From Burkholderiales bacterium (GTDB lineage: Bacteria; Pseudomonadota; Gammaproteobacteria; Burkholderiales; JACMKV01), in the NCBI GenBank assembly GCA_013695435.1, contig JACDAM010000082.1, forward strand, positions 1-44,711: a DNA stretch of 44,711 bases. The letters run 5' to 3'. Positions 1 through 44,711 of this stretch are shown piece after piece; the first letter of the stretch is position 1, and each line of letters starts with the position of its first letter. The notes beneath the pieces were generated by a model. It saw only the letters and a program-made list of their open reading frames with translations, had not been told where the DNA came from and made no database searches. A program made the position numbers and the translations under genes.

Positions 1-371
1 TGCGGGGAATCTAGATACGCGGCGCTGACCGTCACGTTGCCCGAAACCGAGGCTAGCAGTACGCTTGCATCGACTTGCAGGTCGTCGTCTCTATTCAAAG
101 TCGCGTTGACGTTGGTCGATTGCTGCGCGACGGAGTTGGTGCCAGTGTTTTGCGCCGCCTGGCTGATGCCGTCCTGATTTTTTAGGACGTCGTCGGACAT
201 GGCGTTGTTGCCGCTCTTATACGGAACATTCGCTCCGTCGAGATCTACAGTTCCGTTCTTCTCGACCGCCGCGCCCAGCAAGCTGAAATTGGTAGCAACT
301 TCGCCTTCAGCGGCCAATACGGGTGCGGAGAAACCCAGCGTGATTGCGGCAATAATCAAAGTTTTTTTCAT
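1..371 (-). CDS. Amyloid-like secreted repeat protein, copy 1 (partial, C-terminus outside window)
   Basis: Translating the minus strand from the ATG at 371 gives at least 123 residues with no stop before the window edge. It begins with a signal peptide (MKKTLIIAAITLGF, cleavage probably after VLA). One repeat follows, with the core GNNAMSDDVLKNQDGISQ and then QNTGTNSVAQQSTNV; a second repeat begins at the edge. The Asn/Gln-rich, regularly spaced pattern resembles curlin or Fap-type amyloid repeats, but I do not recognise a named family. A Shine-Dalgarno-like AAGGGAT precedes the start. It is a paralogue of the gene at 478-993 and lies 106 bp downstream of it in the same direction, so the two are probably co-transcribed. 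Function as an extracellular fibre or adhesin subunit is inference. Confidence 0.75.
   Translation of the reverse strand, partial: MKKTLIIAAITLGFSAPVLAAEGEVATNFSLLGAAVEKNGTVDLDGANVPYKSGNNAMSDDVLKNQDGISQAAQNTGTNSVAQQSTNVNATLNRDDDLQVDASVLLASVSGNVTVSAAYLDSP
99..202. repeat. 104-bp near-identical block, copy A (partner 721-824)
   Basis: This segment of the first repeat-protein gene matches 721-824 in the second gene over 104 bp. I see a single mismatch (T at 183, C at 805). Sequence on both sides is clearly more diverged, and so is the second repeat within the 478-993 gene. A recent duplication or gene conversion between the paralogues would explain this. Confidence 0.85.
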
Positions 372-477
372 GATCAAATCCCTTTTTTGTGGGTTTGCTA
401 AAGGCGCGGCAATATGCCAGCGCCTGTTCGATGCAGGGCCGTGGTCGGTTTACCCGTCACGGCCCTTTTTTGTTTTT
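372..477 (-). other. Intercistronic region with two strong hairpins
   Basis: Between the two repeat-protein genes the minus-strand transcript would carry two stems. One is GGGCCGTG pairing with CACGGCCC (about 438-465). The second is GGCGCTGGCA pairing imperfectly with TGCCGCGCC (about 400-421), just before the Shine-Dalgarno of the downstream gene. The T-run next to the first stem lies on the plus-strand side, so it is not a conventional terminator for the minus-strand genes. The stems could stabilise the upstream message or cause partial termination, giving unequal amounts of the two proteins; that is inference. Confidence 0.5.
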
Positions 478-993
478 TTATCTGCAGTTGCAGGCGATGT
501 CGGCGTCCACATTTACCGATTGCTGGGCGATCGCGTTGGTGCCTGTGTTCTGAGACAACTGGCTGATGCCGTTCTGGTTTTGCAGAACGTTATCGCTCAG
601 GGAGTTGTTACCGCTGACGATTGGGAGGTCGATGCCCGCGACGCCGAGGGTCAGGTTACCTGTAACGGCTGCGCCTAACAGGCTTACGTTCACTTGCAGG
701 TCATCGTCGTCTTTATTGAGAGTCGCGTTGACGTTGGTCGATTGCTGCGCGACGGAGTTGGTGCCAGTGTTTTGCGCCGCCTGGCTGATGCCGTCCTGAT
801 TTTTCAGGACGTCGTCGGACATGGAGTTGTTACCGCTGAAAATCGGAGCATTGATCAGAGCCGCGTCACCCGTAACGTTGCCGCTGACGGAGGCGCCCAA
901 GGCGCTCACGTTCACGGCGACTTCACCACCGTCTGCGAAAACAGGAGTCGCGAAACCGAGCGCAATCGCGAATGCCAAAACAGTCTTTTTCAT
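478..993 (-). CDS. Amyloid-like secreted repeat protein, copy 2
   Basis: 171 residues with a clear signal peptide (MKKTVLAFAIALGF, cleavage likely after VFA). The mature part is two tandem repeats of about 72 residues (roughly 26-98 and 99-171). Each has a VNVS-LGA-V-GN opening, a SGNNS(M/L)SD(D/N)VL core, NQ(D/N)GISQ, and QNTGTN--AQQS-NV. The protein ends in CNCR, so it carries two cysteines. Asn/Gln-rich periodic repeats with a Sec signal are typical of curlin- or Fap-like amyloid subunits, but no named family is recognised. The start is supported by an AAAGGGGAT ribosome site. A sigma-54 type promoter lies about 65-80 bp upstream. Together with copy 1 it probably forms a two-gene operon. 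An extracellular matrix or adhesin role is inference. Confidence 0.8.
   Translation of the reverse strand: MKKTVLAFAIALGFATPVFADGGEVAVNVSALGASVSGNVTGDAALINAPIFSGNNSMSDDVLKNQDGISQAAQNTGTNSVAQQSTNVNATLNKDDDDLQVNVSLLGAAVTGNLTLGVAGIDLPIVSGNNSLSDNVLQNQNGISQLSQNTGTNAIAQQSVNVDADIACNCR
721..824. repeat. 104-bp near-identical block, copy B (partner 99-202)
   Basis: Second copy of the block described at 99-202. It encodes the SDDVLKNQDGISQ to QQSTNVNATL part of the first repeat of the 171-residue protein. Confidence 0.85.
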
Positions 994-1055
994 GAGTTGA
1001 TCCCCTTTTAGGTTTTAGTAGGCTTGGCGACACGCCAGTCCTCGCCGTTTCGTAT

Positions 1056-1071
1056 TGCATGGGACGTGCCA
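1056..1071 (-). promoter_or_regulatory. Sigma-54 (-24/-12) promoter for the repeat-protein genes
   Basis: The minus strand reads TGGCACGTCCCATGCA, with GG (1070-1069) and GC (1058-1057) separated by exactly ten bases. This closely matches the sigma-54 consensus TGGCACG-N4-TTGCA. Transcription would begin near 1045, giving a leader of about 50 nt before the ATG at 993. The neighbouring regulator gene at 1489-2839 is a sigma-54 activator, which fits. No enhancer site could be identified with confidence. Confidence 0.7.
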
Positions 1072-1488
1072 CCGCTACAAAACTGTCCTCTTTACCCTGG
1101 CTGCAAAATGCAAGTAGCGGATTGCAATCGAATCTGTTCGATGCTTTTTTTATACGTGATTGTGCGAGTCCAAGCGTAGGCAAAAAAAAGAGCTGAGCCT
1201 GTAAGCCAAGCTATACGTAAAGCTCTTGTTGAATTCATTGAATGATCGGAGCGACGAACAAAGTCGTTAAAAATCCACCACTTTGTCAAACATTTACTGT
1301 GGAGGATCGATCAGTTTGAATGTGTAAAGTCATTGTGACGGTGTGGGGCAGGGTTTCAAGCGCGTCCGGTGTCCCACAGAAGCGATCAGGCCGGAAATCA
1401 CGAACACCGAGAGCAGCCAATTCACCGGCCGCCAAAGCATTGCCCACATGCGCCGAGTTCGGCAACCGCCGCGCCCGGACACCGCAGT
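1072..1488. other. Gene-free region between regulator and repeat-protein promoter
   Basis: About 420 bp with no convincing gene. It should contain any upstream activator-binding sites for the sigma-54 promoter, but I could not define one. A hairpin followed by T residues on the minus strand (1181-1227) is the only clear structure. The only minus-strand open frame would need a TTG start and resembles nothing I know. Confidence 0.5.
1181..1227 (-). terminator. Candidate Rho-independent terminator after the regulator gene
   Basis: On the minus strand AAGAGCT (1227-1221) pairs with AGCTCTT (1194-1188) across a 26-nt loop that may itself fold, and eight T residues follow. It lies downstream of the sigma-54 regulator and upstream of the sigma-54 promoter. 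The stem is only 7 bp with a long loop, so support is moderate. Confidence 0.4.
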
Positions 1489-2839
1489 TTAGCGAACGTG
1501 TTGCCCGCTCAACCGATGCTTACCCATCAATCGATACAGGGTCACACGGGATACGCCGAGTTCTTTGGCCGCCTGCGAAATATTGTTCTGGGTATACCAG
1601 AGACTCGTTTTGATGGCATTGAGCTCGGCGATATCGCGCGCTTGATCGAGCTCCATGGTGTTGCGTGGTACGGCGCGCCGCTCAAGTCCCAGATCAGCGC
1701 GGGTGATCAAGCAGTTATCGCACATGACAATCGCTCGCTGCACCCGATTTATCAGTTCGCGAACATTGCCGGCCAGTCGTGCGCAATCAATGCTTGCAGG
1801 CCGCGATGACTGAAGCCTCTCAGATTTGCGGCGCCTCTTTCCTTGGAAAATTTGTCAAAAAAATGTTGTGCGAGAAGCAGAATGTCGTCGTCGCGTTCAC
1901 GCAAAGGGGGTGCTGTTACGTGCAGCACATTGAGTCGATAACACAAGTCTTCCCGAAAACGCCCTTCGGCTATCGCTTTTTCCAGGTTCACATGGGTTGC
2001 TGCGATTACCCGGACATCAGCCGGAATACTCTGGGTCGAACCGATGCGGCTGAACGTTTTTTCCTGAAGAAAACGTAACAGGTTAATCTGCAGTTCGAGC
2101 GGTAGGTCGCCGATTTCATCCAGGAAAATAGTTCCCCGTTCGGCGGCTTCTATTAGACCTTTCTTGGACTGATGTGCGCCCGTGAAAGCGCCTTTCTCGA
2201 ATCCGAATAATTCAGACTGGATCAGATTGGCGGGCAATGCGCCGCAATTGATCGCGATGAAGGGCTCTCTGGCCCGCTTGGAGCGTTTGTGAACCAAAAG
2301 GGCTGCCAACTCTTTTCCCGTTCCGCTTTCGCCATTGATCAGCACCGGCGCATCGACCCGCGCGATCTTTTTAATGCCGGAAAGCAGTTTGGTTATCGCG
2401 ATGCTGTTGCCAATCATCAGCGATTCTTTGATATCGTTTTGCTGAAGTGGGAAACGTTTCTTCAATTCGACTTTTCTTTCGGCATGCGCCAAGGCCAGGG
2501 AAAGCTCGCCTGGCTTGACTGGCAATAAGAAATGGTCATGAAAGCAATCAGGACAAGTTTTGCACACGTCTCAGACGTCAGGCACTTACTGTCCATCACC
2601 GCAGTCCATTCCATTAGTCCCCGGCGGAGGAGCAGGAAATCTTCAATTTCAATGCATGCTTCGTCATTGCACGCGTCGAACAATACGATTCCAGCGCCGA
2701 AGTCGTGCTGCTCAATAAGCCGACCAGCAAGCTTCAGGCTCGTGGCCATGTGTACTTCCCTGCCGGCTGCAACCAAATCGTTACCTGGATGCTCGTCCGC
2801 AATACCGAGTTTTATACAGAGCAGTTTATGAGGAGTCAT
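1489..2839 (-). pseudogene. Sigma-54-dependent activator (VpsR-like), two frameshifts
   Basis: The three parts of an NtrC-class activator lie in order but in three reading frames. 2839 to ~2550 encodes an N-terminal domain resembling VpsR-type regulators. ~2550 to ~1769 encodes the AAA+ domain with Walker A GESGTGKE, the sigma-54-contacting GAFTGA, and the second-region DEIGDLPLELQ. ~1769 to 1489 encodes a Fis-type helix-turn-helix (ISQAAKELGVSRVTLYRLM). The frame changes just before FHDHFLLPV. It changes again in the conserved WPGNVREL motif, where one base appears missing from a C/G run so that the frame reads WPAMFAN-stop. Coding content is otherwise well kept, so the lesions are either recent or sequencing errors. 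It points at the repeat-protein genes and probably controlled their sigma-54 promoter. Confidence 0.75.
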
Positions 2840-3117
2840 GCTGTCTATGCCGCAAGATGCAGCAGTGCCTCGGCGAATAAAGAGGTCGAATATTCATGTA
2901 TTCGGCTCCCTATATACATAATAAGATCAATAAGATATACAGGAGGCCTTGGAGCGTTCAGCTGGAGTCTCGCGGCATCGCTGCCGTCTAGCGCTTTATA
3001 CCAGGGCGCGCTAACTAGCTCACTATTCGACAGTGGTAGACAGCGTATCAGCATCATGAGGTCGGGAATGCGGCGCCAGTCAGGTAGGCGGAAAATAGGT
3101 TACCAAGAGCTGCGTCT

Positions 3118-3498
3118 ATGAGTACTTTTCTTGCCGACGTCGTTCTCGGCTTGCATTTTACCTTCGTGTTTTTTGTAGTAGCAGGTCTTGCAGCAGTCTG
3201 GATCGGCGTGGCTTTTGAGTGGCAATGGATCAGAAACCTGTGGTTTCGGAGGCTGCATCTTGCTGCGATCGCGTTTGTTGCATTGGAAGCGATAGTCGGC
3301 GTAGCTTGCCCACTGACGCTCTGGGAAAATGCTCTAAGAGGAACCTTGCAGGAGACCAGTTTCATGCGACGCTATCTGGGCCCGATCCTGTACCACGAGT
3401 TACCGGAATGGGCTTTTACGGTAGCCTATATTTCCTTCGCTATCGCGGTAGCGATCACTTACATACTGATCAAACCAAAAGGACAACATAACGGCTGA
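3118..3498 (+). CDS. DUF2784 family membrane protein
   Basis: 126 residues with three or four predicted membrane segments (about 7-30, 44-62 and 100-118). The pattern matches the DUF2784 family: an opening VVLGLHF-F-FVV, WIRN-WFR-LHL, then ACPLT-WE and a late LGP-LYHELP. The function of this family is unknown. It stands alone between the broken regulator and the convergent clpSA operon. The ATG at 3118 fits the family N-terminus. The ~280 bp upstream (2840-3117) hold no gene that I can support. Confidence 0.8.
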   Translation: MSTFLADVVLGLHFTFVFFVVAGLAAVWIGVAFEWQWIRNLWFRRLHLAAIAFVALEAIVGVACPLTLWENALRGTLQETSFMRRYLGPILYHELPEWAFTVAYISFAIAVAITYILIKPKGQHNG

Positions 3499-3596
3499 TA
3501 GGAGCGACGACGGTGACCAAGCCTGGCGGCTACTGATATCGCAGGAAGCAGCCTGCCGCAATGATGTATAACTCCGGCTGACGGTGAGTGAAAGCC

Positions 3597-3628
3597 AAAA
3601 AAATGGGGGCTGGTATATTCCAGCCCCA
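3597..3628 (-). terminator. Terminator of the clpS-clpA operon
   Basis: GGGGCTGG (3606-3613) and CCAGCCCC (3620-3627) form an 8-bp stem with a 6-nt loop. On the minus strand a run of seven T residues follows shortly after. It sits about 55 bp beyond the clpA stop, the place expected for the operon's terminator. Confidence 0.7.
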
Positions 3629-3680
3629 CGCCGTCGTAAATACAAGAATTACTTAAGGCATAACCGCATCAGGCGGAAAA

Positions 3681-5936
3681 TCATACAACACCGGTCAATT
3701 CCTCCGCGTATACAAGACGCACGGCGTCATTCTCGTCAATATCGACTGCCACTCTGCCGCCCTTTGATAAACGCCCGAACAATAGCTCATCGGCTAGCGC
3801 TCGCCGGATCGTATCCTGAATCAGACGCGCCATCGGACGCGCGCCCATCGACGGATCGAAGCCGTGCTTGGCAAGATACGCCTTGAGCGCTTCGGTGAAA
3901 CTGGCCTCCACTTTTTTCTCGTGCAACTGCTCTTCCAACTGAATCAAAAATTTGTCGACAACCATCATGATGATCGGCGCGTCGAGCGGTGCAAAAGAAA
4001 TCATCGCATCGATGCGATTGCGGAATTCCGGCGTAAACAAACGTTTGATGTCCGCCATTTCATCGCCCAATTGCTTACCCTGCATGAACCCTATGCTTGT
4101 TTTCGATAATGATTCCGCTCCCGCATTCGTCGTCATGATGATTACGACATTGCGAAAATCGGCTCGCCGGCCATTGTTGTCGGTCAGGGTGCCATGATCC
4201 ATGACCTGCAGCAAAATATTGAAAATATCCGGGTGCGCTTTTTCAATTTCATCAAGCAGCAGAACAGCGTAAGGATGCTTGGTCACGGCCTCGGTAAGAA
4301 GTCCGCCCTGATCGAATCCGACATACCCCGGCGGCGCGCCGATAAGCCGGGAAACGGCATGGCGCTCCATATATTCAGACATGTCGAAACGAATGAGCTC
4401 GACACCCATTGTATAAGCGAGCTGCCGCGCGACTTCGGTTTTGCCTACTCCCGTCGGCCCTGAAAACAGGAACGAGCCGATCGGCTTCTGCGGATTTCCC
4501 AAACCGCTGCGCGCCATCTTGATGGCAGCCGAAAGCGCAGTGATCGCTTTATCTTGTCCAAAAACAACCGCTTTCAGATCGCGCTCCAGATGTTTCAACG
4601 CGGTACGGTCGTCGCTCGAGACGGTCTGCGCGGGAATGCGCGCGATCTTAGCGATTATCTCTTCGATCTCATGTCGGTTGATTACTTTCTTGCGCTTGGA
4701 CGGAGCTACGATACGCTGAGCAGCGCCCGCCTCGTCGATCACGTCGATCGCCTTATCTGGCAGATGACGATCATTGATAAAACGTGCGGACAGCTCCGCG
4801 GCCGACGATAACGCTGACGACGTGTATTTCACGCCGTGATGTTTTTCGAAACGCGTCTTGAGGCCGCGCAAGATTGCAACTGTTTGCTCGATGCTGGGCT
4901 CGGCAACGTCGATTTTCTGGAACCGACGCGACAATGCGTGATCCTTTTCAAACACCCCGCGAAATTCAGTATAGGTCGTTGCGCCTATACATTTCAACTG
5001 TCCGGTTGATAGCGCAGGCTTCAGAAGATTCGAAGCATCCAGGGTTCCGCCTGATGCAGCGCCAGCACCGATCAGCGTATGGATTTCATCGATGAATAAA
5101 ATGGCATTCGGGTTATCGATAAGCTGCTTCAAAACCGCCTTCAGTCTCTGCTCGAAATCGCCGCGATATTTGGTGCCGGCCAGCAACGCCCCCATGTCAA
5201 GCGCATACACTTGGCATCGATTGAGGATTTCTGGCACATCACCTTCTATTATGCGGCGAGCCAGCCCTTCGGCAATCGCTGTCTTGCCGACGCCAGCCTC
5301 GCCGACGAGCAAAGGATTGTTCTTGCGGCGACGGCACAGGGTCTGCACGACCCGCTCCAACTCGTGTTCACGCCCGATCAGGGGATCGATCTTGCCTGAC
5401 AATGCGTGAGCGTTAAGGTTGAGCGTGTAATTCTCGAGCGCTCCGCCAGCCGACTGCTCCTGCTCGCTATCCGGCTCAACTTCCGGCTTGCTTGGCGTTG
5501 CCTGCGGGACCTTGCTGATTCCGTGAGAGATAAAATTTACGACATCGAGCCGGGTGACGCCTTTTTGGTGCAGAAAGTAGACCGCGTGCGAATCCTTTTC
5601 GCCGAATATCGCGACCAGCACGTTTGCGCCGGTCACTTCTTTCTTGCCTGAAGATTGCACATGCAGAATCGCGCGCTGAATGACGCGCTGGAAACCCAAC
5701 GTCGGTTGCGTGTCGACCTCCTGCCCGCCAACCTGCGGCGTATGCTCGGAAACAAAATCGGACAGCAGTTTGCGCAATTCTTCGATGTCGGTCGCGCAGG
5801 CGCGTAATACCTCAGCAGCGGAAGGATTGTCGAGCATCGCCAGCAGCAGGTGCTCTACTGTAATAAACTCGTGACGCTTCTGGCGAGCATCCATGAACGC
5901 CATATGCAGACTGACTTCGAGTTCTTGAGCAATCAT
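3681..5936 (-). CDS. clpA: ATP-dependent Clp protease ATP-binding subunit ClpA
   Basis: 751 residues, the normal ClpA length. The N-terminal Clp repeat domain covers about 1-145 and binds the adaptor ClpS. An acidic linker follows. The first AAA+ module has Walker A GEAGVGKTA at 212-220 and Walker B LFIDEIHTL. The second has Walker A GPTGVGKTE near 495, the pore-loop GYVGFD motif and Walker B LLLDEIEKAHPD. ClpA unfolds substrates and feeds them to the ClpP peptidase in the cytoplasm. The clpS stop abuts the clpA ATG (TAAATG), so the two are co-translated from one operon. clpP is not in this window. Confidence 0.97.
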   Translation of the reverse strand: MIAQELEVSLHMAFMDARQKRHEFITVEHLLLAMLDNPSAAEVLRACATDIEELRKLLSDFVSEHTPQVGGQEVDTQPTLGFQRVIQRAILHVQSSGKKEVTGANVLVAIFGEKDSHAVYFLHQKGVTRLDVVNFISHGISKVPQATPSKPEVEPDSEQEQSAGGALENYTLNLNAHALSGKIDPLIGREHELERVVQTLCRRRKNNPLLVGEAGVGKTAIAEGLARRIIEGDVPEILNRCQVYALDMGALLAGTKYRGDFEQRLKAVLKQLIDNPNAILFIDEIHTLIGAGAASGGTLDASNLLKPALSTGQLKCIGATTYTEFRGVFEKDHALSRRFQKIDVAEPSIEQTVAILRGLKTRFEKHHGVKYTSSALSSAAELSARFINDRHLPDKAIDVIDEAGAAQRIVAPSKRKKVINRHEIEEIIAKIARIPAQTVSSDDRTALKHLERDLKAVVFGQDKAITALSAAIKMARSGLGNPQKPIGSFLFSGPTGVGKTEVARQLAYTMGVELIRFDMSEYMERHAVSRLIGAPPGYVGFDQGGLLTEAVTKHPYAVLLLDEIEKAHPDIFNILLQVMDHGTLTDNNGRRADFRNVVIIMTTNAGAESLSKTSIGFMQGKQLGDEMADIKRLFTPEFRNRIDAMISFAPLDAPIIMMVVDKFLIQLEEQLHEKKVEASFTEALKAYLAKHGFDPSMGARPMARLIQDTIRRALADELLFGRLSKGGRVAVDIDENDAVRLVYAEELTGVV

Positions 5937-6245
5937 TTACGTTTCCTCCATCACGCATCTTAGCGGATGTTGATGTTGCTTGGCAAAAACCATAACCTGG
6001 TCCACCTTTGTCGCTGCGATGTCCTTCGGAAACACACCACAGACGCCCATCCCTTCCTTATGTACTTTGAGCATGATTTGGGTAGCCTGTTCACGACTTA
6101 GGGAAAAAATCGTCTGCAGCACCGCGACGACAAAATCCATGGGCGTATAGTCATCGTTCAACAGTAAAACCTTGAACAGAGGCGGGGGCTTGACCTTACT
6201 TTTTTTGGCTTCGAGTACTGTTCCTTCACGGTTCTTGTTTGCCAT
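5937..6245 (-). CDS. clpS: ClpS adaptor for ClpAP (N-end rule)
   Basis: 102 residues. It has a variable, basic N-terminal tail followed by the ClpS fold, with [13 protein letters not shown] (substrate pocket), the [14 protein letters not shown] helix and the closing HPLRC motif. ClpS delivers proteins with hydrophobic N-terminal residues to ClpA and blocks other substrates. It lies directly upstream of clpA on the same strand with no gap. The divergent neighbour is the cold-shock gene. Confidence 0.96.
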
Positions 6246-6326
6246 TTGCTATTCGACGCAGGGCTCCGATTCATACCGTCAATTTTGCGCGCTAACGGCA
6301 ATTTTTCAAGAGGCGGCGCAAACTGC

Positions 6327-6355
6327 TTGACTTCCAGTAACAAATAAATTAAAAA
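6327..6355 (+). promoter_or_regulatory. Possible sigma-70 promoter of the cold-shock gene
   Basis: TTGACT (6327-6332) is a good -35 box. A TAAAAA hexamer 17 bp downstream matches only four of six -10 positions and sits in an AT-rich tract. It would give a leader of roughly 120 nt before the cold-shock ATG, as is usual for cspA-type messages. No cold-shock box was verified. Confidence 0.4.
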
Positions 6356-6481
6356 GCAGGTGGGTGTTTGGCTTCAAGTCATCTCGCAATGCCACTTTGC
6401 TGTCGCTTGTCGCTGCGGTCTTGAAACTCAAACAGTATGCGGGTTTCCGGCCCGGTTTTCTCTCAAGGATGTTTACTTATT

Positions 6482-6685
6482 ATGGCAACAGGAACAGTCA
6501 AGTGGTTTAACGATTCGAAGGGTTATGGCTTTATTACACCCGACGATGGCAGCGAAGATCTGTTCGCGCATTTTTCCGCGATCAACATGAACGGATTCAA
6601 AACGCTGAAGGAAGGCCAGAAAGTCAGCTTTGAAGTCACGCAAGGGCCGAAAGGCAAGCAAGCGTCGAACATCCAGATGAGTTGA
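6482..6685 (+). CDS. Cold-shock protein, CspA family
   Basis: 67 residues forming a single cold-shock domain. It has the RNA-binding motifs [12 protein letters not shown] (RNP1) and DLFAHFSAI (RNP2). Such proteins bind single-stranded RNA or DNA and melt RNA structure. I chose the ATG at 6482 because it yields the family start MATGTVKWF and has AAGGA 12 bp upstream; the in-frame ATG 45 bp earlier would add unrelated residues. A strong terminator follows. The CspA/CspD paralogue type cannot be assigned. Confidence 0.95.
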
Positions 6686-6717
6686 CACGCGGCAGGGAAT
6701 TAGCCGCGTTAGCTGAA

Positions 6718-6745
6718 AGCCCGCCTTAGTCGGCGGGCTTTTTTA
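6718..6745 (+). terminator. Rho-independent terminator after the cold-shock gene
   Basis: AGCCCGCC (6718-6725) pairs with GGCGGGCT (6732-6739) around a short loop, and a run of seven T residues follows. It lies 33 bp past the stop codon and may also serve the convergent icd gene. Confidence 0.85.
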
Positions 6746-6794
6746 TTGCCGTGCTTTTCTGTTAGCGGCTTTTTAACTGGAATCCGGTAGCGCC

Positions 6795-8069
6795 CTATCG
6801 CCGCCGTTCGAGCTTGTGAAGCATGGGCGTTTCCATGCACGCAATAATAGCGTGGCCGAAACCCGAGCAAGACACTTGGGTAGCGCCTTCGAGCAGACGC
6901 GCCAAATCGTAAGTGACGACCTTGGCGAGGATCGCACGCTCCAGACCAAATATGATGAGGTCGGCTGCCTCGTTCCAGCCGATATGACGCAGCATCATTT
7001 CGGCAGACAAAATCAGCGAGCCTGGGTTGACATAATCACGCCCTGCGTATTTGGGCGCTGTTCCGTGGGTCGCCTCGAACATTGCCATATCATCGTTCAT
7101 GTTCGCGCCGGGCGCGATCCCGATTCCACCTACGTGCGCTGCAAGCGCGTCCGAAATGTAATCGCCGTTCAGATTCAAAGTCGCTATGACATCGTACTCG
7201 TCGGGGCGTATCAGTATCTGCTGTAGAAAGGCGTCCGCGATAGAATCCTTGATGACTATACCATTGGGCAACACCAGCCACGGACCGCCGTCCAGGAGTT
7301 CGGCGCCGAATTCGCGTTGAGCAAGGGCGACTCCCCATTTCTTGAAGCCACCTTCCGTGAACTTCATGATGTTGCCCTTGTGCACGAAAGTCACCGATTT
7401 ACGCTTACGATCGATCGCGTATTGAATCGCCTTGCGGACCAGTCGCTCGGTCCCTTCCCGTGAGACTGGCTTGATTCCGATTCCGGAAGTCTCCGGAAAC
7501 CGGATTTTGGTGACGTTCATTTCCTCGCGCAGGAACTTGATGACTTTCTTGCAGGCCTCGGTTTCAGCCTCCCATTCGATTCCTGAGTAAATGTCTTCCG
7601 AATTTTCTCGGAAAATCACCATATCGGTCTTTTCCGGATTTTTCAGCGCGCTGGGCACACCTTCGAAATAACGGACGGGCCGCAAACAGACATATAGGTC
7701 GAGCTGCTGGCGCAGCGCGACATTGATCGAACGGATGCCGCCCCCGATTGGCGTGGAAAGCGGGCCCTTGATTGAAACCACATAATCACTGACAACTTCC
7801 AGGGTTTCCTGCGGAACCCAGACATCTTTACCGTAAACCTGTACCGCCTTCTCCCCTGCATATACCTCCATCCAGGCGATTGAGCGCTTTCCGCCGTAAG
7901 CTTTTTTTACAGCGGCATCGACCACGCTGCGCATGACCGGCGTCACATCGACCCCAATACCGTCACCTTCGATGAAAGGAATAATCGGATGATCGGGTAC
8001 ATTCAAGGAGTGATCGGAATTCAGGCCGATCTTCTGGCCATCCAGCGGGACTTTGATATGCTCGAACAT
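6795..8069 (-). CDS. icd: NADP-dependent isocitrate dehydrogenase
   Basis: 424 residues, very like E. coli Icd along its whole length. It oxidatively decarboxylates isocitrate to 2-oxoglutarate in the TCA cycle. The substrate-binding [12 protein letters not shown] segment carries Ser114, equivalent to the serine that AceK phosphorylates in E. coli. [23 protein letters not shown] and [17 protein letters not shown] are also present. The genes that follow are the glyoxylate shunt (aceA, aceB), which competes for the same isocitrate, so the neighbourhood groups the two fates of isocitrate. No aceK is visible here. Confidence 0.97.
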
Positions 8070-8160
8070 TTGATGCTCCTTGTCGTCTATCTTATATCTT
8101 ATATATTATGCCAAGCCGGCAACGGCGGACCAGCCTCGTTCTAACTATGGAGAAAGCCCA

Positions 8161-8640
8161 GTGTTCAAGACGGCGGACTTGTGTGATCGGTTTGATGGCA
8201 AGATCGAGGTTGCCGCGCCGGTGTTTCAGGCTTACGGCGGAAACATCGCATTCAGCGGCACGATTCGCACGGTAAAAGTGCACGAAGACAACGTGCTGGT
8301 CAAGCAGATGTTATCCAGCCCCGGCAACGGTTCGGTACTGGTCATAGATGGCGGCGCTTCTCTGCACTGCGCGCTCGTCGGCGATCAACTGGCCGCGATG
8401 GCGAACGATAATGACTGGAGCGGCCTTGTCGTGAACGGCTGCATTCGCGATTCGGAAGCCATAAACAAGACCGCAGTTGGTGTGCGAGCCCTCGCCACCC
8501 ACCCGCGGCGCAGCATAAAAAAAGGCGCCGGCGACGTGGATATTCCGGTTCGTTTTGCCGGCGTTTTATACGTTCCGGGGCATCACATTTATATCGATGA
8601 AGACGGAATCGTAATCAGTGCCGCCTCCCTCGTCAGCTAG
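8161..8640 (+). CDS. RraA family protein (RNase E regulator-like / putative HMG aldolase)
   Basis: 159 residues. The motifs FKTADLCDRF, QAYGGNIAFSG, the glycine-rich VIDGGASLHCALVGDQLA and GLVVNGCIRDS are those of RraA and its aldolase relatives. RraA inhibits RNase E; close homologues act as 4-hydroxy-4-methyl-2-oxoglutarate/oxaloacetate aldolases, and sequence alone does not separate the two. I place the start at GTG 8161: it gives the family N-terminus and has GGAG at 8150-8153, whereas the longer frame from 8080 adds 27 non-homologous residues. It is divergent from icd. Confidence 0.88.
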   Translation: MFKTADLCDRFDGKIEVAAPVFQAYGGNIAFSGTIRTVKVHEDNVLVKQMLSSPGNGSVLVIDGGASLHCALVGDQLAAMANDNDWSGLVVNGCIRDSEAINKTAVGVRALATHPRRSIKKGAGDVDIPVRFAGVLYVPGHHIYIDEDGIVISAASLVS

Positions 8641-8749
8641 TTCTATTTACTCGCAACCTGGTATCGTTCGCATAAGACGTGCAACGGGATGATCGTGTGT
8701 GGACTCAACCGCCTGAATTTAGTGCATTTCTGTGAGAGTTACAAAATTG

Positions 8750-8777
8750 TTGCAATGCACGAACGCCACGTTATACT
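8750..8777 (+). promoter_or_regulatory. Sigma-70 promoter upstream of aceA
   Basis: TTGCAA (8750-8755) and TATACT (8772-8777) are separated by 16 bp, a good housekeeping promoter. Transcription would start near 8784, leaving an unusually long leader (~240 nt) before the aceA ATG. Confidence 0.65.
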
Positions 8778-8783
8778 GTGACA

Positions 8784-9026
8784 GTAGATCACGAAACGCC
8801 AGCCAGTAAACCCTTGCCTGGCGTACAAGGGGCGGATGTCAACAACATCGTCGCCCTCCTGGTATGCCGGACCATCTCCGGCCGCCCCCGTGGGATATAG
8901 CCCGGCGCAGGCTGGGCTATATCATTTACACTGGACAGGCTGCCTCGTTTCGGCGCCTTGGGGACGTTGAGCGACAAATCGCTTGCAAGCTCTCCACAAA
9001 CCGACTATCGATAACAGGAGATATTT
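8784..9026 (+). promoter_or_regulatory. Long structured 5' leader of aceA
   Basis: This gene-free leader shows at least three potential stems. CGCCAG (8797-8802) pairs with CTGGCG (8818-8823). GGCG-GATGT pairs with ACATC-GT-CGCC (about 8831-8855). A 9-bp perfect stem pairs ATATAGCCC (8895-8903) with GGGCTATAT (8914-8922). The last stem has no T-run, so it is not a plain terminator. A ribosome site (AACAGGAGA) precedes the aceA start. The arrangement suggests a regulatory leader, but I recognise no known riboswitch class. The 8641-8749 stretch upstream holds no gene. Confidence 0.45.
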
Positions 9027-10304
9027 ATGGACCGTGCTCAGGACATTGCGCAGATCAAGAAAGATTGGGCTGAAAATCCGCGCTGGAGTGGTATTGCCCG
9101 CCCTTATACCGCCGAAGACGTCTGTCGTTTACGCGGGACCGTTCAGATCGAACATACGCTGGCAAAACGCGGTGCCGAGAAGCTCTGGGGTCTGGTCAAC
9201 AGCGAGCCCTATGTAAATTCACTGGGCACCCTGACCGGCAATCAGGCAATGCAGCAGGTCAAGGCAGGCCTCAAGGCAGTTTATTTGTCGGGATGGCAAG
9301 TCGCAGCCGACGCCAACGATTCAACCCAGATGTATCCGGATCAATCGCTGTATTCCGTCAGCAGCGTGCCGACCGTGGTTCGCAGAATCAATAACGCATT
9401 TATTCGGGCCGATCAGTTGAACCACGCTGAAGGCAACGACACCATCGACTGGTTCGCGCCGATCGTTGCCGACGCCGAAGCCGGGTTTGGCGGCGTCCTC
9501 AACGCGCACGAGCTTATGAAGGCGATGATAGAAGCAGGCGCCGCCGGCGTGCATTTCGAGGATCAGCTGGCCTCAGCCAAAAAATGCGGGCACATGGGCG
9601 GCAAAGTGTTGGTGCCGACGCAAGAAGCGGTGCAAAAATTGATCGCGGCGCGTCTCGCCGCCGACATACAAGGAACGTCCACGCTCATTTTCGCGCGCAC
9701 CGATGCCGAAGCAGCCAATCTGCTGACCTCCGATGTCGACGACAACGACAAACCCTTCTGTACCGGTGAGCGTACCAACGAAGGCTTTTACCGGGTTCTG
9801 AACGGGTTACAGCAATCCGTTTCGCGCGGCCTGGCTTATGCGCCCTATGCCGACCTCGTCTGGTGTGAAACCGGCAAACCCGATCTCGAGTTCGCCAAGA
9901 AATACGCCGAAGCAATACGCGCCAAGTTTCCGAACAAAATGCTGGCCTACAACTGCTCGCCGTCTTTCAACTGGAAGAAAAATCTGGACGACGCGACCAT
10001 CGCCAAGTTCCAGCGCGAACTGGGCGCGATGGGCTATAAGTTCCAGTTCATTACCCTGGCCGGCTTCCATGTGCTCAATTACAGCATGTTCGAACTCGCG
10101 CACGCCTACTCCAAGAAAGGCATGACGGCATTCGTCGAGTTGCAGCAGAAGGAGTTTGCCGCTGCAGATATCGGCTTTACCGCGGTAAAGCATCAGAGGG
10201 AAGTTGGAACGGGTTACTTCGACGCGGTGACCCAGGTAATTCAATCGGGGCAATCATCGACGACGGCGCTGACCGGTTCCACCGAAGAAGAACAGTTCGT
10301 ATAA
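9027..10304 (+). CDS. aceA: Isocitrate lyase
   Basis: 425 residues, a normal bacterial length. It cleaves isocitrate to succinate and glyoxylate, the first step of the glyoxylate shunt. The catalytic signature KKCGHMGGK is present with the nucleophile Cys187. [10 protein letters not shown], the metal-binding [10 protein letters not shown] region and YNCSPSFNW are also seen. A strong AGGAGA ribosome site supports the ATG. It is followed by a terminator and then malate synthase, the second shunt enzyme. Growth on acetate, fatty acids or polyhydroxybutyrate would require both. Confidence 0.97.
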
Positions 10305-10316
10305 CGCATCGAGAAG

Positions 10317-10351
10317 ACGCCGCACTGTCCAGAGGGCTGTGCGGCGTTTTT
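10317..10351 (+). terminator. Rho-independent terminator after aceA
   Basis: ACGCCGCAC (10317-10325) pairs with GTGCGGCGT (10339-10347) and is followed by T residues. It separates aceA from aceB, so aceB is probably expressed partly from its own signals or by read-through. Confidence 0.8.
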
Positions 10352-10386
10352 CATGGGTCTTAAGAATGACGCAGGAGATTCGCAAC

Positions 10387-11991
10387 ATGAAGCCTCAAGA
10401 TTTTTTACCCGACGGGGTGCAGATACACGCTGAAGTAACGCATGCGTTTGCGGAGATTCTCACGCCTGATGCCCTGCGCTTCATTGCTTCGCTCGCCAGC
10501 ACTTTCGAACCGCGGCGCCAGCGCTTGCTGAATGCGCGCAAGCTTCGCCAGGATTTTTTCGATGGCGGAGGACGCCCGGATTTTCTGCCGCAAACCGCCC
10601 ATATCCGCGATGGTTCCTGGACTGTCAATCCTCTGCCCGCCGACCTGCAGGACCGCCGCGTCGAAATTACCGGTCCGGTCGATCGCAAGATGGTCATTAA
10701 CGCGCTGAATTCCGGCGCCCAGACGTTCATGGCGGATTTCGAGGATTCGCATACGCCAACATGGGAAAACAATCTCAACGGCCAGATCAATTTGCGCGAC
10801 GCGGCAAGCCGCACGATCACTTTCGTCAATCCCGCGGGCAAGCAGTATTCGCTGAATAGCCAATGTGCGACTCTGCTGGTCCGCCCGCGCGGTTGGCATT
10901 TGCCGGAAAAACATCTGACCGTCGACGGTCAGCCGATCTCCGGTTCGCTGTTCGATTTCGGACTTTACCTGTTCCACAATGCAGCGAAGCTGCTGGCGCG
11001 AAATTCCGGTCCATACTTCTATTTGCCGAAGCTGGAAAGCCATCTTGAGGCGCGCTTGTGGAATGACGTTTTCGTGTTTTCCCAGGAAGCGCTGGGCATC
11101 GCGCGCGGCACGATCAAAGCGACGGTCCTAATCGAAACCGTTCTCGGCGCGTTCGAGATGGATGAAATCCTGTACGAGCTTCGCGAGCATTCGGCCGGGC
11201 TCAATTCGGGACGCTGGGACTACATCTTCAGTTGCATCAAGAAATTCCGGAACGATCCGGATTTCGTCCTCGCCGATCGCGCGCAGGTGACGATGACGAG
11301 TCCGTTCATGCGCGCCTATGCGCTGCTGCTGGTCAAGACCTGCCACAAGCGCAACGCTCACGCCATGGGCGGCATGGCGGCGCAGATCCCGATCGGCGGC
11401 GATCCCGCCGCGAACGAAGCCGCGCTGGCGCGCGTTCGAACCGACAAGGAGCGCGAAGCCAACGACGGTTATGACGGCACCTGGGTTGCGCACCCGAAGC
11501 TTGTGCCGATCGCGCGAGAGGCTTTCGATAAAGTCATGCGCGGCCCGAACCAGGTTTCAAAAAAACGCGACGATATTCAGATCAAGGCCGACGACTTGCT
11601 CGTCTTTGTCCCGCAAACGCCGATCACCGAAAACGGTTTGCGTTTGAACATCAACATAGGCATCCAATATCTGGGTAGCTGGCTGGCCGGTACCGGCTGC
11701 GCGCCGATACACCATCTGATGGAAGACGCCGCCACGGCCGAAATTTCGCGTTCGCAGATCTGGCACTGGATACGCAGCCCGAAAGGTGTACTCGAAGACG
11801 GCCGCAAGGTGAGCATCGAATTATTCCGGAAATTTTTGCCCGAGGAGCTTGCCAGGGTTCGCGCCGAACTCGGCGAAGCAGGTTTTGCGGCAGGCAGGTA
11901 CGATGCCGCGGCAGGCATGCTTAACGATCTGATCGTTCGCGAAGATTTTGTGGAATTCCTGACCTTGCCCGGCTACGACGCCATCGCCTAG
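10387..11991 (+). CDS. aceB: Malate synthase A
   Basis: 534 residues, matching the malate synthase A length. It condenses glyoxylate with acetyl-CoA to malate. Key parts seen are the substrate-binding [13 protein letters not shown] (shared by the family), [23 protein letters not shown], and the C-terminal catalytic region with [13 protein letters not shown] chose the ATG at 10387 because CAGGAG lies 10 bp upstream and the N-terminus fits; two in-frame ATGs further upstream fall in or near the aceA terminator. It completes the shunt with aceA. Confidence 0.96.
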
Positions 11992-12026
11992 CGCTCGCGT
12001 TGGCGCTTGTGCGCTAGAATTGCGGG

Positions 12027-12473
12027 ATGATATGGAAGCCGAATGTCACCGTTGCTGCGGTTGTCGAGAACGAAGGCAAATTTCTGCTTGTCGAGGAACG
12101 TATCGAGGGCGCCGCCGTGCTCAATCAGCCGGCCGGACATCTCGAATCGAACGAGTCGCTGATCGAGGCGGTGGCGCGCGAGACGCTTGAGGAATCGCGT
12201 TACCGCTTTTCACCCCGGGCGCTGGTCGGCATCTATCGCTCTCCGCATCCAACCGCCAAAACCATTTATTTGCGCTTTGCTTTCTGTGGCCGGCTGGATG
12301 GTCACGAGCCGACGCGTAAACTCGATCACGGCATACTGCGTCCGTTGTGGCTGAGCGAATCCGAAATCCGGCTCAGCGTCGCTCGCCATCGCTCGCCGCT
12401 GGTCCTCGCTTGCCTCGACGACTATATCGCCGGCAAGCGCTATCCGCTCGATCTCATTACGCATTTTCAGTAG
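12027..12473 (+). CDS. Nudix hydrolase, NudJ-like
   Basis: 148 residues with a Nudix box starting at Gly37 (GHLESNESL...REXLEES pattern). It resembles NudJ, a phosphatase acting on HMP-PP, thiamine pyrophosphate and nucleoside di/triphosphates; substrate is not certain from sequence. In many proteobacteria this gene sits immediately before mnmA, as here (25 bp gap), so they are probably co-transcribed. No Shine-Dalgarno is visible, and a TAGAAT box ends about 6 bp before the ATG, so the message may be leaderless. Confidence 0.9.
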
Positions 12474-12498
12474 CTGTACCTCCACAATAGCTGCTCCT

Positions 12499-13560
12499 AT
12501 GAAAAGGCACATCGTCGTCGGGATGTCCGGCGGGGTCGACTCGTCGGTTGCCGCCTGGCTGCTGAAGCAGCAAGGTCACCGCGTGACCGGCCTGTTCATG
12601 AAGAATTGGGATGACGACGACCGCGATGATTATTGCCCGGCAAAACAGGATCTGATCGACGCTGTCGCGGTCGCGGATCGCATCGGCATCGATATCGACG
12701 CGGTGAATTTTTCCACCGAATACAAGGCGCGTGTATTCGAAAACTTTCTCGCTGAGTATAAAGCGGGCCGCACGCCGAATCCCGATGTGCTGTGTAATGC
12801 CGAAATCAAATTCAAAGCTTTTCTCGATCATGCGATCAACATGGGCGCGGACCTGATCGCGACCGGTCATTACGCGCAGACGCGTGAGATCGACGGCCTT
12901 GTCCAGCTATTGAAAGCGGAGGATGGCAGCAAGGACCAAAGCTATTTTTTGTATCGCCTGAATCAAAAGCAGTTGCGCAAAACGCTGTTCCCGGTCGGCG
13001 GCTTGTACAAGCGCGAAGTGCGCGAAATCGCCCGACGCGAGGGCCTGCCGGTGTTCGCCAAAAAAGACAGCACGGGAATCTGTTTCATCGGCGAACGCCC
13101 GTTTCGGGAGTTTCTGAGCCGCTATCTGCCCGAGAGCCCGGGGCCGATCGAAAACGTCGACGGCAAGCAGATAGGCACGCATTCAGGATTGATGTTCTAC
13201 ACTCTTGGTCAACGTCAAGGCATCGGCGTCGGCGGCGCCGGCGAGCCGTGGTATGTCGCCGGCAAGGATATGGCGCGCAATCGCCTGATCGTCGTGCAGG
13301 GCAGAGACCACCCGGCGCTGCTCGGCGATCGTATAATGGCGAAAGATTTGAACTGGATCAGCGGGCGGGCGCCGCGCTGCAATTGGGTCTATGCGGCCAA
13401 AAGCCGCTACCGCCAGGCGGACGCGCCATGCAGCATCGCTCGGCTACAGCCGGATTTTTGCGAAATCGAATTTGCCGAGCCGCAGTGGGCGGTAACGCCG
13501 GGACAATCGGTTGTTGTCTACGAAAGCCGGGTCTGCCTGGGCGGCGGCGTTATACAGTGA
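12499..13560 (+). CDS. mnmA: tRNA-specific 2-thiouridylase MnmA
   Basis: 353 residues. It makes the 2-thio group of mnm5s2U34 in tRNAs for Glu, Gln and Lys, using ATP and sulfur relayed by the Tus/IscS system. The ATP-binding P-loop GMSGGVDSS lies at 8-16. The two catalytic cysteines are Cys99 (NPDVLCN) and Cys195 ([11 protein letters not shown]). The length and C-terminal beta-barrel are normal. It follows the Nudix gene by 25 bp and is convergent with the GST gene. Confidence 0.97.
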
Positions 13561-13634
13561 CAACGCGGTGACGGCAAAGGCGGGCCTGATGGCAATTGTT
13601 GTTACCTCGCGTTGTTGCCTCGACTGCTGCGCTG

Positions 13635-14246
13635 CTAGGCGGGCGGCGGTACGGTGTCGTTGAACGACGGCCTTTTCGCCAGCTTCTCGGCGTGCCGATT
13701 CAGATTCGGATAATCGTCGCGCCATGTGATGTCGCTGAAGCGAAGATCCAGATAAAACAGCGCGCAGCCGAGCGCGACGTCGGCCAGATTGTAGTTCTCG
13801 CCGCAACAGAAATTCTTCTCGCCGAGATCGCGCGCGGCGGAACGCAAGCCTGTCCCGATTTTCTTGTACTGCCGATCGATCCAGCTGGCGCTCTGCTGGG
13901 ATTCAGAACGCTTTCTTTCCAGGAAAATCGTAGCAGCCGCATCGCAGATGCCATCGGCCAGGGCTTCCCAGCGCTTGACGACGATGCGTTGCCGGTTTGG
14001 CTCGGGGATAAGGCGGGCGACAGGCGTAATCGTATCGAGATATTCGACGATCACGCGGGAATCGAACAGCGATGTGCCATCGTCCATCAACAGGACCGGC
14101 ACCTTGCCGAGGGGATTGTGATCCGGAACGTGCGTCGACTTTTCCCACGGATTGGCGATCTCGAGTTCGCAATCGATACGCTTTTCCGCCATCACGACAC
14201 GAACCTTGCGTACAAAGGGACTCGTCAGGGAACCGAGCAGTTTCAT
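13635..14246 (-). CDS. Glutathione S-transferase family protein (YibF-like)
   Basis: 203 residues. The N-terminal thioredoxin-like domain (1-80) carries the glutathione-binding TSPFVRKVR and GKVPVLLMDDG--LFDS-VI-EYL motifs; the rest is the all-helical GST domain. It resembles E. coli YibF. The substrate is unknown. It is divergent from purB with about 145 bp between them, and no partner gene suggests a pathway. Confidence 0.9.
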   Translation of the reverse strand: MKLLGSLTSPFVRKVRVVMAEKRIDCELEIANPWEKSTHVPDHNPLGKVPVLLMDDGTSLFDSRVIVEYLDTITPVARLIPEPNRQRIVVKRWEALADGICDAAATIFLERKRSESQQSASWIDRQYKKIGTGLRSAARDLGEKNFCCGENYNLADVALGCALFYLDLRFSDITWRDDYPNLNRHAEKLAKRPSFNDTVPPPA

Positions 14247-14376
14247 GGCTGTTTTTGAAGGGGAACTGGAAAGTTTTTGGGGAACCGGATCGGCCTGCTT
14301 TGGGAAACCGAAACGCCCGCATTATAACACGCGCCCTCCCGGCGGCGGCCTCTGGCAGCGGCTGCGCCCATGCTAA

Positions 14377-15762
<1,386 letters not shown>

Positions 15763-15831
15763 GCGAGCCGCCAACCCTTTTCCGAGATGCACTCCTGCTT
15801 TTGTTGAATATATTGCGCGCCGCTGCGACGC

Positions 15832-16482
15832 CTACGCCGCCGCTTTGCCGCGCCTGGCTTTGAGGTACTCGAACACGCCGGGCAGGATTGACAGCACGAT
15901 GATGCCGATCACCACGGCACCGAAATTCTGTTTCACGATGGGCAGGTTACCGAAGAAGTAGCCGAGGTAAGTCAGCGAAGCGACCCACAGGATGGCGCCA
16001 ATCACGTTGAATGCGAGGAACCGCCGGTACGCCATATCGCCGATGCCGGCGACGAAAGGCGCAAACGTGCGGATGATGGGCACGAAGCGCGCGATGATGA
16101 TGGTCTTGCCGCCGTGCCGCTCGTAAAAGCGCTGGGTTCTCTGCAAATATTCGATCTTCAGCCAGCGCGCGTTTTTGTTCTGAAAAACCTTGGGCCCCAG
16201 ATACGCGCCGACCGCGTAATTCACGCTGTCTCCGGCAATTGCCGCGACGATCAGCAACGCAACCACCAGGTTGACATCCATATTGCCGCCGGCCGCCAGG
16301 GTTCCCGCGACGAACAGCAGCGAATCCCCAGGCAAAAACGGCGTGACGACAAGCCCGGTTTCGCAAAAAACGATCAGGAACAAGAGCGCATAAATCCAGC
16401 CGCCATAGTTCTGCACGACCCACACCAGGCGGTCATCGAAGTGCAGCAGGATATCGAAAAGATTGGTGAGGAGCTCCATCAA
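15832..16482 (-). CDS. DedA family membrane protein
   Basis: 216 residues with about four to five membrane segments. The DedA signature is clear: FCETGLVVTPFLPGDSLLF near residues 39-57, and FVPIIRTFAPFVAG with the conserved arginine. DedA proteins are inner-membrane and thought to move lipids (undecaprenyl phosphate or phosphatidylethanolamine in different members); the substrate here is unknown. It lies 25 bp downstream of secF and may be read with the sec operon. Confidence 0.92.
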   Translation of the reverse strand: MMELLTNLFDILLHFDDRLVWVVQNYGGWIYALLFLIVFCETGLVVTPFLPGDSLLFVAGTLAAGGNMDVNLVVALLIVAAIAGDSVNYAVGAYLGPKVFQNKNARWLKIEYLQRTQRFYERHGGKTIIIARFVPIIRTFAPFVAGIGDMAYRRFLAFNVIGAILWVASLTYLGYFFGNLPIVKQNFGAVVIGIIVLSILPGVFEYLKARRGKAAA

Positions 16483-16507
16483 ACCGGCCGCCCTGTGATT
16501 GCTGACT

Positions 16508-17437
16508 TCACGGTGCAGCAGGCGCTTCTTTCTTGTCGACCTTGATGAAATCCTCGCGGGAAACGCCGAGCCACAGCACGATCGGGCTTGCCACCAGCAC
16601 CGACGAGTAGATGCCGAACAGGATGCCTATGGTCAGCGCCACGGCGAAATAATGCAGCGCATGGCCGCCGAACAACAGCATCGACAACACGGCAAGCTGC
16701 GTCGATCCGTGCGTGATAATGGTGCGCGACATGGTTCGCGTGATCGCGTTGTCGATGATCTGGGGTACCGAAGCCTTGCGCATCTTGCGGAAATTCTCGC
16801 GCACGCGATCGAACACGACGACCGATTCGTTGACCGAGTAACCGAGAATCGCGAGCACCGCGGCGAGCACCGGCAGCGAGAACTCCCACTGAAAAAACGC
16901 GAAAAATCCGAGGATGATGATGACGTCATGGAGGTTAGCGATCAGCGCGGCGACGGCGAACCGCCATTCGAAGCGAACCGCCAGATAAGCGACGATGCCG
17001 AGCGAAACCAGCAGAAGCGCGAGCGCGCCGTCGCTGACCAGTTCCTCGCCGACCTGGGGGCCGACAAACTCGACGCGCCGCACCTCGACCGTACTGTCAT
17101 CCTGCTGCAATGCCTGCAGCACCTGGCCGCTCAACTGCGCGCTGTTGGTATCGGCCTTCAGCGGCAGGCGGATCAGCACGTCGCGCGAAGTGCCGAAGTT
17201 CTGCACGCTCGCTTCGGTCAGATTCAATCCCTCAAGCGATGCGCGCACCTTGTCCAGTTCCGGCGCTTCGCTGTAATGGACCTCCATCAAGGTGCCGCCG
17301 GTAAAATCGACGCCGAAGTTGAGACCCCTGGTCGCGAGAAAAAGGATCGACAGCAGGAACGTCACGAGCGAGATCGTCGTCGTGTACTTTCCCCAACTCA
17401 TGAACGGGATGTCGTGCCTGATTCTGAAAAATTCCAT
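16508..17437 (-). CDS. secF: Protein translocase subunit SecF
   Basis: 309 residues. It has one N-terminal membrane helix, the periplasmic P4-like domain after GVDFTGGTLMEV, and five C-terminal helices with the conserved GYSVNESVVVFDRVREN motif. SecF works with SecD and YajC at the SecYEG channel, using the proton gradient to pull exported proteins into the periplasm. secD ends 27 bp upstream on the same strand. The last ~15 residues are basic and proline-rich. Confidence 0.97.
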   Translation of the reverse strand: MEFFRIRHDIPFMSWGKYTTTISLVTFLLSILFLATRGLNFGVDFTGGTLMEVHYSEAPELDKVRASLEGLNLTEASVQNFGTSRDVLIRLPLKADTNSAQLSGQVLQALQQDDSTVEVRRVEFVGPQVGEELVSDGALALLLVSLGIVAYLAVRFEWRFAVAALIANLHDVIIILGFFAFFQWEFSLPVLAAVLAILGYSVNESVVVFDRVRENFRKMRKASVPQIIDNAITRTMSRTIITHGSTQLAVLSMLLFGGHALHYFAVALTIGILFGIYSSVLVASPIVLWLGVSREDFIKVDKKEAPAAP

Positions 17438-17464
17438 CGCGAGCCTTTATTGGTTCGTAAGGAC

Positions 17465-19297
17465 CTAGCCTATCGGCAGCTTTGCGATCTTGCGTCGACC
17501 GCCGTAAACCAGGTTGACCATGCTGCGCGATACCATTACCGCGCTGAAAATCGAGGTCAGGATGCCGAGGCACAGCACAACCGCAAACCCGCGCACCGGC
17601 CCCGAGCCGAATGCAAACAAGGCGACGCCGGCAATCAGGGTCGTAATGTTCGAGTCGAGGATGGTGCCGAACGCGCGTTCATAGCCGGCGTGGATCGCCG
17701 CCTGCGGCGAAACGCCGTTGCGCAGTTCTTCGCGAATGCGCTCATTGATCAGCACGTTGGCATCGATCGCCATACCGATGGTCAGGGCGATCGCCGCCAT
17801 GCCGGGCAAGGTCAGCGTCGCTTGCAGCATCGACAGCATGGCGACCAGAAAAAGCACGTTGGCAGCCAGCGCGAGCACCGAAATCACGCCGAACACGAGG
17901 TAATAAATCGACATGAAGACAGCGATTGCGGCGAAGCCGAATAGCGTTGAGTTGAAACCCTTGCTGATATTGTCGGCCCCGAGACTAGGTCCAACCGTGC
18001 GTTCCTCGATGATTTCCATCGGCGCAGCCAGTGCGCCGGCGCGCAGCAGCAAGGCGACGTCGCGCGCTTCGATCGTCGTCATGCTGCCGCTGATCTGCAC
18101 CCGGCCGCCGCCGATTTCCTGGCGAATGACGGGCGCGGTCACCACTTCCGCCTTGCCTTTCTCGATCAGCAGAATGGCCATGCGCTTGCCGGTGTTTTCA
18201 CGGGTGACCTGCTGGAAAATGCGCGCGCCACTGCCGTCGAGATTGATGTGCACGGCCGGCTCACCGGTCTGGCTGTCGAAGCCGGGCTGGGCATCGGAAA
18301 TGCGGTCGCCGGTCAACACAACGTTTTTCTTGACCAGAACCGGCCGGCCATCCGGTTCGTAATAAAGCTCGGTACCGAATGGCGTCTGGCCGGCGACGGC
18401 CGCGCTGATCCGGCCCGGATCGGATTGCGGATCGGCATCGACCAGGCGCACTTCCAGAGTCGCCGTGCGGCCGAGAATATCCTTGGCTTTGGCTGTGTCC
18501 TGCACGCCGGGCAATTGCACGACCACCCGGCTCTCCCCCTGCTGCTGGATAATCGGCTCGGCAACGCCCAGCTCATTCACGCGATTGCGCAAGGTCGTGA
18601 TGTTCTGCTGGAGCGCGAAATCCTGGATGCGCTTTTGCGCTTCCGGTTTCAGTTGTGCGATCAGCCGCAGCTCACCGCCCTGTTGCTGCTCGCGCAGCGC
18701 AAGATCCGGCATGTTGCGCTCGATTTCCGCGATCGCGCGAGTGCGCGCTTCACCGTCCTTGAAGCGAATCTGTACTGTCTGTCCGTCGCGGGTGACGCCG
18801 CTATACGGAATTTTTTTGTCGCGCAGACCAGTACGGATGTCGTTGGCATAACGCTCGGCGGCTTGGGTCAGCGCCGCGCGCATATCGACTTCGAGCAGAA
18901 AATGCACGCCGCCGCGCAAATCGAGCCCCAGATACATCGGCAGCGCGCCGATCGCGGACAGCCATTGCGGGCTGCTCGACAAGAGATTCAGGGCAACGAT
19001 GTAACTCTCGCCGAGCGCGCCCTGCAGCACATCCTTGGCGCGCAATTGCGCATCGGTATCGGCAAGCCTGACCTTGATGCTGTTGGCATCGAGGAAAATG
19101 CCGCGTGCCGGAATGTTCGCTTTGCTCAGCGCCTCTTCCACCTTGCCGAGCAACGCGGTATCGACCTTGGCCGTCGATCGCAACGGAGATACCTGGACCG
19201 CAGGCGTTTCGCCAAAAAAATTCGGCAACGTATAAAGCAGGCCGATCAGCAACGCGACGCCGATAACGATGTACTTCCAGAGCGGATAACGATTCAT
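17465..19297 (-). CDS. secD: Protein translocase subunit SecD
   Basis: 610 residues, a normal SecD. The N-terminal helix (about 8-28) is followed by the periplasmic P1 domain with the conserved GLDLRGGVHFLLEVD, then the C-terminal six-helix bundle with LTIGMAIDANVLINERIREE. It partners SecF. In this operon the order of transcription is tgt, yajC, secD, secF and probably the DedA gene. Confidence 0.98.
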   Translation of the reverse strand: MNRYPLWKYIVIGVALLIGLLYTLPNFFGETPAVQVSPLRSTAKVDTALLGKVEEALSKANIPARGIFLDANSIKVRLADTDAQLRAKDVLQGALGESYIVALNLLSSSPQWLSAIGALPMYLGLDLRGGVHFLLEVDMRAALTQAAERYANDIRTGLRDKKIPYSGVTRDGQTVQIRFKDGEARTRAIAEIERNMPDLALREQQQGGELRLIAQLKPEAQKRIQDFALQQNITTLRNRVNELGVAEPIIQQQGESRVVVQLPGVQDTAKAKDILGRTATLEVRLVDADPQSDPGRISAAVAGQTPFGTELYYEPDGRPVLVKKNVVLTGDRISDAQPGFDSQTGEPAVHINLDGSGARIFQQVTRENTGKRMAILLIEKGKAEVVTAPVIRQEIGGGRVQISGSMTTIEARDVALLLRAGALAAPMEIIEERTVGPSLGADNISKGFNSTLFGFAAIAVFMSIYYLVFGVISVLALAANVLFLVAMLSMLQATLTLPGMAAIALTIGMAIDANVLINERIREELRNGVSPQAAIHAGYERAFGTILDSNITTLIAGVALFAFGSGPVRGFAVVLCLGILTSIFSAVMVSRSMVNLVYGGRRKIAKLPIG

Positions 19298-19396
19298 GTA
19301 AACCGTGAGCGCGCGGCGGAGGGGTTACGACAAAGGGCAGTCTGCTTTACATTCAACTCAGGCTTCGTCTGACACCTGGTTCGGCAGCCGTATCGT

Positions 19397-19720
19397 TCAA
19401 ACACCCTTCATCGTGCCCTTGGGCAGCAGCGTCTGGACGGCGATTTTCTGCACCTGGATTTCGACGTTGTTCGACACCTCGAGGCCGACATAATTGTCGC
19501 CAACCCTGGTCACGCGGCCCAGGGTTCCGCCGGCTGTGATCACCTCGTCCCCCTTCTGCAGCGCGGCCAGCATCGCGCGATGCTCTTTGGCGCGCTTGGA
19601 CTGTGGACGGATCATCAGGAAATACAGCAGCACGAACATCAGGATGATGGGCAGCAGACCGATCAGATCGAGTCCACCTGGCGCTGGTGCGGCTTGCGCG
19701 TGAGCTTCACTGATTAACAC
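19397..19720 (-). CDS. yajC: SecDF accessory membrane protein YajC
   Basis: 107 residues. A single membrane helix (about 15-36, ending in FLMIRPQSKRAKEH) is followed by a cytoplasmic domain with GDEVITAGGTLGRVTRV. YajC binds SecDF. I chose the GTG at 19720, preceded by GGAG, because it gives the family start (M)LISEAHAQ. An upstream ATG at 19759 would add 13 unusual residues. It lies 99 bp before secD and 69 bp after tgt. Confidence 0.94.
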   Translation of the reverse strand: MLISEAHAQAAPAPGGLDLIGLLPIILMFVLLYFLMIRPQSKRAKEHRAMLAALQKGDEVITAGGTLGRVTRVGDNYVGLEVSNNVEIQVQKIAVQTLLPKGTMKGV

Positions 19721-19789
19721 GACGATCTCCAGGTGACGGCAAAAAGGGCAAGACGACAAGCCCGATCGCCAATTGCGAAAACGCGGATT

Positions 19790-21811
<2,022 letters not shown>

Positions 21812-21838
21812 TCGCCGCGCTTCCCGGCTTTGCGCGCG

Positions 21839-22870
21839 TTATAGCACGCGCTCGATCAGCATCGCATCGCCATAGCTGAAAAAACGATAGCGCTGGTCGA
21901 TGGCGTGCCTGTACGCGCGCCGGATGTTGTCGATCCCGCCAAACGCCGAAACCAGCATCAGCAGCGTCGATTTCGGCAAATGGAAGTTGGTCAGCAGACG
22001 GTCGACAACGCGGAAGCGATAGCCGGGCGTGATGAAAATATCGGTTTCGCCTTCACCGGCTTTGACACCGCCGCCCGCTGCTGAAGCTTCGAGCGCGCGC
22101 AGGCTCGTCGTACCGACCGCGCAGATGCGCTTCCCAGCAGCTTTCGCTGCCACGATGGTGCGCGCGGCGGTTTCGGAAATCGCATAACGCTCGCGGTGCA
22201 TGCGGTGCTCGGCGATATTCTGCACGCGCACGGGCTGGAATGTGCCAGCGCCGACGTGCAAGGTCAACTGAACAAGCCGCACACCGGAAGTCGAGAGCTT
22301 TTCCAGGGTTTCAACATCGAAATGCAATCCAGCGGTCGGCGCGGCGACGGCGCCGGGTTCGCTGGCGTAGACGGTCTGATAGCGAATCTCGTCAGCCGCT
22401 TCGGCAGCACGAGCGATATAAGGCGGCAATGGAATTTGCCCGTGCTCGCCCAGCACTTCCATGACCGGCAGCGCAAACCGCAGGCGGAAGAATTCGCCCA
22501 CCCGGTCTATGACGATGGCATGAACCCGGGCGCTGGCATCGGAACCGAACAGCAAACCGCTGCCCAACCCCGGGGCATGACTGGCCCGGATTTGCGCGAG
22601 CGCGTGATGACTATCGAGCACGCGTTCAATCAGCGCTTCGATCTTGCCGCCGCTTTGTTTGACGCCCGGTAAGCGCGCCTTCAGCACGCGCGTGTTGTTG
22701 AATACGAGCACATCGTCGGGCGCCAACAATTCGGGCAGCTCGAGAAACCGGCGGTCCTTGATACCGCCGTCCGGTTCGAGATGCAGCAGCCGGCTCGCGC
22801 ACCGCGCCGGCAGTGGGCGCAACGCGATTCGTTCGGCAGGCAGATCAAAATCGAATTCATCTAGCCGCAT
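21839..22870 (-). CDS. queA: S-adenosylmethionine:tRNA ribosyltransferase-isomerase
   Basis: 343 residues. It transfers and rearranges the ribosyl part of SAM onto preQ1-tRNA to make epoxyqueuosine. Seen: LDEFDFDLP at the start, NNTRV-KARL, the PTAGLHF signature, and [10 protein letters not shown]. The ATG at 22870 (or the one 9 bp earlier) fits the family; the longer open frame would run back through the tRNA-Leu gene. No Shine-Dalgarno is visible, while TATAAT on the minus strand ends about 7 bp before the start, consistent with a leaderless message. Confidence 0.95.
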
Positions 22871-22946
22871 CGCGCGCATTATACGTGCGACCCGGCGAGT
22901 TCCGGCGTTTGAAGGGGCAGGGGATTTCGGCGATAATCGCACGCCT

Positions 22947-23033
22947 GCCGGGATGGCGGAATTGGTAGACGCACGGGACTCAAAATCCCGCGGTGGCGAC
23001 ACCATGGGGGTTCGATTCCCCCTCCCGGCACCA
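22947..23033 (+). tRNA. tRNA-Leu (anticodon CAA)
   Basis: A complete class II tRNA. The acceptor is GCCGGGA with TCCCGGC. The D-arm contains AATTGGTAGAC. The anticodon stem CGGGA/TCCCG encloses the loop CTCAAAA, giving anticodon CAA. A long variable arm (GGTGGCGACACC) and a T-arm GGGGG-TTCGATT-CCCCC follow. The discriminator is A and CCA is encoded (23031-23033). Decayed copies of its 3' half follow immediately. Confidence 0.96.
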
Positions 23034-23260
23034 GCGACGAAGTTACGTGCGAAGTTGCGTGCGGGATTTCAGTGCAGGATCATGGCCGCAGGCCGTGAGC
23101 CGAAGCTAAAATCCTGAAGACACCATCGGGGCTCGATTCCGGCACCAGCGACGAAGTTGCGTGCGGGATTTCAGTGCAGGATCATGGCCGCAGGCCGTGA
23201 GCCGGAGCTAGAATCTGAACGCGCCATGGGTTCGATTCCCCTCCCGGCGCCAGCGACCAA
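23028..23260 (+). repeat. Tandem repeats containing decayed tRNA-Leu 3' ends
   Basis: After the tRNA, a unit starting CACCAGCGACGAAGTT and running through GCGGGATTTCAGTGCAGGAT and CATGGCCGCAGGCCGTGAGC occurs twice (from 23029 and from 23143). Each unit ends in a degenerate tRNA-Leu 3' segment: CACCATCGGGGCTCGATTCC...GGCACCA (about 23121-23146) and GCCATGGGTTCGATTCC...CCGGCGCCA (about 23223-23252). These lack a full anticodon arm or acceptor 5' strand, so they are not functional tRNAs. They look like products of unequal duplication beginning in the tRNA gene. The rest of the gap to 23365 holds nothing that I can identify. Confidence 0.8.
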
Positions 23261-23365
23261 GGGATAAGACCGGCGCTGATCCCGAGGCCGGTTCGACGAC
23301 GGCGATCGATAACCCGCATACGCGAAGATTCAGTTCCGCCCCCTTACCAACTCAAGGAAGCGCCG

Positions 23366-23770
23366 ATGAATCCGGAAAAAAATACCAAAACTGCAATCAG
23401 GGAATCCGCCGACGCGCTAGCCGACGCGCACTCCGCGCTTCGCGAGGAGCTCGACCAGCGTAAAAAGCTCGGCGCAGAAATGCGCGATACCGAACCCGGC
23501 CTGCACCAAGCGCTCGCTGGATCGAATAGCGCCCTTTCGTTGGCTGAAACTGTTTTGAGCGACTATGTCAGCGAGCAGGTTATGGAAATCGCCGTCCGTG
23601 AATCGGCGGAAGCGTTGAAAGCGACCAGCGCCGCGCTGGAGCAGGAACTGGAGAAGCGCAAACAGCTTGAAATAGCACTGGCCGAAACCGAAGCGGATTT
23701 GGTCAACGGCATGCGAAAAGCCGGCGAAGCCGAGGCGAAGCTGAACGAAACGCTGGAACAGGGTCTTTGA
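23366..23770 (+). CDS. Small coiled-coil protein with internal duplication
   Basis: 134 residues, almost entirely charged helix (Glu, Ala, Lys, Leu), predicted coiled coil with no signal peptide or membrane segment. It is built from two related halves, about 10-48 and 76-114 (A(I/V)RESA(D/E)AL, then AL--EL--RK-L, then a TE-- L stretch). GGAAG precedes the ATG at a suitable distance. The family is not recognised. It lies alone between the tRNA-derived repeats and the convergent panD. A cytoplasmic structural or scaffold role is possible but unsupported. Confidence 0.6.
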   Translation: MNPEKNTKTAIRESADALADAHSALREELDQRKKLGAEMRDTEPGLHQALAGSNSALSLAETVLSDYVSEQVMEIAVRESAEALKATSAALEQELEKRKQLEIALAETEADLVNGMRKAGEAEAKLNETLEQGL

Positions 23771-23838
23771 TTTTAGAGCAGCGGTAGCCGGGATGAAACG
23801 AAAGTAGCCGTAGCCCTTGTCGAACCGTGAAGCGATTC

Positions 23839-24219
23839 TCAGGCTGCTTGAACGGGGATGCTGCTGCGCTCGCTGATGATGTGGTTATGCGCATCGACGT
23901 AGATCAGCCGCGGCGCGAATTTGTGCAACTCGATTTCGTTGTAAACGGCGTAGCTGGCGATAATCAGAAGGTCGCCCGGGCTTGCCTTGTGGGCTGCCGC
24001 GCCGTTGACCGAAATCGTTCCTGAACCGCGCTCTGCACGTATCGCATACGTCGTGAAGCGCTCGCCGTTGTTCACGTTGTAGATGTCGATTTGCTGGTAT
24101 TCGCGGATGTCGGCAGCGTCCAGCAGGTTTTCATCGATCGCGCAGGAACCCTCGTAGTGCAACTCCGAGTGGGTAACCGTCACGCGGTGCAGCTTCGATT
24201 TCAACATGGTTCTTTGCAT
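23839..24219 (-). CDS. panD: Aspartate 1-decarboxylase (proenzyme)
   Basis: 126 residues. It makes beta-alanine for pantothenate and CoA. The self-cleavage site is Gly24-Ser25 in HYEGSCAID; Ser25 becomes the pyruvoyl group. The N-terminus [13 protein letters not shown] closely matches E. coli PanD. It is the last gene of the minus-strand panB-panC-panD series, about 73 bp after panC, and supplies the beta-alanine used by PanC. Confidence 0.97.
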
Positions 24220-24292
24220 GACATTCCTCGCAATAGACCGCTCTCAATTCCACCTCTTGAATCTGGGGAACGGCACCAAGCGCCGCACCGCG

Positions 24293-25135
24293 TCAGCCGA
24301 TTCGATCTCTATCGATCTCGACGTTGTCGATCAACCTGGTGTTGCCGATCCAGGCCGCCGCCAATGCCACAAGTCGCATGTCTTTGACCTCTGCACGACG
24401 CAAACTATCCCTCTCCCGCAGTGCAACATAATCCACGCGCCATCCGTGGGTGTCAAGGTCTATTTTGGCGATGTTTTCGAGTTTGGAGATGCTGCTGGCG
24501 CCGCCCGCGACAGCGCTTTTTATTCCCTGCAAAACCCTGAACAAACGCGCTGCTTCGGCGCGATCAGTGGGCTGCAAATAGCGGTTCCGCGAACTCAGCG
24601 CGAGGCCGTCATCGGCCCGCAACGTCTCTGCGGCGAGTATCTTTATAGGCAAATTGAGCTGGGTGGTCAATGCGCGGATGACGTGCAACTGCTGGTAGTC
24701 TTTTTTGCCAAACACTGCGAACCGGGGCTGGACGATGTTGAACAGCTTTGTCACGACGGTCGCCACACCGCGGAAATGCCCGGGCCGGAACGCGCCGCAC
24801 AAATCGGTGGCGATGGGCGGCGGCTCGACAAAAACCTGCTGCGGCGCCGGATACAGCTCGTTCTCATCGGGTGTGAATACGATATCGATGCCGGCGCCGG
24901 CGAGTTTGGCGCAATCTTCGGTCAGCGTGCGCGGATAACGGTCGAAATCTTCCCCGCCACCGAACTGCAGACGGTTGACGAAAATACTCGCGACAACCGT
25001 ACCCGCATGCTCGCGCGCGAGCTTCATCAACGCAATATGGCCTTCATGCAAATTGCCCATGGTGGGCACCAGCGCGACGGAATCCTTGCTTTCAAGATGT
25101 TCGCGCAAAGCGGAAATTGACGCGATTATTTCCAT
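24293..25135 (-). CDS. panC: Pantothenate synthetase (pantoate-beta-alanine ligase)
   Basis: 280 residues. It joins pantoate and beta-alanine with ATP. The nucleotide-binding MGNLHEGHIALM (HIGH-like), VFGKKDYQQL and LALSSRNRYL motifs are all present. It lies 37 bp after panB and before panD, so all steps from ketoisovalerate and aspartate except ketopantoate reduction (PanE/IlvC) are encoded together. Confidence 0.97.
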   Translation of the reverse strand: MEIIASISALREHLESKDSVALVPTMGNLHEGHIALMKLAREHAGTVVASIFVNRLQFGGGEDFDRYPRTLTEDCAKLAGAGIDIVFTPDENELYPAPQQVFVEPPPIATDLCGAFRPGHFRGVATVVTKLFNIVQPRFAVFGKKDYQQLHVIRALTTQLNLPIKILAAETLRADDGLALSSRNRYLQPTDRAEAARLFRVLQGIKSAVAGGASSISKLENIAKIDLDTHGWRVDYVALRERDSLRRAEVKDMRLVALAAAWIGNTRLIDNVEIDRDRIG

Positions 25136-25172
25136 TGCTTGCGATCCGCTTCCCTTGGCGACCTGTTACCGT

Positions 25173-25982
25173 TTACGCATTTCCCTCTCCCGGGAAGCAA
25201 TGTTCGGGAGCCGGAAAGGTGCGAGCTTTTACCGCTGTGACATACGCCTCGATCGCGGCCCGCACGCTGTCCGTGCCTTGCATGAAATTTTTCACGAAGC
25301 GCGCTTTCCTCCCCGGATAGATGTCGAGCATGTCGTGCAGCACCAGCACCTGGCCGGAGCACTCGACGCTCGCCCCGATGCCGATGGTCGGAATTGCGAG
25401 CGCCCCGGTAATATCGCGGGCAAGCGGCGCCGGTATCGCTTCGAGGACGAGCATGCCCGCCCCGGCGCCGGCTACGCTGCGCGCATCTTCGAGCATGCGC
25501 GCAGCATCCGCGTCGCCCCTGCCCTGCACGCGATAACCGCCCGCCTGATGCACCGACTGCGGCATCAGACCAAGATGGCCGCAGACCGGAATGCCGCGCC
25601 GGGTCAGAAATTCGATCGTCTCGCACATCGCCTGACCGCCTTCGATCTTGACCATGTGCGCGCCCGCGGCCATGAATCTTGCCGCGTTGTCGAAGGCCGC
25701 GGCCGGACTCGCCTGGTAACTCCCGAACGGCATGTCGGCGACGATGAAAGCGCGCTTCGCGCCGCGCGCGACGCTCGTTGTGTGATAAACGATGTCAGCG
25801 ACGGTGACCGGCAAAGTCGAATCGTGCCCCTGCAATACCATTCCGAGCGAATCGCCGACCAGCAGCAGGTCGACGCCGGCGGCGTCGAGAAGCGCCGCGA
25901 AGCTCGCGTCGTAACAGGTCAGCGCCGCGATCTTGGCGCCGTCGCGCGCCATGTTTTGCAAGGTAAGGAGTGTTGTCCGCAT
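25173..25982 (-). CDS. panB: 3-methyl-2-oxobutanoate hydroxymethyltransferase
   Basis: 269 residues. It transfers a hydroxymethyl group from methylene-THF to ketoisovalerate, giving ketopantoate. Typical motifs are [29 protein letters not shown] (metal-binding) and [16 protein letters not shown]. The gene starts 23 bp after the deoxynucleoside kinase gene and continues into panC. Confidence 0.97.
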
Positions 25983-26005
25983 CGGCTATACGAAGGTGAA
26001 CAGGC

Positions 26006-26650
26006 TCAGGCCAGACCCAGACTGAAGAACTCGCGTTGCCCGCGCATCTCGTTGATTTGCCGGATCAGCAAATCGAAATCGGGCGGCTCGTCGACGAAAT
26101 TCAGGTTATCGCTGTTGATGATCAAAAGCGGCGCGGCATCGTATTGATGGAAAAAGCGGCTGTAGCTTTCCGTCAGCCGCGCCAGATAGTCCTCGGTAAT
26201 GCCTTTCTCGTAGTGCAGTCCGCGTCGTTTTACTCGCTCGATCAGCGTAGCCGGCGACGCCTGTAGATAGATGACAAGATCGGGCGTCAATGCCCGCGGC
26301 TGCAGATGCCGATAGATCTCGTTGTACAGACGCAGTTCGTCGTCGTTCAAAGTCAGCCGCGCAAACAGCAAGTCTTTTTCCAGCAGAAAATCGGCGATTG
26401 TCGAACGCCGGAACAGGCCGCTTTGCGTCAGGCCATCGAGTTGTTCGATGCGTTGAAACAGAAAAAACAGTTGCGTCGGCAGCGCGTAGCGCCGCAGATC
26501 GCGATAGAAACCCGGCAAAAAAGGGTTGGCGTCCGGATCTTCCAGCAACAGCGCGGCGCCGAAACGTTCACTGATCTGGCGCGCCAGGCTGGTTTTGCCG
26601 GCGCCGATCGGACCTTCGATTGCGATGTAGCGGTATTTATCAAGAGCCAT
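26006..26650 (-). CDS. Deoxynucleoside kinase (dGK/dCK family)
   Basis: 214 residues. It has the P-loop GPIGAGKTS near residue 14, a lid region with ERVKRRGLHYEKGI, and the overall pattern of bacterial deoxyadenosine/deoxyguanosine kinases, which phosphorylate salvaged deoxynucleosides. Substrate choice is not determinable. I favour the ATG at 26650; a TTG 15 bp earlier is also possible. Either start overlaps the end of folK (by 11 or 26 bp), so translation is probably coupled. The position between folK and panB is common in beta- and gammaproteobacteria. Confidence 0.88.
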   Translation of the reverse strand: MALDKYRYIAIEGPIGAGKTSLARQISERFGAALLLEDPDANPFLPGFYRDLRRYALPTQLFFLFQRIEQLDGLTQSGLFRRSTIADFLLEKDLLFARLTLNDDELRLYNEIYRHLQPRALTPDLVIYLQASPATLIERVKRRGLHYEKGITEDYLARLTESYSRFFHQYDAAPLLIINSDNLNFVDEPPDFDLLIRQINEMRGQREFFSLGLA

Positions 26651-27179
26651 CGTGCTTGTTATCAAGTTTAATCAAGAATTCTGGATTGCAATTCGGCTGT
26701 TGTTTAATCCCGCCTATGCCGGGGATAACGGTATCCGGCGCGATTTCGGCCAAAGGCACCAGCACGAAAGCGCGGTCGTGCATGCGCGGGTGCGGCAGAA
26801 TCAGACCGCGCTCGTTCAGCGAAAGATCGCCGTAGAGCAACAAATCGAGATCCAGAGTACGTGGAGAATTGACGAATTCGCGTACCCTGCCGTGGCGTTT
26901 TTCGATGTCCAGCAGGGCTGTGAGCAAAGCCTGTGGCGCCAGGGTAGTGGCGATCTCGGCGACCGCATTGATGAAATCGGGCTGATCGGTATAGCCGACC
27001 GGTGCGCTTCGGTACAAGGAAGAATGGCGAACGAAGCGGCTGTCCGCCAAGCTGCGCAAGTCATCGAATGCCTGCTCGATGTGGGTGCGCGGATCGGCAA
27101 GATTGCTGCCCAGCGCAATGAAGGCTTGCGCTTCGCGGTTTTTCCTCCGCACCTCGACTTGCCCCCCTGCCGCGCTCAT
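26640..27179 (-). CDS. folK: 2-amino-4-hydroxy-6-hydroxymethyldihydropteridine pyrophosphokinase
   Basis: 179 residues. It transfers pyrophosphate from ATP to the pterin in folate synthesis. The ALGSNL start motif, YRSAPVGYTDQPDFINAV, and the signature RTLDLDLLLYGD with LPHPR are present. The start overlaps the pcnB stop by 4 bp (ATGA), and its end overlaps the kinase gene, indicating a tightly packed operon. Confidence 0.96.
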   Translation of the reverse strand: MSAAGGQVEVRRKNREAQAFIALGSNLADPRTHIEQAFDDLRSLADSRFVRHSSLYRSAPVGYTDQPDFINAVAEIATTLAPQALLTALLDIEKRHGRVREFVNSPRTLDLDLLLYGDLSLNERGLILPHPRMHDRAFVLVPLAEIAPDTVIPGIGGIKQQPNCNPEFLIKLDNKHDGS

Positions 27180-28537
27180 TGCTCGGCGGGCTCGGACGGC
27201 GCCGCTTCCACGTTGGCTGGTTTTTTCGAGCGCCGACGGCGCCGCCGTTTCGGCTCTGTGTCCGACAGCAGCATCGACGCGCGCTCGCCTTCATTGGCTT
27301 CGGCAAAACGCTGCCACCATTCACCAAGCTCCGGTTCGACTTCGCCGCTGGCGCAGCGCAGCACCAGAAAATCGAGCGCGGCGCGGAAACGCGGATGTTC
27401 GATCATGCGATAAGGACGGCGCCCGGAACGATTCAAAAGACGCGCCTGCAACGTCCACAGCTCCTTCATGGTGACGCCGAAACGGCGCGGAATCGCCAGT
27501 TTTTCGGCCTGCGAATCGATGACCTGATCCATTGCCACAAACAGCGCCGGCGCCGATTTCGTGCCCGCTTGCTGCGCGGCATTCCACGCCGCCAGCACCT
27601 CATGCCAGAGCAGCGCGGCGAACAGAAATCCCGGCGATACCGGGGCCTCGGCAAGCACGCGCGCATCGGTCGCTTTCAACGCGGCCATGACAAAGCGCTC
27701 GCCCATCGGCTGTTCGAGAATCACATCGAGCATCGGCAGCAGACCGTGATGCAAGCCCTCGTCGCGCAAGCGCGTGATGCATTCGGCAGCGTGTCCGGAC
27801 AGCAGCAGCTTGAGCATTTCGTCGAATACGCGCGCGGTCGGAACGTGGCGCAGCAGCGGCGCGAGTTCGGCGATCGGCGAGCGCGTTGCGTCAGCTATGG
27901 TCATGCCGAGCTTGGCCGACAAACGCACGGCGCGCAGCATGCGCACCGGATCTTCGCGATAACGTTGCGAAGGCTCGCCGATCACGCGCAAAGTCATCGC
28001 CTGCAAATCGGCATAGCCATCGTGATAATCGAGAATTTCCTCGGTCGCGGGGTTGTAGAACATCGCATTGATGGTGAAATCGCGCCGCGCCGCATCTTCC
28101 TGCTGGCTGCCGAATACGTTATCGCGCAGGATGCGGCCGTGCTCATCGGCATTCAGCGCGCTGCCTGCCGCGACTTCAGCAGCGCCGCGAAACGTGGCAA
28201 CCTCGACGGTATCGGCCCCGCACATGACGTGAACGAGACGAAAGCGCCGACCGATGATGCGCGAACGCCGGAACACCGCGCGCACCTGCTCGGGGTTGGC
28301 GCTGGTCGCAACATCGAAGTCCTTGGGATCGCGGCCCAGCAGCAGATCGCGCACGGCGCCGCCGACCACGAACGCGCTGTGACCTTGCGCCTGCAGACCT
28401 GACGTGATTTTGACCGCGCACGCGCTGATCCGCTCACGCCCGACGCCGTGCTCGGCGCGCTTCAGGATCGCCGGCGCCCCGAGCGGTTTTTGGGCCGGGG
28501 TTTTGGCAAACACGCGCTGCAGGAATTTACGGATCAT
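27176..28537 (-). CDS. pcnB: Poly(A) polymerase I
   Basis: 453 residues. It adds 3' poly(A) tails that mark RNAs for decay. The nucleotidyltransferase core shows VVGGAVRDLLLG and DFDVATSANPEQV, then FRGAAEV with RRDFTINAMFY. The C-terminus is Arg/Lys-rich (RRRRRRSKKPANVE), as usual for PcnB rather than CCA-adding enzyme. It heads the series pcnB-folK-dNK-panB-panC-panD. The ~160 bp upstream (28538-28696) separate it from the GGDEF gene. Confidence 0.95.
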   Translation of the reverse strand: MIRKFLQRVFAKTPAQKPLGAPAILKRAEHGVGRERISACAVKITSGLQAQGHSAFVVGGAVRDLLLGRDPKDFDVATSANPEQVRAVFRRSRIIGRRFRLVHVMCGADTVEVATFRGAAEVAAGSALNADEHGRILRDNVFGSQQEDAARRDFTINAMFYNPATEEILDYHDGYADLQAMTLRVIGEPSQRYREDPVRMLRAVRLSAKLGMTIADATRSPIAELAPLLRHVPTARVFDEMLKLLLSGHAAECITRLRDEGLHHGLLPMLDVILEQPMGERFVMAALKATDARVLAEAPVSPGFLFAALLWHEVLAAWNAAQQAGTKSAPALFVAMDQVIDSQAEKLAIPRRFGVTMKELWTLQARLLNRSGRRPYRMIEHPRFRAALDFLVLRCASGEVEPELGEWWQRFAEANEGERASMLLSDTEPKRRRRRRSKKPANVEAAPSEPAEQ

Positions 28538-28696
28538 GAACGACGGAAATTATACAGGCTCGAGCAAGACAGCCGCGCGCAGCAGGGCCCGAAACGTCAG
28601 GGGAAAACAGGAAAAGGCGACATCGCCTGCGGATCGGCGTCGCGCCTCGGCATCCCGGCTAGCGGCGCTGAAAATATCGCAATGCCGGGAGCTGGC

Positions 28697-29659
28697 TCAG
28701 CTCGCGACGCGATTGCGGCCCTGGGTTTTGGCCCGATGCAGTGCGGCATCGACCGACGCAATCAGCGAACCCAGCGTTTGCTCGGATGACATTTGCGCCA
28801 AACCCAGCGAGATGGTAACCGTCTCGGATTCGTCGTCGGCGATGCGCGCGCGCGAGACGGCATTGCGCAGGCGTTCCGCGACCGGCACCGCTTGACTGAT
28901 GTCGGTGCCCGGCAGCAGCAGGAGGAAATCTTCGTCGCCGAAACGCGCGAGCAAATCGCCGGGCCGCAGGTGCGTCGACAGAGTTTGCGCGACGTTGGCC
29001 AGCACGCGGTCGCCGCCCTCCCGCCCGAAACGCTCGTTCAGGTCGCGCAGACGATCGATATCGACCATCATCAAGGTCAAGCCTTTGCCGTCTCGCGTAC
29101 AGCGCTGCATCTGGCGCGTGAATGCCTTGTGCAGCCACGCGCTGTTGTGCAGACCGGTGACCATATCGACGCTGGTGACACGTTGCTGCGCATCGAGCTG
29201 GCCCGGCTCGACCTGCGCGTTTTCGCGCTCGCGGTTTCTGCTCAGCAGATCGAACAGATTGCGCGCAACTTCGTGCGATGCATTCGTCATCTCGCGCAGC
29301 GTCTGCGCCGGAATTTCGAGCACGCGCGAGTCGCGCGAGGCAGCGACGCGGAAAGTCGCCTTGCCGCCCATTACCGCCGTCTCGCCGATACAATCGCCGG
29401 GCTGCAAACTCAGCGAACTCGAGTCGCTGTCCATTTGCAGTCGGCCGGATAACAGAATGGTGAGCTTGTCGACCTCGTCGCCGGATGACTGGATGGTATC
29501 GCCAAGCTGCAGGTCACGGGCCTGACATGATTCGAGCAGGCGCGCCAGGCCAGCGATGTCGGCGCCGCGAAACAACGGGGAGTTCGCGACCGCATCACCG
29601 TCTGTGCTGGCGTCTTTGCTGCTGTCTTTCTCGCTGTCACTTGCCATTGCGTTCGCCAT
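28697..29659 (-). CDS. Cyclic-nucleotide-binding-domain protein with degenerate GGDEF domain
   Basis: 320 residues from the ATG at 29659, which has AAGAGGATAA upstream. Residues about 28-140 form a cNMP-binding (Crp-like) domain; its phosphate-binding cassette reads GDCIGETAVMGG-KATF and lacks the usual Arg-Ser pair. Residues about 160-320 form a GGDEF domain with DMVTGLHNSAWL and VDIDRLRDLNERFG. The active-site signature is GDEDF (241-245) instead of GGDEF/GGEEF, so diguanylate cyclase activity is doubtful. It may act as a sensor or c-di-GMP effector. It lies on the same strand upstream of pcnB; the 222 bp before it contain nothing clear. Confidence 0.88.
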   Translation of the reverse strand: MANAMASDSEKDSSKDASTDGDAVANSPLFRGADIAGLARLLESCQARDLQLGDTIQSSGDEVDKLTILLSGRLQMDSDSSSLSLQPGDCIGETAVMGGKATFRVAASRDSRVLEIPAQTLREMTNASHEVARNLFDLLSRNRERENAQVEPGQLDAQQRVTSVDMVTGLHNSAWLHKAFTRQMQRCTRDGKGLTLMMVDIDRLRDLNERFGREGGDRVLANVAQTLSTHLRPGDLLARFGDEDFLLLLPGTDISQAVPVAERLRNAVSRARIADDESETVTISLGLAQMSSEQTLGSLIASVDAALHRAKTQGRNRVAS

Positions 29660-29881
29660 TGTTATCCTCTTGCCAGGGTTGTCATCTTCAAACTGCGCAT
29701 CCAGGGAATCGCAGATCCGAGTGGCATTCCCGCGCATTACGGGAATCCGGGGTTGTTAATATCCAACTGTGCAAGCCTCTGGGTTCCCGCTGCAGCCTGC
29801 CCTCGAATGATTTGAATCGGGGCGAGGATGACTGCAATGGAGATATCCAGAGCTTCCTCACTTCCAACGACTTACCCGGCG

Positions 29882-30535
29882 TCAGAATCTGATTGTCCGC
29901 CACGCGTGCTCGGCGGCATAGCGTGCGAGAGCTTCGTCGGGATTGACGGCGACCGGATGGCTTACGGCGCGAAGCAACGGCAGATCGTTGGCCGAGTCGC
30001 TATAAAACCAGCTTTCGTCAAATTGTTCAAGCGTTTGCCCGCGCGCCGCCAGCCATTGCCGGAGGCGCACCGGTTTGCCTTCGCGAAAGCACGGCACGCC
30101 CTCGACCTTGCCGTTGAATTCGCCGTCGATTGCCTGGGCTTCGGTCGCTATCAGTTCGTCTATGCCGAACTCACGGGCGATTGGCGCCGTGATGAAGCGA
30201 TTGGTCGCCGTGATGATCGCACACAGATCGTTGCGATGCGGGTCGATCAGCTCCCGCGCCGGCGCGGTAATCAGCGGCGCAATTTTCCGGGCCATGAATT
30301 CGCGGTGCCAGACATCGAGCTGCGCACGAGGATGGCGCGACAGCGGCTTCAACTGAAAATCGAGAAACGCGTGTATGTCGAGCGTGCCGTCCCGGTATTG
30401 CGCATAGAACTCGCGATTGCGCGCTTCATAGACCTCGCGATCGAGCACATTCTGCTCGATCAGAAATTGCGCCCATTCGAAATCGCTGTCGCCGGTCAAC
30501 AGCGTATTGTCGAGATCGAACAACGCAAGGCGCAT
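29882..30535 (-). CDS. HAD superfamily phosphatase, subfamily IB (SerB-like)
   Basis: 217 residues. The HAD motifs are all seen: motif I DLDNTLL (Asp7 nucleophile, Asp9 acid), motif II around ITATNR, and motif III/IV YSDSANDLPLL. It resembles HAD-IB phosphatases related to phosphoserine phosphatase; the natural substrate is unknown. It follows hda by 54 bp on the same strand, an arrangement seen in other betaproteobacteria, so it is probably in the perM-hda transcript. Confidence 0.92.
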   Translation of the reverse strand: MRLALFDLDNTLLTGDSDFEWAQFLIEQNVLDREVYEARNREFYAQYRDGTLDIHAFLDFQLKPLSRHPRAQLDVWHREFMARKIAPLITAPARELIDPHRNDLCAIITATNRFITAPIAREFGIDELIATEAQAIDGEFNGKVEGVPCFREGKPVRLRQWLAARGQTLEQFDESWFYSDSANDLPLLRAVSHPVAVNPDEALARYAAEHAWRTIRF

Positions 30536-30589
30536 GCAGGGCTACCTCAACACTGCGCTGCGCAAGCCGACCGCACACCGAGCGCGGAT

Positions 30590-31261
30590 TCAGTCACGCG
30601 TCTCGAGCGGCAGCGCGCTATGCAGCACAGCCTTGATCAGCGGCACGGTGATATCGCGCTTCTCGGCCAGCGCCATGATGTCGGCGGCGTGAAACAGCGC
30701 GAGCAGCGAGCGCATATCGCGCTGGGTATGGCGCAGCAGATAATCGCCGACATCCCGGCTTAACTTCAAGCCGCGCGCCTCGGCGCAACGCGCAAGCGCG
30801 GCAATTTTTTCGGCGTCCGACAGCGCATGCACCTGGTAGGTCAATCCTGCGCATAATCGCGTCTTCACGTCTTCACGCAGCGCAAGCTGGGCCGGCGGAA
30901 TGCTGCCAGCGACGAGCAGCAAGGTTTGCGGCTTGGCGTTATATAGATTGAACAATTCGATCTGGCTCGCTTCGCCGAGCCGTTCCACATCATCGAGCGC
31001 AAGCGGCGACGCGTCTTTTGCGATCAACCCGGGCTGGTCCGCGCAATGGAGATAGCGCGCGCCGCGTCGGGCCGCCACGGCGGCGCGCAGCAAATGCGTG
31101 CGGCCCGAACCCGGTTTGCCCCACAGATAAACCAACCGCTCGGGCGACTTGCCGGCGACAAAATCGCGCAGCGTCTGCAGCGATTCGCCGTTGCGGCCAA
31201 TGATGAAATTATCGAAATCCGGCGGCGCAGGCGGCGCGATATCGAGAGCGAGCTGCTTCAT
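30590..31261 (-). CDS. hda: DnaA regulatory inactivator Hda
   Basis: 223 residues, a single AAA+ DnaA-like domain without the DnaA DNA-binding domain. It has Walker A GKPGSGRTH, ALDDVERL in the Walker B position, and the C-terminal sensor-II region with LLRHTQRDMRSLLAL. A short N-terminal LALDIAPP segment fits the clamp-binding motif. With the DNA-loaded beta clamp it stimulates hydrolysis of DnaA-ATP to stop re-initiation. It lies 36 bp after perM. Confidence 0.93.
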   Translation of the reverse strand: MKQLALDIAPPAPPDFDNFIIGRNGESLQTLRDFVAGKSPERLVYLWGKPGSGRTHLLRAAVAARRGARYLHCADQPGLIAKDASPLALDDVERLGEASQIELFNLYNAKPQTLLLVAGSIPPAQLALREDVKTRLCAGLTYQVHALSDAEKIAALARCAEARGLKLSRDVGDYLLRHTQRDMRSLLALFHAADIMALAEKRDITVPLIKAVLHSALPLETRD

Positions 31262-31297
31262 GCGCGCAGATCGGCGGCCGCTGGCAGAACGTGGGCG

Positions 31298-32398
31298 TCA
31301 AACGGCATCTTCGCCATCGGCGTCGACGATCACATGCTCGGGGCGAGTGCCGTAAAGATCGCTGGACACGTATTTAGCCCGCAAATGGCGCCAGCCGACC
31401 AGCAACATCGCTGACGCCGGCAGCGCAAGCAGCACGCCAAAAAATCCGAATAACTGGCCGAATGCCATCAGCGCGAAAATCACCATCACCGGATGCAGGC
31501 CGATGCGCTCGCCCACCAGGCGCGGCGTGACGACATAGCCTTCGAGCAACTGGCCGATAATGAAAACGATCCAGATCGGAATCAGGCCGGTGAAGGATTG
31601 AACCTGCAGAATGCCAGTCAGCGTCGCGAACACGAAACCGGCGATCGCCCCCAGAAACGGGACGAACACCAGAATGCCCGATACGATGCCGATCGGCAGC
31701 GCGTAGTCGAGGCCGACCAGCCACAATCCTGTCACATAATAGGCGCTCATCAACAGCATCACCGACAGCGTGCCGCGCAAAAATTCGCCGAGTACGACAT
31801 CGATATCGCGCGCCAGGTGCGCGATCTGGCCGAACCAGCGGCGCGGGATGACCTCGGCCAGGCCTTTGATGATTTCGTCCCAGTCGCGCAATACGTAAAA
31901 CAGCACGACCGGAACCAGCACAAAATTGACGGCAAAATTCAGCAGCGCCACGCCGCCCGTTCGCAAAGAGGGCAGTACTTTCGATGCCAAGCCGTCGGCC
32001 GCCGGCAAGTTTTCCATTAGCGCTTCCTTGATCCCGGAACGGCTCAAGTCGAGTTCGATTCCGTAACGCGCAAACCACGGTTCTACGCTTTTCGTCAGCC
32101 AGTCGATCGAGCCCGGCAGCCGCTGAATCAGGGTAGCGGCCTGCTGGGTAAAAAGCGGCACAAGAATAAAAATCAGCAGAACGAACAGCCCGAGCAGCAT
32201 CAGCATGACCAGCGTTACGCCGAGCGCGCGCGGGACTTTTCGCGCTTCGAGCTTGTCGACCAGCGGATCGCAGATGTAGGCTAGGATCGCGGCAAACAGA
32301 AACGGCGTCAGGATCGGGCTCAGGACCCAGATCAGCCACGCCACCAGCGCCGCGAGCACGACCCACCAGACGGTATTGGCGGGCCGTTCAGAATGCAT
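31298..32398 (-). CDS. AI-2E family transporter (PerM-like)
   Basis: 366 residues from the ATG at 32398; an in-frame start 60 bp upstream would cross the purM promoter region. About eight membrane helices are predicted: two or three near the N-terminus, then a long periplasmic or amphipathic middle part, then the helix bundle with the conserved LVFVPFLGAI-GF and late PRLVGERIGLHPV. Family members export autoinducer-2 or act as Na+/H+ antiporters; the role here is unknown. It is divergent from purM and upstream of hda, a classic order. Confidence 0.9.
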   Translation of the reverse strand: MHSERPANTVWWVVLAALVAWLIWVLSPILTPFLFAAILAYICDPLVDKLEARKVPRALGVTLVMLMLLGLFVLLIFILVPLFTQQAATLIQRLPGSIDWLTKSVEPWFARYGIELDLSRSGIKEALMENLPAADGLASKVLPSLRTGGVALLNFAVNFVLVPVVLFYVLRDWDEIIKGLAEVIPRRWFGQIAHLARDIDVVLGEFLRGTLSVMLLMSAYYVTGLWLVGLDYALPIGIVSGILVFVPFLGAIAGFVFATLTGILQVQSFTGLIPIWIVFIIGQLLEGYVVTPRLVGERIGLHPVMVIFALMAFGQLFGFFGVLLALPASAMLLVGWRHLRAKYVSSDLYGTRPEHVIVDADGEDAV

Positions 32399-32475
32399 TT
32401 GGGTTAAAATCGGACGGGAAAGGCATAGCGCCGACAGTATAAACCAAGCGAGTAGCACGAACTCCAGGCCAGCCC

Positions 32476-33525
32476 TTGAAACGCTCCTCCGCAGCCGAAC
32501 CCCTCGATTACCGCGCCGCCGGCGTTGACATTGCCGCCGGCGATCAACTGGTCGAAAACATCAAGCCGCTCGCCCGGAAAACGTTGCGCGAAGGTGTTCT
32601 GGCGGGCATTGGCGGCTTTGGCGCGCTGTTCGAAATCTCCAGAAAATATCGCGAGCCGGTGCTGGTTTCCGGAACCGACGGCGTCGGCACCAAACTCAAG
32701 CTCGCGTTCGCACTGGGTCGGCACGATACGGTCGGCATTGATCTGGTCGCGATGAGCGTCAACGATATTCTGGTGCAGGGCGCCGAGCCGCTGTTCTTTC
32801 TCGATTATTTCGCCTGCGGCAAACTCGATGTCGATGTCGCGACGCGCGTCGTTGCCGGGATTGCGCGCGGCTGCGAACAGGCCGGCTGCGCGCTGATCGG
32901 CGGCGAAACCGCTGAGATGCCCGGCATGTACCCGGCCGGCGAATACGATCTCGCGGGGTTTGCCGTCGGCGTGGTCGAAAAAAGCGCGATCGTCGATGGC
33001 CGCGATATTGTGCCCGGCGATGTTGTCATCGGTTTGGCCTCATCCGGCGCGCATTCCAACGGGTATTCGCTGATCCGCAAAATTATCGAAACGCGCGGCA
33101 TCGACCTCGCCGCCGACTTCCACGGCAAGCCGCTGGCCGATGCGGTGATGGCGCCGACGCGCATTTACGTCAAGCCGCTGCTCGAATTGATCGCGGCCGT
33201 ACCGGTTAAAGGCATGGCGCACATTACTGGCGGTGGTTTGCTCGAAAACATTCCGCGCGTTCTTTCCGATCGGTTACGCGCAGTATTGGATAAACGGAGC
33301 TGGATCAGGCCGCCGCTATTCGACTGGCTGCAGCGCGAAGGCGCTATCGACGAGCAGGAGATGCACCGCGTGTTCAACTGCGGCATCGGCATGGTCGTGA
33401 TCGTTGCCGCCGAGGATGAGGCGCGCGCGTTGCAATGCCTGCGCAATACGCATGAATCCGCTGCGCGCATCGGCAGCATCGCGGCGCGCCAACCGGATCA
33501 GGCGAGAACTGTTGTGATGGACTGA
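32476..33525 (+). CDS. purM: Phosphoribosylformylglycinamidine cyclo-ligase (AIR synthetase)
   Basis: 349 residues. It closes the imidazole ring of AIR, the fifth purine step. The motifs [39 protein letters not shown] and [13 protein letters not shown] are present. The start codon is TTG at 32476; no in-frame ATG or GTG fits the family N-terminus better. A TATAAA box about 35 bp upstream may be its -10. purN follows after 13 bp. Confidence 0.96.
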
Positions 33526-33538
33526 CGTCTGAGCCCTG

Positions 33539-34231
33539 ATGCAAAACATCGTCGTCCTGATCTCCGGACGAGGCAGCAACTTGCGGGCAATTCTGGAGGC
33601 GATCGATGCCGGCTTGCCGCTGCGCGTTGCCTGCGTGATCAGCGACAAACCGGCCGCAGCCGGCCTCGAACTCGCGCGTCGGCGCGGCATCGCGAGCCGC
33701 GTTGTCGAACATCGCGCCGGCCCATCGCAAGAGCCGCCCGATCAGCGCGCCGGCTTCGACCATGCGCTCGCTGCCGCAATTGACGAATTCGACCCCGCGC
33801 TCATCGTGTTGGCCGGATTCATGCGCATCTTGTCGGCCGGATTCGTGGCGCGCTATGCCGGCCGCATGATGAATATCCATCCGTCATTGCTGCCCGCATT
33901 TCCCGGACTGCACACGCATCGCCGTGCGCTGGAAGCCGGGGTAAAAATTCACGGCTGCACCGTGCACTTTGTGACCGAGGCGCTCGATAACGGGCCGATC
34001 ATCGCACAGGCCGCCGTGGTGGTCCAAGACGACGACACCGAAGCCAGCCTGGCGGCGCGTGTGCTCGAACAGGAGCACCGGATTTACCCGTTGGCGTTAC
34101 GCTTGTTTGCCGGGAACCGGCTGCGCATTACCGGCAATCGCGTGCGTGTCGCGGTCGGCGGCGAGGTCGGCTTCGCGGTGGATGACACCGCCGTGAATCA
34201 GAACACCAACTTTCCGAACCTCACGACATGA
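33539..34231 (+). CDS. purN: Phosphoribosylglycinamide formyltransferase
   Basis: 230 residues, slightly longer than the usual ~212 because of a C-terminal tail. It formylates GAR using 10-formyl-THF. It has VLISGRGSNL near the start, the catalytic MNIHPSLLPAFPGLHTH, and the conserved GCTVHFVTEALDNGPIIAQ with its Asp. It follows purM and overlaps the next gene by 4 bp (ATGA). Confidence 0.96.
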   Translation: MQNIVVLISGRGSNLRAILEAIDAGLPLRVACVISDKPAAAGLELARRRGIASRVVEHRAGPSQEPPDQRAGFDHALAAAIDEFDPALIVLAGFMRILSAGFVARYAGRMMNIHPSLLPAFPGLHTHRRALEAGVKIHGCTVHFVTEALDNGPIIAQAAVVVQDDDTEASLAARVLEQEHRIYPLALRLFAGNRLRITGNRVRVAVGGEVGFAVDDTAVNQNTNFPNLTT

Positions 34232-34944
34232 CCAACATCGTTGAATCCGTGATCGCAGTCTTGGTGCTTTCCGTAGCCGCGTTCGCGGCCGCGGCCAATT
34301 CGCCGGCCCCGAATCTGCCGGAAAAGATAAACCTCAGCTATGAAATCACCAGCGGCGGCGGTGTCGTCGGCGTGGCCGAGCAGACGGTTACGAGGGACGG
34401 CGCCGAATACGCGATCACCAACCAGATGACGCCGAAAGGCCTGCTCGCGCTGTTCAACAAGGACGCCATCGAGCAATCGAGCCGCGGCAGCATCACGGCG
34501 AACGGCTTGCGCCCCGAGGAATATCGCGACCGGCGCGGCGGCAAGGCGCCAACCGTGGCGACCTTCAACTGGGATGCGGCATCGCTCAACCTGCTGCGCC
34601 AAGGCCGCGAGACCAGACTGCCGCTCGAAAAAAACACGCTCGATCGTCTGAGCTTTCCTTTCAGCTTTGCCTTTTCGCAGACACCGGATAAAAAGCTTTC
34701 CATTGCGATGACCGACGGCAAGCGCATCAAGACTTACGACTATGTGCTCGCCGGGCGGGAAAAGCTGAAAACGCCGATCGGCGAATTGCAGACGCTGCAT
34801 CTCATCAAGCAACGCGAAAACGACGACGACAGCCGCACCGAGCTGTGGCTCGCGCTCGATCATCATTTGTTGCCGGTGCGCCTCCTGGTCGCCGAGGATG
34901 GCAAGCCCGCGCTCGACCAGGTCATCACCAAGATCCGTTATTGA
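34228..34944 (+). CDS. DUF3108 family periplasmic protein
   Basis: 238 residues. A signal peptide (about 1-22, ending FAAAA) leads into a beta-rich domain of the DUF3108 family (YEITSGGGVVGVAEQTV, GLRPEEYRDRRGG, then the YDY--G-E-L-TP-GE-QT motif). The function of the family is unknown. Its overlap with purN and location before rsmB are common in betaproteobacteria but do not point to a purine role. Confidence 0.85.
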   Translation: MTNIVESVIAVLVLSVAAFAAAANSPAPNLPEKINLSYEITSGGGVVGVAEQTVTRDGAEYAITNQMTPKGLLALFNKDAIEQSSRGSITANGLRPEEYRDRRGGKAPTVATFNWDAASLNLLRQGRETRLPLEKNTLDRLSFPFSFAFSQTPDKKLSIAMTDGKRIKTYDYVLAGREKLKTPIGELQTLHLIKQRENDDDSRTELWLALDHHLLPVRLLVAEDGKPALDQVITKIRY

Positions 34945-35040
34945 AGCCGGCTGCCGATCTGCCGGGCCCGGCATCGCTGCGGTTGCTCGCGACAATTTAC
35001 GGGCGTGGGGCGGGCCGGAATTTCAGCTTCGTCACGCCGC

Positions 35041-35085
35041 GCATCGTTCATTCTCGCATCGTTCATTCTCGCATCGTTCATTCTC
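35041..35085 (+). repeat. Three perfect 15-bp tandem repeats upstream of rsmB
   Basis: The unit GCATCGTTCATTCTC occurs three times without a mismatch at 35041-35055, 35056-35070 and 35071-35085. It lies 28 bp before the rsmB start, in what should be the rsmB promoter or leader. Copy number may vary by slippage. Read in frame it would encode HRSFS units, but that frame is outside the homologous protein. Confidence 0.95.
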
Positions 35086-35113
35086 TGCACGGCGCATTGT
35101 CCGTAAAACAGCG

Positions 35114-36409
35114 ATGCGCGTAACCCGTCACGGCCTTGATACCGCTGTCGATGCTCTGCGCGCGGTGCTGCCGCTCGAAAAGCCGGCCGACGCTGTTTTG
35201 CACCAGTTTTTTCGGGACCACGCGAAGCTGTCGCAGAACGAACGCGGATTCATCGCGGACGCTGTTTTCGGCGTGCTGCGCAGGCGCCGTCTGATCGATC
35301 ATTTGATGCTCAAAGCCGGCCAGACAAAAGCGGCTCCCGGCAGCAAGGCGCTCCATGGTCCGCGTCATATGATTCTGGCGTGGCTGGCGAAGGTAGAGGG
35401 GTTGAATGCGCGCGAGCTCGAGCCGGGTCTCTCCGAATCGGAAGCGAAGTGGGTGGCGAATCTGAAAGCGGTCTCGCTTGCTGATCTGTCGCTCGCCGAG
35501 CAGGCCGAACTGCCCGACTGGCTGAGTGAAAAGCTTTCCGGCTTCATGAATGACGATGACATTGTTTCGCTCGGGCGCGGCTTGATGCAGCCGGCGCCGC
35601 TCGATATCCGCGTCAACACCCTGCTCGCCGAGCGCGACGAAGTGTTGCGGCTTTTGCAGGCCGACGGCCTGGCCGCTGAGCCGACGCCCTATTCGCCGAT
35701 CGGCATCCGTGTCCAGGGCCGTCCGCCGCTCAATCGTCATCCGCTCTTTGCCGCGGGCAAAATCGAGGTTCAGGACGAGAGCAGTCAGTTGATCGGCTTC
35801 GTTCTAGCACCCAAACGCCGCAGCATGGTCGTCGATTTTTGCGCCGGCGGCGGCGGCAAAACCCTGCTGCTCGGCGCCATGATGCAGTCGCAGGGCCGGC
35901 TCTATGCGCTCGATGTTTCGGAGAAACGGCTGGCGAATCTCAAGCAGCGCTTGAAGCGATCCGGCTTGAGCAATGTGCATCCACAGTTGATCCAGAACGA
36001 AAACGATATCAAGATAAAACGGCTGACCGGCAAGATCGACAGCGTTCTGGTCGACGCGCCGTGCAGCGGCGTCGGAACGCTGCGACGCAATCCAGACTTA
36101 AAGTGGCGGCAATCGCCGGCCGGCCTCGATGAACTGCGCGACAAGCAGCGCGCCATTTTGCAGGCAGCGTCGGCGTTATTGAAAAAAGGTGGGCGACTGG
36201 TTTACGCGACGTGCAGTTTTCTGCCGGAAGAAAATCAGGACATCGTCGCCGCTTTTCTCGATCGCAATTCCGCTTTCCGGCTTCTTGGCGCAGCTGAACT
36301 GCTTGCGCGCAACGGCATCGCGCTCGATACCGGCGAATATTTTCAGTTACTGCCGCACACGCATGCGACCGACGGCTTCTTCGCGGCAGCGCTGGAAAAA
36401 ACAGACTGA
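35114..36409 (+). CDS. rsmB: 16S rRNA (cytosine-967-C5)-methyltransferase
   Basis: 431 residues (E. coli RsmB is 429). The N-terminal NusB-like RNA-binding domain covers roughly 1-150; the C-terminal Rossmann methyltransferase has VVDFCAGGGGKTLLL (SAM), DAPCSGVGTLRRNPD and the catalytic YATCS. I chose the ATG at 35114 by homology; the open frame continues 72 codons upstream through the 15-bp repeats without similarity. No strong Shine-Dalgarno is visible. Confidence 0.94.
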   Translation: MRVTRHGLDTAVDALRAVLPLEKPADAVLHQFFRDHAKLSQNERGFIADAVFGVLRRRRLIDHLMLKAGQTKAAPGSKALHGPRHMILAWLAKVEGLNARELEPGLSESEAKWVANLKAVSLADLSLAEQAELPDWLSEKLSGFMNDDDIVSLGRGLMQPAPLDIRVNTLLAERDEVLRLLQADGLAAEPTPYSPIGIRVQGRPPLNRHPLFAAGKIEVQDESSQLIGFVLAPKRRSMVVDFCAGGGGKTLLLGAMMQSQGRLYALDVSEKRLANLKQRLKRSGLSNVHPQLIQNENDIKIKRLTGKIDSVLVDAPCSGVGTLRRNPDLKWRQSPAGLDELRDKQRAILQAASALLKKGGRLVYATCSFLPEENQDIVAAFLDRNSAFRLLGAAELLARNGIALDTGEYFQLLPHTHATDGFFAAALEKTD

Positions 36410-36423
36410 AACCATTTCCGCTC

Positions 36424-37017
36424 ATGCCCAGACCATTATTGGCGGCTTTAATCCTGCTGAACTCGCTACTCACGCCACTTACCGCCGGCGCTTTGCAACC
36501 GGCGCCGGACGCGGACCCCAGGATCACTTCGGCCGGCTTGATCGAATACGCGTTCACACCCGGCGATGCGGCCGATGAACTCATCATCAAGGCCATTCGC
36601 AATGCGCGCCGGCAAATCCTCGTGCAGGCCTTCAGCTTCACCCATCGCCGCATCGCCAATGCGCTGATCGCGGCAAAACGGCGCGGCGTAGACGTCCAGA
36701 TTCTGGCCGATGCCGGACAAGTCGACAAGATTCGCACCAGTGTCATCAAGGATCTCGCTGCTGCCGGCTTGCCTGTTTTTCTCGATAGCGCGCACGATTC
36801 GGCGCACGATAAAGTGATGGTCATAGACGCTGGCGGCAGCGAAACTTGTTTGATCACCGGCAGCTACAACTTCACACACGCCGCGCAGTTCAAGAACGCC
36901 GAAAACGTACTCGTGATTCACGGCCGCGCCGTCCTGTCGGACGCCTATCGGGATAACTGGAAACGGCATCGCAACCATGCGCGCTTTTACCGCCCTGCCT
37001 CCGACAAGGTGCGGTAA
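36424..37017 (+). CDS. Secreted phospholipase D-like protein (single HKD motif)
   Basis: 197 residues. A signal peptide (about 1-23) is followed by one PLD domain with the HKD motif His128-x-Lys130-x4-Asp135 (HDKVMVID) and the following GSYNFTHAA. Short, single-HKD, secreted members include Nuc-type endonucleases that work as dimers; phospholipase activity is equally possible. It begins 14 bp after rsmB and is probably co-transcribed. Confidence 0.9.
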   Translation: MPRPLLAALILLNSLLTPLTAGALQPAPDADPRITSAGLIEYAFTPGDAADELIIKAIRNARRQILVQAFSFTHRRIANALIAAKRRGVDVQILADAGQVDKIRTSVIKDLAAAGLPVFLDSAHDSAHDKVMVIDAGGSETCLITGSYNFTHAAQFKNAENVLVIHGRAVLSDAYRDNWKRHRNHARFYRPASDKVR

Positions 37018-37163
37018 CGCACAGAATTCATCCGCGGAACCTGCCATACTACGGTTTCGTGTGTTCCCGGCGTGGGCGGCCGAAACCAAAACGCCCCATG
37101 CGAGTCCTATAAACTCGCGAACTCGCGTACAATTGCTGTTTTTGCCAACTTCAAGGACTTAAC

Positions 37164-38333
37164 GTGCTGAATGGATTGATCGATCTACCGTGGTGGGGCT
37201 ACATCGTCGTGACGCTCGCGCTAACCCATATCACGATCGCGGCTGTTACGATTTTTTTGCACCGCCATCAGGCACACCGCGCGCTCGATCTGCACCCGAT
37301 TGTCAGCCATTTCTTCCGTTTCTGGCTGTGGTTGACAACCGGCATGGAAACCAAGGAATGGGCGGCGGTGCACCGCAAACACCACGCTAGATGCGAAACA
37401 CCGGAAGATCCGCACAGTCCGCAAGTGCTCGGCTTGCGCAAGGTTTTTTGGGAAGGCGCCGAGCTGTACAAAGTCGAATCGAAGAATGCGGAAACCCTGG
37501 AGCGCTTCGGTCAGGGCACACCGGACGACTGGATCGAGCACCATCTTTATGCCAAGCATAGCGTGTGGGGAATTGCGATCATGCTGATCGTCGATGTCGT
37601 CCTGTTCGGTCCGATCGGCATCAGCATGTGGGGCGTCCAGATGCTGTGGATCCCCGTGTTCGCGGCTGGCGTCGTCAATGGCGTCGGCCATTATTGGGGC
37701 TACCGCAATTTCGAATGCGACGATGCGGCGCGCAACATCGTGCCCTGGGGTATCTTGATCGGCGGCGAAGAGCTGCACAACAACCATCATTCGTACCCGA
37801 CGTCGGCTCGGCTGTCGAACAAATGGTATGAATTCGACATCGGCTGGCTGTACATTCGCGTGATGGAAACGGTCGGGTTGGCGCGCGTCAAGAAAAAAGC
37901 GCCGCAGGTCCGCTTCAATACGATGAAAACCGAATGCGACGCTGAAACCTTGCAGGCAGTGATTACGCATCGCTACGACGTGCTGGCGAAATACGCGAAA
38001 TCTTTGCGCCGCACCTGCACTGAGGAACTCGTCAAACTGAAGCAGCGCGCTTCGAATTCGAGCCTTGACCTGTATGCCATGAAGCGCTGGCTGCATAGCG
38101 ATGCGAAGGACCTTGAAGCGAAAGAACGCGCCGAATTCGACGAGGCTTTGCGCCACAGCAAAGTACTGTCGACGGTCTATGCGATGCGGCAGGATCTGTC
38201 CGCGCTATGGCAACGGTCTACGGCGAGCAAGGAGCAACTCGTCAGCCATCTTCAGGACTGGTGCCGGCGCGCCGAAGCGAGCGGCATCGCACCGCTGCAG
38301 GAGTTTTCCAGGAAGCTGCGCTGCTACACGTGA
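37164..38333 (+). CDS. Acyl-CoA/fatty-acid desaturase (delta-9 type)
   Basis: 389 residues starting at GTG 37164, preceded by AAGGACTT. Membrane di-iron desaturase: the three histidine boxes are HRHQAHR (33-39), HRKHH (70-74) and HNNHH (205-209), with hydrophobic helices between. It introduces a double bond into acyl chains and so adjusts membrane fluidity. The ~130 residues after the desaturase core are charged helix typical of proteobacterial members. Two terminator hairpins follow. Confidence 0.92.
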   Translation: MLNGLIDLPWWGYIVVTLALTHITIAAVTIFLHRHQAHRALDLHPIVSHFFRFWLWLTTGMETKEWAAVHRKHHARCETPEDPHSPQVLGLRKVFWEGAELYKVESKNAETLERFGQGTPDDWIEHHLYAKHSVWGIAIMLIVDVVLFGPIGISMWGVQMLWIPVFAAGVVNGVGHYWGYRNFECDDAARNIVPWGILIGGEELHNNHHSYPTSARLSNKWYEFDIGWLYIRVMETVGLARVKKKAPQVRFNTMKTECDAETLQAVITHRYDVLAKYAKSLRRTCTEELVKLKQRASNSSLDLYAMKRWLHSDAKDLEAKERAEFDEALRHSKVLSTVYAMRQDLSALWQRSTASKEQLVSHLQDWCRRAEASGIAPLQEFSRKLRCYT

Positions 38334-38351
38334 GCTCGTTCAACAACGCTA

Positions 38352-38377
38352 AAAGCCCGCATGATGCGGGCTTTTTT
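38352..38377 (+). terminator. Terminator after the desaturase gene
   Basis: AAAGCCCGCAT pairs with ATGCGGGCTTT and is followed by six T residues on the plus strand. The minus strand also ends in T residues, so it may serve the convergent rpmB-rpmG operon too. Confidence 0.85.
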
Positions 38378-38436
38378 AGTTGCGGGTTTCTGGCGAAGAA
38401 GTTTTATACGAGAGATACCGAAGAAATCCCCGCCAA

Positions 38437-38467
38437 GAACAAAGCCCGCGTGCAGCGGGCTTTGTTC
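38437..38467. terminator. Second hairpin, likely rpmB-rpmG terminator
   Basis: A 13-bp perfect stem pairs 38437-38449 (GAACAAAGCCCGC) with 38455-38467 around a 5-nt loop. It lies 46 bp past the rpmG stop on the minus strand. The core AAAGCCCGC/GCGGGCTTT matches the hairpin at 38352-38377, suggesting that one is a duplicate of the other. Confidence 0.65.
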
Positions 38468-38512
38468 TTCCTTTTAAGGCGGTGGGTAAAAGCCGGCTAA
38501 CCTACAATGACA

Positions 38513-38668
38513 TCACTTCAATTTCGTTTCCTTGTATTTGACGTGCTTGCGCACGACCGGATCGTATTTACTGATTTCCATCTTCTCCGGCATCGTGCGT
38601 TTGTTCTTGGTCGTCGTATAAAAATGCCCGGTGCCCGCGGTTGATTCGAGCTTGATCTTGTCGCGCAT
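38513..38668 (-). CDS. rpmG: 50S ribosomal protein L33
   Basis: 51 residues, read on the minus strand from the ATG at 38668 ([20 protein letters not shown]...) to the TGA at 38513-38515. It matches L33, ending [18 protein letters not shown]. It lacks the two CxxC pairs, so it is the zinc-independent form. AGGAG precedes the start. It lies 51 bp after rpmB. Confidence 0.96.
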
Positions 38669-38719
38669 CGCTTGCTCCTGGATTCGCTGTTGTTAAGTCA
38701 CTGGTGATAAGCGCTGGCG

Positions 38720-38956
38720 TTAGATTTTCTCGCCGCGCGCCCGCATGTCGGCGAGCACGGCGTCTATGCCGTTTTTGTCTATCGTACGCAAGCCTGCAGT
38801 CGACAGGCGCAAGCTGACCCAGCGATTTTCGCCTTCGACCCAGAATCTACGGTTCTGCAGATTCGGCAGAAAGCGCCGCTTGGTCCTGTTATTCGCGTGC
38901 GAAACATGATTGCCGGTCAAAGGTTTTTTGCCGGTTACTTCACAAATTCGCGCCAT
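38720..38956 (-). CDS. rpmB: 50S ribosomal protein L28
   Basis: 78 residues with the L28 pattern: [29 protein letters not shown] at the start in the usual order, and [15 protein letters not shown] later. rpmB-rpmG is the standard pair, and radC normally lies just upstream, as the fragment here does. Confidence 0.97.
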
Positions 38957-39075
38957 GATTGCTACAGACCTTGCTCTGCGTGCGGCGCCTGAACTTCCGG
39001 CGGCCCGCTTTTGAGAAAGCGTGCTTTATACCATAATAAGCGCTCATGCCTCAAGCCAGGCCTTCCTGCCGACTG

Positions 39076-39258
39076 CTAAAGCAACCCTCTTTCGGCGAAC
39101 GACAAAGTGCCGGCACCGGCCACAATGAAATGATCGAGCACCTTGATGTCGACAAGAGCAAGCGCCTGTTTCAGCGCTTGTGTTAGCAGTTGATCGGCAT
39201 TGCTCGGCTCGGCGGCGCCGGATGGGTGATTATGGGCGAAAATCACAATAACTTGCAT
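39076..39258 (-). pseudogene. radC: radC C-terminal fragment
   Basis: Sixty residues match only the C-terminal part of RadC (JAMM/MPN+ domain): the metal-binding [28 protein letters not shown] and the terminal SFAERGLL. The N-terminal ~160 residues are missing. Upstream of about 39250 the sequence becomes AT-rich and unrelated. The orientation and place before rpmB-rpmG show it is the remnant of the native radC, cut by a rearrangement or a contig joint. Confidence 0.85.
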
Positions 39259-39351
39259 AATCCTTTGTTATTTATATCATTTTTTAATTGCTTGGTTATT
39301 TACTTACCCGCAGATATACCCGCTTTCGGTTCAGGCAAACTCGTAATTTAT

Positions 39352-39371
39352 TGGTGGAGGCGGCGACAATC
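39352..39371 (-). repeat. Candidate attachment site (left), tRNA/tmRNA 3'-end-like
   Basis: On the minus strand this reads GATTGTCGCCGCCTCCACCA, ending in CCA like a tRNA or tmRNA gene. The window's last bases (44691-44711) give GATTCCCGCCGCCCCACCA, the same apart from two substitutions and one missing base. Together they could be the two ends of an integrated element. Confidence 0.4.
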
Positions 39372-39454
39372 ACACCGCCTTATTAATCAACGCGCTAGAA
39401 TGCTAAACGCCGGATAGCCCCCATGAATACCCCCAGATCGTTTCGGCTGATTTT

Positions 39455-39655
39455 ATGGCTGGATTCAGACTGATTTTATCGTTCCTCGGACGCTCGTCAT
39501 GCGTCGAATCCCTCCAGCGAGTCAGAACTGCGATCGGGATATCGCGCGTACTGATGGCGCCGGTCATGACGCTGGTGATGCATCTCGGATTCGGGGCCGT
39601 TCTCGGCGCGGTTTACGGCTTGTTGCTGCACCGCGGCTCCCTGAACGCGACATGA
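39455..39655 (+). CDS. Small hypothetical membrane protein or gene remnant
   Basis: 66 residues. The C-terminal half (about 34-59) is a hydrophobic, Gly-rich helix (HLGFGAVLGAVYGLLL) like the last helix of small multi-pass membrane proteins. The N-terminal part is undistinguished and no ribosome site is seen, so it may be the 3' end of a gene cut at the junction. Family not recognised. Confidence 0.3.
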   Translation: MAGFRLILSFLGRSSCVESLQRVRTAIGISRVLMAPVMTLVMHLGFGAVLGAVYGLLLHRGSLNAT

Positions 39656-39896
39656 GGCGCTGCGGCGCGTGTAACGATCTCGTCAGGACGGTTGCGCCTT
39701 CTGTCGCTGAACACCAGCCTTGTGGGGGCGGAAAGATTCCGGGTCCTGTCTCCGGCTTGCAAACGGGGCATCTCCGGCCCGACACTCCGGATAGTGTCGC
39801 GCTCTGCCATCTGGTTTGATGCCCAAGGCAACGATCACCGATGCGTCGACGAGGAGTCGGCGCATTTCATCCTGCGAACCAAACAAGGATATTACG

Positions 39897-40424
39897 ATGA
39901 CTGAAAAACTCAAATCCGGCGAACGCCTTCCCGATGTCACCGTGTCGCGCCTCGGCGGCGGCGATCTGCGGCTGGGCGAGCCCGTGGACGATCATGGCTG
40001 GCAGATGGTGGTGGTCTATCGCGGCAAGCACTGCCCGATCTGCAAGACCTACCTTGCGGAGCTCGAGCGCACCGCGCCTAAATTCGCCAAGGCGGGCGTC
40101 GGCGTCATCGCGGTTTCCGGCGATCCCGAGGATCGGGCGCGCGCCTTCACTGACGAGATCGGCGTGACATTTCCCGTCGGTTACGGCCTGACTGTGGATC
40201 AGATGAAGGTCCTCGGTCTTTATGTCTCGGAGCCGCGCTCGGAAAAGGAAACCTACCGCCCCTTCGCGGAACCCGGGGTGTTCGTGATCAACGCCGACGG
40301 CCTGCTTCAGGTCGTGGACATTTCGAACGCGCCCTTCGCCCGGCCCGACCTCGCGGGCCTCGCCAAGGGGCTGAAGTTCGTCCGCGACAATGACTATCCG
40401 ATCCGCGGCCAACTGGCGGCCTGA
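39897..40424 (+). CDS. Peroxiredoxin-like (AhpC/TSA, thioredoxin-fold) protein
   Basis: 175 residues from the ATG at 39897, with AAGGAT upstream; the longer frame from 39816 adds an unrelated stretch. The thioredoxin-fold motif is VVVYRGKHCPICKTYLAELE, with a CPxC pair instead of the PxxxTxxC of typical peroxiredoxins. This resembles a Prx-like family common in alphaproteobacteria. It probably reduces peroxides or disulfides; the substrate is unknown. It is the first gene of the GC-rich block, 126 bp before the dehydrogenase. Confidence 0.85.
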   Translation: MTEKLKSGERLPDVTVSRLGGGDLRLGEPVDDHGWQMVVVYRGKHCPICKTYLAELERTAPKFAKAGVGVIAVSGDPEDRARAFTDEIGVTFPVGYGLTVDQMKVLGLYVSEPRSEKETYRPFAEPGVFVINADGLLQVVDISNAPFARPDLAGLAKGLKFVRDNDYPIRGQLAA

Positions 40425-40550
40425 AGGTCGCTTCCACACGCCGATGCGCGCCGGGGGCTGACAGTCGCCCGCGCCCCTCGGCCTGTTCCCGGCCCGACCC
40501 CGCACACGGGACCCAAGACACTCACCACGAGCAATGAAGGCGAAACCATA

Positions 40551-41321
40551 ATGAAACTCAATGGAAATGTCTGCGTCGTCACCGGCGGCGCGAGCGGCAT
40601 CGGCCTCGAGACCGCCAAATGCTTCGCCAGAGCGGGCGGCAAGGTGGTGATCGCCGACATCGACCTCGACGCGGCGAAGGAAGCCGCAAAGGCGCTCGGC
40701 GACGGGCACATGGGCGTCGACATGGACGTGACCGACCCGAACGCCGTGGAGCAGGGTATCGACAAGGTGCTCAAAGCCTATGGACGGGTGGACGTCCTGC
40801 TCTCGAATGCCGGCATCCAGATGGTGAAGCGGATCGAGGAATTTACCTTCGACGAATGGCGCAAGGTTGTTTCCATCCACCTCGACGGCGCATTCCTGAC
40901 ATCGAAGGCGGTGCTGCCGCAGATGTACAAGCAGGGCTCGGGCACCATCCTTTACATGGGGTCGGTCCACTCGCAGGAAGCATCGGCGCTCAAGGCGCCC
41001 TATGTCGCCGCGAAACACGGCATCCTCGGTCTCGCGCGGACCATCGCCAAGGAAGGCGGCGAAAAAGGTGTGCGCACCAACGTGATATGCCCGGGTTTCG
41101 TGAAGACGCCACTGGTGGAAAAGCAGATCCCCGAACAGGCGAAGGATCTCGGCATCTCCGAGGAGGATGTCGTCAACAAGGTCATGCTGGGCGAGACGGT
41201 GGACAAGGAATTCACCACGGTCGAGGACGTGGCGCACACCGCGCTGTTCCTTGCCACCTTCCCCAGCAACGCGCTGACCGGGCAAAGCATCGTGGTCAGC
41301 CACGGCTGGCGGATGGACTGA
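40551..41321 (+). CDS. Short-chain dehydrogenase, 3-hydroxybutyrate dehydrogenase type
   Basis: 256 residues. The NAD-binding TGGASGIG lies at 11-18; the catalytic triad is Ser138, Tyr151 and Lys155 (YVAAK). The C-terminal pattern (IPEQAKDLGISEEDVV, then EFTTVEDVA and ALTGQSIVVSHGW) is that of bacterial D-3-hydroxybutyrate dehydrogenases, which make acetoacetate. Acetoacetate decarboxylase lies two genes on, supporting that assignment. The stop overlaps the next start by one base (TGATG). Confidence 0.9.
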   Translation: MKLNGNVCVVTGGASGIGLETAKCFARAGGKVVIADIDLDAAKEAAKALGDGHMGVDMDVTDPNAVEQGIDKVLKAYGRVDVLLSNAGIQMVKRIEEFTFDEWRKVVSIHLDGAFLTSKAVLPQMYKQGSGTILYMGSVHSQEASALKAPYVAAKHGILGLARTIAKEGGEKGVRTNVICPGFVKTPLVEKQIPEQAKDLGISEEDVVNKVMLGETVDKEFTTVEDVAHTALFLATFPSNALTGQSIVVSHGWRMD

Positions 41322-42757
41322 TGCCCATGCGCGAGGTCGATGTCGCCATCATCGGCGCGGGCACGGCGGGCATGAGGGCATTTCGTGCCGCGCGCAAGCA
41401 CACCGATAATCTGGTGCTGATCGAGGGCGGACCCTTTGGGACCACCTGCGCGCGGGTCGGCTGCATGCCGTCCAAGCTATTGATCGCGGCGGCCGAGGCA
41501 GCCGAGGCTGTGCGCGAGGCCGCCGGTTTTGGCGTTCACGCCGCTGCGCCCCGCATCGACGGCGCCAGAGTCATGGCAAGGGTAGGGCGCGAGCGCGACC
41601 GTTTCATAGGCTTTGTGCTGGAGGCAGTAGAGGCCATCGACCCCGCCCACCGCCTGAAGGGCTGCGCCCGGTTCGAGGATCCGCATACCCTGCGGCTTGA
41701 CACCGGCGAGGCGCTGCGCGCCGCGCGCATCGTCGTCGCTACCGGCTCGATTCCGGTGCGGCCGAAGGCGTTAGACGCGGCGGGCGACCGACTGATCGTC
41801 AATGATGACGTGTTCGGCTGGACCGATCTGCCGAAGGCTGTCGCGGTGTTCGGCGGCGGTGCGCTGGGGCTGGAACTGGCGCAGGCGCTGCACCGGCTTG
41901 GCGTGCGCGTCCGGCTGTTCGGCAAGGGTGGCGGAGTGGGCCATTTGAGCGACCCCGCGGTGCGCAAGGCCGCCGCCGTAGCCATCGGCGCCGATCTGCC
42001 GTTCGACCCGGATGCCGACGTGCAGGACATCGCGCGTGAGGGTGACGAAGTGATCGTGCGGTCCACAGAAGATGGCGAAAGCCGCGAGGAGCGGTTCGAC
42101 TGGCTTCTGGCCGCGACAGGGCGCAAGCCCGCGCTCGACGGGCTGAACCTCAGTGCATCGGGCCTCACGCTCGATGGTCGCGGGATGCCAAAGGTCGATC
42201 CGCTGACGATGCGGACCGAGGCGGGGCATATCTTCTTCGCCGGCGATGTCGCCGCCCGCATTCCGTTGCTGCACGAGGCGGCGGACGACGGTCGTATCGC
42301 GGGCGACAACGCCGGGCGATACCCCGAAGTCGCGACCCATCCGCGGCGCACGCCGCTCGCCATCGCGTTCACCGATCCGAACATCGCCACTGTTGGCGCA
42401 TCGTTCGCCGAATTGTCAGATGCCTCCTGCGACTTCGCCATCGGCGAGGTGGATTTCGCCGATCAGGGGCGGGCGCGCGTGCTGCGCCAGAACCGCGGGC
42501 TGCTGAGGGTTTACGCCGAGCGCGACACAGGCCGTCTGCTTGGCGCCGAGATGGCCGCACCGAGGGCTGAGCATCTGGCGCATCTGCTGGCCTGGGCGGT
42601 GCAGGCCCGAATGGATGTGGAAACCGCGCTGGCCATGCCCTTCTACCACCCGGTGATCGAGGAGGGCCTGCGCACCGCCTTGCGCAATCTCAGCCTGAAC
42701 CTGGGCCGCAGATCCGAAAACCCCCCGCGCAGCATCGACTGCGGCCCCGGCGCCTGA
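41321..42757 (+). CDS. Dihydrolipoamide dehydrogenase-like flavoprotein
   Basis: 478 residues, class I pyridine-nucleotide disulfide oxidoreductase. The FAD-binding IIGAGTAG lies at 10-17, the redox disulfide is Cys43-Cys48 (TTCARVGCMPSK), the NAD-binding FGGGALGLELAQ is near 185, and FFAGDV and a C-terminal HPVIEEGL are present. It is typically annotated as lipoamide dehydrogenase, but no 2-oxo-acid dehydrogenase genes are near, so the electron acceptor is uncertain. Translation is probably coupled to the dehydrogenase. An ATG 6 bp in is an alternative start. Confidence 0.9.
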   Translation: MPMREVDVAIIGAGTAGMRAFRAARKHTDNLVLIEGGPFGTTCARVGCMPSKLLIAAAEAAEAVREAAGFGVHAAAPRIDGARVMARVGRERDRFIGFVLEAVEAIDPAHRLKGCARFEDPHTLRLDTGEALRAARIVVATGSIPVRPKALDAAGDRLIVNDDVFGWTDLPKAVAVFGGGALGLELAQALHRLGVRVRLFGKGGGVGHLSDPAVRKAAAVAIGADLPFDPDADVQDIAREGDEVIVRSTEDGESREERFDWLLAATGRKPALDGLNLSASGLTLDGRGMPKVDPLTMRTEAGHIFFAGDVAARIPLLHEAADDGRIAGDNAGRYPEVATHPRRTPLAIAFTDPNIATVGASFAELSDASCDFAIGEVDFADQGRARVLRQNRGLLRVYAERDTGRLLGAEMAAPRAEHLAHLLAWAVQARMDVETALAMPFYHPVIEEGLRTALRNLSLNLGRRSENPPRSIDCGPGA

Positions 42758-42783
42758 CGCCGCTCAGAACTGGACACACAGCC

Positions 42784-43527
42784 ATGAACAAGAACGAAAT
42801 CCTGTCCCTCGCGGGGATGCCGCCCGGAACCCGAGCTATCCCTTCGGTCCCTATCGCTTTATTGACCGGCAATACTTCAACGTCGTCTACTGAAGTGACC
42901 CCGAAGCGATCCGTGCGATGGTCCCCCGAGCCGCTGGAACCCGACGGGTCGAACACTGCGGTCTACGAGTGGATCGACATGCCCGACAGCTCCGGTTTCG
43001 GCGCCTACACGGAATCCGGCATCGTCATTCCCTGTCTGCTGGACGGAAAACCGGTCAATTACACCGCAATGATGTTTCTGAACGACGAGCCGCCGATCAC
43101 CGCCGGCCGCGAGATTTGGGGCTTTCCCAAGCGCTGGGGCGAACCGGATCTGCGGGTCGAGAAGGACACGCTGACCGGCACGCTGGCCTATGCCGGGCAG
43201 CGGGTGGCGATGGGCACGATGGTCTACAAGCACGACACCGCCTGCGACGACCCGAACGACTGCGCGAAGAAGCTTGCCAAGACCACGGTGAACCTGAAGC
43301 TGATCCCCTGCGTGACCGGCAGGCCGCGGGTCGCCGAACTTGTCGCATTCGAGATGACCAAGATTACCGTCAAGGGGTCCTGGCGCGGTCGCGCCCGGCT
43401 GCACCTCGTGCCGCATGTCAATGCGCCGGTGGCCGATCTTCCGGTGCGCCGGATAGTCGAAGGCCAGCACATCATCGCCGACCTGTCGCTGCCCTATGGC
43501 CGCGTCGTGCACGACTACCTCGCCTGA
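42784..43527 (+). CDS. adc: Acetoacetate decarboxylase, N-terminus altered by paired frameshifts
   Basis: 247 residues as read. The catalytic region is intact: REIWGFPKRWGEP with the Schiff-base Lys116, plus the C-terminal LPYGRVVHDYLA. It converts acetoacetate to acetone and CO2. Residues ~15-48 do not look like the family. In the frame shifted by one base, the same DNA (42831-42926) encodes the expected PSYPFGPYRFIDRQYF, then NVVY, a TGA at 42891-42893, and SDPEAIRAMVP. A base appears lost near 42820-42830 and gained in the C-run at 42923-42927, which restores the frame. Whether the protein works is doubtful, unless these are sequencing errors. Confidence 0.88.
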   Translation: MNKNEILSLAGMPPGTRAIPSVPIALLTGNTSTSSTEVTPKRSVRWSPEPLEPDGSNTAVYEWIDMPDSSGFGAYTESGIVIPCLLDGKPVNYTAMMFLNDEPPITAGREIWGFPKRWGEPDLRVEKDTLTGTLAYAGQRVAMGTMVYKHDTACDDPNDCAKKLAKTTVNLKLIPCVTGRPRVAELVAFEMTKITVKGSWRGRARLHLVPHVNAPVADLPVRRIVEGQHIIADLSLPYGRVVHDYLA

Positions 43528-43569
43528 AGCGGCCGCTTCGGCCGCACCATATCGGAAGGATGTGACCCC

Positions 43570-44646
43570 ATGGCCGAAAAGCCGAAACCCGTGAACCTCG
43601 CCCTGCAGGGCGGCGGCGCACACGGCGCCTTCACCTGGGGGGTGCTGGACCGCATCCTCGAGGACGGCAGGCTGGCGATTGCCGGCGTGTCCGGCACCTC
43701 GGCCGGAGCGATGAACGCCGTGGCGTTGGCCGACGGCTACACCCGCGCCGGGCCGGAAGGCGCGCGCAAAGCCCTCGACAGTTTCTGGCGGACCATGAGC
43801 GAGGGCGCCAAATCAAGCGCTCTGCGCCGTACGCCATACGATGTTCTGACCGGCTACTGGGGGCTCGATCACAATCCGGTCTATCACGCGATGGATTCGC
43901 TGTCCCGCGTGGCATCGCCTTATCAACTCAATCCGATGAACATCAATCCGCTGCGCGACCTGCTGGAAAAGAGCATAGACTTCGAGATGGTGCGCAAATG
44001 CACCGCGTTCAAGCTGTATGTCTCCGCCACCAATGTGGAGACCGGCAAGGTCAATGTCTTCCCGCGCGAAGCGCTGACGGCCGATATGGTGATGGCCTCA
44101 GCCTGCCTGCCCACCCTCTATCAGGCCGTTGAAATCGACGGCGTTCCCTATTGGGACGGCGGCTATATGGGCAATCCGGCGCTCTTCCCGTTTCACGGAC
44201 AGACCGGCACGGATGATGTCGTCGTCATTCAGATCAATCCGATCGAGCGAAAGGGCGCACCGCGCACCGCGCAGGAGATCCAGAACCGGATGAACGAGAT
44301 CAGCTTCAACGGCAGCCTGCTCAAGGAGCTCCGCGCGATAGACTTCGTCGACCGGCTGATCCGAGAAGGCAAATTGTCGGCAGACGACTACCGCCAGGTG
44401 CGGGTGCATGTCATCGAGAACCAGGCGGAACTGAAACCGCTGGGCGTGTCGTCGAAGATGAACACGGAATGGGCGTTCCTGACCAAACTGCGCGACCTTG
44501 GCCGCGACACGGCCTCGCGCTGGCTCGACGAGACGGTCGCATCGATCGGGGCCAACGAACGCCCAGGAGGAACCGCCCAGGAGGAACTCCCGCCGCGCGA
44601 AAAGGCGGTTTATCCTTCCTATACGGCAAGAAAAAAGCGCCACTGA
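43570..44646 (+). CDS. Patatin-like phospholipase / esterase
   Basis: 358 residues. The oxyanion-hole GGGAHG (14-19), nucleophile elbow GTSAG with Ser44, and catalytic Asp196 (DGG) form the patatin Ser-Asp dyad. No signal peptide is seen, so it is cytoplasmic. Family members hydrolyse lipids or polyesters. Its place 43 bp after the decarboxylase, with a hydroxybutyrate dehydrogenase nearby, suggests polyhydroxybutyrate or acyl-ester turnover, but that is inference. The C-terminal ~30 residues are charged and variable. Confidence 0.9.
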   Translation: MAEKPKPVNLALQGGGAHGAFTWGVLDRILEDGRLAIAGVSGTSAGAMNAVALADGYTRAGPEGARKALDSFWRTMSEGAKSSALRRTPYDVLTGYWGLDHNPVYHAMDSLSRVASPYQLNPMNINPLRDLLEKSIDFEMVRKCTAFKLYVSATNVETGKVNVFPREALTADMVMASACLPTLYQAVEIDGVPYWDGGYMGNPALFPFHGQTGTDDVVVIQINPIERKGAPRTAQEIQNRMNEISFNGSLLKELRAIDFVDRLIREGKLSADDYRQVRVHVIENQAELKPLGVSSKMNTEWAFLTKLRDLGRDTASRWLDETVASIGANERPGGTAQEELPPREKAVYPSYTARKKRH

Positions 44647-44656
44647 GGGGCGCTTT
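44634..44656 (+). terminator. Terminator at the end of the patatin gene
   Basis: AAAGCGCC (44634-44641) pairs with GGCGCTTT (44649-44656), followed by a CT-rich stretch. The stem overlaps the last codons and stop of the gene. Confidence 0.6.
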
Positions 44657-44690
44657 CTCTTGAATTTTCAGAGGCTTGAAAACTCAGTGA

Positions 44691-44711
44691 TGGTGGGGCG
44701 GCGGGAATCGA
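44691..44711 (-). tRNA. Possible 3' end of a tRNA or tmRNA gene (partial), candidate right attachment site
   Basis: The minus strand reads TCGATTCCCGCCGCCCCACCA to 44691: a T-loop-like TTCGATT remnant, a CCCGC stem half, an acceptor strand and CCA. The count is one base short of a standard tRNA, so either one C is missing or it is a degenerate copy. The body of the gene would lie outside the window. It resembles the motif at 39352-39371. Confidence 0.35.

Follow-up and report, generated by a model that had tools for sequence, protein, structure and literature searches.

The first 993 nucleotides of the window, i.e. the whole contig JACDAM010000082.1 (44,711 nucleotides, below C82), hold two tandem genes that probably encode amyloid-type extracellular fibre subunits of a divergent Fap-like secretion system, which appears to be decaying in this genome (2.97 Mb in 302 contigs, 98.4% complete). 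The two genes (fibre1 and fibre2) and their control region are listed in Table 1. Their protein products are paralogs, with 67% identity over residues 1-124, and each has a start resembling a Sec signal peptide, as read by eye from the sequence (MKKTVLAFAIALGFATPVFA-D in one gene and MKKTLIIAAITLGFSAPVLA-A in the other). For fibre2, an alternative start lies at position 377, and the portion inside the window carries one repeat module.

By employing an HMM of the module, whose training set left out both the genome of the window and locus L114, we obtained matches to fibre1 (E 9.2e-24, two domains) and fibre2 (E 5.2e-14). The fibre1 match is not due to chance, since the best of 1000 shuffles of the mature protein reached 5.6 bits, against 77.1 for the real sequence. 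An earlier note on this DNA, made from the sequence alone, had described a tandem pair of signal-peptide-bearing paralogs with Asn/Gln-rich repeats, the complete copy of which has two repeats and ends in CNCR. The reading frames, the module HMM and the shuffles confirm that this pair is real, and the proposal of a secreted, fibre-type pair of subunits is supported as well. The spacing of the fibre1 modules is 74 residues, where the note gave about 72. Among the 187 module-bearing reading frames that were examined, Cys-x-Cys ends were found only in fibre1 and in fibre2, the latter as CGCR on contig C274.

Table 1. Features of the fibre locus in the window
Feature	Position	Strand	Basis or remark
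fibre1	478..993	minus	171 aa, signal-peptide-bearing, two modules, C-terminus CNCR; ORF and module HMM
fibre2, 5' part of the tandem paralog, cut by the contig end	1..371	minus	homology to fibre1
fibre1 module 1, residues 52-93	715..840	minus	HMM domain i-E 3.1e-13
fibre1 module 2, residues 126-166	496..618	minus	HMM domain i-E 7.3e-12
fibre2 module 1	93..215	minus	HMM domain i-E 1e-13
C-terminal CNCR (Cys-x-Cys) of fibre1	481..492	minus	ORF
VpsR-domain/sigma-54 activator, frameshift-broken	1489..2839	minus	ORFs 2839-2462, 2567-1752 and 1743-1489
sigma-54-type -24/-12 promoter TGGCACGTCCCATGC	1057..1071	minus	78 bp upstream of the fibre1 start

Sequence searches of Pfam, NCBIfam and PDB with the fibre proteins gave no meaningful match, and viral contigs and plasmids were without a relative of the fibre protein. 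Out of 150 related genomes besides the window's own, one had a fibre sequence match, and a weak one. A profile search of genome contigs with the fibre alignment likewise yielded no confirmed relatives, while the C39 peptidase alignment did return them. AlphaFold2 modeled fibre1 and a four-module relative without strands and at low confidence (pLDDT 52 and 48, respectively).

The rest of fibre2 was sought on other contigs of the assembly. The right end of C274 finishes in '...HYSGNNSLSGNVLQNQNGISQVSQNTGTNAIAQQSVNMNADIGCGCR*' and extends fibre2 on the same strand, with the reading frame kept and the repeats in register, the junction reading LDSP|HYSGNN where fibre1 has IDLPIVSGNN. Judging by this continuity, the 3' part of fibre2, with the second repeat and the CGCR end, is most likely located on C274; we infer the join, because the overlap between the two contigs is no longer than 3 bases. 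Beyond position 1 of the window, C274 encodes a 108-aa protein with one C-terminal module and a C39 peptidase, both oriented like the fibre genes, and a FapF-like gene in the opposite orientation, facing them. Export genes were thus found just beyond position 1, where the earlier note had placed them, but both the C39 and the FapF-like gene are broken. A second locus, spanning contigs C287 and C59, which were joined via an exact 127-base overlap, encodes a VpsR/sigma-54 activator, two proteins with one module each (a fibre protein and a small protein), a C39 peptidase and a protein with an RGGF motif. The latter FapE-like gene is open at the second locus and absent beside the window locus. Taken over the two loci, all kinds of parts that characterize the group of clusters described below are present (module proteins, C39, RGGF protein, FapF-like protein, VpsR/sigma-54 activator and sigma-54-type promoter), several of them broken. 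In the one other genome of the genus that was searched (87% complete), no C39 match was obtained, in a search lacking a positive control.

A sample of 300 genomes of the same order contained 42 with C39 relatives, and a scan of named genomes with the C39 alignment gave 80 further relatives. The cluster ranges over Beta-, Gamma- and Alphaproteobacteria, Geobacteraceae and one Nitrospira, and usually has the order fibre protein, small module protein, C39 peptidase, RGGF protein and FapF-like pore, with a VpsR/sigma-54 activator nearby. Among 55 loci with enough flanking sequence, a FapF-like gene was present in 53, an RGGF gene in 45, the small module protein in 42, the regulator in 39 and the longer module protein in 38, with all five parts in 25. 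The catalytic Cys, His and Asp of the peptidase are invariant in the 11 relatives aligned. Most fibre proteins of the relatives consist of a long Gly/Asn-rich body with a single module at the C-terminus. Fibres with more than one module are rare and were seen in this genome (two modules each) and, with four each, in genomes G325 and G470 and in Acidithiobacillus ferriphilus. Within the same cluster, fibre proteins with modules are also paired in tandem at L112:3004-4623, L128, L173 and L198, i.e. the two-subunit arrangement recurs. We did not find the cluster under any other name in the open-access literature.

As to regulation, the activator in the window matches the Pfam families VpsR and Sigma54_activat, its tblastn pieces falling in different frames. 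The promoter has one mismatch to TGGCAC-N5-TTGC, and the fibre gene of the second locus also has an upstream sigma-54 -24/-12 site. Allowing up to one mismatch, such a site lies ahead of the fibre gene at 31 out of 77 loci, versus 1.5% of random 250-bp stretches drawn from the same loci. The rpoN gene is intact in this genome.

The earlier note could match the proteins to no named family, a statement that is not supported, as the module is a distant relative of the FapB/FapC repeats and has Fap-type D-E-F neighbors. When aligned with the repeat profile of true Fap operons (L098-L111 and L119), the module profile gave an hhalign P of 1.5e-6 (probability 90) in a single pairwise comparison over about 40 columns, which shared Asn/Gly-rich composition could help. 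The common pattern is roughly IxxxAFxxAxGIxxVxQxxGxxN. An HMM of the Fap repeat did not match the fibre proteins of the window; it did match the module fibre of A. ferriphilus (L132) at 4.4e-10, bridging both groups. Intact relatives matched the NCBIfam models C39_FapD and FapF at 1e-38 to 1e-44 (1e-44 for FapF), yet far below the curated cut-offs; for C39_FapD, the cut-off is 330 bits, with the relatives below it at about 1e-40. The RGGF protein aligned with FapE at P 2.6e-6 over an ELxxLRG-x motif, and it follows the C39 gene as FapE does. In a C39 tree of 77 sequences, a quick search with many weak forks, the true Fap peptidases and several other C39s of the order formed a branch (support 97) that excluded the peptidases of the cluster. 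By these sequence comparisons, we regard the cluster as a sister variant of Fap rather than a canonical member, because the C39s branch apart and the FapD and FapF matches lie below the cut-offs, despite the kinship of the repeats and the D-E-F gene order.

Some genomes carry more than one such locus. Two FapF-like loci each were found in G311 and G560, with one Fap and one module-type cluster in G311. Billgrantia and Aidingimonas (Halomonadaceae; L167:12354-14114 and L174:12131-13877) have two related systems side by side: the C39 gene of the Fap-like cluster is separated by about 5 kb from a true FapB/FapC pair, which the Fap-repeat HMM matches at E about 1e-30 to 1e-38.

The gene content, the synteny, the distant homology of module, D, E and F and the sigma-54-type promoter are observed. 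For the cleavage site, the secretion route and the amyloid stacking we take Fap as the template (PMC5557850; PMC12392863). In intact relatives, the VpsR-type activator together with sigma-54 would switch on the fibre gene, and the subunits would cross the inner membrane by the Sec route. A periplasmic, FapD-like C39 cysteine peptidase may then process its partners; in the FapE-like protein, the probable cleavage site is the conserved double glycine of RGG|F. The putative FapF-like pore, with its coiled coil and beta-barrel, would export the unfolded subunits. Outside the cell, the Asn/Gln/Gly modules are predicted to stack in cross-beta layers, like the repeats of FapC.

In this genome, both loci have frameshifts in the C39 gene and in the regulator gene, the tblastn pieces lying in different frames. 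The C39 gene on C274 is split and has a 45-bp duplication; at L005:2511-2700, this direct duplication adjoins a deletion that fuses the end of the C39 gene to the FapF-like stub. At the second locus, the C39 gene (L006:2-322 and L043:3749-4191) is interrupted where a run of T, a candidate phase-variable tract, has slipped by one base, and the two overlapping contigs agree on it. The sole FapF-like gene keeps its first 146 residues, followed by a stop, and has lost its barrel, and no second intact FapF-like gene or barrel was found elsewhere in the 302-contig assembly. Among named relatives, which were picked by match quality and are thereby biased, long reading frames were found for 80 of 80 C39 genes, 71 of 71 FapF-like genes and 47 of 49 regulators. 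Another truncated copy was observed on a 136-kb plasmid of Vibrio sp. SCSIO 43009 (L120:10144-10592), where the C39 frame of a Fap-like cluster stops after 72 residues; this is possibly another decaying cluster.

The fibre genes themselves are still open, and the dN/dS of the paralogs is about 0.2-0.3; the subunits therefore appear to have been constrained until recently, the machinery being lost first. The first modules of fibre1 and fibre2 are near-identical at the DNA level (dS 0.12, versus 2.1 elsewhere), which suggests recent gene conversion between them.

The same open genes could also belong to a system that still functions, with the frameshifts being assembly or sequencing errors and export relying on a full FapF-like gene in unassembled sequence or on another outer-membrane pore. 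We consider this unlikely. It is favored by the open frames of the fibre genes and of both small module genes, by the dN/dS of the paralogs, by the open FapE-like gene of the second locus and by the fragmentation of the assembly, in which a missing pore gene may possibly have escaped. Against it stand several independent lesions in C39 and regulator genes of two loci, among them the tandem duplication and the barrel-removing deletion. A general sequencing fault is an unlikely cause of the frameshifts, since ten housekeeping genes of the window were checked and all have their full length. Furthermore, the exact 127-base overlap between C59 and C287 fits a short-read assembly at k=127, and homopolymer errors are rare in short-read assemblies. 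The genome probably makes no fibre today, unless another pore serves the system.

Two readings without a Fap-type fibre were also weighed. The proteins might be small secreted substrates of the C39 peptidase, in the manner of double-glycine bacteriocin or signal-peptide systems, given that the peptidase belongs to a family trimming double-glycine leaders and that a neighboring protein has a conserved RGGF motif. This is very improbable: no C39 ABC transporter accompanies the peptidase, which in the relatives carries a signal-like N-terminus of its own and is encoded together with the FapF-like pore, and the modules align with Fap repeats and, in relatives, are found at the C-terminus of long Gly/Asn-rich proteins. 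Even less credible, to the point of being negligible, is a curli-type (CsgA/CsgB) fibre, which the short Asn/Gln-rich repeats and the tandem pair would recall; no curlin match was obtained in Pfam or NCBIfam and the neighbors are of the Fap type. A CsgG-like gene to the left of position 1, which the earlier note had proposed to look for, was not found there: the only CsgG-like match of the genome lies elsewhere, beside a XerC-like gene and without a curlin neighbor. Curli was rejected on these neighborhood and profile results.

Beyond the decaying Fap-like system of this genome, we lean towards a wider interpretation, with somewhat less assurance. According to this, the cluster would represent a sister lineage of Fap that is distinct from it and controlled by sigma-54/VpsR, and whose fibre proteins usually have a long Gly/Asn-rich body with one module at the end. 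The lineage would be widespread both within and outside Proteobacteria, would escape the current family models and would build a matrix fibre for many environmental bacteria; in the present genome, it would be in the course of being lost, pore and processing first and subunits last. If so, amyloid secretion of the Fap type extends beyond the operons named Fap: soil and freshwater bacteria, as well as oxidizers of methane or ammonia, would have a second lineage with a separate regulator and with Gly-rich subunits of a single module, and the matrix proteins of these bacteria are still annotated as hypothetical. The FapD and FapF profiles are known to match many proteins outside Fap (PMC3792158), and the cluster would explain many of these matches. 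For such a lineage, the window would be a minor and degraded example; it looks like what is left of a widespread and little-described biofilm-fibre system.

Among known systems, curli shares with the window the short, secreted Asn/Gln repeat proteins, but differs in having no sequence match and another secretion apparatus. In the putative Fil pilus system of Acinetobacter (filABCDEF), the models of the C39 protein FilB and the FapF-like FilC match proteins of the relatives, but more weakly than those of Fap do, in a comparison that covered the peptidase and the pore. The A. ferriphilus locus has a comparable set of genes, for a module fibre, a small module protein, a C39 peptidase, an RGGF protein, a FapF-like protein and a VpsR regulator, and the peptidase groups with those of this system; the locus differs in being intact and in having four modules and no Cys-x-Cys end. 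We infer it to be the Acidithiobacillus multi-repeat system that has been counted as Fap (Dueholm 2013, PMC3792158) and the proteins of which were seen in vesicles of F. caldus (PMC10853474). Fap itself likewise has subunits with Asn/Gln/Gly repeats, often encoded by two genes, and C39, FapE-like and FapF-like proteins in D-E-F order, while its FapA chaperone is often absent (PMC3792158). Apart from the separate C39 branch and the low model scores, the differences lie in the repeats, which in Fap are of 39 residues and usually three per subunit (PMC12392863), as opposed to two modules here and usually one, C-terminal, in the relatives; in the cysteine pair, Cys-x-x-Cys near the C-terminus of FapC (PMC5135000) versus Cys-x-Cys here; and in the extra small one-module protein and VpsR/sigma-54 regulator of the present cluster.
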